64,000 nt of DNA from Natronomonas pharaonis DSM 2160 (GCF_000026045.1 NC_007426.1:930001-994000), one strand, 5' to 3'. Counted from the first letter of the stretch, positions 1-64,000 are shown. Notes: generated by a model from the letters alone, not told the origin. Numbers and translations: made by a program.

Positions 1-360
1 ACGCTGGAGGAGGCACTCGACGAACAGACCAGAGCGGACTTCGACGCGGTGCTTGAGGCCGTTCCCGAGGTTCGGAGCCGAGGCGACAGCCTCGATGAGG
101 TTTCGATTCTCCTCTTGCTCACCGCCAAGAACGGCAATCTGCTGTACGATATCTCCAAGTGGGGCGAGGATGTCGGCGTCGCCTCGAAGGCGACCTTCTC
201 GCGGACGAAGACCGACCTCGAGGACGCCGGTCTGCTCGATACGGAGAAGGTCCCGATCGATGTCGGCCGTCCACGGCTGCGGCTCAAACTCGGCGACAAC
301 CGGCTTCAAGGCCGGGACGCCGTCGACCTCGTCGAGACCGCGGCTGACATCCTCAACTAG
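1..360 (+). CDS. tbsP: Transcriptional regulator TbsP (DUF5821), C-terminal part
   Basis: The reading frame is open from base 1 to the TAG at 358-360, so the gene begins before the window. The visible 119 residues include a winged-helix-like segment (ILLLLTAKNGNLLYDISKWG, then VASKATFSRTK and a wing ending VDVGRPRLRLKL-like). This matches the C-terminal DNA-binding half of the haloarchaeal TbsP/DUF5821 family, which works with TrmB-type control of glycolysis and gluconeogenesis. It converges with the histidine kinase gene and overlaps it by four bases. Family recognition is by eye; the N-terminal half is not visible. Confidence 0.75.
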   Translation, partial: TLEEALDEQTRADFDAVLEAVPEVRSRGDSLDEVSILLLLTAKNGNLLYDISKWGEDVGVASKATFSRTKTDLEDAGLLDTEKVPIDVGRPRLRLKLGDNRLQGRDAVDLVETAADILN

Positions 361-3300
361 TCCTCTCTTGCGTTCGACGGGAGCCTGAGCACGACCCGGG
401 TGCCGCCGAGGTCGCTCGTTCCGAAGTCGAGTTCGCCGCCGTATGCCTCGATGACCCATCTAGCGACCCACAGGCCGATCCCGGTCGTGTGTTCCAACTG
501 CGTAATCTCGCGCTCGCCGGTGATTATTTTCCGTGCCGTTTCGGGGATACCGGGGCCGTCGTCGTCGATCCACAGCTCCGTAACCGCCGTATCGTCGGTC
601 TCTCCGACGGTCACCCGAACGCTCGGCTCGTCGCCGTTGTGTACGATGGCGTTCTCGATGACGTGTTCGAGAACGGTCTCGAACCGGGAGTCGACCACGG
701 CTGTCTCCGCTGGTGGAACCGACCGGTCGATGGTCGCCGACGGATACCGCGCCTTGAGTTGTTCGCTGACGCGTTCGACGAACGGGGCGAGTGCAGCTTC
801 CTCCAGCCCCGGGCCCACGTTCCGGCCGACGACGTTTCGGAGCTCGTTTGCGTCCGCCGCAAGCGACACGAGCTCGTCGGCCGTCTCGAAGATGCGCTCC
901 GCGTAGTCGACGTGTTCCGGGTCGTCGAGCTCGGCGGCCAACAGCTCCGCAAAGCCGCGAACGACGTTGAGGTCGTTTCTGAGGTTGTGTCTGAGGATGC
1001 GGTTCGTGACACGGAGATACCGCTCGCGCTCGTTTTGTTCGGTGATGTCGGTGTAGATACCGAACACGTGGTCGGTCTCGCCGGTCTGGTAGACGAAGCC
1101 ACGGAAGAGGAACTGCCGGGGGCCGGAGACGGTTCGGCGTCGTATCTCTCGGGTCGCAACACCGTCGCTTTTGAGCATCTCCCGAAGCTCGTCGGCGGTT
1201 TCGGCGCGGCTTTCCGGGACGATAACGTCGCCGGCCTTCTGTCCCACTACCGAGGACGATTCGTATCCAAAGACGGACTCGAACGCCGAGTTGACGCCTT
1301 CAATGCGGACCTCTTCATCGTCGATGGTAGCCTCGACGACAGGGTCGGGTATCCGCTCGAAGAGTTCTGCAAACCGGTCTCGCTCGGTCGATAGCTCTGC
1401 CTTCGTCGCGGCTAGCTCCCGAATGTCGTCGACTGAGGCGACGACTCCGCCGTTCTCAAGCGGTGCGACCGTCACTTCCGCAAGCCGAGGGTCGCCCCCT
1501 GCGGTGTGTGCGGTCGCCTCGATTGTTCGTTGTCCGTCTGTCGCCGCCTCTCCGGTTGGCTTGGCGTCAGGGAACACCGACGTAACCGACTCACCGACCA
1601 AGTCCTCACGGTCATAGCCGAGCCACTCGGCCAGCGGCGCCGTGAGGTACGTAATCCTCCCGTCGGCGTCGGCGAGGTATATCATGTCCTCGGTACTTTC
1701 CAACACCGTCTCGTATGTTTTCAGCGTCGACAGCCGCGCTGCCCGGTCGAGAGCGGCCGCTGCGGTTGTCGCCAACAGCTCTACGACGGATTCATCCGAG
1801 CCGTCGAACGCCCCGGGCGTCTCGGAGCCAACGCTGAGAACGCCGTGGTCGCCCATCGGAACTGCGATGGCAGACCGGACCGACCCATAATCGTAGGCGT
1901 CGATGCGCTCGATGTCGTCGTAGGTCTTCGGCTCCCCGCTCTCAAACACCGACCCGATGAGCCCTTCACCGACCTCGTACGTCGGCGGTTCGCCGACCAG
2001 CTCGAAGACGGCCGTTGACGCTGCCGCCGATTGGAGTGTCCCTGTCCCATCATCATAGAGGTGGACGCCGCTGATGTCGATATCGAGGATGTCTTCGGTG
2101 GCGTCGACGACCGTTTCGGCGATAGCTTCCTGTGACTCGGTGCGAAAGAGCGCTCGGCTCGTCTCCAAGAGCCCTCGAAGAACCTGTTCGCGGCGCTTCT
2201 GTTTCGTGATATCCCGGAAGAACACGGAGAGGCCGTCCTCGGAGGGGTATGCGTTGACCTCCGTCCACAGGTCCAGCGGCTCGTAGTAATCCTCGAAAGT
2301 GACCGGTTCCTGTGTCTCCATCGCCCGACGGTATTCGTGCTCGTATTGTTGGCCGAGCGCCTCGGAAAACTCCTCCCAGACGTTCTTGCCGACAAGCTCG
2401 TCGGCCTCGCGGTCGAGCAGCGTCTCCGCCTGTCCATTGAGATACGTGAAGCTCCAGTTCTCGTCGAGCGCAAAGACGGCGTCGCTGATACGGTCGAAGG
2501 TCCGCTCTAACCGCGTTGTCGTCTCCTGTAGCTCGTTCCAGTAGGTCCGACGCTCGAACTCCTGGCTCACCCACTCGACGGCCACTTCGACAAACGTCTG
2601 TTCGGCGTCAGAAAATTCCGTGCTACGTGGCTCCCCGTCGGCGAAACAGAGCGTTCCCTCGATATCGCCATCGACAACGACCGGCCCGCCGAGGTACGTT
2701 CCGAAATCAATGTCGTCTCGGATGAGTGTGTCTTCCCACGGTGTCCCCTCGACACCGACGGCGAAGCCTGAGACGTCCCCGCTGTCGACGACCCGGCGAC
2801 AGTAGGTCGTCTCCAACGGCACCGACTCCGAGAGCAGATGGTCGGTTCCGGCGGCTTCGAGCAGCGCCTCCAGTCCACGGCTCTGTGTGAACGAAAACCG
2901 GTCCCCGTCGATTTCGGAGAGGTAGCCAATACCGAGCCCCAGCCGTTCACAGCCGAGTTCAAGCACATCGCCGACCTTCTCCTCGAAACTCCGAGACCGG
3001 TCGGCAATGATTCCCGCGAGTCGTTCGAGTGCCACCGCCTGCTCGCGGAGTTCGATGTTGGCTGGCCGCGCGTCGCCTTCGGATACCGCCCTGACACGGT
3101 CAGCGACCGTCTCGCCGTCCGTTTCGAGCCGCTCTTGGGAGACATACTCGTCTGCGCCCGCGCGGCCGACATCGATAGCGAGGTCGCCGTCAGTTGCCTC
3201 GCTGACAACGAGTATCGGCACCGTCGCGTCCGCGTTTCGGACTCGCTCGACGGCCTCGGCGGCCCACTCTGTCGGACCGCTGCCGACCGAACAGACGACA

Positions 3301-3419
3301 CACCGCACGGCTTCGCCCCCAGTAAGGACCGAGACGGCCTCGCTCGGCGTCTCAGCGACCCGCGTGCCTGCCGGGAGTGGCACATCGGTGGTTCCCACGC
3401 ATAGCACCGGAGAATCCAT
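357..3419 (-). CDS. Multi-sensor PAS/GAF histidine kinase with degenerate receiver domain
   Basis: A soluble 1020-residue sensor kinase. In order I see a receiver-like fold at about 1-115, a GAF domain (about 125-290), a PAS (about 305-415), a second GAF (about 420-560), two more PAS domains (about 570-800), an H-box RILRHNLRNDLNVV (about 808), and a HATPase domain with an N-box (VIENAIVHN), a G1 box (DDGPGIP) and G2 (GIGLW). There is no transmembrane segment, so it should sense a cytoplasmic cue. In the receiver-like domain the strand that normally ends in the phosphoacceptor Asp reads VRCVVCSVGSG, so the acceptor seems lost. No response regulator lies beside it, which is common for haloarchaeal kinases. 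The ligand is unknown. Confidence 0.85.
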   Translation of the reverse strand: MDSPVLCVGTTDVPLPAGTRVAETPSEAVSVLTGGEAVRCVVCSVGSGPTEWAAEAVERVRNADATVPILVVSEATDGDLAIDVGRAGADEYVSQERLETDGETVADRVRAVSEGDARPANIELREQAVALERLAGIIADRSRSFEEKVGDVLELGCERLGLGIGYLSEIDGDRFSFTQSRGLEALLEAAGTDHLLSESVPLETTYCRRVVDSGDVSGFAVGVEGTPWEDTLIRDDIDFGTYLGGPVVVDGDIEGTLCFADGEPRSTEFSDAEQTFVEVAVEWVSQEFERRTYWNELQETTTRLERTFDRISDAVFALDENWSFTYLNGQAETLLDREADELVGKNVWEEFSEALGQQYEHEYRRAMETQEPVTFEDYYEPLDLWTEVNAYPSEDGLSVFFRDITKQKRREQVLRGLLETSRALFRTESQEAIAETVVDATEDILDIDISGVHLYDDGTGTLQSAAASTAVFELVGEPPTYEVGEGLIGSVFESGEPKTYDDIERIDAYDYGSVRSAIAVPMGDHGVLSVGSETPGAFDGSDESVVELLATTAAAALDRAARLSTLKTYETVLESTEDMIYLADADGRITYLTAPLAEWLGYDREDLVGESVTSVFPDAKPTGEAATDGQRTIEATAHTAGGDPRLAEVTVAPLENGGVVASVDDIRELAATKAELSTERDRFAELFERIPDPVVEATIDDEEVRIEGVNSAFESVFGYESSSVVGQKAGDVIVPESRAETADELREMLKSDGVATREIRRRTVSGPRQFLFRGFVYQTGETDHVFGIYTDITEQNERERYLRVTNRILRHNLRNDLNVVRGFAELLAAELDDPEHVDYAERIFETADELVSLAADANELRNVVGRNVGPGLEEAALAPFVERVSEQLKARYPSATIDRSVPPAETAVVDSRFETVLEHVIENAIVHNGDEPSVRVTVGETDDTAVTELWIDDDGPGIPETARKIITGEREITQLEHTTGIGLWVARWVIEAYGGELDFGTSDLGGTRVVLRLPSNARED

Positions 3420-3465
3420 CGGTATACATTTTCGCTGGGACCCCCGATAAAGTTGCTGGCGAGTC

Positions 3466-4881
3466 TTAGGATTCTATCGTCGGGAGTTCAACGACGAAGA
3501 CCGACCCCCGAGGGTCGTTGTCTTCGACCCGAATACTCCCGTCATAGCGGTTGACGAGCGTCTCGACGAGGTACAGCCCCAACCCGGTCCCGTCGCTGTC
3601 GAGGCCGCGCTCGTTGCGCTCGAAGATGGCCTCTTTCCGGTTGTCCGGAATGCCCGGTCCGTCGTCGGCAACCCGAACAACCGCCTGTTCGCCAGCGACG
3701 GTTACTGACACCGTTACTGTCGGTGGCTCGGTGTCGTTGTGCTCGATGGCATTCGTCAGGAGATTTCGGACGACCGACGCCAGCATGTCGTCAGCCAGAA
3801 CGGTCACCGACGGTACCGGACCGTCAGTAGTTACGACGGCACGCTCGTAGTTCGACCGGACCTCCGCAAGCTGGTCTTCGATAACTCGGCCGAGATCAAC
3901 TGGAGCGCGGTCAGCATCGCTCCGTAGCACGACCGCCGCGACATCACGGGCTGTTCGGGTTAGTTCGACAGCGCTGGTGGCGTTTTCGACGACTGTCTCG
4001 AGGTGTTCCTGCCCCGCCTCGTCGACGTGGTCTTCGAGGATTTCTGCATAGGCGGTCACAAGCTGGAGGTCGTTGCGGATGTCGTGCCGCACGACCTGAT
4101 TCAGCAGTTCGAGGTTGTCACGCTGCGTTTCCAGCCGCTCCTCCGAAGCCAGCCGAGCCGTGATGTCGCGTGCGTATCCGAGCACCGCTTTCTCGCCTGT
4201 CCCGGCGACGGTGTAGGGAATCTTCGTCAACTGTACGGTCATGTCCGCGCCGTCATCCCGTGGAAGTTCGACGGCCGCCCGCTCCAGTCGGTCCCCCGAC
4301 TCCAGCACTGACTCGTCGCTGTCGTGCAGCCGGTCGACAAGCGCCGGACGGCCAAGCGCTGCCGGCGTCTCCCCGACCATCGCCTGTGGCGTCGTTCCGA
4401 ACAGCGTCGCCATCGCTTCGTTGACGAGGACGTACTCGCCGTCGCCGTCGATTGCGAACACCGGGTCCGGAACGAGGTCGATGACCTGCCGAAGTTGCGC
4501 TCTGGCCTGCTCTGTCGCTGCCTCCTCGCGCTTCCGCTGGCTGATGTCGCGGTGCAGCACCAGCGACGCCGGCTCCCCCTCGTAATCGATGCGTGTCGCC
4601 GAAAGCTCGACCGGAAGCCGCTCTCCGCCGGCTGTCTCAAGCTCGACTTCGTACTGGCTCGGTGCGGGCTCGCCAGCGACCCGCGCGTGGTGGTGGGCCT
4701 CGACGGTCTGTTTGTACTCCGGGGCGACGATGTCTGCCTTCGACGTGCCGAGAATCTCCGCCTCGTCGTAGCCCGTCATTTCGCAAAGCCGTTCGTTGAC
4801 GAATACGACCGTCCCGTCCTGCACGACCCGAATGCCGTCGTTGCTCTCCTCGACGACCTGCCGATATAACCTCTCGTTCAC
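3466..4881 (-). CDS. PAS-PAS sensor histidine kinase
   Basis: A 471-residue soluble kinase, transcribed in the same direction as the larger kinase 46 bases downstream. Two PAS domains (about 1-120 and 128-240) precede an H-box, VVRHDIRNDLQLV (about 265-277), and a HATPase domain with NLLTNAIEHN, ADDGPGIP and GTGLGLYLV. The first PAS ends in the usual PAC-like segment. The ATG start is at the upstream end of the frame and leaves about 400 bases of non-coding DNA before the next gene. Neither the signal nor the partner can be read from the sequence. Confidence 0.85.
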   Translation of the reverse strand: MNERLYRQVVEESNDGIRVVQDGTVVFVNERLCEMTGYDEAEILGTSKADIVAPEYKQTVEAHHHARVAGEPAPSQYEVELETAGGERLPVELSATRIDYEGEPASLVLHRDISQRKREEAATEQARAQLRQVIDLVPDPVFAIDGDGEYVLVNEAMATLFGTTPQAMVGETPAALGRPALVDRLHDSDESVLESGDRLERAAVELPRDDGADMTVQLTKIPYTVAGTGEKAVLGYARDITARLASEERLETQRDNLELLNQVVRHDIRNDLQLVTAYAEILEDHVDEAGQEHLETVVENATSAVELTRTARDVAAVVLRSDADRAPVDLGRVIEDQLAEVRSNYERAVVTTDGPVPSVTVLADDMLASVVRNLLTNAIEHNDTEPPTVTVSVTVAGEQAVVRVADDGPGIPDNRKEAIFERNERGLDSDGTGLGLYLVETLVNRYDGSIRVEDNDPRGSVFVVELPTIES

Positions 4882-5042
4882 GGGCGATGATGGGGCGGCC
4901 CCGGGTTAAAAGTTAATAATAATTCATTAAGGTTTCGTGTAACTTCGACGTCGGTTACCGTTTGGTGGCGGCGATGTCGCTGCGAATGTAGTCCGAAAAA
5001 GCGTATACGCACTTACGTAGCGCATTATTGGTTTCAGCAATT

Positions 5043-5198
5043 TTGAGGCGGAGTCCCCGTCGCATCTGCGACGCGTGGCTCTCGTCATACCGAGGTGTCT
5101 CCGAAGACAAATTCACGCCGTATTCTAAGCCGTTCCACTTCAGCGGCAAATCCTAAACACCTGTTCAAGAAGCTCTCAAAAAATCGTCCGAATCGTTC
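5043..5198 (+). pseudogene. Decayed C-terminal fragment of an IS1595-type transposase
   Basis: Translating the + strand in the frame of base 5073 gives CDAWLSSYRGVSEDKF, then KPF, a TAA at 5154-5156, and then EALKK in the same frame. This lines up with the C-terminus of the intact transposase at 15944-16828 (WLSPHRGVSKDKL...RPF...REALKQ). Only the last 45 or so codons are recognisable and no terminal repeat is visible. It marks the left edge of the accessory island. The 64-codon frame on the opposite strand here is the shadow of this fragment. Confidence 0.65.
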
Positions 5199-5296
5199 CC
5201 TGATCACTAACACCGTGCTTTCACATGAGCGAACATGACAACATCTAACGATGGCTATCGAATAGCTTATTCGACCCGCTTGAATATGGCATTCTG

Positions 5297-6223
5297 ATGG
5301 ATGTATCGGTAGTCGTCTGTGTCTATTCGATGGATCGCTTCGAGTCGTTCGTCGAGGCGGTCGAAAGCGTCCTCGCACAGACGTACGATCCGATCGAGGC
5401 GATACTGGTCGTCGACGGCAACCAGGCGGTGTACGAACGCGTCGCAGACCGGTTCGGCGATCGGGACGACGTGGTGGTCCACTGCAACGAGGAAAACAGG
5501 GGTGTGTCAGTGAGTCGGACCCATGGAGCAGAGTTGGCGAGCGGGGACGTTGTCGCGTTCATCGACGACGATGCGGTGGCCGAACCAGACTGGATCGAAC
5601 ACCTCGTTGAGGCCTATGAGAAGCACGACGCGGTCGCGGTCGGTGGACGCATGACCGGAGAGTGGCTCGCCGGCCGACCGTCGTTCCTGCCCGACGAGTT
5701 CGACTGGCTGGTCGGCGTCACCCATCGCGGATTCGCCGACGGGAGAACCGAGGTTCGAAACACGTTCGAGTCGAACATCTCGTTTCGGCGGGAGGTGTTT
5801 TTGGATCTCGGCGGGTTCGATCCCGAACTGGGGCCGACCGGGGAGGAGTACCGGCACTCCGAAGGTGCCGAGATCGGGGCTCGGCTCGAAGCAGAATACG
5901 ATCGCGGCGTCATGTACATTCCGGAGGCCATCGTGCGCCACAAGGTGTTCGAACACCGGACGCGGCTGTCGTGGCTTTGTCGTCGGGCGTTCGAACAGGG
6001 CGTCTCGAAGCGGGCGATGAAACGCCGGACCGATGGCTCCTCGGCCGAAGAGTTCGGGTTCCTCCGATCGCTGTTCCTCGAGCATCTCCCCCGCCGGCTC
6101 CGAGAGCTGATCGACGAGCCGTCCGTGGCGGGAGTCGCCCAGATCGTGATGCTATTCGTCTTCACTGGTCTGGTTGGAGTCGGGTACCTCTTCGAGAGCG
6201 CTTGGGGGATCGTCAGTCGATAG
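5297..6223 (+). CDS. aglG: Family 2 glycosyltransferase, AglG-like
   Basis: A 308-residue GT-A glycosyltransferase. The nucleotide-sugar fold starts at the N-terminus (VSVVVCVYSMDRFESFVEAV), followed by VVDGN, the region GDVVAFIDDDAVAEPDW carrying the metal-binding DDD motif, and the acceptor region NTFESNISFRREVF. A hydrophobic stretch near the C-terminus (about 278-300) suggests one membrane anchor. The sequence closely resembles AglG of Haloferax volcanii, the glucuronosyltransferase acting on glucosyl-dolichyl phosphate in S-layer N-glycosylation. Assignment to AglG rather than another GT2 of the agl pathway is by recognition and is less certain than the family. Confidence 0.7.
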   Translation: MDVSVVVCVYSMDRFESFVEAVESVLAQTYDPIEAILVVDGNQAVYERVADRFGDRDDVVVHCNEENRGVSVSRTHGAELASGDVVAFIDDDAVAEPDWIEHLVEAYEKHDAVAVGGRMTGEWLAGRPSFLPDEFDWLVGVTHRGFADGRTEVRNTFESNISFRREVFLDLGGFDPELGPTGEEYRHSEGAEIGARLEAEYDRGVMYIPEAIVRHKVFEHRTRLSWLCRRAFEQGVSKRAMKRRTDGSSAEEFGFLRSLFLEHLPRRLRELIDEPSVAGVAQIVMLFVFTGLVGVGYLFESAWGIVSR

Positions 6224-6332
6224 GCGGCTACTAGGTGTGGCACAGAAATTTTACAGAGACACTACAGGGCTTAGAACCGTATTCTAAATGAAGTGCAACC
6301 CTGCAGATGTCGCTTTGCTCGGTTCAAAATGA

Positions 6333-7472
6333 CTACTCCGTCGTTTCGATGACATCCACGACACGGAACCCGCGCTGTACGTGTGGCCGTTCGTCTCCTA
6401 TCAATGGACAGTAGCAAACAGTGCGGTCGTTGTTGCTATTGAGTTGTTGTACCTCGTTCTTACCGTGTCGGTGCGCAAAAAACGTCGCGGTAACTGGATC
6501 CCGAGCCAACTGTGCGCGGACCGCATCCGGATCACCAGAACCGCCCTCGGCAGAGGTTTGTGGGATATGCATCAGGACGAAGACGCCAGCCTTGTCAGCG
6601 AACGCGTCGATCTGTGATCGAAGGAAATCCACGTCGGCTCCAGGACGCCCGCCTGGATCGCCGGGTTCAGCCGTGTCGCAAATAATAAACACATACTCGC
6701 CCAGTTCGACGGTGTAATCTTTGGGGATGTCATAGACTGCTTCCCACTCTTCGCCAGGGAGGAGATCATGGTTGCCCATAACGGGATACCACTCAATCGG
6801 ATCCGGAAGCTCCGAAAAGAACTCTTCAATAACTGTGAAATGATCTTCTGGGTCGTTATGAATGATATCGCCGTTGTGGAACAACAGATCGATTTCGCGT
6901 TCGTCATGGACCGCTTCTATCTCGTCTTTGGCCCGCTCAATGGCCTCAACCCAGCCCTGTGGGCCGTAGTCTCCCTGGTAATTGTGTCCCCAGTGGCTAT
7001 CTGATACGACGACAAACCGATATTTGACGTCCGCCATCGAAACAGACTGTCGATCGTAAATCGAGTTGAACGCGGTTCCGTTGATAATTGAGCCGTCGAT
7101 TCCACGTTGCCGGGTCTCGATGAGATCTGGGTTTTCCTGTAATAGTGTCGGCTCTTGCTGTAGGTACCAGTTGAGGCCGTATATGCCGCCGAGACCAACC
7201 GTCGATACGGCACCGGCACGCAACAGACCACGCCGAGTGATGCGGTTTCGAACGTCAGTTGAACTAACCCTCCGACCAGCGGATGAGTTTTTGATACGGA
7301 GCGACAGACGCGACAATGGGCCCCGATCTGGGGTTTTTTCCGGACAGAACGTTCTGACCCGTTTTTTATCAATTCGACTCAGTTGCTCCCACTCGTGTTC
7401 TTCAACGAGATGGACAGCAAAGGACTCTTTCGAATCAAAATATTCTGAACAATATGGACATTCAATTGGCAT
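6333..7472 (-). CDS. C2H2 zinc finger / Tat-like anchor / metallophosphoesterase fusion
   Basis: A 379-residue protein with three parts. Residues 5-26 form a C2H2 zinc finger (C5, C8, H21, H26). Residues 76-104 look like a Tat signal anchor (RITRRGLLRAG followed by a hydrophobic run). Residues 150-379 are a calcineurin-like phosphoesterase with VSDSHWGHN, HNGDIIHND, GNHD, MHIP and AHRH. If the Tat-like segment works, the finger would stay inside and the hydrolase would face outside. The gene sits between glycosyltransferases and opposes them. The substrate is unknown; a cell-wall or lipid-linked phosphodiester is a guess from context. Confidence 0.7.
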   Translation of the reverse strand: MPIECPYCSEYFDSKESFAVHLVEEHEWEQLSRIDKKRVRTFCPEKTPDRGPLSRLSLRIKNSSAGRRVSSTDVRNRITRRGLLRAGAVSTVGLGGIYGLNWYLQQEPTLLQENPDLIETRQRGIDGSIINGTAFNSIYDRQSVSMADVKYRFVVVSDSHWGHNYQGDYGPQGWVEAIERAKDEIEAVHDEREIDLLFHNGDIIHNDPEDHFTVIEEFFSELPDPIEWYPVMGNHDLLPGEEWEAVYDIPKDYTVELGEYVFIICDTAEPGDPGGRPGADVDFLRSQIDAFADKAGVFVLMHIPQTSAEGGSGDPDAVRAQLARDPVTATFFAHRHGKNEVQQLNSNNDRTVCYCPLIGDERPHVQRGFRVVDVIETTE

Positions 7473-7613
7473 ATATAAAGCAGTTCGCCTTCGGACATAA
7501 AATTCACGTTAGCTTCCGAATCGAGGTCGACAGCTATTAGCCGGCGGCCCCACCAGTCGTGGACACGAACTGTCGATGCAAGGAACCGAGCCGATTTCGA
7601 TGGTCCGTTATTT

Positions 7614-8861
7614 ATGATACTGTTTTCAGCGCTCACGATCGCGATCGTCTCGGTCGCGAGCACGATCGCCTCGGTTCGGAACGCCTTCGCACCGATCCGG
7701 AAGGTCCTCGCGCTGCTCGCCACACCGATCGTCTTCCTAGTGTCGTATCTTGTCCCGCGGGACGACTCGCTGTGGCTGTTCATGGCCGGCCAGGGAGATC
7801 GGTTCGCGGACAACTCGAAGTATCTGTTTCTCTACTGTGACTGCCAGCCAGACGTCCGGAACGTCTGGATCGGCACCGACGAGCGGATCGTCGCGGAGTT
7901 GCGCGAGCACGGCTACGAGGCGTATACGAGACACAGTCTCGCCGGGCGGTGGCGGCTGCTACGGGCGGGCTACTGGTTCGAGACCCACGGCCCAATCGCG
8001 CCGGCGTACGCGGGTCGGGCGCGGCTAATACACCTGACCCACGGCAACTACCTCAAAGTGATGCTGGAGGACCACACCAGGGACTGGCCCTGGATCGTCC
8101 AGGTGCTCGTCGAGTTCTTCTTCGAGCGTCGCCGCCGGTACGTCGTCACGGGCAGCGGGCCGCCCCTGAAGAATATGCAGAGCATGCGCGGTGCGCCCGC
8201 AGATCGAGCCCTCATGACGGGGCTGCCCCGGAACGACGCGCTGTTCGACGCGTTCCAAGACGAGGAATTGGGGCTGGAGGAGTCCGCACTAGCGGCGGTC
8301 CGCGATCGGGCCGCCGAGGGGCCGGTGCTGCTGTACGCCCCGACGTATCGCGAGGGGTACGGCGAGCGGAACGGCGTCCCACTGTCGGAGCTCGATCTCG
8401 GACTGGAGCGGCTCGATTCGGTGCTCCGGTCCCACGACGCGACGCTGTATATCTCCCATCACCCGGCGACGACGTTCGATCGGGATCTCGAAGGGCTCGA
8501 TCGAGTGACTGTCCTCGAATCGGGCGGGGATCTCTATCCGTTCCTGCGGGAGTGTGACGTGCTCGTGACCGACTACTCGGGCATCTTTTACGACTTCCTG
8601 CTGCTCGATCGGCCGATGGTCTTCTTCGCCCCGGACCTGGAGGTGTATCTCGAGGATCGAGATCTGTATTTCGACTACGAGGACCACGTGCCGGGGACGA
8701 TCGCGACGACGCCCGAGGCCTTTGTCGAGTCCGTGCGGGCGATCCTGGAGGGGGCCGACGAGCACGGTGACGATCGGGCCGCTGTGCGGGAGGCGTTCTA
8801 CGACGATCCGGACGGCGAGGCCTGCGAGCGTGTCTATCATACTGTCAGGGACGAGGCGTGA
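7614..8861 (+). CDS. CDP-glycerol glycerophosphotransferase family protein (TagB/TarF-like)
   Basis: A 415-residue GT-B protein. Residues 1-50 form a hydrophobic N-terminal anchor. The rest matches the CDP-glycerol:poly(glycerophosphate) transferase family: an N-terminal HLTHGNYLK (HG motif for acceptor binding), then LLYAPTYREGYG, YISHHP, and VLVTDYSGIFYDFLLLDRPMVFF. The last motif is the family's CDP-alditol site. In bacteria such enzymes build teichoic acids; haloarchaeal members sit in surface-glycan clusters and their donor is not established. The stop codon overlaps the possible GTG start of the next gene. Confidence 0.8.
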   Translation: MILFSALTIAIVSVASTIASVRNAFAPIRKVLALLATPIVFLVSYLVPRDDSLWLFMAGQGDRFADNSKYLFLYCDCQPDVRNVWIGTDERIVAELREHGYEAYTRHSLAGRWRLLRAGYWFETHGPIAPAYAGRARLIHLTHGNYLKVMLEDHTRDWPWIVQVLVEFFFERRRRYVVTGSGPPLKNMQSMRGAPADRALMTGLPRNDALFDAFQDEELGLEESALAAVRDRAAEGPVLLYAPTYREGYGERNGVPLSELDLGLERLDSVLRSHDATLYISHHPATTFDRDLEGLDRVTVLESGGDLYPFLRECDVLVTDYSGIFYDFLLLDRPMVFFAPDLEVYLEDRDLYFDYEDHVPGTIATTPEAFVESVRAILEGADEHGDDRAAVREAFYDDPDGEACERVYHTVRDEA

Positions 8862-8929
8862 GAAGACAGGCGACTCGTGGTGAACTCGATAGCGGTACGT
8901 ATTTCCACCGGACCGACCAACCGGAGATC

Positions 8930-10063
8930 ATGTCGGAGCCCGACGACGTCTGTGTCGTCACCCACCCGATCGGGTCCGCCTCCGAGAGTCACGCGGAGAC
9001 GTTGCTCGACATCCTCGGGGCGATCACGGACGTTTCGCTGGTCGCCATCTCTGTCGCTGAGGAGTCCCCGCTCCGCGAGGAGTACGACACGATCGAGGTC
9101 TCGAGGGTCGGCACCGGCGGGCCGATCCCGATCGCCGCCCTGCGGTTTCTGGCGAATCAGGTCCGGATGGCGATGATCCTCCGAAGGCGGCCGGAAGAGG
9201 TCGTGCTCTTCTTCGGGGTGACCGCCTATCTGCTCCCGATCGTGGCCGCGAAACTCGCCGGAAAGACGGTCGTACTCCAGCCGCGGGGGAACGTCCCGCT
9301 GACCCTCCGCCTTCACTGGGAGCGACGGCTGCCGGACGTGCTGGCCCGCGGGCTGGCTGGCGTGGTGTGGTCCATGGAGCGGCTGGGATATCACGCCGCG
9401 GATGCGATCATTACCTACACGCCCTCGATGGCCGAGGAGCTGGGGCTCGATCGGTTCGAGGAGAAGCTGTACCCGAACGGGGCGCGGTACGTGGATACGG
9501 ATGAATTTTACCCGCGAGTCCCGTTCGAAGAGCGCGATCGCGTGGTCGGGTTTCTGGGCCGGCTCGACGAGGAGAAGAACGTTCGAACGCTGGCGGCGGT
9601 GGCGAAGGAGTTGCCCGAGGACGTGACGTTTCGGTTTATCGGTGATGGCGATCTGCGGGAGGAACTGGAGGAAGAGCTTGCCGCGGAGATCGAGGCGGGA
9701 AAGGTGGAGTTTACCGGGTGGGTCGATCACGACGAGGTGCCCCGGCAGTTGAGCGAATTGCGGTTGCTCGTGTTGCCTTCGGAGCCGACCGAGGGGCTGC
9801 CGACGGTGATTCTGGAAGCAATGGCTTGTGGGACACCCGTGCTTGCGACACCTGTTTCGGGAGTGCCGGACGTGGTTCGGCAGGGCGAAACCAGTTTTCT
9901 GATGGACGAGGTTGCAGGCGAGGCAATTGCACGGGACATCGAGGGAATTCTCGACCGCGATGACCTGACGGAGCTGAGTCAGTATGCTCGGGAACACATC
10001 AAAGCCGAGTACAGCTTCGACGCTGCCGTCCGGCGGTGGCGGAGGGTACTCGAAGCATTATAA
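8930..10063 (+). CDS. Family 4 glycosyltransferase
   Basis: A GT-B fold retaining glycosyltransferase of about 377 residues. It has an N-terminal acceptor domain, a hinge near NGARYVD, and a donor domain with VVGFLGRLDEEKNV, FIGDGDLREEL, FTGWVDHDEVP, LLVLPSEPTEGLPTVILEAM (the EX7E motif) and GTPVLATPVSGVPDVV. I chose the ATG at 8930 because homologous sequence (VCVVTHP) begins just after it. The frame extends to a GTG at 8858 that overlaps the previous stop, so translational coupling from there is an alternative. Like its upstream neighbour it is rich in GATC, unlike the core genes. Confidence 0.82.
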   Translation: MSEPDDVCVVTHPIGSASESHAETLLDILGAITDVSLVAISVAEESPLREEYDTIEVSRVGTGGPIPIAALRFLANQVRMAMILRRRPEEVVLFFGVTAYLLPIVAAKLAGKTVVLQPRGNVPLTLRLHWERRLPDVLARGLAGVVWSMERLGYHAADAIITYTPSMAEELGLDRFEEKLYPNGARYVDTDEFYPRVPFEERDRVVGFLGRLDEEKNVRTLAAVAKELPEDVTFRFIGDGDLREELEEELAAEIEAGKVEFTGWVDHDEVPRQLSELRLLVLPSEPTEGLPTVILEAMACGTPVLATPVSGVPDVVRQGETSFLMDEVAGEAIARDIEGILDRDDLTELSQYAREHIKAEYSFDAAVRRWRRVLEAL

Positions 10064-10145
10064 ATGATAGCAGATAGAGCACGAGCGATGACAAAAGTCA
10101 TAGCCATGGATCGGGAACTGTTGACAACCGAACTGTCGAGACACG

Positions 10146-11126
10146 ATGACAACCAATCAAAATAAACAGGAGCGGGCGACGTATATCCAGTCGGTTGTAA
10201 AGGAGGAGTTCGACAGAGACGTTACCGTTCGTCCAGTCACGCGCTCCCTCTATGAGGTGACTGTCGGCGACGATTCGATACGGTATGCGAAATGGTGGGA
10301 CCGGAAATTCGACGAACTCATGCGATTGACCGAACTCGATACTGACATCGGGATGCCCAAGAGTCGGGTGTTCGAGGGCGACGTATACATTCAACTCATG
10401 GAGCCTGCACCCGGGCGACCGCTCTCTCATCAGCTTGTCCTTCGCTGTGTCCCCGGTCTCTGGTGGCATTCGCGGGACCAGGTCGAAGCGGCAGTGACAC
10501 AGGTTGGAAGATACATTGGTCGCCTCCATCAAGAGACATCGAACGAATCGACAGAAATCGATATATCTAACCTTCATATTGATAAATACGACGCAGTGTC
10601 TGATGGATCTATTCACCCGCGGTTGGAACAATAACTTGACAGCGAACTAGTCGAAGAAATATGGTCAAGGGTTGAACGGTACGACGACTCACAACAAATC
10701 TCATCCCTCATTCATGGCGATTTAATGTTATATCATGCTTATACTGACTTCAGCAGCGTCTCGCTTATTGATTTTGACGGGGTTGCAACCGGACATCCCC
10801 TTGAAGACGTTGCGATATTTAAATCAGCGTTGGAACTGATTATACAGCGACTACCATATACAGGTTGGACACAATATCAAAAACTCTGTGATGCGTTCGA
10901 TGAGGGTTATCTCAAGACGGCCCCGTCCGAGACCAATTCCAGAAAGCTTGAAGAATTTCTCCATACGATACATCATCTCACCATTCTTCTATATTATTTT
11001 GAAAGGCTTCCAAAGAAATTGGAGAGTCAGTGCGAGTATGCCAAATCGTCACGTTTGAAGCTCTCTGCACTATCAATTATCGATACGTGGCTTCTAAAAC
11101 GCTCTCTCAAACGTCTGCTTTTGTAG
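10146..11126 (+). pseudogene. Aminoglycoside-phosphotransferase-fold kinase interrupted by one in-frame stop
   Basis: Codons before and after a TAA at 10632-10634 are in one frame and together give about 325 residues of a protein-kinase-like (APH/choline kinase) fold. The N-terminal part has a beta-rich lobe (YEVTVGDDSIRYAKWW) and VGRYIGRLHQ. The C-terminal part has the catalytic loop LIHGDLMLYH and the metal site SLIDFDGVATGHP. The usual Asn that closes HGDxxxxN is His here. Apart from the stop nothing is broken, so the mutation may be recent. A sugar, choline or similar small-molecule kinase for the nearby glycan genes is possible. Base composition is more AT-rich than the flanks. Confidence 0.7.
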
Positions 11127-11334
11127 CTGAAATTCCCCATACAACCACTCACGTGTGTCGTGGTAAAACTCCATACTCAACGGCGAATGATATTATTCGA
11201 TGTTTTCATTTGACCGCCGTTCACTCAAGATGGGTCCCCATCATGAACCGTGACAACGAATTTGCAAAAGGCAATCTTCCGCGTTCATAACACGCAATTA
11301 GAAGCTATTCGGATGTTGCGGCAACCCTATCTGT

Positions 11335-12399
11335 TTATGTAACACGCTCGTAGTGGGTTTTGAGTTCAGAACAGAGTGCCTCCCAAGAGTGGTAATCGGC
11401 GACGAATCTTCGCGCATTTTCGCCTAGATTGGCCCTATGCTGGTCGTCGGCAAGAAGTCGTTCGATCTTCGCGGACAACGCCTGCGAATCACGCATAGGG
11501 ACGAGATACCCATTATATCCAGTGTCGATCAGCGACGGAAGACCACCACTGTCCGTCGCAACGACCGGTAGACCCCACGACATTGCCTCGAGCACAACGT
11601 TCGGCATTCCTTCACCCTCAGTCGACGCGAGGGCAAACACACCTGCTGACCTGTAGTATCGACCGACATCGTCGGGGTCGACTTCGCCCTCAAACGTGAC
11701 ATCAGCACCGGCCTCGGCGGCGCGTCGTTCGAGCCGGTCGCGCTCGGATCCGTCACCGACGATAGTGAGCGACGCGTTGATCTCCGCGACAGCGTCGATG
11801 AGATACTCGATACCTTTCTTCGGTGCGAGTCGACCGACGTAGAGGACTCCTTCTCCTGATGCTGTTTCGTCAGGAATGGATACAGCGTTACCAAGTATGT
11901 CGATATTGCACTCAATATCATCGAAGTCGGCGACTACATCGTCTCGGATCTTTCCGGACTGCGCGAGAACAAGTGTGTCATCGAGAACTCGACGCATCAT
12001 CCAACGTTTCCACCAGACGTCGTTCATGAAATAGTAGTCCCCACCGCGGACCCATGCAAAGTACGGAAGGCCGGTAAGGCGGTTGAGAACGTATCCAAGG
12101 AAGCCGACTGGGTAAAGCATCATACACTGGAGGACGTCGAACTCGTTACGACGACGGATGAGAGCCAACATCGCAAACACGAGAAAAGTGAGATCACTCA
12201 CGAACGGATTCACCCGCCAGTTTTGGATACGTACCACCTCGTATGGGACATCACTGTCATCATGGTCACCGAAGCGTTTCGTGAAAACTGTCACGTCGTG
12301 ACCTTGATGGTGTAGCTCGGTTGCCATACGTTTCGTCTGGGTCTCCATGCCTCCGATGACGTCTGGCGGGAATGTTTTGAGAATGATGGCGACACGCAT
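11335..12399 (-). CDS. Family 4 glycosyltransferase
   Basis: A 354-residue GT-B enzyme that starts MRVAIILKTFPPDVIGGMET, the usual glycine-rich N-terminal strand of GT4 proteins. The donor domain shows VLYVGRLAPKKGIEYLIDAV, IVGDGSERDRLE, FEGEVDPDD, ALASTEGEGMPNVVLEAMSW (EX7E) and GLPVVATDSGGLP. It probably adds a hexose to a lipid-linked oligosaccharide on the inner membrane face. It is transcribed against both neighbours, so it is likely a single-gene unit. Sugar specificity cannot be read. Confidence 0.85.
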   Translation of the reverse strand: MRVAIILKTFPPDVIGGMETQTKRMATELHHQGHDVTVFTKRFGDHDDSDVPYEVVRIQNWRVNPFVSDLTFLVFAMLALIRRRNEFDVLQCMMLYPVGFLGYVLNRLTGLPYFAWVRGGDYYFMNDVWWKRWMMRRVLDDTLVLAQSGKIRDDVVADFDDIECNIDILGNAVSIPDETASGEGVLYVGRLAPKKGIEYLIDAVAEINASLTIVGDGSERDRLERRAAEAGADVTFEGEVDPDDVGRYYRSAGVFALASTEGEGMPNVVLEAMSWGLPVVATDSGGLPSLIDTGYNGYLVPMRDSQALSAKIERLLADDQHRANLGENARRFVADYHSWEALCSELKTHYERVT

Positions 12400-12501
12400 T
12401 TTTCGATAGTTACAGCGGTGTACGTGTAAGAGCTTCTATTATCCTATGAATGTTGGGAGGTAATAAGAAGCCATTTACAGCACGAAACGGAGAACATATG
12501 C

Positions 12502-13122
12502 ATGGGGAAGTCAGAGAAAATACGTTATGATGCGGTGTTACAACGAATCCCCGAGACTACGGAGACGATTCTTGATATTGGATGTGCTAGACATAGTGAA
12601 GAGAAGAGAGAGTCGGCAAATTTACATGAGTATCTGATAACAAACACCGAGTGCCACGTACAAGGAATAGATGTGCTTGAGGAAGAGATCGAAAAGATGC
12701 GGAATGAAGGGTACGATGTTCAGGTGGGGGACGCCGAAATCTTTGAGTCGGAAACCGAGTTTGATGTTATCGTTGCTGGTGAGGTTATAGAACATCTGAA
12801 AAACATAGGGAAGTTCATCCGCACTGCGGAGAGCAATCTCGCTGTGGGGGGGAAACTGATAATCACGACCCCGAATCCGGACGGCTTCGCGTATTTCAGG
12901 AAAGCACTGTTCAACCAGCCAAACAACCCCACACACACCTGCTGGGTAGACCCTAAGAACCTTGAGCAGCTTATTTCCATCACCGAAACAGATCTGCAAC
13001 TAAACGAATGGACATACCTCCCACCAGTTGGTGGTGTTTCCATGGTCCTCTGGAAGACGGGTTTCAGCAGAGCTGCGAGCCCAGGGTACGTTGCTGAACT
13101 CTCGTTAGATTCAACTGGGTAA
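12502..13122 (+). CDS. Class I SAM-dependent methyltransferase
   Basis: A 206-residue Rossmann methyltransferase. Motif I is ETILDIGCARHSEE, the acidic residue at the end of strand 2 lies in VQGIDVLEEEIEKM, motif II/III is DVIVAGEVIEHLKNIGKF, and NLAVGGKLIITTPNPDG follows. This is the Methyltransf_11/23 pattern seen in glycan and lipid methylases. It is followed after three bases by the P-loop kinase gene, so the two are likely cotranscribed. The acceptor is unknown; a sugar or phospho-substituent of the surface glycan is plausible. The region is AT-rich. Confidence 0.75.
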   Translation: MGKSEKIRYDAVLQRIPETTETILDIGCARHSEEKRESANLHEYLITNTECHVQGIDVLEEEIEKMRNEGYDVQVGDAEIFESETEFDVIVAGEVIEHLKNIGKFIRTAESNLAVGGKLIITTPNPDGFAYFRKALFNQPNNPTHTCWVDPKNLEQLISITETDLQLNEWTYLPPVGGVSMVLWKTGFSRAASPGYVAELSLDSTG

Positions 13123-13125
13123 ACT

Positions 13126-13857
13126 ATGAGTCATATTGAATTTGTTGGGCCGCCGGGTGCTGGAAAATCGACGATTTACGGTGCCGTAATCGATAACCCG
13201 AAATTCTTTGGAGCGCTCCAAGAGGATGCTGTGAAACGGTGGATGCTACGTAAAGCACGCAAACGGTACCGGATCCTCTATCGGATGACCCCGGGTTTTC
13301 TCCGCTCACTGCTTGTCGATAGCGTTATCGAATATCGTCTCAGACGAGCGGTATTCGACGATTTTGTTCGAAGCTACCCTAACTTTCCCCATGTCTTGTC
13401 TCTGATACTGAACGAAGCACGATATCAACCGGAGACACTTCATCAACTGGTCAAACGATGTGCTGAAACATATCAAATAGGGGTTGAAACAGTCGAGGAC
13501 GATGAAACACTTTTTATCGACGAGGGCTTTTCTCAGAGCGCGGTCTCAATACTATGGCGGTTTGACGACAGACAGTTCCCACTGAGTGACTACTTCCAGC
13601 GTACGCCTACACCCAGATTACTCATCTACGTGGATGCCCCAGTCGACACATGCATTCAGAGACAACAAAAACGGGGAAACGTTCCTGCCTCAAAAGAATG
13701 GGTCTCGGAGGATATTCAAACGGTTCAATACGACTTGGATAACATTTGTCAGCAGGTAGTGACGGCAGCAGAAAAGCATACGCAGGTACTAACCATTAAC
13801 AATACCGGTGGTATCGACACTGCGGTGGACCGCATTCGTTCGGCACTGTCCAACTGA
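13126..13857 (+). CDS. P-loop kinase-like protein
   Basis: A 243-residue P-loop NTPase that begins MSHIEFVGPPGAGKSTIYGA (Walker A). A Walker B-like segment is TLFIDEGFSQSAV, and RLLIYVDAPVDTCIQRQQKRG resembles the lid region of nucleoside and adenylylsulfate-type kinases. No DNA- or membrane-binding region is seen. The spacing of three bases to the methyltransferase suggests joint transcription. The substrate is unknown. A kinase of this general class (Cj1415-like) belongs to the Campylobacter phosphoramidate pathway, but the link here is only contextual. Confidence 0.6.
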   Translation: MSHIEFVGPPGAGKSTIYGAVIDNPKFFGALQEDAVKRWMLRKARKRYRILYRMTPGFLRSLLVDSVIEYRLRRAVFDDFVRSYPNFPHVLSLILNEARYQPETLHQLVKRCAETYQIGVETVEDDETLFIDEGFSQSAVSILWRFDDRQFPLSDYFQRTPTPRLLIYVDAPVDTCIQRQQKRGNVPASKEWVSEDIQTVQYDLDNICQQVVTAAEKHTQVLTINNTGGIDTAVDRIRSALSN

Positions 13858-13997
13858 GCGCTATTGTCAGATTGGAAACTTACGGGCTCCATAAGAACGG
13901 GGGACTCCGCGAACCGAAAACAGGGTGAGGAGTATATAAAACAGGGATTCGGCGGATTCAATAGAGTTGGCCACAATAAGTACGTACAGAGTGCTCA

Positions 13998-15380
13998 ATG
14001 GGTGGACAAATGCATGCCGAGCAAACGGTTGTTGTCGAGGATGAATTCGGGATCGATGATACACTAAAGGATGATCTCAAGACCGTGGCAGGTATACCGG
14101 ATGTGGAAAGAGTGATTGCACTTGGGGACATCGGCCCGTCAAAATCTGAAACTCCGGGATCGATAGCTGTTGCAACGACGGGCACGGTCTATCCTGAGTT
14201 CTGTTCGAATGTCGTCAACTGTGGCATGTCTCTCCTGCGGACCGGCCTCAAAGAAGAGGACGTGACTGATGAACTTCTAACCAAATTCTGTGAGCGCCTG
14301 CAAAGTCCAGACGAGCGTTTCAGTCCTGACAAGCAGGATACCATCGGTATGCTGGAACACGGCGCCGAGTACGTCGTTGACGAATGGGGATTCAGTCCGG
14401 ACCTGTTGACCAACATCGAAAACGGCGGAAATATGTTCAAAACTGAAAACCGGACACGGGAGATTCGGGAGCTTGTCCCGCCGTGGATACTCAGTCACCC
14501 AAACGCACGTGAGGACACTCCTATTCCAAACCTATCAGGAAACCACTTTATCGAGTTCCAGGTCGTTGACGAGGTGTTAGATTCGGACACTGCGACAGAG
14601 TGGGGACTCAGTGAGGGCGATGTCTTGGTTGCCATGCATGGGGACTATCAACTCACCCTCTACATCAATTGGCACTACGCCAATCGCCACAAGTTCCGAG
14701 AACATGCCGCTCTTCAGGATAAAATCAAACTCCAACTCTCGAAGCTACTCTTCCACGCGTGGAGTGGCAGAGTCCGAGATCTCCCGCAGAACTGGAAATG
14801 TTACAATGGATCGGAGCGATTCTCGGGGATTGATACGAACACTGTCCAAGGGGACCGATACGTTCAGACCCAGCATGCAGCGATGAATTTCGGCTATGCC
14901 AATCGACTTCTCGCCAACTGCTATATGGCCGATGTGTTGGCAGATATCACTTCCAAAGCGAGCGACGCATCGCTGCTGTGGGATGTCGGGCACGACACCC
15001 TGCAGCGGGAATCCATTGGGGGAGAGGAATACTGGATACATCGGAAGGCTGCAGGTAATGCCGCTGCAGGTAAGCCTGCATTTATTTCGGGGTCGTACAA
15101 TATGGATTCGTTTCTCGGCCAAGGACTTCCAGGTGCGGAAGCATATCTCAACTCCTACGACCACGGCAGTGGGAATGTAATCAGCTACTTTGAATCAAAC
15201 GGCCAGCTACCCAAAACAGACCTATCAACTGCGAAGTACTCCTTGCAGGAGGCACGTGACAGTGATAAAATTAAACATATTGATAGGAAACCAATCGAAA
15301 GGCTGGCCGATAACGTGACTGGGAAAGGTATTCTTTCGGGAGTGGCGTGGCTTCGGCCCATTGCAAATATTGGCGAGTAA
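13998..15380 (+). CDS. Divergent RtcB-like protein
   Basis: A 460-residue protein that follows the RtcB RNA-ligase fold end to end but with altered catalytic positions. VVNCGMSLLRTGL matches the DINCGVRLLRTNL region, keeping the Cys but replacing the metal-binding Asp by Val. NHFIEFQ keeps the Asn-His of GNHF. The HSGSRG loop is missing, with MHGDYQ in its place. NFGYANR matches the AANFAYANR block, IHRKAA matches VHRKGA, and NSYDHGSG keeps the His of SHGAGR, the residue guanylylated in canonical RtcB. The MPDVH segment is also lost. It is unlikely to be the housekeeping tRNA ligase. It sits alone among glycan genes. An ATG at 14010 is an alternative start. Confidence 0.65.
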   Translation: MGGQMHAEQTVVVEDEFGIDDTLKDDLKTVAGIPDVERVIALGDIGPSKSETPGSIAVATTGTVYPEFCSNVVNCGMSLLRTGLKEEDVTDELLTKFCERLQSPDERFSPDKQDTIGMLEHGAEYVVDEWGFSPDLLTNIENGGNMFKTENRTREIRELVPPWILSHPNAREDTPIPNLSGNHFIEFQVVDEVLDSDTATEWGLSEGDVLVAMHGDYQLTLYINWHYANRHKFREHAALQDKIKLQLSKLLFHAWSGRVRDLPQNWKCYNGSERFSGIDTNTVQGDRYVQTQHAAMNFGYANRLLANCYMADVLADITSKASDASLLWDVGHDTLQRESIGGEEYWIHRKAAGNAAAGKPAFISGSYNMDSFLGQGLPGAEAYLNSYDHGSGNVISYFESNGQLPKTDLSTAKYSLQEARDSDKIKHIDRKPIERLADNVTGKGILSGVAWLRPIANIGE

Positions 15381-15853
15381 CCGCCACGGCCCATATAACA
15401 ACAAATTAGTCTCATATCTGGACTTGGACTACATTATTACTCAGAGGATGTTTAGGCAGTGACATTTGACAGGTTGAACCTACAGCTTATTTTATTGTCT
15501 GATTTGATCAATCACATTACCGGGATCTCCATCATATAGGATACCGCTGTCTGTCCAAAAGTCGTAATCTTTGGTCGGTACTTGCCAATTCCCATAGACT
15601 CGTTTCAGATACTCCTCAGGCTGGGAGGGTAGGTATACGCCGTGTTCCTCACTGTACATGCGGTCTTCGTAATGGTATTTTGGTACTTTTCTAACTTTGA
15701 TTTTATTTATTGTATTCAAAACTGGATCCATAATAGTATTATCTTTGACATACCAGTGATAGGCCGAATGTAAACGAGAGATTAGGTTCGCCTTTGATAT
15801 TCGTCTATGAGTCACATTCCAAGCATACTGCTCCCCCGCATGATAAACAATAA

Positions 15854-16856
15854 CGCTCTTCGGAAGCAGATTGTTGGTCGGGTAGAGCTGTCGCTGTGAA
15901 AGCGTAGCGGGCAAGGGTGACGCGAACGCGTCACCCGAACGCAATGTTCCCATTTGAATTGCTGAGCTCAGAGGCGAGCGCCGCGAACCTGCTGGAGCAG
16001 GTTCGCTGGCGCGAGGGCCTCTGTTGCCCGCGCTGCCGGTCTGAGTCGGTGATCAAACACGGCAGCTATCGAGAGTACCAGCGGTATCTCTGTAAGGATT
16101 GCGACCGCACGTTCAACGACAAGACCGGCACGATCTTCGCGCACGCGAAGATCGGCCTCGACAAGCTGTTGTTCGCGTTCTACTCGTTGCTCCGGTTCAA
16201 CACGAGTATCCGCCAGTTAGACGCTGAAATTGACGTGTCGTATCGCTCACTTCGCCGGCGCGTCGAGCAGTTCGCCAGAACGCTCGACGCGCCAGCCATC
16301 AACCTCGTTGGCCCGGTCGAGATCGACGAGTTCTACGTCTCTGCCGGGAAGAAGGGCCGCGAGCGCGACCGAGAGTCGCGCTCGCGTGCTCTCTCGAAAC
16401 GCGGACGAGGAACGTATGAGGAGGACAAACCACCAGTGTTCACGCTCGTTGATCGCGGCACCGGTCAGCGATACGTCGTCCCGGCGAAATCCGCCGACGA
16501 AGCGACGGTGCGACTCCTTCTCGAAAACCACGAGAAGGAGTCGCTAACCGTCTATACCGACGGATTTCGGGCATACGATCCACTTGACGATGATGAGGAC
16601 TTCCACCGAGAATCAGTAATTCACGGTGACGGCGAGTACGTTGATGGAGACGCACACGTGAACACGTGCGAGAGCCACGCGTCGCTGGCGCGACGGTGGC
16701 TCTCGCCACATCGAGGCGTCTCAAAGGACAAACTGACAGCGTATCTTAGACCGTTCCAACTTCGGCGACGAATCCTCCGCAAACCGGGACGAGAAGCACT
16801 GAAACAGATTATTCGAGAAGTTCTCTGACTCACCAACAATGTACTTCACAAGAGCG
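15854..16856 (+). mobile_element. IS1595-family insertion sequence with imperfect terminal repeats and 8-bp target duplication
   Basis: About 1.0 kb. The ends are imperfect inverted repeats of 34 bases (15854-15887 and 16823-16856); 26 positions agree by eye, including the outer CGCTCTT and an inner ATTGTTGGT. The element is flanked by AACAATAA at 15846-15853 and again at 16857-16864. An 8-bp duplication is typical of the IS1595 family. It holds one transposase gene whose stop codon lies inside the right repeat. The clean duplication and intact transposase suggest a recent insertion. Confidence 0.88.
15944..16828 (+). CDS. IS1595-family transposase (ISXO2-like DDE domain)
   Basis: About 294 residues from the ATG at 15944; an in-frame GTG at 15917 would add nine. 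The N-terminal zinc ribbon has CCPRC, CKDCDRTF and a KTGTIF stretch, followed by a helix-turn-helix-like segment (SIRQLDAEIDVSYRSLRRRV). The DDE/N core shows GPVEIDEFYV (first D), TVYTDGFRAY (second D) and HVNTCESHASLARRWLSPHR (C-terminal catalytic N/E region). All expected parts are present and the frame is intact, so the element may still be active. It is related to the decayed fragment at 5043-5198. Confidence 0.88.
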   Translation: MFPFELLSSEASAANLLEQVRWREGLCCPRCRSESVIKHGSYREYQRYLCKDCDRTFNDKTGTIFAHAKIGLDKLLFAFYSLLRFNTSIRQLDAEIDVSYRSLRRRVEQFARTLDAPAINLVGPVEIDEFYVSAGKKGRERDRESRSRALSKRGRGTYEEDKPPVFTLVDRGTGQRYVVPAKSADEATVRLLLENHEKESLTVYTDGFRAYDPLDDDEDFHRESVIHGDGEYVDGDAHVNTCESHASLARRWLSPHRGVSKDKLTAYLRPFQLRRRILRKPGREALKQIIREVL

Positions 16857-17293
16857 AACAATAATATCAACTTTGACATCATAACTGCGAGGTCTCCCCT
16901 TAACTGCAAATACTTTCTTTTGATATGTTTTTGTTTTGTATTCATAATCTTCGGACTCTTCGAACATGTCAATGACTTTCTCAACGTCCGTGGACCAGAC
17001 ACCGAGATCGATATCGTCATCCCAACTTATGAGATGGCCTTCGCGGACTAATCCGAGTAAATTGCCCAAATCAACCCAGTAGGCGACCTTGTTAGTTTCC
17101 AGCTCAGCACAGATGTCGAAAAACTGCTCTTCAATGTCCATAGCGGAGCCGTCGCGTTTCGAACAATTAAATATTAACGGACGAGCTAGTTGAACAGCCA
17201 TGGAGAATCATAGACCCGCGAGCTGATCGAATAAGAAACATCAGTACTTCACAAAGCCCGTTAGTTAGGACATCTGCCTGCTGAAGGTGTGTT

Positions 17294-17629
17294 CAAGACC
17301 AACAAGCAGACAGCGAAATCCACGAGGACCAGCTCGTTAACTTCCTCATCAACCAGCTTGACGAAGAAGTTGCTTTCTATCTTGCCGACAACGCTGAAAT
17401 CAATTCTGAGGACATCTACGAGGTCCTCGTCGGCGCAACCGCCGACGGGACTCCAATCTCGACGCTGCACAACTCCAGCGAAGACCCGCCACCGGCGAAC
17501 ACGATACTCTACCATCTTCGGATGAAGTTCGAACCGGAACGGCTCAAACGAGTCGCTAACACACTCCTTCGGCGACATATAGTCGAGCTGCTCCCCGAGC
17601 AGGTGGAGGTCTCTACCGGTCGTCACTGA
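17294..17629 (+). pseudogene. N-terminal remnant of an ISH3-family transposase
   Basis: The + strand in the frame of base 17294 reads QADSEIHEDQLVNFLINQLD, then NAEINSEDIYEVLVGATADG and ILYHLRMKF and ends LLPEQVEVSTGRH followed by TGA at 17627. This matches the first 110 or so residues of haloarchaeal ISH3 transposases. No catalytic DDE core follows, there is no start codon in place, and no terminal repeats are visible. It is a dead fragment. The minus-strand frame across this stretch is its shadow. Confidence 0.7.
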
Positions 17630-18015
17630 CCCAGCAAGCGTTTTCGCAAGTTGCAACGCTGTTGCGCCGGCGGCTGACCGCCGCCGACACCGACAGCTCC
17701 GTTTTTGATCAGCGTTGCTCGGCTGTGCTGGCGACTCATCAACAGATGACTCAGGTCGGGTTAACTGGCGATGCTTTGTGAGGTACTGAATTTGGTACAG
17801 TGGGATTCACCACCTTTCGACGGTGAGAATAATCGGATTAGATTTGGTCCCCGTCCGCATTCGTATCCAGCACAAACAGTGGCAGGAGTACCGCGACGAA
17901 GTCTGGAACAACCCCAGTAAGGACGCTTCCTGGCATCCCGACCTACAGCAACCCGACTGACCCGTCCTTTCGGTGTGTTTTTACGTCTCTCCGCGAAAGT
18001 TTGCCCACAGGTTAT
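17630..18015. other. Non-coding, repeat-scarred stretch before the flippase gene
   Basis: No convincing gene. A short + frame at about 17855-17960 ends IQHKQWQEYRDEVWNN and then WHPDLQQPD before a TGA; it looks like the tail of some lost protein but I do not recognise it. A GC-rich inverted segment (GGCGGC TGACCGCC) lies near 17673-17690. The stretch follows the ISH3 remnant and is probably transposon debris. Confidence 0.4.
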
Positions 18016-19449
18016 ATGAGGATCGGCCAGACCTCCGTGATCTACTTTCTCGGCAAGGTCACGGCCTCCGTCGTCGGCTTCCTCGCCACGATCTACTTCG
18101 CTCGAGTTCTCGGCGCAGAAGTGCTCGGCTTCTACGCCGTCGCGATCGCCGTCGCCGGCTGGCTCAAGCTCGGTGGCTCGATGGGCGTCAGCTCGGCCGT
18201 CCAGAAACGAATGAGTGAAGGCGACGATCCGGACCGGTACTTCGTCGCGGGCGCGCTGATGGTCGCCGCGTTCGCGGCCGTGGCCGTCTCAGTGCTGCTT
18301 CTCTTTCGCGACCAGGTGAACGCCTACGTCGGTGCGGAAGCAGCCCTTCTCGTCGCTTTACTGGTCACCGTCCAGCTCCTGTTTGCCATCGTCGGGGCCG
18401 GACTGAAAGGACAGCGTCGAGTCCACGTCTACGGCGTTCTCAAACCACTCAAGGAAGCGTCCCAGAGCCTGACACAGGTTGCACTCGTCGTTCCCGTCCT
18501 CTTCGGCCTCGGTCTCACGGGACTCCTCGCGGGCAAGGCGATCGGTGCCTTCCTCGTCACGCTCCTCGCTATCGCGGTGTTGGGCGTCAGTTTCAAACGT
18601 CCAACACTCGAACATTTCAAGAGTCTCCTCGATTTTGCCAAGTACTCCTGGCTCGGGAGCGTCGAGAGCCGGACCTTCAAGGAAGCTGATATCGTAATTA
18701 TGGGATTTTTCGTCTCCTCCGCACTCATCGGCGTCTACTCCATCGCCTGGAGTCTGACGATGTTTCTTACCCTTTTTGGCTCTTCGGTGCGGACGACGCT
18801 CTTTCCTGAGATCAGCAACGCAGCATCGACCAAAGGGAAAGACGCCATCTCACTCATCGAAGATGGGATATCGTACCAGGGACTGATCCTGATACCCGGA
18901 TTCGTTGGTGGCACGATACTCTCCGAACAGATTCTGCAGATATATGGTGACGAGTTCGTCCAGGGAACGGCTGTCCTCTGGATACTCATTCTGGCCGTCC
19001 TGTTGAAGGGGTACCAGTCCCAGTTCCTCACTGCACTCAACGGCCTGGATCGGCCCGATATCTCGTTCTACATCTACACCGCCTTTATTCTCTCCAACCT
19101 AATTTTGAACGTCACCCTTATCTACCTATTCGGTTGGGTCGGTGCCGCAATCGCAACAGCACTCTCTGCAGGTGTGGGGCTCTCGCTCTCATACATCGCC
19201 GTCAAGCGGCTGTCATCATTTAAAACACCAACAGAGATGATCGCTAAACAGCTAACTTCGGCACTGCTTATGGGTATTTTCGTCTATGCCGGTTTGTATA
19301 TCGAACAGACATTCGGACTGATTGAGTACAACGCCATCACAGTCGGTATTCTCGTATTTTCAGGCGCTCTGCTATACTTTGTTTTACTGTTCGTATTGTC
19401 AGAGGAGTTCCGGCGTACCACACGGAGAAATTTACCCGGGTTTGGGTGA
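18016..19449 (+). CDS. Polysaccharide flippase (MOP superfamily, AglR/Wzx-like)
   Basis: A membrane protein of about 477 residues with roughly 12-14 hydrophobic segments, starting MRIGQTSVIYFLGKVTASVV, the usual N-terminus of oligosaccharide flippases (VGFLATIYFARVLGAEVLGFY). It would move lipid-linked glycans across the cytoplasmic membrane. I chose the ATG at 18016; the frame opens with a TTG at 18001. It is the natural partner for the glycosyltransferases of this island and lies upstream of the phosphoramidate-type trio. Haloferax AglR belongs to the same superfamily, but orthology is not shown. Confidence 0.85.
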   Translation: MRIGQTSVIYFLGKVTASVVGFLATIYFARVLGAEVLGFYAVAIAVAGWLKLGGSMGVSSAVQKRMSEGDDPDRYFVAGALMVAAFAAVAVSVLLLFRDQVNAYVGAEAALLVALLVTVQLLFAIVGAGLKGQRRVHVYGVLKPLKEASQSLTQVALVVPVLFGLGLTGLLAGKAIGAFLVTLLAIAVLGVSFKRPTLEHFKSLLDFAKYSWLGSVESRTFKEADIVIMGFFVSSALIGVYSIAWSLTMFLTLFGSSVRTTLFPEISNAASTKGKDAISLIEDGISYQGLILIPGFVGGTILSEQILQIYGDEFVQGTAVLWILILAVLLKGYQSQFLTALNGLDRPDISFYIYTAFILSNLILNVTLIYLFGWVGAAIATALSAGVGLSLSYIAVKRLSSFKTPTEMIAKQLTSALLMGIFVYAGLYIEQTFGLIEYNAITVGILVFSGALLYFVLLFVLSEEFRRTTRRNLPGFG

Positions 19450-19766
19450 TTGAGTTTGGCGAACACCAGCTGTACATCGTTGTTCGCTTCTCCACTAATG
19501 ATGCTATCTTGAAGGTAGTTCCTCGAGTCGATTGGATGTTTTTCGAGAGGATACTCAACTCAGCGATAACTCCCAAAATCAATATCGATTCGAGACGAAC
19601 CGGTTTGATTATATCGGACAATTTTCCTCGTTCAGACTATCCTATATTTCTGCACAATTGACTGCTGATCTTCCCGCGAGGACACTATAGTGTAGATCAT
19701 CATCAAAATGTCGGGAGTCATCGCAAGCGAAAGAACATAAATAAACCTCCACCAAAGGTATTGTTG
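19450..19766. other. Intergenic region upstream of the phosphoramidate-type trio
   Basis: About 317 AT-rich bases with no convincing gene. A short + frame at 19446-19661 has no family match that I recognise and no clear ribosome-binding site. A promoter-like element lies at its right end. Confidence 0.4.
19736..19745 (+). promoter_or_regulatory. TATA-like element for the trio operon
   Basis: The sequence CATAAATAAA lies about 22-31 bases before the ATG at 19767. That spacing fits an archaeal TATA box serving a leaderless transcript. No BRE was verified. Confidence 0.45.
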
Positions 19767-22700
19767 ATGACTCGCCCCTTCGTCGTTATCCTCGGTGCCG
19801 GCCGCCCCTTCTCCGGCACCGTCCCCTCGGCACTCCAGCGCATCTCCGGCGATCGTCGCGTCCTCGATTGGCTCATCGATGCGTTCAGCACCACCCTGGA
19901 AAACCCAGAGATCCACTTCGTCGGCGGCTACCGCATGGACGAGATCGTCGAGGAGTACCCCGACATCCATTTCTCGCGCAACGAAGACTGGGAGGAGACC
20001 GGCACGATCGGCTCGCTCCTGTCGGCCCCCCTCGACGAGACCCGGCCCACCTACGTCTGCTATGCCGACGTCGTCTTCCAGCCCGAGATCGTCGCCGACC
20101 TCCAGAGCACCGCCGCCGACGCCGCGGTCGCGATCGACGAACGCTGGCGGACCCGCTACCGATCGCGCTCCGAGGCGAGCCGCGAGCGCGCCGAGAAAGC
20201 CCGCTACGAGACTGCCGACGAACCGTACGTCGATCGCGTCGCATCCGACCTCGATCCCGAGGAGGCCGACGCCGAGTTCACCGGCCTCACTCGACTCTCC
20301 CCCGCCGCGATGCGGTTCGTCTCCGATCTCGTCGATCGCAGCCTGATCGGCCCCGAGGACGACCTCGCGGATCTGGTCACCGCCCTCTCGGTCGGCGAGA
20401 TCCACCCCGAACCGGTCGACGTGGCGGGCCACTGGGCGGAACTCGAAACCGCAGAGGACCTGGCGCGGTTCGTCCTCGACACCAAGGCCAACACGCTCAA
20501 GCGCCTCGAATCGATGGTCACCGAGAGCACGATCGCCCCCCAGTACACCTTCACCGTCGACGACTTCGAGGACGATCCGACCACCGTCGCCGACACGATC
20601 GAGGCCACCTTCGATCGCCCGGTGATCGTCCGATCGAGCACCCTCGCCGAGGACGGCTGGGAGCACTCCAACGCCGGCCGCTTCGAGAGCGTCCTCGACG
20701 TGCCGCCCGACGACGAGACCGCCCTGCGGAACGCGATCGAAGCTGTGATCGACTCCTACGACGGCAACCCACACAACCAGGTGCTCGTCCAGCCGATGGT
20801 CCCCGACGTCGCCGCCAGTGGCGTCGTGATGACCCGATCGGTCGAACACGCCAGCCCCTACTACGTGATCAACTACGACGCCGAGACGGGCAGCACGGTC
20901 ACCGTCACTGACGGCAGCGGCGACGACATCCGGACGATTATCGTCCGCAAGGACACAGCTGACCGGTCCACGGCTAACGAGCCCGCAACGGGCGAATCTA
21001 TCGCTGACAGATCGGTCGCCTCAACCGGTGATCCAGCCCTCTGCCTGCCGGCTCTTCTGCGGGCAGTTGCCGAACTCGAAGAGGTCGTCGGCCACGACGG
21101 ACTAGATGTGGAGTTTGCCGTTACCGACGACGGCGAGGTGTATATTCTTCAGGTCAGACCGATGACAGTCGACCCCGGTGAACAGACCGTTGACGACGGC
21201 GCTGTCGTCCGGGCGATCGAAGAAGCCCGCGATACCTTCGAGTCCCGGCAGTCAGCTTCACCGTTCGTCTTCGGCGATCGGGCGATTTATGGAGTGATGC
21301 CCGACTGGAACCCGGCAGAGATTATCGGCCGGACGCCTCGCCTGCTGGCCGACTCCCTGTACCGGTACCTGATCATGGACGAGGTCTGGGCACGCCAGCG
21401 GGCTGAATTCGGCTATCGGGATGTCCGACCCCACCCCCTCATGTTCAGCTTTGCCGGCCAGCCGTACGTCGATGTACGTGCCGATTTCAACTCTTTCATC
21501 CCTGCGGCAGTCTCGGATGAGCTGGCCGAGAAGCTGGTCGATCACTACCTCACTCGGCTTGAAGAAAACCCCGAACTCCACGACAAAATCGAGTTCGAGA
21601 TCGCGGTCACCTGCCTGCCATTCGATTTCGAGCACCGCGCCGAGCCGCTGCGGGAGGCCGGATTCACCGATGCAGAACTCGATGAACTCCGCGAGGGGTT
21701 ACGAGGAATCACTCAGGGTGCGTTTGAGCGCGTCGAAGGCGGGGTCGATATGGCGAAGGTCGACGATCTCGAACGCCGGTACGAACGTCTCAGGACGGCT
21801 GACATCCCCGACCTACAGCTTGTCCGCACTCTGCTCGAGGACTGTCGACGGCTTGGAACACTGCCGTTCGCGCATCTAGCCCGAGCAGCGTTCGTCGCCG
21901 TCTCATTGCTTCGATCCCTCGAACGGAAAGGCATCCTGACAGACGAACAGGTGTCAGAGTTTCTCAACTCACTCGAGACCGTCGCCCGTGAATTCGAACA
22001 TGACGGGTATCTGGTTGCTCAGGGAGAACTTGGTTTCGAAGAATACGTCGAGCGGTATGGGCACCTCCGGCCGGGCACATACGACATCACCTCTCCACGG
22101 TACGCCGCCGATCCGGAGGGTTATCTCCGGCCGACAGTTGAGACTGCGAGTGAACCAGATTCCCACCCCAGACCGGATGCGATCTGGGATGGCGAGACCG
22201 CAGCAGAAATCGAAGCTGAACTCGAATCGATCGGGCTTCCGGCGGATATTGATCGGTTCGTCGACTTCCTGCGTGATTCGATCAAAGGCCGAGAATATGC
22301 CAAGTTCATCTTCTCGAAGAACCTCAGCCTTGCACTCGAACGTCTGGCAGCTTACGGCCAAGAACACGATCTCGATCGCGATACCCTCTCACACGTCTCG
22401 ATCGAAGACGTTCTCGAGCTCACGACAGGGCATCCACCCCAAGAGCCGGCTGAATGGCTCCATGAACGAGCTGCTGAGGGGCAGAGACGCCACACGATCG
22501 CCCAGGCCGTCGAGCTTCCACCGCTGCTGACTGAAGAACGGGAGTTTGACCGTTTCGAACGGCCAGCGCGTGAGCCGAACTTCGTTACAACCGAGACTGT
22601 CCGCGAACAGATAGCGGAGCCGGATGAGGACGATGATCCGACACTCGACGGCCGGATCGTCCTCATTCCGCAGGCTGATCCGGGCTACGACTGGCTGTTC

Positions 22701-22883
22701 GGATACGACATCGCCGGGCTCGTGACGATGTATGGTGGAACTAATTCCCACATGGCGATCAGGGCCGCAGAGTTCGGCCTGCCAGCGGCGATCGGGGTTG
22801 GTGAATCACTTTACGAACAACTCAGCGGGGCAGAGGTAATCGAACTCGACTGCGAAGCTAAGGCAGTCGAGCGGATTCGCTAA
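19767..22883 (+). CDS. Nucleotidyltransferase / PEP-synthase-like kinase fusion (glutamine kinase-like)
   Basis: A protein of about 1038 residues. Residues 1-250 resemble a sugar-phosphate nucleotidyltransferase with a degenerate start (VILGAGRPFSGTVPSAL), a metal-site-like YADVVF and the closing HWAELETAEDLARF. Residues 260-480 are a PPDK/PEP-synthase ATP-grasp domain (PVIVRSSTLAEDGWEHSNAG, QVLVQPMVPDVAASGVVMTR, VYILQVRPMT). A long middle domain follows. The last 80 residues are the phosphohistidine swivel domain with GGTNSHMAIRAAEFGLPAAI, the catalytic His at about 995. The domains match Campylobacter glutamine kinase Cj1418, which lacks the fused N-terminal part as far as I know. The next gene starts one base after the stop. 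The frame also offers TTG starts at 19761 and 19764. Confidence 0.75.
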   Translation: MTRPFVVILGAGRPFSGTVPSALQRISGDRRVLDWLIDAFSTTLENPEIHFVGGYRMDEIVEEYPDIHFSRNEDWEETGTIGSLLSAPLDETRPTYVCYADVVFQPEIVADLQSTAADAAVAIDERWRTRYRSRSEASRERAEKARYETADEPYVDRVASDLDPEEADAEFTGLTRLSPAAMRFVSDLVDRSLIGPEDDLADLVTALSVGEIHPEPVDVAGHWAELETAEDLARFVLDTKANTLKRLESMVTESTIAPQYTFTVDDFEDDPTTVADTIEATFDRPVIVRSSTLAEDGWEHSNAGRFESVLDVPPDDETALRNAIEAVIDSYDGNPHNQVLVQPMVPDVAASGVVMTRSVEHASPYYVINYDAETGSTVTVTDGSGDDIRTIIVRKDTADRSTANEPATGESIADRSVASTGDPALCLPALLRAVAELEEVVGHDGLDVEFAVTDDGEVYILQVRPMTVDPGEQTVDDGAVVRAIEEARDTFESRQSASPFVFGDRAIYGVMPDWNPAEIIGRTPRLLADSLYRYLIMDEVWARQRAEFGYRDVRPHPLMFSFAGQPYVDVRADFNSFIPAAVSDELAEKLVDHYLTRLEENPELHDKIEFEIAVTCLPFDFEHRAEPLREAGFTDAELDELREGLRGITQGAFERVEGGVDMAKVDDLERRYERLRTADIPDLQLVRTLLEDCRRLGTLPFAHLARAAFVAVSLLRSLERKGILTDEQVSEFLNSLETVAREFEHDGYLVAQGELGFEEYVERYGHLRPGTYDITSPRYAADPEGYLRPTVETASEPDSHPRPDAIWDGETAAEIEAELESIGLPADIDRFVDFLRDSIKGREYAKFIFSKNLSLALERLAAYGQEHDLDRDTLSHVSIEDVLELTTGHPPQEPAEWLHERAAEGQRRHTIAQAVELPPLLTEEREFDRFERPAREPNFVTTETVREQIAEPDEDDDPTLDGRIVLIPQADPGYDWLFGYDIAGLVTMYGGTNSHMAIRAAEFGLPAAIGVGESLYEQLSGAEVIELDCEAKAVERIR

Positions 22884-22884
22884 T

Positions 22885-23565
22885 ATGCGCCGGCTCGGGG
22901 TCACACAGCGCGTCGAAGTCGTCGAAGAGTACGGCGAGCGTCGGGACTGCCTGGATCAGGCTTGGACTGAGCTGCTTGAGAGCTGGGAGTTCCGGCCGTT
23001 TCCGCTACCTAACACCGTTGAGAACGTTGAAACATACCTTGACTCCCTGAATCTTGATGGGATTGTACTCACGAGCGGAAACGACCTTTCAAATCTCAAA
23101 AACCCGGACGATCCGGCACCCGAACGCGATCGATTCGAACGGGCCGCCCTCGAATGGGCGATCGATCACAAAGTTCCGGTCTGTGGTGTCTGCCGCGGGC
23201 TCGAACTTCTGAACGACCATTTTGATGGAAGCCTCTCTCCTGTGTCCGGCCATGTGGCAGTGGACCACGGTGTGTCGTTCGGCTACGAGGCGATCGATTT
23301 CAGCGAGGACGCCGATACCGTTCAACTCCCATCAGAGATCAAAACAAACAGCTATCATGACTACGGGATCGATCCGTCCGGTGTGGCGGATCCACTGTCG
23401 GTGCTTGGGACTGCTGCCGATGGAACCGTTGAGGCACTGCACCACCCGGAACTCCCGGTCCTCGGGATCATGTGGCACCCGGAACGTGATCCGGATCGGC
23501 CAGAGTCGTCTCGGGCTCTCGATCGTAAGCTATTCGATGCGCTGTTCGGAGAATCTGGACAATGA
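22885..23565 (+). CDS. Class I glutamine-amidotransferase-fold hydrolase (Cj1417-like)
   Basis: A 226-residue protein of the peptidase C26 / gamma-glutamyl hydrolase type. The nucleophile elbow is VCGVCRGLELLN (Cys in GVCRG), and the His and Glu of the triad are in LGIMWHPERDPD. It lacks any synthetase partner domain, so it should act as a free hydrolase of a gamma-glutamyl bond. In the Campylobacter pathway the homologous Cj1417 releases glutamate from gamma-glutamyl-CDP-amidate to leave CDP-phosphoramidate. It is one base after the kinase gene and overlaps the next by four bases (ATGA), which indicates one operon. Activity is inferred from family and context. Confidence 0.75.
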   Translation: MRRLGVTQRVEVVEEYGERRDCLDQAWTELLESWEFRPFPLPNTVENVETYLDSLNLDGIVLTSGNDLSNLKNPDDPAPERDRFERAALEWAIDHKVPVCGVCRGLELLNDHFDGSLSPVSGHVAVDHGVSFGYEAIDFSEDADTVQLPSEIKTNSYHDYGIDPSGVADPLSVLGTAADGTVEALHHPELPVLGIMWHPERDPDRPESSRALDRKLFDALFGESGQ

Positions 23566-24431
23566 ACGATGAGACGATATCAGAGCACACGCTAGACCAG
23601 ACCGTTGGGAAGACTCCCCCCGACGAGCTGGACACTATTACAGATGGTGGTTCTAACGCTACACCTGTGGCCGTTCACCTCGCAGCAGGCCAAGGAACAC
23701 GTCTGCGACCTCTCACTGACGATCGGCCCAAGCCGCTCGTCGAACTTGGCGGTCAGTCACTGCTGGAGCAAAACGTCGAGACACTCAAAGAAGCCGGTGT
23801 CAGGGACCACGTCGTCGTCACAGGCTATGAGGGCGACCAGATCGTCGATCGTGGGTTTGAGACGGTCCACAACGATGTCTACGACGAAACCGAGATGATA
23901 TACAGCCTTTTTTGTGCCGCGGAGGCGTTTCCCGACTCTGGAGAGGGGGATCTGCTTATTTCGTACGGCGATATCGTATACGAGCGCGACGTGGTTGAGG
24001 CATTGCTGGACTGTAGCGCACCTCTCTGTGTCGCTGTCGACCGGCAGTGGCGAAAGCTATGGGAAGAACGTTTCGAGGACCCTCTCTCAGATGCTGAAAC
24101 ACTCGATATCGACGATAAGGGACGGATCCACGAGATCGGCGAGACGCCTGAGGGATACGATACGATCGATGCACAGTACGTCGGCCTGCTGAAAGTACGG
24201 AACGATCATATCGATCGATTTGTTGATGCTTATACTGAACTGGACGCTCAGACCGATGGCTATGTTTCGATTGACACGACCGCCTTCCTCCAGCAGTTGA
24301 TCGACGACGGCTGGCACCTGCAGGCGGTCTCGATTGACCGCGGTTGGCTGGAGGTGGATACGCTCGAAGACCTCGAACGGTATCGGGAGCTGCACTCCAG
24401 CGGAGAACTTTCACAATTCGTAGATATATGA
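23562..24431 (+). CDS. Nucleotidyltransferase (Cj1416-like CTP:phosphoglutamine cytidylyltransferase candidate)
   Basis: A 289-residue NTP-transferase. After a variable first 45 residues comes VAVHLAAGQGTRLRPLTDDR and PKPLVELGG, the canonical NTP and Lys-containing motif. YDETEMIYSLFCAAEAF and LLISYGDIVYE (metal-binding Asp) follow, and it closes with IDRGWLEVDTLEDLERY. The ETEMIYSLF pattern is like the phosphocholine cytidylyltransferase (LicC) group and Cj1416. In the proposed pathway it would join CMP to L-glutamine phosphate. Its ATG overlaps the upstream stop by four bases. A sugar-phosphate substrate cannot be excluded. Confidence 0.75.
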   Translation: MNDETISEHTLDQTVGKTPPDELDTITDGGSNATPVAVHLAAGQGTRLRPLTDDRPKPLVELGGQSLLEQNVETLKEAGVRDHVVVTGYEGDQIVDRGFETVHNDVYDETEMIYSLFCAAEAFPDSGEGDLLISYGDIVYERDVVEALLDCSAPLCVAVDRQWRKLWEERFEDPLSDAETLDIDDKGRIHEIGETPEGYDTIDAQYVGLLKVRNDHIDRFVDAYTELDAQTDGYVSIDTTAFLQQLIDDGWHLQAVSIDRGWLEVDTLEDLERYRELHSSGELSQFVDI

Positions 24432-24526
24432 ACATTCCTCAAATTGTTCAAGAATCTGGTTTCCCTCCCCTTGAGGCGAGAATCCTGTCGTTCACGGCGG
24501 GCGTGAACCACCGCACAGCATATTGA
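24428..24526 (+). pseudogene. Truncated first codons of a fourth operon gene
   Basis: An ATG at 24428 overlaps the previous stop by four bases in the same ATGA fashion used inside the operon, and reads MNIPQIVQESGFPPLEA before the sequence turns into non-coding debris and stops at 24524-24526. The overlap suggests that a real gene began here and was cut shortly after about 24475. A palindrome (TTCACG..CGTGAA, 24489-24505) sits just past the break. What the lost gene encoded cannot be told. Confidence 0.4.
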
Positions 24527-24676
24527 AGTGTTCTGAGCCGTAGTGGGCACGCCCGACGCAAAACAAGCCAGACAACTCTGAGGCAGCAGGGCAGAATCTC
24601 GTCCCTACTGCCGAGGGGAACGGCAACGTGGCCCTGCCAGCACCGCGTCGGAGCTTTTGTCGCCACGGTGGCCGAG
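24476..24676. other. Rearranged junction with short palindrome, no gene
   Basis: About 200 bases between the truncated operon gene and the next pseudogene. It contains the palindrome at 24489-24505 and GC-rich inverted stretches but no convincing coding frame. It resembles the end region of an IS200/IS605-type element in style, but I could not match terminal hairpins or a TnpB sequence, so it stays unnamed. Confidence 0.3.
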
Positions 24677-25195
24677 TCACGTATAGAGCTCCCGGCCGAG
24701 CACCGAGGCTGATTCTGCCGGCCGCCACTCCGCCGGCCGGTCGTCCTCTGCCTCACGAGCCTGCTCGATGACGACGTTGGCACGGTCGGCGTGGTGGCGT
24801 AGTGCGTCGGCTTCGTCGTCGCCGTCAGTTACCCACGTCGGCGTCCAATGCTCGTTGATACTACCGCTTGCGAGCGTCTATGCCGCCAGCGTCGTCATTG
24901 AGCGGGCTGTGTCGTCCTCCCACCCATTGAGTATCCAGCCGTTTTCCAGCGCCGTTTGCAGGCAGCGGTAGCAGTCCGGCATCCCGTCGCCGTCAACCCA
25001 CGACCGGATGCGGCCCCGCGGGAGGTCGACCGCCGTGCTGACTGCTTGCGACCCCTGCTGTGGGTGCTTAGCTGTGTACCGCTGGACACGTTCGTAGTCT
25101 TCGACAGCGTCCCACGGGTCGTCGTAGTTTGGCGGGTCGTACGTCTCAACGAGGCTGCGTTTCGCCGTGTCGGTGTCTACTGAGTTGGAGAGCAC
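24677..25195 (-). pseudogene. Haloarchaeal hypothetical protein broken by an amber codon
   Basis: The minus-strand frame starts at 25195 and reads RSLVETYDPPNYDDPWDAVE, then AVDLPRGRIRSWVDG (a helix-turn-helix-like stretch) up to TTLAA, then TAG at 24878-24880. Beyond it the same frame continues GSINEHWTPTWVTDG through EWRPAESASVLGRELYT to a TGA at 24677. A Trp codon (TGG) changed to TAG would explain it. The full product would be 172 codons including stop. The family is common in haloarchaea but uncharacterised; a DNA-binding role is possible from the helix-turn-helix look. Confidence 0.6.
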
Positions 25196-25218
25196 AAAGA
25201 AATGTGGATATATTCGGG

Positions 25219-25698
25219 TTATTGACCGTATTCGAACGAGGCGAGCGTAGATGTTCGCTCACCTTCCTGCGACTGCCACACTAAGCGAATGTCATCGCTG
25301 CCACTCGGGTCGAAGCTACCGGGGCTGCCGTCCGAGTTAAGAACGATCTGACCGCCGGCCCTCATTGTATCACTGACGTTCTGTTCTAGGTCTTCGTCAT
25401 CTGCACGGATGCGTTCACCATCAACTGCCGAACCCGTTACAAAGAGGTTTTCAGCGTTTATCGAGTCTCCGCTTTCGTGTGTGAACGTAGTCTCGATATT
25501 ACCATTATCAGTACCGTTATCGGCGCTGATTTGCGCGTTGGGTGCGGTTTCTTGGACTTGGTCGCCGAGTCCGAGGACGAAGGTGCCGATGACGGCTGCA
25601 AGAATAACGGTTATTGCAACCATGAGGATGACTCCTATAACGGGCGATACAGCGCGTCTATCGTCGGTTTCCGGGTTGAGTAGGTTACTCAGATTCAT
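25219..25698 (-). CDS. Type IV pilin / archaellin-like secreted protein
   Basis: A 159-residue protein with a class III signal: a short basic leader ending DDRRAVSPVIG followed by the hydrophobic helix VILMVAITVILAAVIGTFVL, then an acidic, Asn/Asp/Ser-rich exported domain. This is the haloarchaeal PilA-type N-terminal domain (DUF1628 / Pilin_N), normally cut by the prepilin peptidase PibD. It would form or decorate surface pili. The gene stands alone with a good TATA element upstream. Confidence 0.85.
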   Translation of the reverse strand: MNLSNLLNPETDDRRAVSPVIGVILMVAITVILAAVIGTFVLGLGDQVQETAPNAQISADNGTDNGNIETTFTHESGDSINAENLFVTGSAVDGERIRADDEDLEQNVSDTMRAGGQIVLNSDGSPGSFDPSGSDDIRLVWQSQEGERTSTLASFEYGQ

Positions 25699-26394
25699 TG
25701 TTTTGGATTGTGTGTGCAGTCGCCGGCAGGAGATGAATTTATAACCCCGGACGCCCGAGTTACGGGTGCTTCTGGGGTAGTCATCTCGACTGCCTTTTGA
25801 GACTGACTGCGTAGCTATGCGTACGAGCGGGAGCGCATATAAATCCCTGTTTCTGCCTCAATTCGTGAGATGACCGAAAAACGACGGTTGACCAAATCGC
25901 GCAGAACTTGGGTCGGTCAAGTGCGCGGCCGATGGTCGACTGGGCGCAATCAAGCCAGCCGGTGGCTCCAACCAGCTCGTCAAACATCGCCCCGGTCAGC
26001 CGGACGCCCAGCCACGCTGCGAACGCGCACAAATGAGCTTTGCGAACGGGCTGTTGTTCGCCGGGTCGTACTCGGCTACGAGCGCTGATGCTATGACCGC
26101 CGCCAACCGCGGGAAGATGGGACCGACGCCGGTGTTCCGTTGCTGCCGTAGGTGCCTGGATTCGTCGGTCTGACGGATAGGTGGGCCGTCGCAGCGGCAG
26201 GCGTTGCCCGTCATGCTGCTGCCCCCCAGTCAGTTTCGGCTACGAGAATCGCACGACGTGAAGGGTGGGCAGGTAGTTTTTGCGTCGGACAATCACAGAG
26301 CGGGGGCTGCTCAAACGTTGAAACGGCGGAAATGAGACGCCAACGGGAGTTTGGCCACCGATTTCCAACGGCCAACGACCGTTTGGAAACCGAG
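25699..26394. other. Intergenic region between pilin and tRNA-Ile
   Basis: About 700 bases without a gene that I can support. Several overlapping short frames exist on both strands (for example 25996-26214 on the minus strand and 25870-26088 on the plus), but they disagree, show no family signature, and look like chance frames in GC-rich DNA. The right side directly abuts the tRNA gene, so it may hold remains of integrated elements. Confidence 0.35.
25736..25744 (-). promoter_or_regulatory. TATA-like element of the pilin gene
   Basis: On the minus strand the sequence reads TTATAAATT, about 38 bases before the pilin ATG at 25698. Initiation about 26 bases downstream would leave a leader of roughly a dozen bases. 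Confidence 0.5.
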
Positions 26395-26469
26395 TGGGCC
26401 AACTCGGATTTGAACCGAGGACCTCCCGGTTATCAGCCGAGCGCTCATACCTAGCTGAGCTATTGGCCC
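26395..26469 (-). tRNA. tRNA-Ile (GAT anticodon)
   Basis: On the minus strand the gene begins GGGCCAATAGCTCAG and ends GGTTCAAATCCGAGTTGGCCCA. The seven-base acceptor stem GGGCCAA pairs with TTGGCCC, the discriminator is A, the T-loop GGTTCAAATCC is standard, and the anticodon loop CTGATAA gives GAT, hence Ile. There is no intron and CCA is not encoded. It marks the right edge of the accessory island. Confidence 0.93.
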
Positions 26470-26543
26470 TAGGTTGGCGCAGTTCATCGTAGCGGGGTGA
26501 TTTGTTTAAACGTTTCTCTTCGTCCGCCCCACGTCCCGTGGTG

Positions 26544-27158
26544 TCACGCCGTTCGGTCGGAGTCGGTGTCGTCGTCCTCGTCGGGTTCGGGGTCGGTGAA
26601 CTCGTAGTCCGCTTCGCCCATTTCGACGGTATCGCCGGCTGCATCGGGACCGGACGCGTCACCGGGGAAGCCACCTCCGGGGCCACCGCCGCCCGGGAAG
26701 CCCTGCCCGGCCGTCTCGTCGCCGCCCGGGAAGCCGCCCACGTAAACGTTGCCGGAGGCGAAGCCGCCGGTCTTGTCGTCGAGGAACGGCGTGACGACGT
26801 ACTTTTTCGTCGCAATGCGGATGGGATACCGGGTCGGTGGAAGCACCAGCAACAGCCCGATGAAGTCGGTGATGACGCCGGGCGTCAGCATGAGCGTCCC
26901 GGCGATGATAAGCAACAGCCCGTCCAGCAGCTCGTTGGTGGGCGCGTCTCCGTTTGCGAGCTTGCGCTGTATCTTCCGGAGGGTGTGTCGCCCTTCGGCG
27001 CGGGCAAACAGCAGCCCGAGCAGCGCCGTGAGGACGACCACCGCGACGGTCGCGACGGGGCCGATGGTGACCGGTCCCAGCCGCGTCGCAAGCACGACAA
27101 GCAGCAGGATATCCACGACCGGGACGAGCAACAGCAGGCCGATGACCCGCAGTCTCAT
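26544..27158 (-). CDS. FxsA family membrane protein
   Basis: A 204-residue protein. The ATG at 27158 gives MRLRVIGLLLLVPVVDILLL, and the FxsA core has about four hydrophobic helices with the motif GTLMLTPGVITDFIGLLLVLPPTR. A Gly/Pro/Phe-rich stretch (repeated GGFPGG) and an acidic tail follow; these are not part of the bacterial FxsA core and likely lie in the cytoplasm. FxsA is known from exclusion of phage T7 in E. coli, and its normal role is unclear. It is divergent from gpmI with about 120 bases between them. Confidence 0.8.
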   Translation of the reverse strand: MRLRVIGLLLLVPVVDILLLVVLATRLGPVTIGPVATVAVVVLTALLGLLFARAEGRHTLRKIQRKLANGDAPTNELLDGLLLIIAGTLMLTPGVITDFIGLLLVLPPTRYPIRIATKKYVVTPFLDDKTGGFASGNVYVGGFPGGDETAGQGFPGGGGPGGGFPGDASGPDAAGDTVEMGEADYEFTDPEPDEDDDTDSDRTA

Positions 27159-27281
27159 ACCGCCCGCTACCGGCGGCCGGGGGAAAACCTTTCCGAGACG
27201 ACCGGTCGTGTCGGTGGCGGCCCACCAGCCCCGGCAGCGACACCGATACGGCCTTACGGCCCGGCCGGCTTTGCCTACCTG

Positions 27282-28802
27282 ATGGAAGCAGCGCTTGTCA
27301 TCCTCGACGGCTGGGGGCTCGGCGACGGCGACGAGACCGACGCCGTCGCGGCCGCCGACACGCCGGCGTTCGACGCCCTCGCCGAGCGGGGTGCGACCGG
27401 ACAGCTGGAGACCCACGGCCGCAGCGTGGGGCTGCCGGACGGACAGATGGGCAACAGCGAGGTCGGCCACCTCAATATCGGCGCGGGCCGCGTCGTCAAG
27501 CAGGACTCGACGCGCGTCACCGACGACATCGACGCCGGCGTCTTCGCGGACAACGAGGCGCTGGCGCGGGCGTTCGACCACGCCGACGACCACGACGGCC
27601 GCGTCCACTTTATGGGGCTTGTCAGCGACGGCGGCGTCCACTCTTATCAGTCGCATCTGCACGCACTCGTCGACCTCGCCGCCGAGCGGGGCGTGGAGGC
27701 GGTCACCCACGCGTTCACCGACGGCCGGGATACGGCCCCGAAAAGCGGCGTCGGCTTCATCGAAGACCTTGCGGCGACCGTCGAGGAGGCCGGGACCGGC
27801 GACGTCGCAACTGTTTGCGGCCGCTACTACGCGATGGACCGGGATGAAAACTGGGAGCGGACAAAGCGCGCCTACGACGCCATCGTTCACCGGGAGGCCC
27901 CCCACGAGGCCGACTCAGCAGTTGCGGCCGTCGCGGCCTCCTATGACCGCGGCGACACCGACGAGTACGTCGAGCCGACGCTCGTTTCCGGCACGGACGC
28001 GCCGCTTTCGGCCGATGACGCCGTCGTCTTCTTCAATTTCCGTGCCGACCGGGCTCGCCAGCTCGTCCGCATGCTAGCCGACATCGACCCCGACTGGGCG
28101 TTCGAGACCGACCCGCCGGCAGCAGCACTCGTCACGATGACCGAGTACGACGAGACGTTCGACCTGCCGGTTGCGTACCCGCCGCTTGCGCCCGAGCAGC
28201 CGCTTGGCGCGGTGCTCGCCGAGAGCGACCGCACGCAGCTTCGGATGGCCGAATCCGAGAAGTACGCCCACGTCACCTACTTCCTGAACGGCGGCCGCGA
28301 GGTCGCCTTCGAGGGCGAGCGCCGCGATATCGTCGACAGCCCCGACGTGCCGACCTACGACGAGCAGCCGGCGATGTCGGCCCCGGAGCTGACCGACGCC
28401 GCAATCGACCACATCGGGGCCGACGCCCCCGACGTACTCGTGTTGAACTACGCGAACCCGGACATGGTCGGCCACACCGGTGACTTCGAGGCCGCCAAGG
28501 CGGCCATCGAGGCTGTCGACGAACAGCTCGGTCGGCTGGAAAGCGCAATCAGGGAGGCCGGCGGCCACCTCTTTGTCACGGCCGACCACGGCAACGCCGA
28601 CGACATGGGCACGCCGGAGGCACCCCACACCGCTCACACGACGAACCCGGTTCCGTTCGTCTACTGTACGCCGGACGGCACCGACGGCGGCTACACCGTT
28701 CGGGATGGCGGTACCCTCGCCGACATCGCGCCGACGCTGCTTTCGACTATCGGTGTCGACATCCCGGAGACGATGACCGGCGAATCGCTGTTGGAGCGAT
28801 GA
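27282..28802 (+). CDS. gpmI: 2,3-bisphosphoglycerate-independent phosphoglycerate mutase
   Basis: A 506-residue alkaline-phosphatase-superfamily mutase that interconverts 3- and 2-phosphoglycerate in glycolysis and gluconeogenesis. It starts MEAALVILDGWGLGDG (metal-binding Asp), has the phosphoserine loop LPDGQMGNSEVGHLNIGAGR, the inserted transferase domain with THAFTDGRDT, and the metal-site blocks NYANPDMVGHTG and FVTADHGNADDM. Length is normal for GpmI. The start at 27282 is the first ATG with homology after it, although the frame is open far upstream. The hydrolase gene follows with a four-base overlap. Confidence 0.95.
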   Translation: MEAALVILDGWGLGDGDETDAVAAADTPAFDALAERGATGQLETHGRSVGLPDGQMGNSEVGHLNIGAGRVVKQDSTRVTDDIDAGVFADNEALARAFDHADDHDGRVHFMGLVSDGGVHSYQSHLHALVDLAAERGVEAVTHAFTDGRDTAPKSGVGFIEDLAATVEEAGTGDVATVCGRYYAMDRDENWERTKRAYDAIVHREAPHEADSAVAAVAASYDRGDTDEYVEPTLVSGTDAPLSADDAVVFFNFRADRARQLVRMLADIDPDWAFETDPPAAALVTMTEYDETFDLPVAYPPLAPEQPLGAVLAESDRTQLRMAESEKYAHVTYFLNGGREVAFEGERRDIVDSPDVPTYDEQPAMSAPELTDAAIDHIGADAPDVLVLNYANPDMVGHTGDFEAAKAAIEAVDEQLGRLESAIREAGGHLFVTADHGNADDMGTPEAPHTAHTTNPVPFVYCTPDGTDGGYTVRDGGTLADIAPTLLSTIGVDIPETMTGESLLER

Positions 28803-29410
28803 GCAAGTCCGTCGTCGTCCCTGCGGACCGCGATATTCGCGGCACGCTCGATGCGCCCGACGCCGATAGGTGTGTCGTCGCCTGCCCGCCACATCCACAG
28901 CACGGCGGCAACCGCAACGACCCGCGGCTTGAGGCCGTCAGCGACGACCTCGATGCTGCCTGTCTGCGCTTCGACTACGGCCCGTGGGACGAGGGCCGCG
29001 GCGAACTCGAAGACGTCCGGGCGGCGTACGCGTGGGCGCGAGAGCGATACGACGCTGTCGGGCTCTTCGGCTACAGCTTCGGCGGCTGTCTGGCGCTTGT
29101 CGCCGCCGCGGCGGAATCGGAGGCGGGCACGCCGCCATCGGCGGTCGCTGTGCTCTCACCGGCGGCGTCGCTTGCTGCTGGCGAGCTCGATGCCGTCGCC
29201 GCCGTCGCTGATATTGACGCGCCGATGGCGCTGGTCTACGGCGAGCGGGACACGATGATTGACGCGACGGCGGTTGCCGACGCTCTCACCGACGCTGGCG
29301 GCGACGTTGCGTCGCTGCCGGCCGACCACTTCTTCGTCGGCCAGACACAGCGCGTCGGCGCGGCTATCGCCGCGTTCTTCAACGATGGGGCGCTTCCCGA
29401 CTCGGTCTGA
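28799..29410 (+). CDS. Alpha/beta hydrolase, dienelactone-hydrolase-like
   Basis: A 203-residue alpha/beta hydrolase with the oxyanion-side loop CPPHPQHGGNRNDPR, nucleophile elbow GLFGYSFGGCLAL (Ser), acid position near VYGERDTMID, and the His in LPADHFFVGQ. This arrangement matches the KANL3/Tex30-type or dienelactone hydrolase-like proteins often fused or linked to core metabolism in haloarchaea. It overlaps gpmI by four bases (ATGA), so it is translated with it. The substrate is unknown. Confidence 0.8.
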   Translation: MSKSVVVPADRDIRGTLDAPDADRCVVACPPHPQHGGNRNDPRLEAVSDDLDAACLRFDYGPWDEGRGELEDVRAAYAWARERYDAVGLFGYSFGGCLALVAAAAESEAGTPPSAVAVLSPAASLAAGELDAVAAVADIDAPMALVYGERDTMIDATAVADALTDAGGDVASLPADHFFVGQTQRVGAAIAAFFNDGALPDSV

Positions 29411-29497
29411 GCCGCCCTGTGGCTCGCCCCCACGGGACCGGCGCCCGCAGTCGGCGACTGTCGAAACCGTTTTGTCCGACGCTCGCGCACCGTCGGT

Positions 29498-31144
29498 ATG
29501 CCGACGGAGCTTACTGATTACGACCCCTCGATGGGGAACAAGTTCATTTTCGTCACCGGCGGGGTGATGTCCGGGCTGGGCAAGGGCATCACCGCCGCGA
29601 GCACGGGACGCCTGCTCGCTAACGCCGGCTTCGACGTGACGGCGGTCAAGATAGACCCGTATCTCAACGTCGACGCCGGAACGATGAACCCCTACCAGCA
29701 CGGTGAGGTCTACGTGCTGAAAGACGGCGGCGAGGTCGACCTCGATTTGGGGAACTACGAGCGGTTCCTCGATATCGACATGACCTTCGACCACAACATC
29801 ACGACGGGAAAGACCTACCGGCACGTCATCGAAAAAGAGCGTGCCGGCGATTATCTCGGCAAAACGGTCCAGATTATCCCACACGTCACAGACGACATCA
29901 AACGTCGGATTCGGGAGGCCGCCGAGGGCCACGACGTCTGTATCATCGAAGTCGGCGGCACCGTCGGCGACATCGAAGGAATGCCCTACCTCGAGGCGCT
30001 CCGGCAGTTCGCCCACGAGGAGGATGACGACGATATTCTCTTTACCCACGTCACGCTCGTCCCCTACTCGAAGAACGGCGAACAAAAAACCAAGCCCACT
30101 CAACACTCCGTCAAGGAACTGCGGTCTATCGGCCTGCAGCCGGACATTCTCGTCGGCCGCTGTGAGGACAAACTCGACATCGAGGCCAAAGAGAAAATCG
30201 CGCTGTTTTGCGACGTGCCTATGGATGCGGTCTTTTCGAACCCCGATGTCGAGGACATCTACCACGTCCCCCTGATGGTCGAAGAGGAGGGCCTCGACCA
30301 GTATGTGATGGAACAGCTCGGCCTCGACGAGCGAGCGCTGCCGCCCGAAGAGCGGGCCAACGAGTGGCGCGACATCGTCACCCAGGAGACGACCGACGAA
30401 GTCGACATCGCGCTGGTCGGCAAGTACGCCATGGAGGACGCCTATCTCTCGATTTATGAGTCGCTGAAACACGCCGGCTTCGAGACCAACACCGATGTCA
30501 ACGTCCTGTGGGTCGACGCCGACGAGATGGACGACGCCCACGCCGACCGGCTCAGCCGTGCTGACGGCATTATCGTTCCCGGCGGCTTCGGCAGCCGCGG
30601 CACGGAGGGCAAAATCGAGGCCATCACATACGCCCGTGAAAACGACGTCCCGTTCCTCGGGCTCTGTCTCGGCTTCCAGATGGCGGTCGTCGAGTACGCC
30701 CGCAACGTCTGCGGGCTCGACGGGGCTCACTCCGCCGAAATCGACGACGAAACCGACCATCCGGTCATCGACATCCTGCCCGAGCAGTACGAGGTCGAAG
30801 ATATGGGCGGGACGATGCGGCTCGGCGCTCACGAAACCGACATCGAAGCGGGGACGCTGGCCCACGAACTCTACGCGGACGAACAGTGTACCGAACGGCA
30901 CCGCCACCGCTACGAAGTCAATCCCGAGTACATCGAGACGCTCGAGTCGGCGGGGCTGGTCTTTTCCGGCCAAGACCAAAACCGCATGGAGATTCTGGAA
31001 CTGCCCGACCACCCGTTCTTCTTCGGCACGCAGTTCCATCCGGAGTTCCGTTCCCGGCCCGGCCGTGCCTCACCGCCGTTCGTTGGGCTGGTCGAAACGA
31101 TACTCGAAACGACCGACACTGACACCGAAGAGGTGACCGCATAA
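29498..31144 (+). CDS. pyrG: CTP synthase
   Basis: A 548-residue enzyme that aminates UTP to CTP with glutamine and ATP. The synthetase domain shows [18 protein letters not shown] (P-loop), [20 protein letters not shown] and [12 protein letters not shown]-like blocks. The class I glutaminase domain has the nucleophile loop FLGLCLGFQ and the HPEF with His-Glu of the triad. The first residues before MGNKF (about 10) are extra, so an internal ATG at 29531 is an alternative start. It overlaps guaAb by one base. Confidence 0.95.
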
Positions 31145-32061
31145 TGGTTGAACCCACAGCATTCATCGACGAAAAGATTGCAGAGATAGCCGACGATGTC
31201 GGCGACGCAAACGCCGTTATCGCGCTGTCGGGGGGCGTCGACTCCTCGACGGCCGCCGCCCTCGCCTACGAGGCCATCGGCGACCAGCTGACGCCCGTCT
31301 ACGTCGACACCGGGCTGATGCGGAAAGGCGAAACCGACCAGATTCGCGACACGTTCGACTACATGGACAGCCTGCGAATCATCGACGCCCGCGACCGCTT
31401 CCTTGATGCGCTGTCAGGCATCACCGACCCCGAAGAGAAGCGACACGCCATCGGCGAGCAGTTCATTCGCGAGTTCGAGACCGTCGCCCGCGATGTCGAC
31501 GCCGATTACCTCGTCCAGGGGACCATCTACCCCGACCGTATCGAATCCGAGGGGACCATCAAATCCCATCACAACGTCGGCGGCCTTCCCGAGGTCGTCG
31601 ACTTCGAGGGTATCGTCGAACCGATGCGAGACCTCTACAAGGACGAGGTCCGCGAGGTCGCCCGCGAACTCGACCTCGAATCCATCATCGCAGAGCGGAT
31701 GCCGTTCCCCGGCCCGGGGCTTGCTATCCGCGTCCTCGGCGAGGTAACAGACGAGAAACTCGCGGTCGCCCGTGAAGCCAACCACGTCGTCGAGGAGGAA
31801 CTCGAAGAGTACGAGCCATGGCAGGCCCTGGCGGCGGTGCTGGGCAAGGCGACCGGCGTCAAGGGTGACAACCGCGTCCACGGCTGGGTGGTGTCGGTCC
31901 GGTCCGTCGAATCCCGCGACGGCATGACCGCCCGCGCCCAAGAGCTTGACTGGGAGACGCTCCAGCGCATCCAGTCTCGCATTACGGGCGAAAACGAGAA
32001 CGTCGCCCGCGTCGTCTACGACGTGACCCACAAACCACCGGCGACCATCGAATATGAGTGA
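31144..32061 (+). CDS. guaAb: GMP synthase, ATP pyrophosphatase subunit
   Basis: A 305-residue subunit that adenylates XMP and aminates it to GMP. The PP-loop is [31 protein letters not shown] and the C-terminal dimer block ([15 protein letters not shown] and [18 protein letters not shown]) are typical. As in other archaea the glutaminase is a separate protein, and it is not in this window. Its ATG shares one base with the pyrG stop, so the two nucleotide-amination steps are coupled. Confidence 0.95.
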
Positions 32062-32374
32062 GGTCGTCATCGCGGGCCCGGACCCTGAAGGGCTCGGCGA
32101 GGCGCTCGAAGCCGAAGGGGCGTCGGTCAGCCACGCTGACGGGACGGCCACCCGCCCGGACCTCGAAGACGCCGGTATCGTCGACGCCGACGTGTTTGTC
32201 GTCACCGACGCGGGGCTGGCAACGTCGGTTCCTATCGCCGTTGACTCCAACCCCGACATCCGCATTGTGATGTACACCCGCGATTCCGTCCCCGAGTTCG
32301 TGAAGGGACAGGCCGGTCACATCATCGACCCGGCCATCCTCGACCCCGAGACGGTCGCCGAAGAGCTCGTATAA
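32054..32374 (+). CDS. DUF7126 family protein
   Basis: A 106-residue small protein overlapping the guaAb end by eight bases. It has a Rossmann-like start ([20 protein letters not shown]), an inner [18 protein letters not shown], and a closing [13 protein letters not shown]. Homologues are common in haloarchaea next to purine and CTP genes and are sometimes called CTP synthetase, which is a name carried over from the neighbourhood. It probably binds a nucleotide or a partner enzyme. Role unknown. Confidence 0.75.
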
Positions 32375-32394
32375 AGTCTCTCCTTGCGGCCCTT

Positions 32395-33069
32395 TCAGTA
32401 GCGTTCTGCCAGCGCCCGAAGCCGCTCGCTGCCGCCCGTGCGGAACGGTGTTCCATGCCCCATCGCTGCCACCTCGAAGTCGGGCAGGCGAGCGGCAAGG
32501 TCGGCGATGCTCTCTTCGAGCCGGTCGCGGTCACGGCTAATAAACCACGGCGCTGGCGCGAGCTCGCCGTCGCGTTCGATGACCAAATCGCCGAGAAACG
32601 CCGCACTGCGTTCTTCGTGGACGTAGACGGTATGGCCCGGCGTGTGCCCCGGAGCGTGGTGGGCGGTGAAGCCGCCGACGGTGTCGCCGTCTTCGAGCGG
32701 CCGGACGCGGCGTTCCGGCAGGTCACCGACGAACGGCCCGGAAACGAGCTGTGTCAGCCGCTTTATTCCATATGGCGACGGCCGTTCGGCCCCGGTAAGC
32801 AGTGGCGCATCCGCCTGTCCAATGTACACTGGCGTGTCCACAGCGAGCGTCGATAACGGCCCGACGTGGTCGAAATCGTAGTGCGTGATGAGGATTCGTT
32901 CGAGGTCAGCGATATCGAAACCGGCGGCTTCGATTGCTTCGACCACTGTGCCCCCATCGAACGGTGTCCCAGCATCGACGAGTGTCAGTCCCTCGTCGTC
33001 AGCGACCAGATAGGCGTTGACGCCCATCGGCTCGAACCACCAGACGCCATCGCGCAACTCGGTTACCAT
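32395..33069 (-). CDS. Metallo-beta-lactamase-fold hydrolase
   Basis: A 224-residue MBL-fold protein from the ATG at 33069 (a TTG at 33096 also opens the frame). The metal motif is ITHYDFDHVGPL, so the second His of HxHxDH is Asp here; other ligands are in HAPGHTPGHTVYVH, AFLGDLVIE and AAMGHGTPF. Such changes occur in glyoxalase II-like archaeal members. It converges with the guaAb operon. The substrate is unknown; thioester or lactone hydrolysis is typical. Confidence 0.8.
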   Translation of the reverse strand: MVTELRDGVWWFEPMGVNAYLVADDEGLTLVDAGTPFDGGTVVEAIEAAGFDIADLERILITHYDFDHVGPLSTLAVDTPVYIGQADAPLLTGAERPSPYGIKRLTQLVSGPFVGDLPERRVRPLEDGDTVGGFTAHHAPGHTPGHTVYVHEERSAAFLGDLVIERDGELAPAPWFISRDRDRLEESIADLAARLPDFEVAAMGHGTPFRTGGSERLRALAERY

Positions 33070-33099
33070 AGGTCGGCGTAGGACCGCTGTGAACAAAAG

Positions 33100-34095
33100 C
33101 TACGGCTTCGGGGCGGCGTTCTGTAGTGCTGTCTCGGCGATGTTGCCGCCGTAGTCGGCGCTGCGGGACAGTGAGTCGACAACGAGACCGAGCAGTTGCG
33201 CCTGTTGGGGGTCAAGCTCTCGGATTTCGTCGTCGACGCGGCGGGTTAGCTCGTCGACGTTCGCGATTCGCGTGCGGGCGTCGTGTGCCAGCCGTGTCGC
33301 CCGGTCGGAGTCATCCTCCAGCAGCGCATCCATGCCCATATCGACGACTTCAGTCGCCTCATCGTGGAGGTCACGGATGGCGTCCGCGGCGTCTGTCGGC
33401 GGCGTCGACAGCGTCTCGGCGTGGGTCGCGATTTTCGCTGCGTGGTCGCCGATGCGCTCTAACTGGCGGGCGCTGGAGTGGTAGTCGAAACACGTCTCGC
33501 GGTCCAGACCGATAGTTGCGGCCGCCGAGGGGTCCCGCAGGACCGACCGGAACACCCGCGAGACCATCGACCACAGCCGGTCGACGTCGTCGTCGCGCTG
33601 GACGACATCGGCGGCCAGCTCGTCGTCGTCATCCAGCAGCGCGGTCACAGCGTCGGCGAGCATGGTCGTCGCCACGAGCCGCATCCGGGTGACGGCGTTG
33701 TGCATCGACAGTTCCGAGGAGTCGAGCAGGTCCTGGAGGCGGACCCGACCGGAGGTTTCGCCGATGACCTCCAGCCCGACGAGCCCCTGTGTGGCATCAC
33801 GGATGGTCCGTCGCTGGGCGGCGCTTACCTGCGCCGTCTCGAGCGTGATGATGTCGAAGCCGCTGACGTACATCGTCACGACCGCCCGCATCAGCTCGTC
33901 GCCTTCGAGGCCGGTGATGTCGAGCGTGCCTTCGATTTTATCGTCGCCGTGTCTCGGCGTCAAAAGGAGCGATTCCTCCTCGGGATGGAACTCGACGACG
34001 CTGCCACCGCTGATGTCGTTTTCCGTCGCCCACCCCTTTGGGAGCGACACTGTGTAGGTCGACCCGCCAGTCACCTGGACCTTCCGCGTCTCCAT
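33100..34095 (-). CDS. AbrB-PhoU fusion regulator
   Basis: A 331-residue protein. Residues 1-45 are a SpoVT/AbrB swapped-hairpin DNA-binding domain (VQVTGGSTYTVSLPKGWA). Residues 120-325 hold two PhoU three-helix repeats, with the conserved ARQLERIGDHAAKIATHAE and a DYGGNIAETAL. Such fusions are archaeal phosphate-signal regulators. The gene is divergent from pstS, with 180 bases of shared promoter region, so it is likely a repressor or sensor of the pst operon. That last step is inferred. Confidence 0.88.
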   Translation of the reverse strand: METRKVQVTGGSTYTVSLPKGWATENDISGGSVVEFHPEEESLLLTPRHGDDKIEGTLDITGLEGDELMRAVVTMYVSGFDIITLETAQVSAAQRRTIRDATQGLVGLEVIGETSGRVRLQDLLDSSELSMHNAVTRMRLVATTMLADAVTALLDDDDELAADVVQRDDDVDRLWSMVSRVFRSVLRDPSAAATIGLDRETCFDYHSSARQLERIGDHAAKIATHAETLSTPPTDAADAIRDLHDEATEVVDMGMDALLEDDSDRATRLAHDARTRIANVDELTRRVDDEIRELDPQQAQLLGLVVDSLSRSADYGGNIAETALQNAAPKP

Positions 34096-34246
34096 ACCCG
34101 ACGCTACTCACCGGTATCATAAACCTCTGTCGAGATATATAGATGCCACGAATGGGCGCATATCGGCTGCTAAAGGGTTTTTGAGCCGCAACCGGAAGTC
34201 GAATACTGGCAATATTTGGGTTTGAAACCCTGTACCAAACATAGGT

Positions 34247-34254
34247 CTATATAG
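34247..34254 (+). promoter_or_regulatory. TATA box of the pst operon
   Basis: CTATATAG lies about 28 bases before the GTG at 34276 and 52 before the ATG at 34300. Two TTTGGG/CCAAAC-like and GAAACCC stretches at 34216-34240 directly upstream could be phosphate-control sites, but no exact repeat was found. Confidence 0.55.
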
Positions 34255-34275
34255 AAAACATAGTGGAGTACTTAG

Positions 34276-35361
34276 GTGTCCGGTGGGCGAGTAACGACAA
34301 TGACACGAGGCCGGGAGCAGTCCTCATCCGGCGGCCGGTCGATGTCGCGTCGGTCGCTGCTCGCCGCCGCCGGTGCCGGACTTGCTGCCCTGTCGGGATG
34401 TACCGTTCTCGGCGACCCGCCCGGCGAAGACAGCGGGCTTCGCGGTGAGATTACCATGGACGGGAGCAACACCGTGCTGCCACACGGGGCGGCCGTCGCC
34501 GAAGAGTTCCTCTGGCGGAACAACCGCGTGACGATTCCGGTTCGCGGCTCGGGGACCGGCGCTGGCTTCCAGCAGTTCTGCCGCGGCGAAACCGACATCC
34601 AGAACGCCAGCCGGCCGGTACAGGAGAGCGAAGAACAGCTCTGTACGGAGAACGGTGTCGACTACATCGAGCTGGAGGCGCTCTTGGACGGCATCGCCAT
34701 CATGGTCGATGCAGACAACGACTGGTGTGACTGCCTGACCGTCGAGGAGCTTCGGGCGATGTGGGAGTCGGGCTCGGACGTCGAGACGTGGAGCGACGTC
34801 CGGCCGGCGTGGCCGGACGAAGAAATCGACTTCTTCGGCCGCGATACGGCTTCCGGTACCTTCGATTCGTTCACCGAGCGGCTGATGGGTGAAACCGGGA
34901 ACATCCGCAACGACTACTCGGCCAGCTCGGATACGAACGTCATCGTCCGCGGCGTCAGCGGAAACCGGAACGCTATCGGGTTCGGCGGGGCCGGCTTCTA
35001 CTACGAGAACGAAGACCAACTCCGGCTTGTCGGGGTCGACGACGGCAATGGCTGCGTTCGTCCGACCCGCGAGACAATCGAAAACGAAGAGTACACGCCG
35101 CTTACACGACCGATGTACGTCTATCTGAGCACCGAACGCCTCGACGACCCGGCCGTGCAGGCGTTCGCCCGGTTTTACTTCGAGGAGATAGACGACGCGG
35201 TCCACGAATCGGCCGTCGAGGCCGGCATCGCCGCCCCCAACGAGACGTTGACGTGGACACAATGGGCGGCTCGACGCGTCGGCTACTACGCCGCCCCCGA
35301 CGAGGTCGTTGATGAAAGCCGTGCGAAACTCGAACAGAAGATAGCGGAGGCAACCGAATGA
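34276..35361 (+). CDS. pstS: Phosphate ABC transporter substrate-binding lipoprotein
   Basis: A 361-residue exported phosphate-binding protein. [20 protein letters not shown] followed by Cys forms a twin-arginine signal with a lipobox, so the mature protein is lipid-anchored outside. [20 protein letters not shown] is the N-terminal phosphate-binding loop, and [17 protein letters not shown] is the central one. The GTG at 34276 would be leaderless given the TATA at 34247; the ATG at 34300 is an alternative with a short leader. It opens pstSCAB-phoU. Confidence 0.92.
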
Positions 35362-36266
35362 GCACGACCGACATTACCGACGACGCCGTCAGCGACCGGG
35401 CGACAACGATTGCCCGCGTCGTCTTCTTTGCCTGTGCGCTCGTCACCGTCCTGACAACGTTCGGCATCGTCCTCGTGCTCATCACCGGCTCGATTCCCTT
35501 CTTCCGGGAGGTTTCTGTCATCGAGTTCTTCACCTCGACGGAGTGGTCGCCCAGAATCGAGCCCAACTCCTACGGTGTGCTCCCGCTCGTGTGGGGGACG
35601 ATGATGATTGTGGTCGGCAGCGCCGCGATAGCGCTCCCGGTCGGCGTCCTGACCGCAATCTATCTCTCCGAGTACGCCGACCGTCGCACCCGGAAAGTGC
35701 TGAAGCCGACGCTCGAAATCTTGGCCGGCGTGCCGACCATCGTGTATGGCTTCTTCGCCATCTCGTTTATCACCCCACAGATACAGCGCGTCTTCCCCGA
35801 GACGGGGACGTTCAACGCACTCTCGGCGGCTATCGTGGTCGGTATCATGATTATCCCAATGGTCTCGTCGCTTTCGGAGGACGCGATGTCATCGGTACCG
35901 GACGACCTCCGCAACGCCGGCTACGGACTCGGCGCGACGAAGTTCGAGGTCTCGACACAAATCGTGCTGCCGGCCGCCGTCTCCGGCATCCTCGCGTCGT
36001 TCGTCCTTGCCATCTCTCGGGCCATCGGCGAGACCATGGCGGTGACGCTTGCGGCCGGGATGAGCCCGACTATCACCCTTGACCCGCTTGAGGAGATTCA
36101 GACGATGACTGCCTACATGGTCGAAATCGGTATCGGCGACGTCTCCGTCGGCTCCATCGGCTATCAGTCGCTGTTTGCGGTCGGGCTGTTGCTTTTTGTC
36201 ATGACGCTTGCGATGAACGTACTGAGCCAACTTGTCCGGTCCCGCTATCGGGAGGTGTACGAATAG
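35358..36266 (+). CDS. pstC: Phosphate ABC transporter permease
   Basis: A 302-residue membrane protein with about six helices and the BPD_transp_1 coupling segment around [31 protein letters not shown] (split here: the EAA-like loop begins at about residue 190). It forms the channel with PstA. The ATG overlaps the pstS stop by four bases, and pstA begins directly after its stop. It is shorter in the first periplasmic loop than bacterial PstC. Confidence 0.92.
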
Positions 36267-37172
36267 ATGGCGGCCGACGACCGCCTTGCCGACCTGACTG
36301 CTGGCGACGACCTCGCCCGGAAGCGTCTCTATGGCCGGGTGTTCGTGGCAGTCTGTCTCATTTCGACGCTCGTCGGCGTCGTCGCGCTGGGGCTGCTCGT
36401 TGCCGACCTCATCTACGAGGCACGCGGCTGGCTCACCATCGATTTCCTCACACATCCGCCGTCGTGGTTCCCGGAGAACTACCAGCCCGGCGGGCGCGGA
36501 GCCGGGCTCTATCCGGCGATAATCGGCTCGGTGTTTCTCATCGCGCTGACAGCGCTTTTCACCATCTTCCTCGGTGTCGGGGCGGCCATCTACCTTGAGG
36601 AGTACGCGCCGGACAACCGGCTGACCCGGTTCATCGAGGCGAACATCGCCAACCTCGCCGGTGTCCCCTCCATCGTGTACGGGCTGCTCGGACTGGCTAT
36701 CTTCGTCCGCGCCGCCGGCCTCGGGTCGAGCCTGCTGGCCGGGGCGCTGACGCTGACGCTTCTCATCCTGCCCATCGTCATCGTCTCCGCACAGGAGGCC
36801 ATCCGGGCGGTGCCGGATTCGCGCCGACAGGCCGCATACGGCGTCGGCGCGACGAAATGGCAGGTGACCCGTGATGTTGTCCTGCCGTCGGCGCTGCCCG
36901 GTATCATGACCGGCACCATCCTCTCGCTTTCCCGGGCCATCGGTGAGACGGCACCCATCCTGATGGTCGGCGCGGCGACGTTCATGATAGCGCCCCCCGA
37001 CTCGCTTCTCGGGCCGTTCAGCGCCATGCCGATGCAGGTCTTCGAGTGGGCCAAACAGCCCGACCCGGCGTTCCAGCACATCGCTGCTGCCGGGAGCATC
37101 GTTCTCCTTACGGTACTCGTCTTGATGAACGCGACAGCCATCCTCATCCGGAACAAATACGATACACAATGA
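36267..37172 (+). CDS. pstA: Phosphate ABC transporter permease
   Basis: A 301-residue inner-membrane permease with about six helices. The EAA-like loop is [20 protein letters not shown], followed by [20 protein letters not shown], where the Arg and Glu are typical of PstA/PstC. The start codon follows the pstC stop with no gap. It ends in a four-base overlap with pstB. Confidence 0.92.
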
Positions 37173-38020
37173 GCTCCGACGACACGACCGACCCGACGGC
37201 AGACGACGAATCGTTTACCGACTCACCGGTTGCCGGTCTCGAACAGTCGACCACCACACGAGGCTCCGGCCGGACGGTCATCAGCGCCCGCAATATAAAC
37301 GTCTGGTACAACGAGACGCAGGCGCTTTCGGACATCACGATGGACATCCCCGAACAGGAAGTGACGGCGCTCATTGGCCCGTCCGGCTGTGGCAAGTCAA
37401 CCTTTCTCCGGTGTATCAACCGGATGAACGACCGCATCGACGCCTGCCGCATCGAGGGCGAACTCGAACTCCACGGCAAGAACGTCTACGACGAAGATGT
37501 CGACCCCGTGGCCTTGCGGCGGAAGGTCGGGATGGTCTTTCAGAAACCCAACCCGTTCCCGAAGAGCATCTACGACAACGTCGCCTACGGCCTGAAGATT
37601 CAGGGCTACGACGGCGACATCGATGCTCGTGTCGAGGAGGCGCTCCGCGGGGCGGCGCTGTGGGACGAGGTCAACGACCAACTCGACGAGTCGGGACTGG
37701 AGCTTTCGGGCGGCCAGCAACAGCGGCTCTGTATCGCTCGGGCCATCGCGCCGGACCCCGAGGTCGTCCTGATGGACGAGCCGACTTCGGCGCTCGACCC
37801 CGTCGCCGCCTCGAAGGTCGAAGACCTCATCGACGAACTCGTCGAGGACTACACCGTCGTCATCGTCACCCACAACATGCAGCAGGCCGCCCGCATCTCG
37901 GATAAGACGGCTGTCTTCCTCACCGGTGGTGAACTCGTCGAGTTCGACGACACCGCCTCCGTCTTCGAGAACCCCTCCAGCGAGCGCGTCGAGAACTACA
38001 TCACCGGGAAGTTCGGATAG
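37169..38020 (+). CDS. pstB: Phosphate ABC transporter ATP-binding protein
   Basis: A 283-residue ATPase starting at the ATG at 37169, which overlaps pstA. It has Walker [22 protein letters not shown]-loop [19 protein letters not shown], signature LSGGQQQR, Walker [14 protein letters not shown] and the H-loop VTHNMQQA. The first 40 residues are an acidic extension, as usual in haloarchaea. It energises phosphate import with PstC and PstA. Confidence 0.95.
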
Positions 38021-38139
38021 ATGCCGTTCATGTCACCGACCCGCTCGAACGGACGCCGGCAGCGCCACCGACACCGCGGCCCGGCCAAATTGGCACCCGC
38101 CCGAAGAACCATATCACGGAAACCACACAACTGAGACAA

Positions 38140-38820
38140 ATGGCACGCAAGGGATACCAACAGCAACTGAACGAGCTCCGCGAGAACGTCCTCTACATGA
38201 GCGAAATCGTTCTCGAACGCGTTCGCCGCGGGCTCCGTGCGCTGGAAACGAAAGACGAATCGCTCGCCAGAGAAGTCATCGAGGGCGACCACGAGATAAA
38301 CGAGCTGTACCTCGAACTCGAACAGTCGTGTATCGAGCTGTTTGCCCTCCAGCAGCCGGTCGCCAGCGACCTGCGGTTTATCGCCGCGTCGTTCAAAATC
38401 ATCACCGACCTCGAACGGGTCGCCGACCTGGCGACGAACCTCGGCGACTACACGCTCCAGTCGTCTCGGGACCTCTATCCCGACGTCGACATTCAGGGCA
38501 TCGGCGATGCCGTCATCGAGATGGTCGAGGACGCGATGGAGGCCTACGCCGAGGAAGACAGCGAGGCCTGCTTCGCCATCAGCGACCGCGACGACGAGGT
38601 CGACAGCCGCTGTGAAGACGCCTCCAATACGGTCGTCCGCGACCTCATCGAGACGGAACTCGACGAAACCTCTTCGGAAGGCGATATCGAGTCGCTGTTG
38701 CGTGAGGTCTCGCGGCTGCTGTTGACGATTCGTGACCTCGAACGCATCGGCGACCACGCGGTCAACATCGCCGCACGGACGCTGTACATGGTCGAAAACA
38801 GCGACGAGCTGATTTATTAG
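38140..38820 (+). CDS. phoU: Phosphate transport regulator PhoU
   Basis: A 226-residue protein of two PhoU repeats. IELFALQQPVASDLRFIAAS and the two metal-binding helices DLERVADLATNLGDY and DLERIGDHAVNIAARTL are clear. In bacteria PhoU links PstB to a sensor kinase and limits phosphate uptake. It lies 119 bases after pstB, probably in the same transcript. It converges with asd and overlaps it by four bases. Confidence 0.92.
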   Translation: MARKGYQQQLNELRENVLYMSEIVLERVRRGLRALETKDESLAREVIEGDHEINELYLELEQSCIELFALQQPVASDLRFIAASFKIITDLERVADLATNLGDYTLQSSRDLYPDVDIQGIGDAVIEMVEDAMEAYAEEDSEACFAISDRDDEVDSRCEDASNTVVRDLIETELDETSSEGDIESLLREVSRLLLTIRDLERIGDHAVNIAARTLYMVENSDELIY

Positions 38821-39854
38821 AGGTAGCCTTCTTCCAGCAGCAGTTCGCCGTTCAGCACGCTCGCGCCGGCAGCGCCGCGCATCGTATTGTGGGCCAGGCA
38901 GTTGAACTGGATGCCGTCGGCGGTCGACTCGACGCCGCCGGTGGCGATGGCCATCCCGTCGCCGAGCATCCGGTCCATCCGTGGCTGCGGACGGTCGGGT
39001 TCGTCGAAGACCTCGATGAGCTGGTCGGGCGAGGACGGCAGGTCGACGCTGGGGTACGATTCGAAGGCTTCGACAACGTCTGCGGGGTCGGGGTCCGCAG
39101 CGAGGTCGGCCCAAACGTTCTCAAGGTGGCCGTCAAGCGTCGGCACGCGGTTACACGACGCCGAGACATCGGCCTCGTGGAGGTCGACGCCTGCACCGTC
39201 AAACGAGCCGAGTAGCTTGCGGGATTCGGTCTCCATCTTCTCGGCCTCGCCGCCGATGTGGGGGATGACGTTATCGATGATTTCCATCGAGGTAACGCCC
39301 GAGTAGCCCGCCCCCGAGACGGCCTGTAGCGTCGAGACGTGGATGTTTTCGAGGCCGAACTCGTCCAGCGCCGCCAGCGCCGGCACCATCGTAATCGTCG
39401 AGCAGTTGGGGTTCTTGATGAGCGCGCCGTCCCAGCCACGCTCGTCGCGCTGGACCTCGATGAGGCCGAGGTGGTCGGCGTTGACCTCCGGAATCGTCAG
39501 CGGGATGTCGTCGTCCATGCGGCCGTTCGAGGAGTTCGAGGAGACGACGTAGCCCGCCTCGACGAACTCGGGTTCGACATCCGCACCGATGTCGGACGGC
39601 AGCGACGAAAACAGCAGGTCGATGTCGTCGGGGACGGCGTCGGGGTCGGTCTCGACAACGGTCATGTCGGCAACCGACTCCGGAATCGGCGTATCGACGC
39701 GCCATTTGGCGGCCTCCCGGTACGTCTTGCCGGCGCTGGCCGACGACGCCGACAGTGCGGCGACCTCGAACTCCTCGTGTGGGTCAAGCAACTGGATGAG
39801 TCGTTGTCCGACGGCACCCGTCGCGCCGAGGACTCCTACGCGAGTGGTAGACAT
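38817..39854 (-). CDS. asd: Aspartate-semialdehyde dehydrogenase
   Basis: A 345-residue enzyme that reduces aspartyl phosphate to the semialdehyde for lysine, threonine and methionine synthesis. VGVLGATGAVGQRLIQLL is the NADP-binding loop, LIKNPNCSTITMVPAL carries the catalytic Cys, and QAVSGAGYSG and SCNRVPTLDGH contain the substrate Arg/His region. The ATG at 39854 is the first one with homology. It is separated from rps17e by 165 bases. Confidence 0.95.
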   Translation of the reverse strand: MSTTRVGVLGATGAVGQRLIQLLDPHEEFEVAALSASSASAGKTYREAAKWRVDTPIPESVADMTVVETDPDAVPDDIDLLFSSLPSDIGADVEPEFVEAGYVVSSNSSNGRMDDDIPLTIPEVNADHLGLIEVQRDERGWDGALIKNPNCSTITMVPALAALDEFGLENIHVSTLQAVSGAGYSGVTSMEIIDNVIPHIGGEAEKMETESRKLLGSFDGAGVDLHEADVSASCNRVPTLDGHLENVWADLAADPDPADVVEAFESYPSVDLPSSPDQLIEVFDEPDRPQPRMDRMLGDGMAIATGGVESTADGIQFNCLAHNTMRGAAGASVLNGELLLEEGYL

Positions 39855-40019
39855 TGGCGGTGGTATGATGAGCCACAGGAAAACGGTTGTGAAACGCGTC
39901 TGGTTTTACCGGCCGGGATAGCCGCGAAACTGTACATTCGTGAAGGTCTGTTGGCTTCTCGCTCTGTGTCGACAGCCGCGCTGCTGTGCGGCGTGAAAAC
40001 GACGGAGCAAAGAACCCGA

Positions 40020-40214
40020 CTACGCCGGCTGCTGGGGGGAGCGCTGCTTGCGCGTGACGTATCCGGCGATACGGTTACGAACGCTCTTGGACTCGATATT
40101 TGTCAGTTCGTCTACGAGCTCTTTGTTGTGCTCGAAGTCGTCACCGAAGGCTTTCGGATATCGGTCCATGAGTAGCGTTCCAGTCTTCTTGACGTAGGCG
40201 GGTTTGATGGCCAT
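40020..40214 (-). CDS. rps17e: 30S ribosomal protein S17e
   Basis: A 64-residue archaeal/eukaryal-type ribosomal protein: [20 protein letters not shown] then [20 protein letters not shown] and NRIAGYVTR. Length matches archaeal S17e. It is followed by asd on the same strand, an arrangement often seen in haloarchaea, and is divergent from acnA. Confidence 0.95.
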
Positions 40215-40349
40215 TGGTAGACCACCCTACTGCTGTGGTACTCAAAAAAGGTTCGGAAGGCCGACAGCGGGGCGTATGCTGTCGACTCACACTCTGTGGG
40301 TCGGCAACGGTCCCGCGGGTAGCAGCCACCGCTGCCGCTATCCCGGCAC

Positions 40350-40358
40350 TTTCAAATA
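40350..40358 (+). promoter_or_regulatory. TATA-like element of acnA
   Basis: TTTCAAATA lies about 23-31 bases before the ATG at 40381, the spacing expected for a leaderless haloarchaeal transcript. Confidence 0.45.
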
Positions 40359-40380
40359 CGGTTTCTCCGTAGGTCGCATA

Positions 40381-43134
40381 ATGTCGAACCAACACATCCC
40401 AAACGCGGTTCGGGAACTGGAACACGACGGCGAAACGTACAAGATGGCCGACCTCACGGCGCTGGAAGAGGCCGGACTCTGTGAGCTTGACTCGCTCCCA
40501 GTCAGCATCCGCATCATGCTCGAATCCGTCCTCCGGAACGCCCAACAGGACGGCGAGACGGTCACCGAAGACGACGTTCGGGCGGCGGCTTCGTGGAGCC
40601 CCGACGTTCCTGACGCTGAGCTTTCCTTCCAGCCCTCGCGGGTCGTCCTGCAGGACCTGACCGGCGTGCCGGCGGTTGTCGACCTCGCGGCGCTTCGCTC
40701 CGCGGCCGACCGAAAGGGTGTCGACCCGACGGTCGTCGAGCCGGAAATCCCCTGTGACCTCGTCATCGACCACAGCGTGCAGGTCGACTACTTCGGCAGC
40801 GACGACGCCTACGAGCGCAACGTCGAACTCGAATACGAGCGCAACGAGGAACGCTATCGCTCCATCAAGTGGGCACAGCAGGCCTTCGAGGACTTCGAGG
40901 TCGTCCCGCCGGGAACGGGTATCGTCCACCAGGTCAACCTCGAACACCTCGGTCGCGTCGTCCACGCCCGCGAGGAGGACGGCGACCAGTGGCTCCTGCC
41001 CGACACGCTCGTCGGTACCGACAGCCACACGCCGATGATCGGCGGCATCGGCGTCGTCGGCTGGGGTGTCGGCGGCATCGAGGCTGAGGCCGCGCTGCTC
41101 GGCCAGCCGATTACGATGAGTCTCCCCGACGTCGTCGGCGTCCGTCTCTCCGGGTCGCTCCCCGAGGGCGCGACCGCGACCGACCTCGTTCTCCACATCA
41201 CCGAGCGCCTCCGCGAAGTCGGCGTCGTCGACAAGTTCGTCGAGTTCTACGGTCCCGGCGTCGCCGAACTCACCGTCGCCGACCGCGCGACCATCTCGAA
41301 CATGGCCCCGGAGCAGGGCTCGACCATCAGCATGTTCCCGGTCGACGACAAGACCCTCGAATACCTCGAACTCACCGGCCGCGACCCCGACCACGTCGAC
41401 CTCGTCGAGAAATACCTCGACGCACAGGGGCTGTTCGGCGAGCAGGAGCCCGAATACACCCAAGTCGTCGAGTTCGACCTCAGCGATGTCGAACCGAGCC
41501 TCGCCGGCCACAAGAAGCCCCACTCGCGAATCCCGATGGGCAACCTCGACGAGCACTTCCCGAGCCTGCTTGAGGCCGAGGGCGTCGTCGGTGACGGCGG
41601 CGCGGTCACGGCTGACGCCGCTGGCAACCCTGCGGATGTCGTCGAGACGCCCGACCTCGGCGAGACCGTCCCCGTCGAGCTGGAGGACGGCACCGAGGTC
41701 GAAATCGGCCACGGGAGCGTTCTCGTCAGCGCGATTACGTCCTGTACGAACACCTCGAATCCGTCGGTGATGCTGGCGGCCGGGCTGCTCGCCGAAAACG
41801 CAGCCGAGGCCGGCCTTGACGTCCCCGACTACGTCAAGACGTCGCTTGCGCCCGGTAGCCGCGTCGTCACGGAGTATCTGAAGGAAGCCGACCTCCTCGA
41901 ACCGCTTGAGGAACTCGGCTACCACGTCGTCGGCTACGGCTGTACGACCTGTATCGGCAACTCCGGCCCGCTCCCAGACCCCATCGAGAAGGCCATCGAC
42001 GACAACAACCTCTGGGCGACGAGCGTGCTGTCGGGCAACCGGAACTTCGAGGCCCGAATCCACCCGAAGATTGCCGCCAACTACCTGGCATCGCCGCCGC
42101 TTGTCGTCGCCTACGGGCTGGCCGGCCGCATGGACATCGACCTCGAAGAAGACCCCATCGGCGTCGGCGACGACGGCGAGGCTATCTACCTCGAAGACAT
42201 CTGGCCCGACACCGACGAGATTCACGACGCCATCGCCGACAGCGTCTCGCCGGAGCTGTTCGAGGAAAAATACGCACAGGTCTACGAGGGCGACGAGCGC
42301 TGGGAAGCACTTGATGCGCCGACCGGCGACGTCTACGAGTGGGACAACGAGTCCACCTACATCCGCGAGCCGCCGTTCTTCCAGGACTTCCCGCTTGATA
42401 AGCCCGGCGTCAACAACGTCGACGACGCCCGCTGTCTGCTGACGCTCGGCGACACCGTCACCACCGACCACATCAGCCCGGCCGGCCAGTTCAGCGAAGA
42501 CCTGCCCGCCGGCCAGTGGCTCAAGGAACGCGGCGTCGAACCCCACGAGTTCAACACCTACGGCTCCCGCCGCGGGAACCACGAGGTCATGATGCGGGGG
42601 ACCTTCGCGAACGTCCGCATCGAAAACCAGATGCTTGACGGGAAGGAGGGTGGCTACACCATCCACCATCCGACCGACGAGGAGACGACCGTCTTCGAGG
42701 CCAGCGAGCGCTACCGTGACGACGACACGCCGCTTGTCGTCATGGCCGGCGACGAGTTCGGGACCGGCTCCAGCCGCGACTGGGCGGCCAAGGGGACCGA
42801 CCTGCTCGGCATGCGCGCGACCATCGCCCAAAGCTACGAGCGCATCTACCGCGACAACCTCATCGGCATGGGCGTGCTGCCGCTGCAGTTCGCCGACGGC
42901 GACGGCTGGGAGGAACTCGGCCTCGACGGCTCCGAACACTTCACCATCGAAGGCCTCGAGGACGGCCTCGAACCCAACCAGGAGCTGACCGTCACCGCCG
43001 AACGCGAGGACGGCGAGACAGTCGAGTTTGATGTCACCGCACAGGTCAGCACCCCCGCTGCCGTCGACTACGTCGAACACGGCGGCGTCTTGCACATGGT
43101 GCTTCGCCGCCTGCTGAACGACGAACTGAACTGA
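40381..43134 (+). CDS. acnA: Aconitate hydratase
   Basis: A 917-residue AcnA/IRP-type aconitase that isomerises citrate and isocitrate in the TCA cycle. The 4Fe-4S ligands are the Cys in LVSAITSCTNTSNPSVM and the two in VGYGCTTCIGNSGP. The C-terminal swivel domain has GDEFGTGSSRDWAAKGTDLL and SYERIYRDNLIGMGVLPLQF. The open frame reaches 177 bases further upstream, but homology starts at MSNQHIPNAV. The only GATC I found in the right-hand core lies inside this gene. Confidence 0.95.
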   Translation: MSNQHIPNAVRELEHDGETYKMADLTALEEAGLCELDSLPVSIRIMLESVLRNAQQDGETVTEDDVRAAASWSPDVPDAELSFQPSRVVLQDLTGVPAVVDLAALRSAADRKGVDPTVVEPEIPCDLVIDHSVQVDYFGSDDAYERNVELEYERNEERYRSIKWAQQAFEDFEVVPPGTGIVHQVNLEHLGRVVHAREEDGDQWLLPDTLVGTDSHTPMIGGIGVVGWGVGGIEAEAALLGQPITMSLPDVVGVRLSGSLPEGATATDLVLHITERLREVGVVDKFVEFYGPGVAELTVADRATISNMAPEQGSTISMFPVDDKTLEYLELTGRDPDHVDLVEKYLDAQGLFGEQEPEYTQVVEFDLSDVEPSLAGHKKPHSRIPMGNLDEHFPSLLEAEGVVGDGGAVTADAAGNPADVVETPDLGETVPVELEDGTEVEIGHGSVLVSAITSCTNTSNPSVMLAAGLLAENAAEAGLDVPDYVKTSLAPGSRVVTEYLKEADLLEPLEELGYHVVGYGCTTCIGNSGPLPDPIEKAIDDNNLWATSVLSGNRNFEARIHPKIAANYLASPPLVVAYGLAGRMDIDLEEDPIGVGDDGEAIYLEDIWPDTDEIHDAIADSVSPELFEEKYAQVYEGDERWEALDAPTGDVYEWDNESTYIREPPFFQDFPLDKPGVNNVDDARCLLTLGDTVTTDHISPAGQFSEDLPAGQWLKERGVEPHEFNTYGSRRGNHEVMMRGTFANVRIENQMLDGKEGGYTIHHPTDEETTVFEASERYRDDDTPLVVMAGDEFGTGSSRDWAAKGTDLLGMRATIAQSYERIYRDNLIGMGVLPLQFADGDGWEELGLDGSEHFTIEGLEDGLEPNQELTVTAEREDGETVEFDVTAQVSTPAAVDYVEHGGVLHMVLRRLLNDELN

Positions 43135-43157
43135 CGACGACTGCCGCGCTGGCGTCG

Positions 43158-43169
43158 CGTTTCTTTTTT
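43158..43169 (+). terminator. T-rich terminator after acnA
   Basis: A run of T with one C (TTTCTTTTTT) begins about 25 bases after the acnA stop. Archaeal termination commonly uses such T tracts without a hairpin. Confidence 0.5.
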
Positions 43170-43261
43170 GTTGCTGCTGTCTTCTCGGGCCCGTAGCACT
43201 AGCTCCCGGAGCATGGAGCTACGTTCCGCCCACCCGTCAGAAACGCGTTGGCGGTCGCCGT

Positions 43262-43960
43262 TTACACGACCAGATGCGATTCCAGGCGGCCGCGGTCCTG
43301 AATCGCCTCCGCGTCGAGTTCGTCGACGAGGCGGCCCTTGTCCATCGCATAGCAGCGGTCGGCGAGGCCCTGAATCACCGAGAGGTTCTGTTCGACAAAC
43401 AGGATGGTCGTGCCGAACTCCTCGTTGATGCGTGCGAGGTCTTCGGTTATCGACTGGACGATAGACGGCTGGACACCCTCGGATGGCTCATCGACCAAGA
43501 GCAGGTCGGGGTTGCCGACGAGCGCTCTGCCGATGGCGAGCATCTGCTGTTGGCCGCCGCTCATCGTTGCGGCGTCTTGACTCGCCCGCTCTTCGAGAAT
43601 CGGGAAGTACTCGTAGACGCGGTCGTACAGCGCCTCGGTTTCGTTGCCGATGTTCTCGCCGATGAGCAGGTTCTCACGAACCGACAACCCGGGGAAGACG
43701 TCCCGGCCCTGCGGTACGTAGCCGATGCCGAGTCCCGCCCGCTCGTCAGCCGACAGCGCATCGATTGTCTCGCCGCGGTATTCGACGGTGCCGGAGTCGG
43801 GGTCGAGAAGCCCCATAATCGTCTTCAGCAGCGTCGTCTTGCCGACGCCGTTCTTGCCGACGATGCCGACGACTTCGCCGCCGTCGACGCGACAGTCGAC
43901 GTCCCGCAGGATGGGGGTCCCGTCGTAGCCAGCGGTGAGTCCGGTGACGGTGAGGCTCAT
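43262..43960 (-). CDS. urtE: Urea/branched-chain amino acid ABC transporter ATPase (UrtE/LivF type)
   Basis: A 232-residue ATPase with Walker A IVGKNGVGKTTLLKTIMGLL, signature MSGGQQQMLAIGRAL and Walker B LLLVDEPSEGVQPSIV. SEGVQPSIV is the usual UrtE/LivF form. It is the last gene of a five-gene transporter next to a urease operon, which supports urea as substrate. It overlaps urtD by four bases. Confidence 0.85.
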   Translation of the reverse strand: MSLTVTGLTAGYDGTPILRDVDCRVDGGEVVGIVGKNGVGKTTLLKTIMGLLDPDSGTVEYRGETIDALSADERAGLGIGYVPQGRDVFPGLSVRENLLIGENIGNETEALYDRVYEYFPILEERASQDAATMSGGQQQMLAIGRALVGNPDLLLVDEPSEGVQPSIVQSITEDLARINEEFGTTILFVEQNLSVIQGLADRCYAMDKGRLVDELDAEAIQDRGRLESHLVV

Positions 43961-44733
43961 GCGTCTTCCCCCAGGTAGATGCGCTTCACTTCGGGGTCGG
44001 ACTCGATGTCGTCTATCGGCCCCTGCCGGAATATGGACCCCTGGTTCAGTACGGTCACTTGGTCGGAAATCTCTCTGACAAACTCCATATCGTGTTCGAT
44101 GACGACGAAGGCCATCCCCTCGTCGTTGAGCGAGCGGATGAGGTCGGCGACGCTTGCGGTCTCTTCGACCGACATCCCTGCGACCGGCTCATCCAGCAGC
44201 ATGAGCTTCGGCTCCAGCGTCGTCGCCATGCCGATTTCGAGCCGCTGCTGTTGGCCGTGCGAGAGGTCGCCGGCTGGCGTCTCGGCGCGGTCGGCCAGTC
44301 CGATTTCGTCGAGCGTTTCGTAGGTCGTTGCTTCGAGGTCCCCGCTGTCGACGCGCTGGAGCGGCACCTGCAGGTTCTGAGCGACAGTGAGGTCCTCATA
44401 GACGTGTGGCGACTGGAACTTCACGCTGAGGCCGGCGTCGATGCGTTCGTGGGGCGGCAGCTGCGTGAGGTCCATGCCGTCGAAGTAGATGCGTCCCTCT
44501 GTCGGCGTGAGCTGTCCGGTAATCAGCTCTAGGAGCGTACTCTTGCCCGCTCCGTTGGGACCGATGAGACACCGGAGCTCACCTTCGTCGACGGTGAAGT
44601 CGACCTCATCGACGGCGGTGAGGCCGCCGAAGTTCTTCGTGAGCCGTTCGGTCGCGAGAATCGCATCGCGGTCGAGGCCGGTCGCCTTGACGGCCGGCTG
44701 AAGCCGCGTTGCGGGGTCGTCCGGCGTGCTCAC
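43957..44733 (-). CDS. urtD: Urea/branched-chain amino acid ABC transporter ATPase (UrtD/LivG type)
   Basis: A 258-residue ATPase starting at a GTG at 44733. Walker A is LIGPNGAGKSTLLELITGQL, the signature region is DLSHGQQQRLEIGMATTLEP and Walker B LMLLDEPVAGMSVEET. The SHGQQQ form and GMS..E are characteristic of UrtD rather than LivG. It overlaps urtE by four bases and follows urtC after 34. Confidence 0.87.
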   Translation of the reverse strand: MSTPDDPATRLQPAVKATGLDRDAILATERLTKNFGGLTAVDEVDFTVDEGELRCLIGPNGAGKSTLLELITGQLTPTEGRIYFDGMDLTQLPPHERIDAGLSVKFQSPHVYEDLTVAQNLQVPLQRVDSGDLEATTYETLDEIGLADRAETPAGDLSHGQQQRLEIGMATTLEPKLMLLDEPVAGMSVEETASVADLIRSLNDEGMAFVVIEHDMEFVREISDQVTVLNQGSIFRQGPIDDIESDPEVKRIYLGEDA

Positions 44734-44767
44734 AGCACTCCCTCCGTTGTCGTCGTCTGCTGTCGAA

Positions 44768-45889
44768 TCATTCTGTTGCTCCCTCCGTTGGCTCGGTCGT
44801 CGACCGGTCGTTGATGCGCTCCAGTAGCTGCTTTAGGCCTCGGTCGAGGTACGGAACAATCCCGGCCGGCATGACGAGGATGACGACCATCAACAGCCCG
44901 CCGATGATGACAAACGCCCACTCGGGGCCCAGCGGACCGACACCGTCGGTGAGGCCGGTCCGCATCCACTCGATGGCAAACGTCGCGCCGATGGCGCCGA
45001 TGAGCGACTCACGGCCGCCGACGCTGACCCACACGACGGGCAGCGCGGCAAACAGAATGCCGAACACTGAGGGGTCGATGAAGTTCCCCCAGACGGCGTA
45101 GAAGACGCCGCCGGCAGCCGCCAACGCGCCGCCGATGGTGAACACGACGAGCTTGATGAACGGAACGTTGTAGCCGAACGTCTCCGTTCGCGCCTCGTCT
45201 TCGCGGACGGCAACCATCGTCATCCCGAAGCCGCTGTTGACGAAGGCCCGCAGCCCGAGGTAGGTGACCACGAGCGCGGCCAAAAGCAGGTAGTAGAAGG
45301 CGACCCTGTCGAAGGCGACGCTCGCGCCGCCAACGCCCAACACGAGGTCGGGGATGTCGGGCATCCCGTTGAAACCGCCGAGACGCGCTTCGCCGATGGC
45401 CCACTCGCTGCCGGCCGTCTGGGCCGCAAAGGTGTTCAGTACGAGCGCGACGACGAGCGTAATGATGGTGACGTAGACGTCTCTGACGCCGCCGTAGAAC
45501 ATGAAATAGCCCAGCGCGGCCGCAAACAGCGCGCCGACGACGATGGCCCCCAAAAGCGCTGCGGTGATGCCACCGGCCGTACCGAAGTTGATGCCGATGA
45601 CGCCGAAGGTGTATGCGGCGACGCCGAAGAAGGCGACTTGTCCGAAGCTGAGGATGCCGCAGTAGCCCCAGACGACGCTGAGACTCAGCGCCAGGAAGGC
45701 CAGCGCGAAGTACTGTGTCGTCGTCTGAATGCTGAACGGGTCCGTCGTCATGGGGTAGACCGCGAGACCAGCCACCACGACGACGAAGAACCCCCAAAAC
45801 AGGGGCGAGTTCCCGTAGGTGTTCGGCCCTTCGAGGAGCCCACGGATGCGGGCGGCCGGTCCGTCAGGCGACCCGATGTCGGCACTCAT
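44768..45889 (-). CDS. urtC: Urea ABC transporter permease (UrtC/LivM type)
   Basis: A membrane protein of about 373 residues with some ten hydrophobic segments. SVVWGYCGILSFGQVAFFGV is the conserved LivM/UrtC N-terminal block, and AVREDEARTETFGYNVPFIK is the coupling loop. I chose the ATG at 45889, which overlaps the urtB stop (ATGA); the frame extends nine codons further upstream. It pairs with UrtB to form the channel. Confidence 0.87.
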   Translation of the reverse strand: MSADIGSPDGPAARIRGLLEGPNTYGNSPLFWGFFVVVVAGLAVYPMTTDPFSIQTTTQYFALAFLALSLSVVWGYCGILSFGQVAFFGVAAYTFGVIGINFGTAGGITAALLGAIVVGALFAAALGYFMFYGGVRDVYVTIITLVVALVLNTFAAQTAGSEWAIGEARLGGFNGMPDIPDLVLGVGGASVAFDRVAFYYLLLAALVVTYLGLRAFVNSGFGMTMVAVREDEARTETFGYNVPFIKLVVFTIGGALAAAGGVFYAVWGNFIDPSVFGILFAALPVVWVSVGGRESLIGAIGATFAIEWMRTGLTDGVGPLGPEWAFVIIGGLLMVVILVMPAGIVPYLDRGLKQLLERINDRSTTEPTEGATE

Positions 45890-46803
45890 TGGTCTGCCCT
45901 CCGTCGCTGCCGCCACTGTTCGATGTAGCCGGAGATGCCGTCAGGCAGTACCCGAAGGGCGATGATGGCGACGATGAGCATCGCCATTAGCCCGACGAAG
46001 GTCCCAAGCTGGAAGCTGAAGACCGCGTTGACGAAGCCGAGCAGCCCCGACGCCGAGAGCGTCCCGATGACGACCGACGGCCCGCCGACGACCACGGCGA
46101 CGAACGCCTCGACGAGGAAGATGCTGCCTCTGTCGGGCGTGATAGCGCCGATAGCGGGCGCGTACAGCGCCCCGGTGAGTCCGGCCAGCCCGGAGCCAAG
46201 CGCGAACGTCGTGACGTACATCCGGTCGGTGTCGATGCCCATCGCACGGGCGGTTTCGGGGTCTTCGATGGTTGCTCTGGCCTTGACCCCGAACTCGGTG
46301 CGGGTAAACAGCACGTACAGGCCGACCAGGACCGCAAGCGCTACCAGCGGCAGGAAGACGCTCCGGTAGGTCCCGGAGGTGTATGGCCCGTAGGCGACGT
46401 TGCCCATCGGCGTTGAGATGCTGTCGAGGCTGGACCCGAAGGTAATCAACAGCAGCTGTGCGACCACGAGCGCGAGGCCCCACGTCGCGACCATCGAGTC
46501 AAGCAGACGGTCATAGAGGTGTTGGACGACCAGCCGCTCGACGATGATGCCGAAGATGACTGTCATGACGACACCGGACACCATCGCGACCGGCAGCGGG
46601 AGCCCGGCGTGGTAGGTGAGCGCCGTCCCGTAGATGCCGACGAGGATGAACTCCCCGTGGGCGAGGTTGATGACGCCCATCATCCCGAAGATTACCGCCA
46701 GCCCGACCGTCGCCAACACGAGGAAGGCGAAGCTATCGAGGAACTGAAACAGCAGCGCGGCCCCGTCGTACAGCGGCGATAGGGGCACGAGCGGCTGGCT
46801 CAC
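45886..46803 (-). CDS. urtB: Urea ABC transporter permease (UrtB/LivH type)
   Basis: A 305-residue membrane protein with about eight hydrophobic segments. GVINLAHGEFILVGIYGTAL is the LivH/UrtB signature and RATIEDPETARAMGIDTDRM is the coupling loop. It starts with GTG at 46803, 37 bases after urtA, and overlaps urtC by four bases. It lacks the long periplasmic N-terminal domain of some bacterial UrtB proteins. Confidence 0.87.
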   Translation of the reverse strand: MSQPLVPLSPLYDGAALLFQFLDSFAFLVLATVGLAVIFGMMGVINLAHGEFILVGIYGTALTYHAGLPLPVAMVSGVVMTVIFGIIVERLVVQHLYDRLLDSMVATWGLALVVAQLLLITFGSSLDSISTPMGNVAYGPYTSGTYRSVFLPLVALAVLVGLYVLFTRTEFGVKARATIEDPETARAMGIDTDRMYVTTFALGSGLAGLTGALYAPAIGAITPDRGSIFLVEAFVAVVVGGPSVVIGTLSASGLLGFVNAVFSFQLGTFVGLMAMLIVAIIALRVLPDGISGYIEQWRQRRRADQ

Positions 46804-46840
46804 GGCGTCTCACCCCCGCCGGTGTGTCGTAGCCGTCGCG

Positions 46841-48118
46841 TCATTCGAGGATATCACCGTAAACGTCGGCGGGCTCGTACTGCGTGGTCTTCGACTCCGC
46901 ACGGAGGTCACAGCCGTCGCCGCCCTCGACTTCTTCGCGGAGGAACGAGGGGCCGATTTCCTGTTCGGCGTCGAAGCTGATGTCGTGGTTCTCGTCGGCG
47001 TGGGCGACGCGCATCTGGTGGGTGATGTGGTGGGTCGCACCGTCGAGCTCGATTCGGCCCGAGGGGGCGTTCATCTCCACGCCTTCCTCGAGGACATCGA
47101 TGACGGCGTCCTGGTCGAAGGTGCCGGCCTCCTCGACGGCCTCTTTCCACATGTAGACCGAGAAGTAGTTGTTCTGTGCTTCCTGGTTGAGGTAGTTCGC
47201 GTCGGGCCAGCGGTCGTAGAAATCCTCGACGAAGTTCTCGCCCTCCCGGAGGTCGCCGAGTTCCTCCATATAGCTGACGCCCGCGTAGACATCGGTCACG
47301 GCGTTTGGCTCGTAGCGGATGTGCTCGTGGCCCTGGGCCATCGTCGTCGATGTCCCGATGGGAATCATCAGGTCGTTGGAGTCCCGCTGGTCGTAGAAGT
47401 TCTCGTGGTTGGCACCGACGAGCATCGACATGATGAAGTCGGGGTCCTCGGCCTGAATCCGGTTGATGACCGACGAGAAGTCGCTTTCGTCGAGCGGGAT
47501 GTACTCCTCGCCGACGATGTTGTAGCCGTTCTCCTCGGCGATGACGTTGACCCAGTCGCCGGACAACTGTCCGAAGTTGTAGTCGGCGGCAATGATGTAG
47601 ATGTCCTCGCCGTACTGGTCGGCGAGGTACGGCGTCACGGCCCCGAGCTGCTGGCGAGCCGTCGAGCCGACGGCGAAGATGGTATCGTCACAGACACCGC
47701 CCTCGTATTGGGTCGTATAAAAGTATAGCTGGTCTTCGTCGTTGATTATTGGCCGAATCGCCTCCCGAGTCGCGCTGGAGTACCCGGCCCAGAGGGCGTC
47801 GACTTGGTCCTGTAGGATGAGCCGTTCAGTCAGTTCCTGGTAGCGCTCGTTGTCGGATTGGGGGTCGGGGTCGACGATTTCGACTTCCTCGCCGAGAATC
47901 CCGCCGTCTTCGTTTATCTCCTCGATTGCCAGCCGCGTCGCCTGCCACTTCGAGGTGCCGTTGAGCTGGAAGTTTCCGGAGCGGTCCTCAAGGATACCGA
48001 CGGTTGGTCCGTCGCTGCCACCGTTGCCGCCCATACAGCCCGCAAGGCCGATGCCGGCTGCGGCTGCTCCCGATGCGAGCAGTTTCCGACGGCTGACGGT
48101 CGGGTTACGCATTGGCAT
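46841..48118 (-). CDS. urtA: Urea ABC transporter substrate-binding lipoprotein
   Basis: About 425 residues. VSRRKLLASGAAAAGIGLAG plus Cys forms a Tat signal with a lipobox. The mature part (VGILEDRSGNFQLNGTSKWQ, ATRLAIEEINEDGGILGEEV, LWAGYSSATREAI, FYTTQYEGGVCD) matches UrtA/AmiC-type periplasmic-binding proteins, with YEGG and the Cys typical of UrtA. I chose the ATG at 48118; 48112 and 48139 are also in frame. It lies beside the urease operon, and the two are transcribed away from each other. Confidence 0.88.
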   Translation of the reverse strand: MPMRNPTVSRRKLLASGAAAAGIGLAGCMGGNGGSDGPTVGILEDRSGNFQLNGTSKWQATRLAIEEINEDGGILGEEVEIVDPDPQSDNERYQELTERLILQDQVDALWAGYSSATREAIRPIINDEDQLYFYTTQYEGGVCDDTIFAVGSTARQQLGAVTPYLADQYGEDIYIIAADYNFGQLSGDWVNVIAEENGYNIVGEEYIPLDESDFSSVINRIQAEDPDFIMSMLVGANHENFYDQRDSNDLMIPIGTSTTMAQGHEHIRYEPNAVTDVYAGVSYMEELGDLREGENFVEDFYDRWPDANYLNQEAQNNYFSVYMWKEAVEEAGTFDQDAVIDVLEEGVEMNAPSGRIELDGATHHITHQMRVAHADENHDISFDAEQEIGPSFLREEVEGGDGCDLRAESKTTQYEPADVYGDILE

Positions 48119-48181
48119 CACCTGTGGTGTAAACTGCACGTTCGGAAACGTTCGTGATTGTTTCGCTTTTGCGCCGAATAC

Positions 48182-48199
48182 TGTCTGTATATTCAGACA
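48182..48199. repeat. Inverted repeat in the urtA leader, candidate operator
   Basis: TGTCTG and CAGACA form a perfect 6-base inverted repeat around TATATT. It sits about 30-55 bases downstream of the urtA TATA element, near the expected transcription start, where a bound repressor would block initiation. Confidence 0.5.
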
Positions 48200-48228
48200 T
48201 TTTCACGTCTCATCCGGAGTTAGAGGAG

Positions 48229-48237
48229 TTATATAAG
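48229..48237 (-). promoter_or_regulatory. TATA box of the urt operon
   Basis: On the minus strand the sequence reads CTTATATAA, about 110 bases before the urtA ATG. Transcription would then start near 48206, leaving a leader that contains the inverted repeat. Confidence 0.55.
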
Positions 48238-48240
48238 CGT

Positions 48241-48606
48241 TTTCGGGAAACACTTCAATAGAAATACCCACAGAGGAGAGGGGCTGGATACTCTATTGAC
48301 TGTGTTGGTGTCCTTATATTCTGGATGAATGTGGTTCTGAGAAGGGTCTAATATCCCGTGTGTGCTACATCTGTGAACACCGTTTGAGTTCAAAACAGCT
48401 CCACCGCTGGCTGTCCGCGCTGCCTGTCGCTCCGCACCCCCCGGCTAATCGTACGTTTTCCATATAACGGGGTCGAACAAAAATATTCTTCCTGATTTCG
48501 TTACCCTCTAGCCGGACGTTATCGGTAGGTGGCAGAATGGAAGCATACGTTCGAAAATATCGCCCGATTGGTTACCTTATGTACGCTTCCACTCTCACCC
48601 GGTAGT
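48241..48606. other. Intergenic region between urt and ure operons
   Basis: About 365 bases with no gene. It is AT-richer than the flanks and holds several TATA-like words (CCATATAACG near 48460, CTTATGTA near 48578). The second lies about 26 bases before the small-protein ATG at 48607 and could give a leaderless transcript of the urease side. Confidence 0.4.
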
Positions 48607-48765
48607 ATGTTCGATATACTGTTGCACGCAGGAACAGAGCATCCCAATCTCTCGTTCATCGTCGTTGCGAGCCTTCTTTCGTTCCTCGCGGGGCTTGGCA
48701 TCGGCACCTACTCCGAACAGCTCGCCGGATTGTTCACATCCACCGACTCGGAGCCGACCGAGTGA
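48607..48765 (+). CDS. Small single-helix membrane protein upstream of urease
   Basis: A 52-residue protein, MFDILLHAGTEHPNLSFIVV, then a glycine-containing hydrophobic helix (ASLLSFLAGLGIGTYS) and an acidic tail. It lies 64 bases before ureB on the same strand. I do not recognise a family. The 26 codons before this ATG in the same frame lack a good start context, so I use the ATG at 48607. It may be the first gene of the urease transcript. Confidence 0.5.
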   Translation: MFDILLHAGTEHPNLSFIVVASLLSFLAGLGIGTYSEQLAGLFTSTDSEPTE

Positions 48766-48829
48766 GACCGATGACGGGTATCGACCGACCGGCCACTCCT
48801 CGGCCGGCCGCTACCGGAGGTGACCGTCC

Positions 48830-49224
48830 GTGAGCGACCCCTCGGAGGGCTCGCTGACGCCCGGCGAACTGCTCGTCGACGATGCGCCCGTCGAACTCAA
48901 TGCCGGCCGTGAAACGGCGACGGTCACCGTCGAAAACACCGGCGACCGGCCGGTACAGGTCGGCTCCCACTATCATTTCTTCGAGACGAACCCGGCGCTT
49001 GCGTTCGACCGCGAGACGGCCTACGGCATGCGGCTGAACATCCCCGCTGGCACCGCCGTCAGGTTTGAGCCGGGCGCTGAACGGGATGTCGAACTGGTCG
49101 CTATCGGCGGCGACCGCATCGTCCATGGCATGGATGGACTGGTGAACGGTGACCTCGATGACGAAGCAACCCGCGAGCGAGCGATGGACCGAGCCGCCGC
49201 GGCCGGCTACCGGGGGGTCGAGCG

Positions 49225-49228
<4 letters not shown>
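48830..49228 (+). CDS. ureB: Urease beta subunit
   Basis: A 132-residue subunit starting with GTG at 48830. [40 protein letters not shown] and [20 protein letters not shown] are the usual UreB blocks. It is the first structural gene of ureBCAGDEF and overlaps ureC by four bases. The gene order B-C-A differs from the A-B-C of most bacteria. Confidence 0.95.
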
Positions 49229-50933
<1,705 letters not shown>

Positions 50934-50937
<4 letters not shown>

Positions 50938-51263
50938 ATCTCACACCCAAAGAACGGGAGCGGCTGACGATATTCATGGCGGCGGAGTTGGCCCGCCGCC
51001 GGAAGGAACGCGGCGTGAAGCTCAACCACCCGGAGACGGTCGCCTACATCTCCGATTGGGCCTGCGAGCGCGCCCGAGAGGGGATGTCAGTCGCCGAAAT
51101 CCGCCAGGAGGCGACAGCGCTTTTGACCCGTGAGGACGTGATGGACGGCGTTCCGGAACTTGTCGATATGGTACAGGTCGAACCGATGTTCCCCGACGGA
51201 ACGAAGCTCGTGACGATTCACGACCCGATTCGGGCTGACACCCGGGAGCAACTGGAGGAATAA
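50934..51263 (+). CDS. ureA: Urease gamma subunit
   Basis: A 109-residue subunit: [20 protein letters not shown], then [16 protein letters not shown] and [14 protein letters not shown]. Its length and motifs are standard for UreA. It follows ureC with a four-base overlap and its stop shares a base with the ureG start. Confidence 0.95.
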
Positions 51264-51883
51264 TGGGGCACAGAGATGTCGCAACCGTCGGCCTCGGCGG
51301 ACCGGTCGGCTCCGGCAAGACCGCGATGGTCAAACGGCTCGTCCCGCGGCTCGATGCGGCCGGCTACAACGTCGGCGTCATTGCCAACGACATTATGACA
51401 CAGGAGGACGCCGACCGGCTCAGGGAGTCCTTCGAGGGGATTCTCCCGCCGGACCTCGTCGAGGGCGTCGAGACCGGTGCCTGTCCGCACACTGGCATCC
51501 GCGAGGACCCCTCGATGAATATCGCGGCTATCGACGAGTTCACCGAGTCGTATCCGGACCTCGATGTGGTGTTGCTCGAAAGCGGCGGCGACAACCTCGC
51601 GGCGACGTTCAACCCGGAGCTGGCCGACTACTTCATCTTCGTCATCAGCGTCGCCGAGGGCGACGACATCCCGCGCAAGCGCGGCCCCGGCGTCACGCAG
51701 GCCGATTTGCTGGTCGTCAACAAGACGGACCTCGCACCCCACGTCGACGCCGACCTTGAGGTAATGCGCCGGGACGCCGAGACGGTTCGCGGCGACGCGC
51801 CGACCTGCTTTACCGACTGCAAGGCCGAGGAGGGAATTGACGGCGTCGTCGACCACATCGAGGAGGGGGTTCTCTTCGCGTGA
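51263..51883 (+). CDS. ureG: Urease accessory GTPase
   Basis: A 206-residue SIMIBI GTPase that drives nickel insertion. Walker A is [20 protein letters not shown], the nickel site CPHTGIRED contains the conserved CPH, and [13 protein letters not shown] is the guanine-specificity motif. It shares a base with ureA upstream and overlaps ureD by four bases. Confidence 0.95.
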
Positions 51884-52779
51884 GCGCCGTTCCCGATGCC
51901 TTCCAGCGATACGGTGCGGAATCGCTGGCGCAAGCGCCGGCTTTCGGTCCCGGGAAAGACGGCGTCTTCGAGGCAACGCTCGCTCGCACGGGCGACCGCG
52001 ACACCCGTCTCCTCCGCGATTATACGAAGGTTCCATATCACCTGACGGGAACGCTCGATACCGACCCCGCGCCGGGGCTGACGACGCTCTGTCTGCAGGA
52101 GCCGACCGGCGGCGTCGCACAGGGTGACCGCCACAGTATTACCGTCACTGCCCGCGAGGGTGCACGTGCACGCGTGACGACACAGAGCGCCACGAAGGTC
52201 CACAGCATGCAGGCCAACTACGCCCACCTCGATGCGACGCTTGAGGCCGGCCCCGACGCCCATCTTGAGTACGTCCCGGGGCCGACCATCGTCAACGAGG
52301 ACGCCCGCTGTTTACAAACGGTCGCTGTCGACCTCGCGCCGTCGGCTACCGTCGTCGTCGCCGACGTGTTCGTTCCCGGTGGACTCTCGGCCCACGAGCC
52401 GTTCGATTTCGACCACTATCACAGCCGGCTCGAAGCCCGTTGTGAAGAGCGGCTCGTCTGTGCCGACGCGGTCGATTTGCACCCGGCGGACGGCGACCCC
52501 CGCGACCCGGCGACCGTCGCCGACTACGATGTCGTCGGGACGCTGTACGTGCTGGCTCCCGAGGCCGACACGGAGGTGCTCGCGGAGGCCATCCACGCCC
52601 GGTTCGACGCCCACGACGCGGTCACGGCCGGCGTCTCGGCGCTCCCGTACGAGTCGGGGGTCTCGGTCCGAGTCCTCGGCACCCGGAGCGCAGACGTGAC
52701 TGACGCGGTGCGGGACGCATGGGACGCATCGCGACAGGAATTGCTCGGCGTCGGCATCCCCGCCGACAGGAGGTACTGA
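51880..52779 (+). CDS. ureD: Urease accessory protein UreD
   Basis: A 299-residue scaffold for the urease activation complex. It starts with GTG overlapping ure[33 protein letters not shown] and [14 protein letters not shown] are the UreD/UreH blocks. It binds UreF and urease and channels nickel. It overlaps ureE by one base. Confidence 0.92.
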
Positions 52780-53423
52780 TGCGGCACGTTGATGGGGTCG
52801 TCGGCAACCGCTATGACGACCCCGACCTCGACGAGCAGCTCCACGCCCACGAGGACGCCGGGCGACTCGAACGGGTCGTTCTCGAAGCCGGCCAGCGGAA
52901 GCGCTCCCGGCTTCGTGTCGAGACCGACGCCGGAACTGACCTCGGTATCGTCGTCGACCAGCCGGAGCTACGGGCCGGTGATGTCCTCTTTCTCGACGAC
53001 GATGCGGCCGCTGTCGTCGAGTTCGAGTCCAGAACCGCTTTCGTCGTCGACCTCCCGTCGCCGGGGCCGGAGACGGTTGCCGCGGCGGTCGAACTCGGCC
53101 ACCGCGTCGGCAACCAGCACTGGGATATCGCCATCGAGGGCGGGACGGTCTACGTGCCCGTCGAGGCCGACCGCCGTATCATCGAAGACGTCCTCGGCGA
53201 GCACATCCCGGACAGCGGGACAACACGCTATGCGTCGGTCGATGCGAGCCTGTTCATCGGCGAGAATGCCGAACCCAGCGGCGTCGACCACAGCCACGAA
53301 GCAACCGACAGCGGACACGGTTATGGGGAAGACCACGACCACGACCACAGCCACGACCACAACCACGACCACGACCACAACCACGACCACGACCACAGCC
53401 ACAGCCACGACAGCCATGAGTGA
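52779..53423 (+). CDS. ureE: Urease nickel metallochaperone
   Basis: A 214-residue protein starting at the ATG in TGATG. The UreE core carries VLEAGQRKRSRLRVET, the nickel-binding GHRVGNQHWDI (conserved His), and a C-terminal tail from about residue 182 made almost only of His and Asp with a few Ser and Asn. The tail is a nickel store of the kind seen in Klebsiella UreE. Its DNA is a run of CACGACCAC-like hexamers, so length may vary by slippage. It overlaps ureF by eight bases. Confidence 0.93.
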   Translation: MRHVDGVVGNRYDDPDLDEQLHAHEDAGRLERVVLEAGQRKRSRLRVETDAGTDLGIVVDQPELRAGDVLFLDDDAAAVVEFESRTAFVVDLPSPGPETVAAAVELGHRVGNQHWDIAIEGGTVYVPVEADRRIIEDVLGEHIPDSGTTRYASVDASLFIGENAEPSGVDHSHEATDSGHGYGEDHDHDHSHDHNHDHDHNHDHDHSHSHDSHE

Positions 53424-54129
53424 AACGTCGTTTCTGACGGCGCTGCGGCTGGCCGATTCGTTCCTGCCGGTCGGGACGTACACCGCCTCCTACGGCATCG
53501 AGCAGTACGTCAACGAAGGCGATATCGAGACGGCGGCGGAACTCGGCGACCTCGTTGAGGCGTATCTGCGGCGTATCGTCGGCCCCGCCGAGACGGTCGC
53601 GCTTGCCGCCGCACATCGGGCGGCTGCGGCGGACGACGAAGCCGGCATCCGAGCGGCCGACGAACGGCTGCATGCCGCCACGCTGCCGGCGGAGTTTCGC
53701 GACAGCGCGACGAAGGCCGGGACGAAGCTGCTTGAGCTACTGGCATCGACCGACGAGGGCCTGTTCGCCGAGACGACGCTGGACGGTGCTGTCGCCGCAT
53801 ACGCTGCCGCCGTTGCAGCCGACGAAACCCCGGGACAGTATCCCGTCGTACTCGGCGTCGTTACCCAGCGGGCCGGGCTCGGCCGCCGGGAGGCCTGTCT
53901 GGTCGGTGCCTACTCGGTGGTGACAGAGCTGCTTGGGGCGGCCCAGCGGCTCGGCCGGTTCGGACATACCGACATTCAATCGCAGCTCGCCGAGCTGCTG
54001 CCGGTTATCGAGGAGGTCTGCGACGAGTACGTCGACGCCGAGCTCTCGTCGCTTTCGTCCTTTGCGCCGCTCGCAGAGACGATGGGCATGGCCCACGAGC
54101 GGGCCGACCGGCGGCTCTTTATGAGCTAG
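53416..54129 (+). CDS. ureF: Urease accessory protein UreF
   Basis: A 237-residue helical protein. LRLADSFLPVGTYTASYGIE is the typical UreF N-terminus, and GQYPVVLGVVTQRAG and ELLGAAQRLGRFGHTDIQ lie in the C-terminal half. The ATG at 53416 lies within the end of ureE. UreF completes UreD-UreF-UreG. It converges with the DUF447 gene, leaving one base between the stops. Confidence 0.92.
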   Translation: MSETSFLTALRLADSFLPVGTYTASYGIEQYVNEGDIETAAELGDLVEAYLRRIVGPAETVALAAAHRAAAADDEAGIRAADERLHAATLPAEFRDSATKAGTKLLELLASTDEGLFAETTLDGAVAAYAAAVAADETPGQYPVVLGVVTQRAGLGRREACLVGAYSVVTELLGAAQRLGRFGHTDIQSQLAELLPVIEEVCDEYVDAELSSLSSFAPLAETMGMAHERADRRLFMS

Positions 54130-54130
54130 C

Positions 54131-54700
54131 TCAGTCGATATCGGCGTACTCTGTGAGCCGCTCGAAGGCCGCAGCTTCTCGGTCGCCGCCGCAGCGGTCG
54201 ACCACCGATTCGAAGTAGTCGATGCGCGAGCGGAGCGTCTCCGTGTCGTAGCCCGGGACATCGAGCCGCGAGGCCGCGACGGTCGCCTCGATGACGGCGT
54301 AGTAGCCGCGGTTCGTCGTCGGAACGACCTCCCGTTCGACGCGGGCCTCGACCGGCGTGAGCGCCCACTCGACCCACTGGGTGTCGCCCTCCTCGCCGTC
54401 GTCGAGCCGTTCGACGTCAACAGTGGCCCACGCGTCGGCGCTGTCGAGCACCGGGTCTGCTTCCTCCCGTACCGAGCAAGCGGCGTCAACGAAGTCCACC
54501 GGGTCGTGAGTGAACTGAACGTAGCCACCGCCCCGCTCGCTGAAATTCCGCCATGTTCGGGTTCGACCCCACGTCCGGGCGGTCACCGGCTCGCCGGCAA
54601 AAAGCCCCAGTGCCGCGACGTTCCAGCGGCCGTTGGGCCCCCTTGTCGTCACGACCGATTCTGTGACCCCGGAGAGGTCGACGGGCCAGTCTGCCGGCAC
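54131..54700 (-). CDS. DUF447 family protein
   Basis: A 189-residue protein of the DUF447 family (flavin-reductase-like split barrel). WNVAALGLFAGEPVTARTWG starts the core, GYVQFTHDPVDFVDAACS follows, and YAVIEATVAASRLDVPGYD is the second conserved block. It sits two bases after the CitG-like gene in a minus-strand operon with a TIM barrel protein and cofD. In methylotrophs, DUF447 proteins accompany C1-cofactor (methanopterin) genes; the haloarchaeal role is not established. Confidence 0.82.
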   Translation of the reverse strand: MPADWPVDLSGVTESVVTTRGPNGRWNVAALGLFAGEPVTARTWGRTRTWRNFSERGGGYVQFTHDPVDFVDAACSVREEADPVLDSADAWATVDVERLDDGEEGDTQWVEWALTPVEARVEREVVPTTNRGYYAVIEATVAASRLDVPGYDTETLRSRIDYFESVVDRCGGDREAAAFERLTEYADID

Positions 54701-54702
54701 GC

Positions 54703-55578
54703 TCAGACCTCCAGTCCCCGCTGCAAAGCGATGAACAGCGCCGCAGCGGTGATGTCGGCTGTCGTCCCCGGGTTGATATCGCGGTCGACGAACTCGGCAG
54801 CGAGGTCGTCGGCGTCCTCACGGCCCTCCAATACCGCCTGTGCTCGCGCTGTTGCTTCCTCGGCTGCCGCCCGCCCGTTGCGCGTGACGACGAAGGTATC
54901 CGGCTCGTCGGCCAGCAGCCGCAGGAACGTCCGTGAGGCGCGCTGATATATCGGCCCGTCGTCGTCGCTGAGCCACGAGGCGGCCGTGAAACTGCGCTCG
55001 AAACCGCCGGTCAACTCGGCGGCGACGCCGTCGCGGTCGGCCGACAACGCCATCACATCCGCGAGCGTCAGCGCCCGCTCTCTGAGCTCCGGGGCCGCAT
55101 CGCCGCCGCGGCGGACATCGAGCGCGTCCGCGTCCGCCGGCGGGTCGTCGACGGCAACGTCGACGTGCTCGAAGGCGCGATAGAACCCGCAGGCGTCCTC
55201 GACGGTCGTCGATTCGACGACGGTCCTCGTCCCCGCCGGCGTGAGCCGGCTGGTTGCGGCAGCACGGACAAGCGGCACCAACAACAGCAGCGCTCCGAAC
55301 TGCGTGTTGCCGGCGGACTGTTCGGCCATGCCGGCGACCGCTCGCTCGAAGCACTCGCCGACGCCGGGAGTGGTGTCGGCGGCCGCCGCGAGGCCGCCCA
55401 TCGCCCCGACCGCGCCCGCCATGAAGTGTTCGAGCCGGAGGTCGTCGTAGTCGCGGCGGCGGTCGACGTTGCCCGGCTTCGGCGTGCCGGCCACCTCAAG
55501 CAACAGTGCGAGTTGTGCGTTCTGTGCCGGGCCGCGCCGCGGGGCGGCCGGCCGGCTGTCGGTCGATTCCTCAGCCAT
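54703..55578 (-). CDS. CitG-like (triphosphoribosyl-dephospho-CoA synthase family) protein
   Basis: A 291-residue protein. QNAQLALLLEVAGTPKPGNV begins the CitG family core, with MAEQSAGNTQFGALLLLVPL and INPGTTADITAAALFIALQR as later blocks. True CitG makes the prosthetic group of citrate lyase, but no citrate lyase genes are here. In archaea and methylotrophs the homologue travels with DUF447 and C1-cofactor genes, so I infer a role in making a ribosylated cofactor. The ATG at 55578 overlaps the TIM-barrel gene by eight bases. Confidence 0.78.
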   Translation of the reverse strand: MAEESTDSRPAAPRRGPAQNAQLALLLEVAGTPKPGNVDRRRDYDDLRLEHFMAGAVGAMGGLAAAADTTPGVGECFERAVAGMAEQSAGNTQFGALLLLVPLVRAAATSRLTPAGTRTVVESTTVEDACGFYRAFEHVDVAVDDPPADADALDVRRGGDAAPELRERALTLADVMALSADRDGVAAELTGGFERSFTAASWLSDDDGPIYQRASRTFLRLLADEPDTFVVTRNGRAAAEEATARAQAVLEGREDADDLAAEFVDRDINPGTTADITAAALFIALQRGLEV

Positions 55579-56338
55579 CGGCCGACACCTCCGTCTGTCG
55601 CTGGCTGTCGAACCACTCGTCGACGGCCCGCCGAACCCGAGCCAGCAGCGCCGGGTCATCGGACGGGCGGCCAACCGACACCGCGTCAGCGCCGTAGTCG
55701 AGATACTCCCGTGTCGTTTTCCGGTCCCGAACGCCGTTGTTGGCAACGACGAAGGCGTTGGGGGCGGCTTCGGTAACCGCGCCGACGACGTGTTCGCTGT
55801 CCATCGCATCGACGTGGAGGACGGACGCGCCGGCGGCCGAAAGCGCCGCTGCAAGCGCCGGCAGGTCGACCCCGTCGACCTCTGTTCTGACCTTGACGCT
55901 CACCGTCGCGCCGGTGTCGGCGGCCGCCCGGACCTGCTCGCAGAGCCGGTCGTCGTCTTTGAGCAGCGACTCGCCGGCCCCGGCGGCGCACATCTCGGAC
56001 TGCCGGCAGTGGGCGTTGAGTTCGACTATCGCGTCCCGGTCGGCACAGACTGCCGCGGCTTCGACGATGGGGTCGACGGTCGCACTCCGGACGTTGAACG
56101 CCGGCCGGACGGGAGTTCCGGCAAGCGCCGCGAGCTGTTTGTCGATGAAGGCGATGGGGTCGTCGGGCAGGAACTCCGTTCGGTCGCGTTCAGCGAGCGC
56201 CGCCGCGGCGCGGCGCGTCTCGGCGTCGATAGCCAGCCCACCGAGAAACGCACAGCCGACGTGCGGGGCGGCCGCGGCCGCCCAGTCGGCATCCGACTCG
56301 CCCGACAGCGATGCGACGGCGAGCCGTGGCGCAAACAT
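55571..56338 (-). CDS. Dihydrouridine-synthase-like TIM barrel flavoprotein
   Basis: A 255-residue TIM barrel. FLGGLAIDAETRRAA, VELNAHCRQSEMCAAGAGES, ATVSVKVRTEVDG, SVLHVDAMDS, FVVANNGVRDR and ADAVSVGRPS follow the Dus/DHOD flavin barrel order. It is shorter than tRNA dihydrouridine synthases and lacks their RNA-binding C-terminus, and the operon (cofD, CitG-like, DUF447) suggests cofactor rather than tRNA chemistry. It starts right after the cofD stop. Confidence 0.7.
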   Translation of the reverse strand: MFAPRLAVASLSGESDADWAAAAAPHVGCAFLGGLAIDAETRRAAAALAERDRTEFLPDDPIAFIDKQLAALAGTPVRPAFNVRSATVDPIVEAAAVCADRDAIVELNAHCRQSEMCAAGAGESLLKDDDRLCEQVRAAADTGATVSVKVRTEVDGVDLPALAAALSAAGASVLHVDAMDSEHVVGAVTEAAPNAFVVANNGVRDRKTTREYLDYGADAVSVGRPSDDPALLARVRRAVDEWFDSQRQTEVSADG

Positions 56339-57343
56339 TCAGGCCACCTCCACGCCGAGGCGGTCGAAGGCCTCGCGGACGGCCCGGCAGACGCGCTCGC
56401 CGTCGGCCGGGCTGCCGAGTTCGGTATCGGTGCGGACTGTCGGCCGCTCCAGCGGCGTTTCGTCGGCCTCGTCGACCACGAAGGCGTCGGCAAAGGGGTA
56501 GGCCTCCGCGACGCCGGCCGTCGACGGCGCATACCCGTCCGCGGCCATCAGGTCGTCGGCCGGCCCGGAGAAAACCCGGTCCTCGACGAACGGCGAGACG
56601 GCGACAACGGGTGTTTCGGCGAGGGCTTTGCGGATGCCATCGAGAGCCACCATCGGGCCGATGCTGGTAATCGGATTCGACGGTCCGATGACGACTGGGT
56701 CGGCAAGCGCCTCGCGGACCTCCGGCGTCGGCTCGGCCGCGTCGGCACCGCGGAATTCGACGCCGTTGATTGTCGGCTCGGCCCGTCGATGGACCCAAAA
56801 CTCCTGAAAGTGGACCAGTCCCTCGTCGGTGTCGATGAGCGTCGCCACGGGGTCGTCGCTCATCGGCAACACGGGATGGTCGACGCCGAGCGCGTCGGCA
56901 AGCGTCGCGGTTGCCTCGGTCAGCCGCTTGCCCTCATCGAGCAGGCTCGTCCGGGTAATGTGGACGGCTCGGTCGGTGTCGCCGATTTCCATGAACTCCG
57001 CGACCCCCGAGAAACGCCGCCACCGGGCGATATCCCGGCCGGCCGTCTGCTTTTTGTCCGGGAGGTACCGCGGCCCGGTGTCGAGGTCGGCGGCGTCGGC
57101 GAGCGCCCGCAGTTCCTCGTGGGTTTCGGTCGTGTCGCCGTCGATGCCCCACCACGTCTCGCGGTCGAGGCGGTCGGCGGCGGCAAAAAGCACCGTGTCT
57201 ACGTCGGGGCAGACGACCAACCCGCCCAGTTCGACGTCGTCGCCAGTGTTGCAGACGACGGGCGTGTCGGCGGTGTCGAAGACCGTTTCGGCTCCGTATC
57301 GGAGCTTCGGGGTCCCCGTCCCGCCGGCGAGAAACGTCACCAT
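56339..57343 (-). CDS. cofD: 2-phospho-L-lactate transferase
   Basis: A 334-residue CofD that joins the phospho-lactate (or phosphoenolpyruvate) moiety to Fo in F420 synthesis. [17 protein letters not shown] is the N-terminal nucleotide loop, [20 protein letters not shown] and [12 protein letters not shown] follow, and [15 protein letters not shown] is the signature. I chose the ATG at 57343, since the longer frame is non-homologous. It heads the minus-strand operon. Confidence 0.92.
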
Positions 57344-57443
57344 ACCCCCGGTTTCGAGCCAACGGGTTTGTATCTGATTGTTGCCGCAGTGGGCTGGCCG
57401 CCCCGCGACGGTTTTTATACGACGACGCCGAAGACCCGGCCGG

Positions 57444-58667
57444 ATGGTCACCATCAAGGACAGCGTCCACGACCACATCACCGTCGAGGGCGTCGCGGCG
57501 GACCTGCTGGATACGCCGGCGGTCCAGCGGCTCCGGCGGATTACACAGCTCGGCACTGTCGAGTACGTCTATCCGAGCGCCAACCACACCCGATTTGAGC
57601 ACTCGCTGGGGGTGTACCACCTCGCGACGCGTGCGCTCGACCATCTCGGCATCGAGGGCACGCAGGCCGAGCGGCTCCGGGCGGCCGCCATCCTCCACGA
57701 CATCGGTCACACGCCCTACAGTCACAACATCGAGGCCCTCGTCGCTCGCCGGACCGGCAAGCTCCACGACGAGGTCGAGGACCTGCTCGAAACGGGCGAT
57801 GTCGCCCGCACGCTCGCGCTCCACGACATCGACCCCAGCGCCGTCGCCGACCTCATTGCCGGCGACGGGGAGTTCGGCCCGCTGGTTTCGGGCGAACTCG
57901 ATGTCGACCGGATGGATTATCTCGTCCGCGACGCCCACCACACCGGCGTTCCGTACGGGACCATCGACGCCGGCCGGCTGATTCGCGAACTCCGGTTTGT
58001 CGACGGCGAACTCGTCCTCGCCGAGGGGAACGTCCAGACGGCCGAGTCGCTGCTTGTTGCCCGTGCCCTGATGAACCCGGTCGTCTACAACCACCACGTC
58101 GCCCGTATCTCGAAGGCAATGCTGCGGCGAGCGACCGAGCAGCTTCTGACCGCCGGTGTGACCGACGCCGAGACGCTTCGCCGGATGGACGACGCGGCGT
58201 TGCGGTCGGCGTTGCGGGACTGTGCGGCGACCGCACCGCTTGCCACTCGACTGGACCGCCGGACCCTCTACAAGCGGGCTGTCTGGGCCGAACTCCGCGA
58301 CGTGCCCGACGATATCGTCGACGCCGACCACGAGACCTGCCGGGAACACGAACGCGCTATCGCCGAGCGGGCCGGCGTCGACCCGGCGGCTGTCATCATC
58401 GACGTTCCGTCGCGGCCGTCGATGCGTGAGTCGACGAGTCGGGTCGTCGTCGGCGGTGAGGTCAGAACCCTCGGTTCACAGTCGACGCTTGTGGCGGCGC
58501 TGCGCCGCACCCAGCGCGAACAGTGGCGGCTCGGCGTTTACGCACCGGAAGCAGAGACCGACGCCGTCGGCAGCGCCGCGGAGGACATTCTCGGACTCGA
58601 CCTCGATGCGCTCGTCGTCGACGTTCGACAGGGCGTCAACACTCGCCTCGACGAATTTCAGGAGTAG
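57444..58667 (+). CDS. HD-domain phosphohydrolase
   Basis: A 407-residue protein of the dNTPase-like HD family. [20 protein letters not shown] and [20 protein letters not shown] open it. The metal site is [12 protein letters not shown], then [15 protein letters not shown] (HD), with the later His/Asp pair in [19 protein letters not shown]. The C-terminal half is less conserved. It is divergent from cofD with a 100-base gap. The nucleotide substrate is unknown. Confidence 0.87.
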
Positions 58668-58723
58668 CCGCTGAGACCCACGCCGGCTACAACCGATTTA
58701 ACCCCCCGCCCCGTTCGGCCCGT

Positions 58724-59740
58724 ATGGAGCTTTCCGGAACGATACTCGCCGGCCCCGACTACGAGCCGATAGAAGGCCGTGTCGTCGTCGAGGACGGCGA
58801 GATAACGGCCATCGAGGAGGTCGAGACCGCCTCCTCGGACATTATCTGTCCTGCGTTCGTCAACGCCCACACCCACATTGGCGATTCGATAGCCAAAGAG
58901 GCGGGGCGTGGGCTCTCGCTTGACGAACTGGTCGCGCCGCCGGACGGGCTGAAACACCGGCTCCTTGACGATGCCTCGCGGGAGGAGCTGGTGGCGGCGA
59001 TGGCTCGCTCGCTCCAGTTCATGCAGGCGGCCGGAACCGGCGCATGCATCGAGTTCCGCGAGGGCGGCGTCGAAGGCATCGAAGCGCTCCAGGCGGCCAC
59101 GGCGGGGCTCGATATCGAGTCGGTCGCCCTTGGCCGTGACACGACCGACGTGCTCGACATCGCCGACGGATACGGAGCCAGCGGTGCCCGCGATGGCGAT
59201 TTCTCGGCGGAACGGACCGCCACCGGCAGGGCGGGACTGCTCTTCGGTATCCACGCCGGCGAGCGGGACGCCCACGACATCAACCCTGCACTCGACTTGG
59301 AACCGGACTTTTTGGTTCATATGGTCCATGCCGAACCGCTCCACCTCGAACGGGTTGCGGACCGCGGCACGCCGGTCGTCGTCTGTCCTCGCTCGAACCT
59401 CGTCACCGATGTCGGCGTACCGCCGGTGGCCGACCTTCTAGAACGGACCACCGTCGCTCTCGGGACCGACAACGTGTTGCTCAACAGCCCCTCGATGTTC
59501 CGCGAGATGGCGGTTACCGCGAAGCTCTGTGATGTCACCGCACCGGAGGTTCTCCGGATGGCGACGGCCGCGGGCGCGGAGATAGCCGGGCTGAACTGCG
59601 GTGTCATCGAGCCTGGCCGGCGAGCGCGGCTGCTCGTTCTCGACGGCGACAGCGACAACCTCGCGGGCGTTCGGGACCCTGTTCGAGCCGTCGTCCGTCG
59701 GGCCGGCGTCAACGATGTGAAAAACGTCGTGCTGCAGTAG
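58724..59740 (+). CDS. Amidohydrolase family protein
   Basis: A 338-residue metal-dependent amidohydrolase. The HxH is in ICPAFVNAHTHIGDSI, other metal ligands in FGIHAGERDAHD and LVHMVHAEPLH, and the final Asp in ALGTDNVLLNSP. The order is close to the cytosine/adenosine-deaminase-type group. It starts 57 bases after the HD gene. The substrate could be a base, nucleoside or guanine analogue, but the sequence does not decide. Confidence 0.83.
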   Translation: MELSGTILAGPDYEPIEGRVVVEDGEITAIEEVETASSDIICPAFVNAHTHIGDSIAKEAGRGLSLDELVAPPDGLKHRLLDDASREELVAAMARSLQFMQAAGTGACIEFREGGVEGIEALQAATAGLDIESVALGRDTTDVLDIADGYGASGARDGDFSAERTATGRAGLLFGIHAGERDAHDINPALDLEPDFLVHMVHAEPLHLERVADRGTPVVVCPRSNLVTDVGVPPVADLLERTTVALGTDNVLLNSPSMFREMAVTAKLCDVTAPEVLRMATAAGAEIAGLNCGVIEPGRRARLLVLDGDSDNLAGVRDPVRAVVRRAGVNDVKNVVLQ

Positions 59741-59794
59741 CTCCCACAGTCGGAGCAGTTGAGCCGCTGAACGGTCGAAACTCGTATATGTAAC

Positions 59795-59804
59795 TATTAA
59801 TAAT
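59795..59804 (+). promoter_or_regulatory. TATA-like element of the UspA gene
   Basis: TATTAATAAT lies about 18-27 bases before the ATG at 59822, matching a leaderless start. Confidence 0.45.
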
Positions 59805-59821
59805 TGTGGTACTAGGGAACA

Positions 59822-60322
59822 ATGTACGATACGATTCTCGTGCCGACCGACGGGGGCGGAGGAATCGGACGGGTAATCGACCACGCCGCCGAGATAGCGG
59901 CGGCACACGGGGCGGCACTTCAGTTTCTCTACGTGCTTAACACCGATTCGGCAGCGGTCTCGGCGGCGGCCGTCGGCGGTGAAGCCCACGAACTGCTCCG
60001 CTCGCAGGGCGAGGAGGCGCTCGCGGACGCCGACGCTCGGGTCGATGTGCCGACAGAGACCGCCCTGCTGGAGGGGCAGCCGGCCGACCGCATCGTCGAG
60101 TACGCCGACCGGACGGGCTGTGACCTCATCGTGATGGGGACGCATGGCCGTGGCGGACTCGGCCGGCTGCTGCTTGGCAGCGTCGCCGAGCGGGTCGTTC
60201 GGCTGTCGTCGCAGCCGGTGTTGACCGTCCACGTCGACGACAGTGCGGACAACGACAAGACCTCTCTCGAAGAGGTGTCGCCGGTGACGGTCGACCCGGC
60301 TGTCTCCGGCGTACTGGAGTGA
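59822..60322 (+). CDS. Universal stress protein, UspA family
   Basis: A 166-residue ATP-binding Usp protein. It starts [20 protein letters not shown] and contains the signature [20 protein letters not shown] (Gly-rich ATP loop). The 25 residues after it are a variable tail. It is likely induced as a single gene and converges with ccmB. Confidence 0.88.
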
Positions 60323-60329
60323 TTGTTGT

Positions 60330-61007
60330 CTACTCCTCGACGACGTACTCGAAGGTCATCCAGCCGGCAAGCAGCATCAACCCGTCGTAGGCCAGCAGCA
60401 CCCGGAACCACGCGGTCGTCATGCCATCCGAGAGGTCCGGCTGTGTCAGTGCGGTCCCGGCAAGCAGTACGGGCACGACGAGCGGAATCAGCAACACCGG
60501 GAGCAGCGACTCCTGCAACTGCGAGTGGAGCATCAACACCGACAAGAGCACGCCGACCGCGCTGAGACCGAGCGCCGCCAGCGGCACGACCGAAAGCAGC
60601 GTCGAAAGCGCCGCCGGCTCGAAGGAGTACTCCAAGAAGACGACGACGAAGACGAGACTCAGCAGGCCGATACCGGTGACAAACACCGTCGTGCTGAGCA
60701 CTTTTCCGAGATAGACCGCCGAGCGGTCGACCGGCGCGAGCAAGAGGCCGTCGATGGCGTCGTTTTGGCCTTCGAGTGCGACCGCATGACTCATTCCAAC
60801 GACGCCGCCGAAGACGACGGCTATCCACAGCGCCCCGCGGGCCAGCGCCTCCCGGCTGCCGACGTCCTCGCCGAAGACAAACGAGAAGACGACGATGACG
60901 AGCAACGAGAAGACGAACGCCGAGTTGACCGTCTGCTTGCTCCGGGTTTCGACCAACAGGTCCTTCCGAGCGACCTCATAGACGGTCCGGAGATACCGGC
61001 CGGTCAT
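60330..61007 (-). CDS. ccmB: Heme exporter permease CcmB
   Basis: A 225-residue protein with about six membrane helices. RKDLLVETRSKQTVNSAFVF is the CcmB N-terminus and EGQNDAIDGLLLAPVDRSAV a conserved loop. It forms the CcmAB transporter of cytochrome c maturation with the ATPase encoded just upstream. Its ATG overlaps the ccmA stop by four bases. Confidence 0.87.
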   Translation of the reverse strand: MTGRYLRTVYEVARKDLLVETRSKQTVNSAFVFSLLVIVVFSFVFGEDVGSREALARGALWIAVVFGGVVGMSHAVALEGQNDAIDGLLLAPVDRSAVYLGKVLSTTVFVTGIGLLSLVFVVVFLEYSFEPAALSTLLSVVPLAALGLSAVGVLLSVLMLHSQLQESLLPVLLIPLVVPVLLAGTALTQPDLSDGMTTAWFRVLLAYDGLMLLAGWMTFEYVVEE

Positions 61008-61723
61008 CGTAACGCCCCGCCGACAGCCGGTTCGCCGCCACAGAGCGTTTCATATCGGTCGACCGCTCCCTCGACGGTCTCGAATTCGTCGGCAGCGGCG
61101 TCGCCGACCAGCCGCCCTTCGCGCATGAAGAGAATCCGGTCTGCGAGTTCGACGCCGCGTTCGAGGTCGTGGGTCGACGCCAGCACGGTCCGGTCGGCCA
61201 ACTCCGAGAGGACGGTCGTCATCCGCTTGAGCGATGTCTGGTCGAGGCCGGTGTACGGCTCGTCGAGCAGGAGCAACGCGGGGTCGTGAACGAGCGCGCG
61301 CGCCAGCGAGACCCGCTTTGCCATCCCGTGTGAAAACCCCGACACCCGCTCGCTGCCGCGGGCGGCGAGGCCGACGGTTTCGAGCAGCTCCTCACAAATC
61401 GCCTCGTCAACGCCGTGGAGCCGGGCGTGCAACCGGAGGTTTTCCCGCGCAGTGAGCTCTTCGTACAGGAGTGTCTCGTGGGTTAACACGCCGATATCGC
61501 CGCGAGCCGCATCGTCGCCGACGAGGGGCTGCCCATCGATTCGGATGGTCCCGTCGCTCGGCCGGGCGAGCGAGGCAAGCATTCTGATGAGTGTTGTCTT
61601 GCCGGCCCCGTTCGGACCGAAAAGCACCGCTGTCTCACCGGCAGTGAGTTCGAAAGAGACGTCGTCGACGGCGAGGTGGCTCCCGAATCGCTTCGAGAGG
61701 CCGGCGACCGAGACGAACGACAT
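61004..61723 (-). CDS. ccmA: Heme exporter ATPase CcmA
   Basis: About 239 residues from the ATG at 61723; the frame also starts at 61744. Walker A is FGPNGAGKTTLIRMLASLAR, the signature FSHGMAKRVSLARALVHDPA and Walker B LLLLDEPYTGLDQTS. It is an ABC ATPase with CcmB as partner. CcmC, CcmF and CcmH are not in the window. The divergent membrane gene next door also belongs to cytochrome c maturation. Confidence 0.85.
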   Translation of the reverse strand: MSFVSVAGLSKRFGSHLAVDDVSFELTAGETAVLFGPNGAGKTTLIRMLASLARPSDGTIRIDGQPLVGDDAARGDIGVLTHETLLYEELTARENLRLHARLHGVDEAICEELLETVGLAARGSERVSGFSHGMAKRVSLARALVHDPALLLLDEPYTGLDQTSLKRMTTVLSELADRTVLASTHDLERGVELADRILFMREGRLVGDAAADEFETVEGAVDRYETLCGGEPAVGGALR

Positions 61724-61777
61724 ACTGACGGTTCTCAGACCCACAAGTTAAGCATTGTACTTCCCTACGGCCGATTG

Positions 61778-62455
61778 ATGGAGGTCCCGACGCTCTCGGT
61801 CGTCTTCATAGCCGGCGTGGCGACGATACTGACGCCGTGTTGTCTGCCGCTGTTGCCGCCGCTGTTGTCCGGCAGCGTCGGCCACCGGCTGCGGCCAATA
61901 GCCATCGTTGCCGGAAGTCTGGTGTCCTTTACGGCCCTTGGCGTCGTCGTCGGAACGCTCGGGTCGTTCTCACCTGATTCACTTCGCACGCCGGCCTTTC
62001 TGGCTATCGTCGCGTTCGGCGCGGTGATGGTTGATGACGACCTCAACCGAATCTACTCGACGTATGCCTCCCGACTCTCCGGATGGCTGACGGGCAGTTT
62101 CTCGACGCTCGATGCGGACCGACGGCCGCTCGCATCGGCGTTTTCGCTGGGGACGCTACTTGGCGTTATTTGGCTGCCCTGTGTCGGGCCGGTACTCGGG
62201 GCGGTGCTTGCCTATGCGGCAACGACCGGCGCGGCAGCCGAAAGCGGCCTGCTGCTCTTCGTCTACGGGACGGGCTTTGCGGTGCCGCTTTTGGGCGTCG
62301 CCTACGGTGGCAAAATCGCGGGGCGCTCCGTCGTTTCCCGCCTTGGGGCTGTCGGCGGCACGGAGACGCTCAGACGGATAGCCGGGGGCATTCTGCTGGT
62401 GACCGGCGTTGCCCTGCTCTTCGACTTCGACCGCGTGCTGTTGTCGGCGCTGTGA
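61778..62455 (+). CDS. ccdA: CcdA-like thiol-disulfide transporter
   Basis: A 225-residue membrane protein with about six helices. TILTPCCLPLLPPLLSG and VIWLPCVGPVLGAVLAYA hold the two Cys of the DsbD/CcdA core, each followed by Pro as usual. It would move reducing power outward for cytochrome c assembly. I chose the ATG at 61778, since the upstream frame is not homologous. It is divergent from ccmA, sharing about 54 bases of promoter region. Confidence 0.82.
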   Translation: MEVPTLSVVFIAGVATILTPCCLPLLPPLLSGSVGHRLRPIAIVAGSLVSFTALGVVVGTLGSFSPDSLRTPAFLAIVAFGAVMVDDDLNRIYSTYASRLSGWLTGSFSTLDADRRPLASAFSLGTLLGVIWLPCVGPVLGAVLAYAATTGAAAESGLLLFVYGTGFAVPLLGVAYGGKIAGRSVVSRLGAVGGTETLRRIAGGILLVTGVALLFDFDRVLLSAL

Positions 62456-62523
62456 CCGTCGCCGTGTTCGTGTCGTGGTATCGAGCAAAGAGTTGATGTA
62501 GAATCCAGCCGAACGTTCTGGCA

Positions 62524-62982
62524 ATGGACCGGAGGACAAAAGCCGTCGTCGGCGGCGTCGGCATTGCCGTTTTGCTGGCGATACTGGCGACGACGACGAT
62601 GGGGGCCGCGGCGGAGTTCGTCACGCCGACCGACCTCGAAGAAGACGACGACTATCAGAACGAACTCGTCAAGCTCGAAGGGCAGGTCACCGACCTTGAG
62701 GAAGGCCCGCCCATTGCTTTCGCTGTCGACGACGGTAACTACACGAAGGCAGTCACCTACGACGGCGAGATGCCCGAAACGATGTCCGAAGGCCGCATCG
62801 TCGTTGCGGAGGGACATTTCGACGGTGAGACACTCGTCGCCGACGACCTCACCGTTCGTGCCCACGAGGGCGAACACCCTGACGACCACCCCGGCGGTGT
62901 CGACGCTGATGCCCACGACGAGAGTCACTTCGAGGGCGACAGCGACTACGACAACGGCGACTACGACAAAGACGACTACTGA
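62524..62982 (+). CDS. ccmE: Cytochrome c maturation heme chaperone CcmE
   Basis: A 152-residue protein. An N-terminal helix (VVGGVGIAVLLAILATTT) anchors it, and an OB-fold follows: ELVKLEGQVTDLEEGPPIAF, VTYDGEMPETMSEGRIVVAE and GHFDGETLVADDLTVRAHEG. The heme-binding His of bacterial CcmE sits in an HxxxY motif; here the matching place reads HEGEH, so the Tyr is His. The last 30 residues are Asp/His/Tyr-rich. Family call from fold and context. Confidence 0.8.
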   Translation: MDRRTKAVVGGVGIAVLLAILATTTMGAAAEFVTPTDLEEDDDYQNELVKLEGQVTDLEEGPPIAFAVDDGNYTKAVTYDGEMPETMSEGRIVVAEGHFDGETLVADDLTVRAHEGEHPDDHPGGVDADAHDESHFEGDSDYDNGDYDKDDY

Positions 62983-63076
62983 CCCCGGAGCCGTTGCCCC
63001 GGCGTGTTCTCTCCAGCCGGTCCCGTTTTCGTGGACTGAAGCCGGCGTTTAATTGTCTCGCTGCGCTACTACCGGT

Positions 63077-64000
63077 ATGTCCGATTCAGACAGCGCCCGT
63101 TCCGACAACGGGTCGGCCATCGGCCGATACGGGATGGCCGCGATTGCGGTCGTCGCGGCGGGTGTCTCGACGGTTGCGACCTCGTTTGCCGTCTATGCGA
63201 CCGGGCGCGAATTTCTGGTGTCGTCGCTGAACCGGCACCTCCTCGAGTATCTTCCTGGCTGGTTCGTCTCCGGCGTCATCCAGCGGTTCGGCAACCTCGC
63301 GCTCGAACTGAGTATGGTGTTTTCCGGCGCTCTCCTCGCCGTCGTCTTCGGTATCGTCGCTGTCGGCGGCTACCGGCTCGGCGACCGGCTCTCGCCGACC
63401 CTGCCGCCGGTAGCGGGCTTTGTCGTCGCGACAGCGCTCGTCTTCGTCGTTTCCTACTCCGTCGTCGGCTCGGCAATGGCGGTTGTCGTTCCGGCTCTCG
63501 TTGGCGGCGTCGTCGTGACGTACTTCGAGACCCGCTCGCCGACTGAGATAGCGACCGACAGCGAGCGCCGCTCGGTGCTGCGGGCCGTTTCGGCGGTTGC
63601 GGCCTTCAACGTCGTCGCCCACGGCATCGGACTGGTGCGGCGGAGCCAGACCCAGCGGGCGGAACAGGAGCTTCAGGAGCGGGCCCTGCGGCTCGAAGCC
63701 GAGCACATGATTTCGGACGCACGGCAAAAGGAACTCGACGTCGAGGGGGTTCAGCCGCTTGTCACCGATATCGAGGACTTCTACAAAGTCGATATCAACC
63801 CGAGCCCGCCCGCTGTCGACCCCGACTCGTGGGCGCTTTCGATTACCGGCGCCGTCGAAGAGCCGGTCGACCTCGACTACGCGGAGATACAGCGTTTCCC
63901 CGTCGAACACCAGTACAAGGCGATTCGGTGTCTCAGCGACGACATCGAGGACGACAAGCTCGATACCGCCGTTTGGACTGGCTGCTCGATGGATGCGGTG
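63077..64000 (+). CDS. Membrane-anchored sulfite-oxidase-type molybdoenzyme, N-terminal part
   Basis: 308 codons are visible and the frame runs off the window. Residues 1-180 contain about four membrane helices. Residues 225-308 begin a sulfite-oxidase-type molybdopterin domain (VDINPSPPAVDPDSWALSIT and HQYKAIRCLSDDI, where the Cys should bind Mo). MsrP/YedY-like enzymes and haloarchaeal relatives share this architecture. The nearby ccm genes fit an electron-transfer role. The substrate is unknown. Confidence 0.8.
   Translation, partial: MSDSDSARSDNGSAIGRYGMAAIAVVAAGVSTVATSFAVYATGREFLVSSLNRHLLEYLPGWFVSGVIQRFGNLALELSMVFSGALLAVVFGIVAVGGYRLGDRLSPTLPPVAGFVVATALVFVVSYSVVGSAMAVVVPALVGGVVVTYFETRSPTEIATDSERRSVLRAVSAVAAFNVVAHGIGLVRRSQTQRAEQELQERALRLEAEHMISDARQKELDVEGVQPLVTDIEDFYKVDINPSPPAVDPDSWALSITGAVEEPVDLDYAEIQRFPVEHQYKAIRCLSDDIEDDKLDTAVWTGCSMDAV

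Follow-up and report, generated by a model that had tools for sequence, protein, structure and literature searches.

The window analysed here, a stretch of 64,000 nucleotides from Natronomonas pharaonis DSM 2160 (NC_007426.1:930001-994000), carries three tightly packed genes on its plus strand. A sequence-only reading had placed three abutting or overlapping genes at 19767-24431, and ORFs were found exactly there, with a 1-base gap between the kinase stop and the hydrolase ATG, and a 4-base overlap (ATGA) between the hydrolase and nucleotidyltransferase (NTase) genes:

19767-22883, plus strand: kinase ORF, 1038 aa, ATG start with an alternative TTG at 19761; predicted L-glutamine kinase
19767-20456 (aa 1-230), plus strand: fused N-terminal domain of the kinase, nucleotidyltransferase fold (AlphaFold pLDDT 94.6, PDB match, residue counts)
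22885-23565, plus strand: hydrolase ORF, 226 aa, ATG start; predicted gamma-glutamyl-CDP-amidate hydrolase
23562-24431, plus strand: NTase ORF, 289 aa, ATG start; predicted phosphoglutamine cytidylyltransferase, LicC-like

The kinase is made up of an N-terminal pseudo-cytidylyltransferase domain, an ATP-grasp domain, a central domain and a phosphohistidine swivel domain, with Pfam matches to PPDK_N (PF01326, aa 280-473) and PEP-utilizers (PF00391, aa 961-1030). Its description as a PEP-synthase-like enzyme with ATP-grasp and swivel domains was therefore correct, but the extra nucleotidyltransferase-fold domain over aa 1-230 had been overlooked. Against the NCBIfam model NF004508 (PRK05849) the protein scored 908.5 bits (cut-off 501), aa 231-1036 covering positions 5-787 of the 789 in the model, whereas PEP-synthase models gave at most 64.5 bits (cut-off 883) and the rifamycin phosphotransferase model 30.6 bits (cut-off 999). 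The grouping with pyruvate or rifampin phosphotransferases, named in the sequence-only reading as the contrary outcome, was thus not seen. His995 (codon 22749-22751), invariant across the aligned kinase relatives, is predicted to be the catalytic phosphohistidine. When the structure model of the whole kinase (pLDDT 88) was submitted to Foldseek, rifampin phosphotransferases came out on top, at 15-17% identity and with poor superposition (TM ~0.3); this nearness is expected, because ATP-grasp and swivel domains are common to both.

The two partners had been described as a free hydrolase of class I amidotransferase fold and a LicC/Cj1416-like NTase, and both descriptions hold. The hydrolase has Peptidase_C26/GATase domains (PF07722, 88.5 bits) and the class I amidotransferase triad Cys103/His198/Glu200, the columns of which are invariant in 88 sequences. 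Its best model by far is NF045546 (gamma-glutamyl-CDP-amidate hydrolase), with 116.7 bits, under the cut-off of 250. Nine of ten other cassette hydrolases scored 107-126 bits against this model (that of locus L018 had no match at E <= 1e-20), the bacterial ones being at the level of the window's own, so that the cut-off seems fitted to the close kin of the characterised enzyme. The NTase belongs to NTP_transf_3 (PF12804), its closest PDB sequence is LicC (1jyk), and its catalytic set, namely R, K and both metal Asp, is intact, as it is in essentially all standalone cassette NTases.

The best structural matches of the fused domain in the PDB were the cytidylyltransferase PntC (6pd1/6pd2), followed by inositol-1-phosphate cytidylyltransferase and GlmU. 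Compared with 87 standalone NTases, the NTP-binding PK lysine is gone in all 35 fused domains, and the second metal Asp in 31 of them. The first metal Asp is retained in 34 of the 35, and the acceptor-side W, R and E in 31, 33 and 35, respectively. This pattern suggests a domain that is non-catalytic, yet may still bind phosphoglutamine or CDP-glutamine.

CDP-phosphoramidate 3'-phosphate is made from glutamine, ATP and CTP by Cj1415-Cj1418 (PMC11800397). Cj1418, formerly annotated as PEP synthase or PPDK, is a glutamine kinase (PMC10971088), and cj1415 lies downstream of cj1416 in C. jejuni (PMC3907429). The link that we draw to Cj1418 rests on its published nature, on the partner genes and on their order. 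The glutamine kinase has been termed C. jejuni-specific (PMC9561416). A scan with the central consensus of the kinase was carried out against 84,980 species genomes, and the best 80 of at least 561 relatives were used; together with haloarchaeal, plasmid and phage-collection matches they form a set of 93 loci. The 80 scanned loci are a sample picked by consensus similarity rather than a census, and no Campylobacter is among them. In nearly all of the 93 loci, which span many bacterial phyla as well as haloarchaea, the kinase, hydrolase and NTase genes are consecutive; exceptions include Cupriavidus and Microvirga, both with the kinase alone, and Clostridium guangxiense. Since this order recurs in independently fetched loci, the arrangement is more than chance, and since it extends over many phyla, we conclude that the cassette is not Campylobacter-specific. 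Among Halobacteria, the kinase was found in 8 of 391 genomes, all of different genera, one copy being a fragment. Two further genomes of the archaeal phylum have the order kinase, hydrolase, NTase, APS kinase, that is, the full C. jejuni-like order.

A quick kinase tree, with SH-aLRT support only, separates two clades. In one, hereafter the first form, the kinases have an NTase-like domain at the N-terminus (three rows that lie outside the clade go with it); in the other, the second form, they lack this domain or begin with an APS-kinase domain. The window's kinase sits in the first clade, as does that of a Shewanellaceae MAG (L105). Across both clades 106 columns are fixed, the central domain accounting for 61, and a few are fixed differently. 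The neighbours differ too. Among bacterial loci, APS-kinase-type genes accompany 2 of 29 first-form and 34 of 47 second-form kinases (Fisher p 1e-8), and linked methyltransferases 0 of 29 and 29 of 47 (Fisher p 6e-9), both p-values being overstated because the loci are not phylogenetically independent. In Acidobacteria-type loci the APS kinase is fused to the N-terminus of the kinase, so that the first and fourth enzymes of the pathway are physically linked. A search of the window's genome for a Cj1415-type (APS-kinase-like) kinase returned only a weak 21-bit partial match, and no member of the methyltransferase families that accompany the short form turned up over the window's first 40 kb or at the six haloarchaeal loci L014-L019. 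There is a methyltransferase gene at 12502-13122, unlike the cassette-linked families. The first form predicts an unmethylated product, the second a methylated one.

Haloarchaea appear at three places in the tree. The main group consists of five, the window among them; Haloferax elongans branches separately and has an adjacent APS kinase; and Euryarchaeota archaeon Ods02, again at a separate position, has a kinase with an N-terminal PF01467 cytidylyltransferase-like domain. Judging from these three positions, haloarchaea probably gained the cassette at least three times.

The cassette is part of a glycan island, the other main features of which are:

5297-6223, plus strand: GT2 glycosyltransferase (PF00535), 68% identical in the island of the nearest relative
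7614-8861, plus strand: PF04464 CDP-glycerol-type glycerophosphotransferase (190 bits), sole PF04464 copy in the genome
8858-10063, plus strand: GT4 glycosyltransferase (PF00534), also near the cassette in loci L016, L017 and L019, at 53-70% identity
15492-17201, minus strand: gene of the LicD phosphotransferase family, apparently interrupted, as judged from an N-terminal LicD fragment and an IS transposase (C-terminal fragment recognised by eye only); a second candidate transferase, but broken
18001-19449, plus strand: flippase (polysaccharide biosynthesis protein; PF13440/PF01943), 318 bases upstream of the kinase

The flippase and glycosyltransferases reported beside the enzyme set were thus confirmed by their Pfam domains; a further glycosyltransferase gene lies at 11335, and fragmentary ORFs at 10146-11126. 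The GT2, PF04464, GT4, flippase and cassette genes are all shared with the nearest relative (G064), and a flippase homologue adjoins the cassette upstream in L019. Inside the LicD gene, an IS1595-type element occupies about 15854-16856, bounded by inverted repeats at 15854-15887 and 16823-16856.

Which enzyme might transfer the product was then considered. PF04464 is present in 6 of the 8 cassette-bearing haloarchaeal genomes, compared to 79 of the 383 others (Fisher p 0.0017), and nearly all copies in the former are no more than about 25 kb away from the cassette. Among bacterial loci, PF04464-like genes were found in 16 of 29 of the first form, compared to 11 of 47 of the second (p 0.007); in about ten first-form loci such a gene stands directly 3' of the NTase, with weak Pfam scores (17.6-22.5 bits, cut-off 22.1). 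The usual source of CDP-glycerol is a TagD-type glycerol-3-phosphate cytidylyltransferase; nothing above cut-off was found for it in the eight cassette genomes, other CDP-glycerol routes being possible. In the window, 11 kb separate the PF04464 gene from the cassette; its protein has a 60% identical homologue in the island of the nearest relative, and falls in a group common among haloarchaea without the cassette, while the cassette-proximal copies of G064, G308 and Ods02 are of another group. The PF04464 enzyme, which perhaps transfers the phosphoramidate group, is the leading candidate for this step; because the window's copy belongs to the type widespread in haloarchaea, it was kept as a candidate and dropped as a proven transferase. 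LicD was rejected as a general transferase: it occurs in the window only, where it is interrupted, and in none of the other cassette-bearing haloarchaea.

Other explanations can be offered for this locus. The kinase might be a PEP synthase of the ordinary kind, or else a pyruvate dikinase or rifampin phosphotransferase, with unrelated neighbours, given the domain architecture in common and the rank of rifampin phosphotransferases in Foldseek. The model scores (908 bits for NF004508 compared to at most 65) led us to reject an ordinary PEP synthase or rifampin phosphotransferase, however; identity to the latter is low, as given above, the three-gene order is kept over many phyla, and a much stronger PPDK_N protein is encoded elsewhere in the genome, so that this explanation is extremely improbable. 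A different substrate deserves more thought: a kinase with the N-terminal domain could act on an amide or amine other than glutamine itself, such as a substituted glutamine, which would lead to a CDP-activated substituted phosphoramidate. The separate clade with its few differently fixed columns would fit such a shift, as would the different neighbours, among them formyltransferase-like genes near 16 of the 35 loci of this form, and we know of no characterised member of the clade and of no biochemistry on it. Nevertheless, the 61 central-domain columns are fixed in both clades, and the hydrolase fits the gamma-glutamyl hydrolase family as well as that of the other form does, and we hold a changed substrate to be unlikely.

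It could also be that the cassette is intact and yet the pathway no longer works in this strain, its terminal transferase LicD having been broken by an insertion sequence in a decaying island. LicD fragments do flank the IS1595-type element, and the ORFs at 10146-11126 are fragmentary; on the other hand, the cassette, flippase, PF04464 and glycosyltransferase genes are all intact, and the other cassette-bearing haloarchaea have no LicD. We consider a dead pathway quite improbable.

Our preferred explanation, which we regard as likely, is that the cassette makes cytidine diphosphoramidate, and that the group is moved unmethylated onto the glycan of the island, with PF04464 as leading candidate for the transfer and the fused domain handing over intermediates. 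Families, catalytic residues, gene order, conservation and missing genes were established by computation; each reaction is inferred, as are what accepts the group, which enzyme transfers it and what the N-terminal domain does. The kinase would phosphorylate glutamine, with the expected conversion of ATP to AMP and Pi; the cytidylyltransferase would join phosphoglutamine and CTP into CDP-L-glutamine (gamma-glutamyl-CDP-amidate), with release of PPi; and the hydrolase would take glutamate off CDP-L-glutamine to give CDP-NH2. Phosphoglutamine or CDP-glutamine is probably kept bound to the kinase's pseudo-cytidylyltransferase until it is passed on. Because a Cj1415-type 3'-kinase and a linked methyltransferase are missing, the unmethylated phosphoramidate is probably transferred straight from CDP-NH2 to the glycan built and flipped by the island. 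The proposal of an archaeal CDP-phosphoramidate operon is thus upheld as regards families, residues, gene order and glycan setting; what needs amending is the form, a sister of the known one that is without the Cj1415-type kinase and has an extra N-terminal domain.

More tentatively, a second and undescribed form of the pathway may exist in bacteria and haloarchaea, in which a dead cytidylyltransferase on the glutamine kinase passes on intermediates, 3'-phosphorylation and methylation are absent, a PF04464-type enzyme takes CDP-NH2 instead of CDP-glycerol, and archaeal glycans bear unmethylated phosphoramidate. The literature searched, with a minority of subscription papers in it, contained no report of phosphoramidate in archaea or archaeal glycans. 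What is new is that the gene set is widely distributed, that it comes in two forms, that a pseudo-cytidylyltransferase is fused to the kinase in one of them, and that archaea probably acquired it repeatedly. The same gene set in about 90 loci of many bacterial phyla and several archaeal lineages stands against the view of a C. jejuni-specific kinase. Phosphorus-nitrogen bonds are rare in biology; if our reading is true, archaeal surfaces bear such a group, and how it is made, transferred and channelled can be probed directly through where the gene set occurs, which enzymes it lacks and the pseudo-enzyme fused to the kinase. Since the phosphoramidate group of the Campylobacter capsule is a phage receptor, a role in archaeal virus recognition is possible.

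Among known systems, rifampin phosphotransferase and PEP synthase resemble the kinase in their ATP-grasp and swivelling phosphohistidine domains and in the expected conversion of ATP to AMP and Pi. They differ in central domain and family, with model scores more than 10 times lower, and lack amidotransferase and cytidylyltransferase partners. PntC and LicC share their fold with the free NTase as well as with the N-terminal domain of the kinase; judging from its residues, the free NTase would be the active partner, whereas the fused domain has neither the NTP-binding Lys nor the second metal Asp. According to work cited in PMC3907429, the lipopolysaccharides of Xanthomonas campestris and Shewanella carry unmethylated phosphoramidate, the same group as the product predicted here, though here it would be on an archaeal glycan. 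A further close parallel is Cj1418-Cj1417-Cj1416(-Cj1415) of C. jejuni, responsible for the O-methyl phosphoramidate of its capsule. The window departs from it in the pseudo-cytidylyltransferase fused to the kinase, the archaeal host, the other candidate transferases, the lack of any Cj1415-type kinase among the genes found in the genome, and the absence of a linked methyltransferase of the cassette type; it has in common the same order of kinase, hydrolase and cytidylyltransferase, intact catalytic residues, and a place in a surface-glycan locus.

Among the cassette loci fetched from other genomes, plasmids and phage collections, eight (L035, L039, L040, L042, L045, L064, L065 and L089) encode a kinase that carries an APS-kinase-type domain at its N-terminus. 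These proteins represent a natural joining of the predicted CDP-phosphoramidate kinase and the predicted glutamine kinase. In Euryarchaeota archaeon Ods02 (L017, 8582-9100), the N-terminus of the kinase is instead a cytidylyltransferase-like domain of the HIGH type (PF01467), which constitutes a third kind of fusion.

A human faeces scaffold deposited as 'Bacteriophage sp.' (L027), on which kinase and hydrolase are joined in a single protein of 1011 aa, may be bacterial DNA. The cassette of a MAG named Bifidobacterium breve (L092) is near-identical to those of Solirubrobacterales MAGs, and its contig was therefore probably misbinned.

On plasmid pAtS4e of Allorhizobium ampelinum S4 (L026, 7926-13005), genes for an exporter of the LysE type and for a CDP-alcohol phosphatidyltransferase come after the cassette, which has no glycan genes near it. 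Its product is perhaps an exported small molecule.

Within the window, two neighbouring short ORFs have no Pfam match; one of them contains a phosphotransferase-like stretch, 'LIDFDGVATGHPLED', and the pair is perhaps a broken kinase gene. A LicD-family gene seems to be disrupted by an IS1595-type element. The features are:

10146-11126, pair of short ORFs
12502-13122, methyltransferase, adjoining the AAA_33 protein gene
13126-13857, P-loop (AAA_33) protein, adjoining the methyltransferase gene; a conceivable substitute for the absent Cj1415-type kinase
15492-17201, minus strand, LicD-family gene
15854-15887 and 16823-16856, imperfect 34-base inverted repeats of the IS1595-type element

Two archaeal genomes outside the Halobacteria (L122 and L123) harbour kinase, hydrolase, cytidylyltransferase (NTase) and APS-kinase genes in succession, which is the complete C. 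jejuni-like order.
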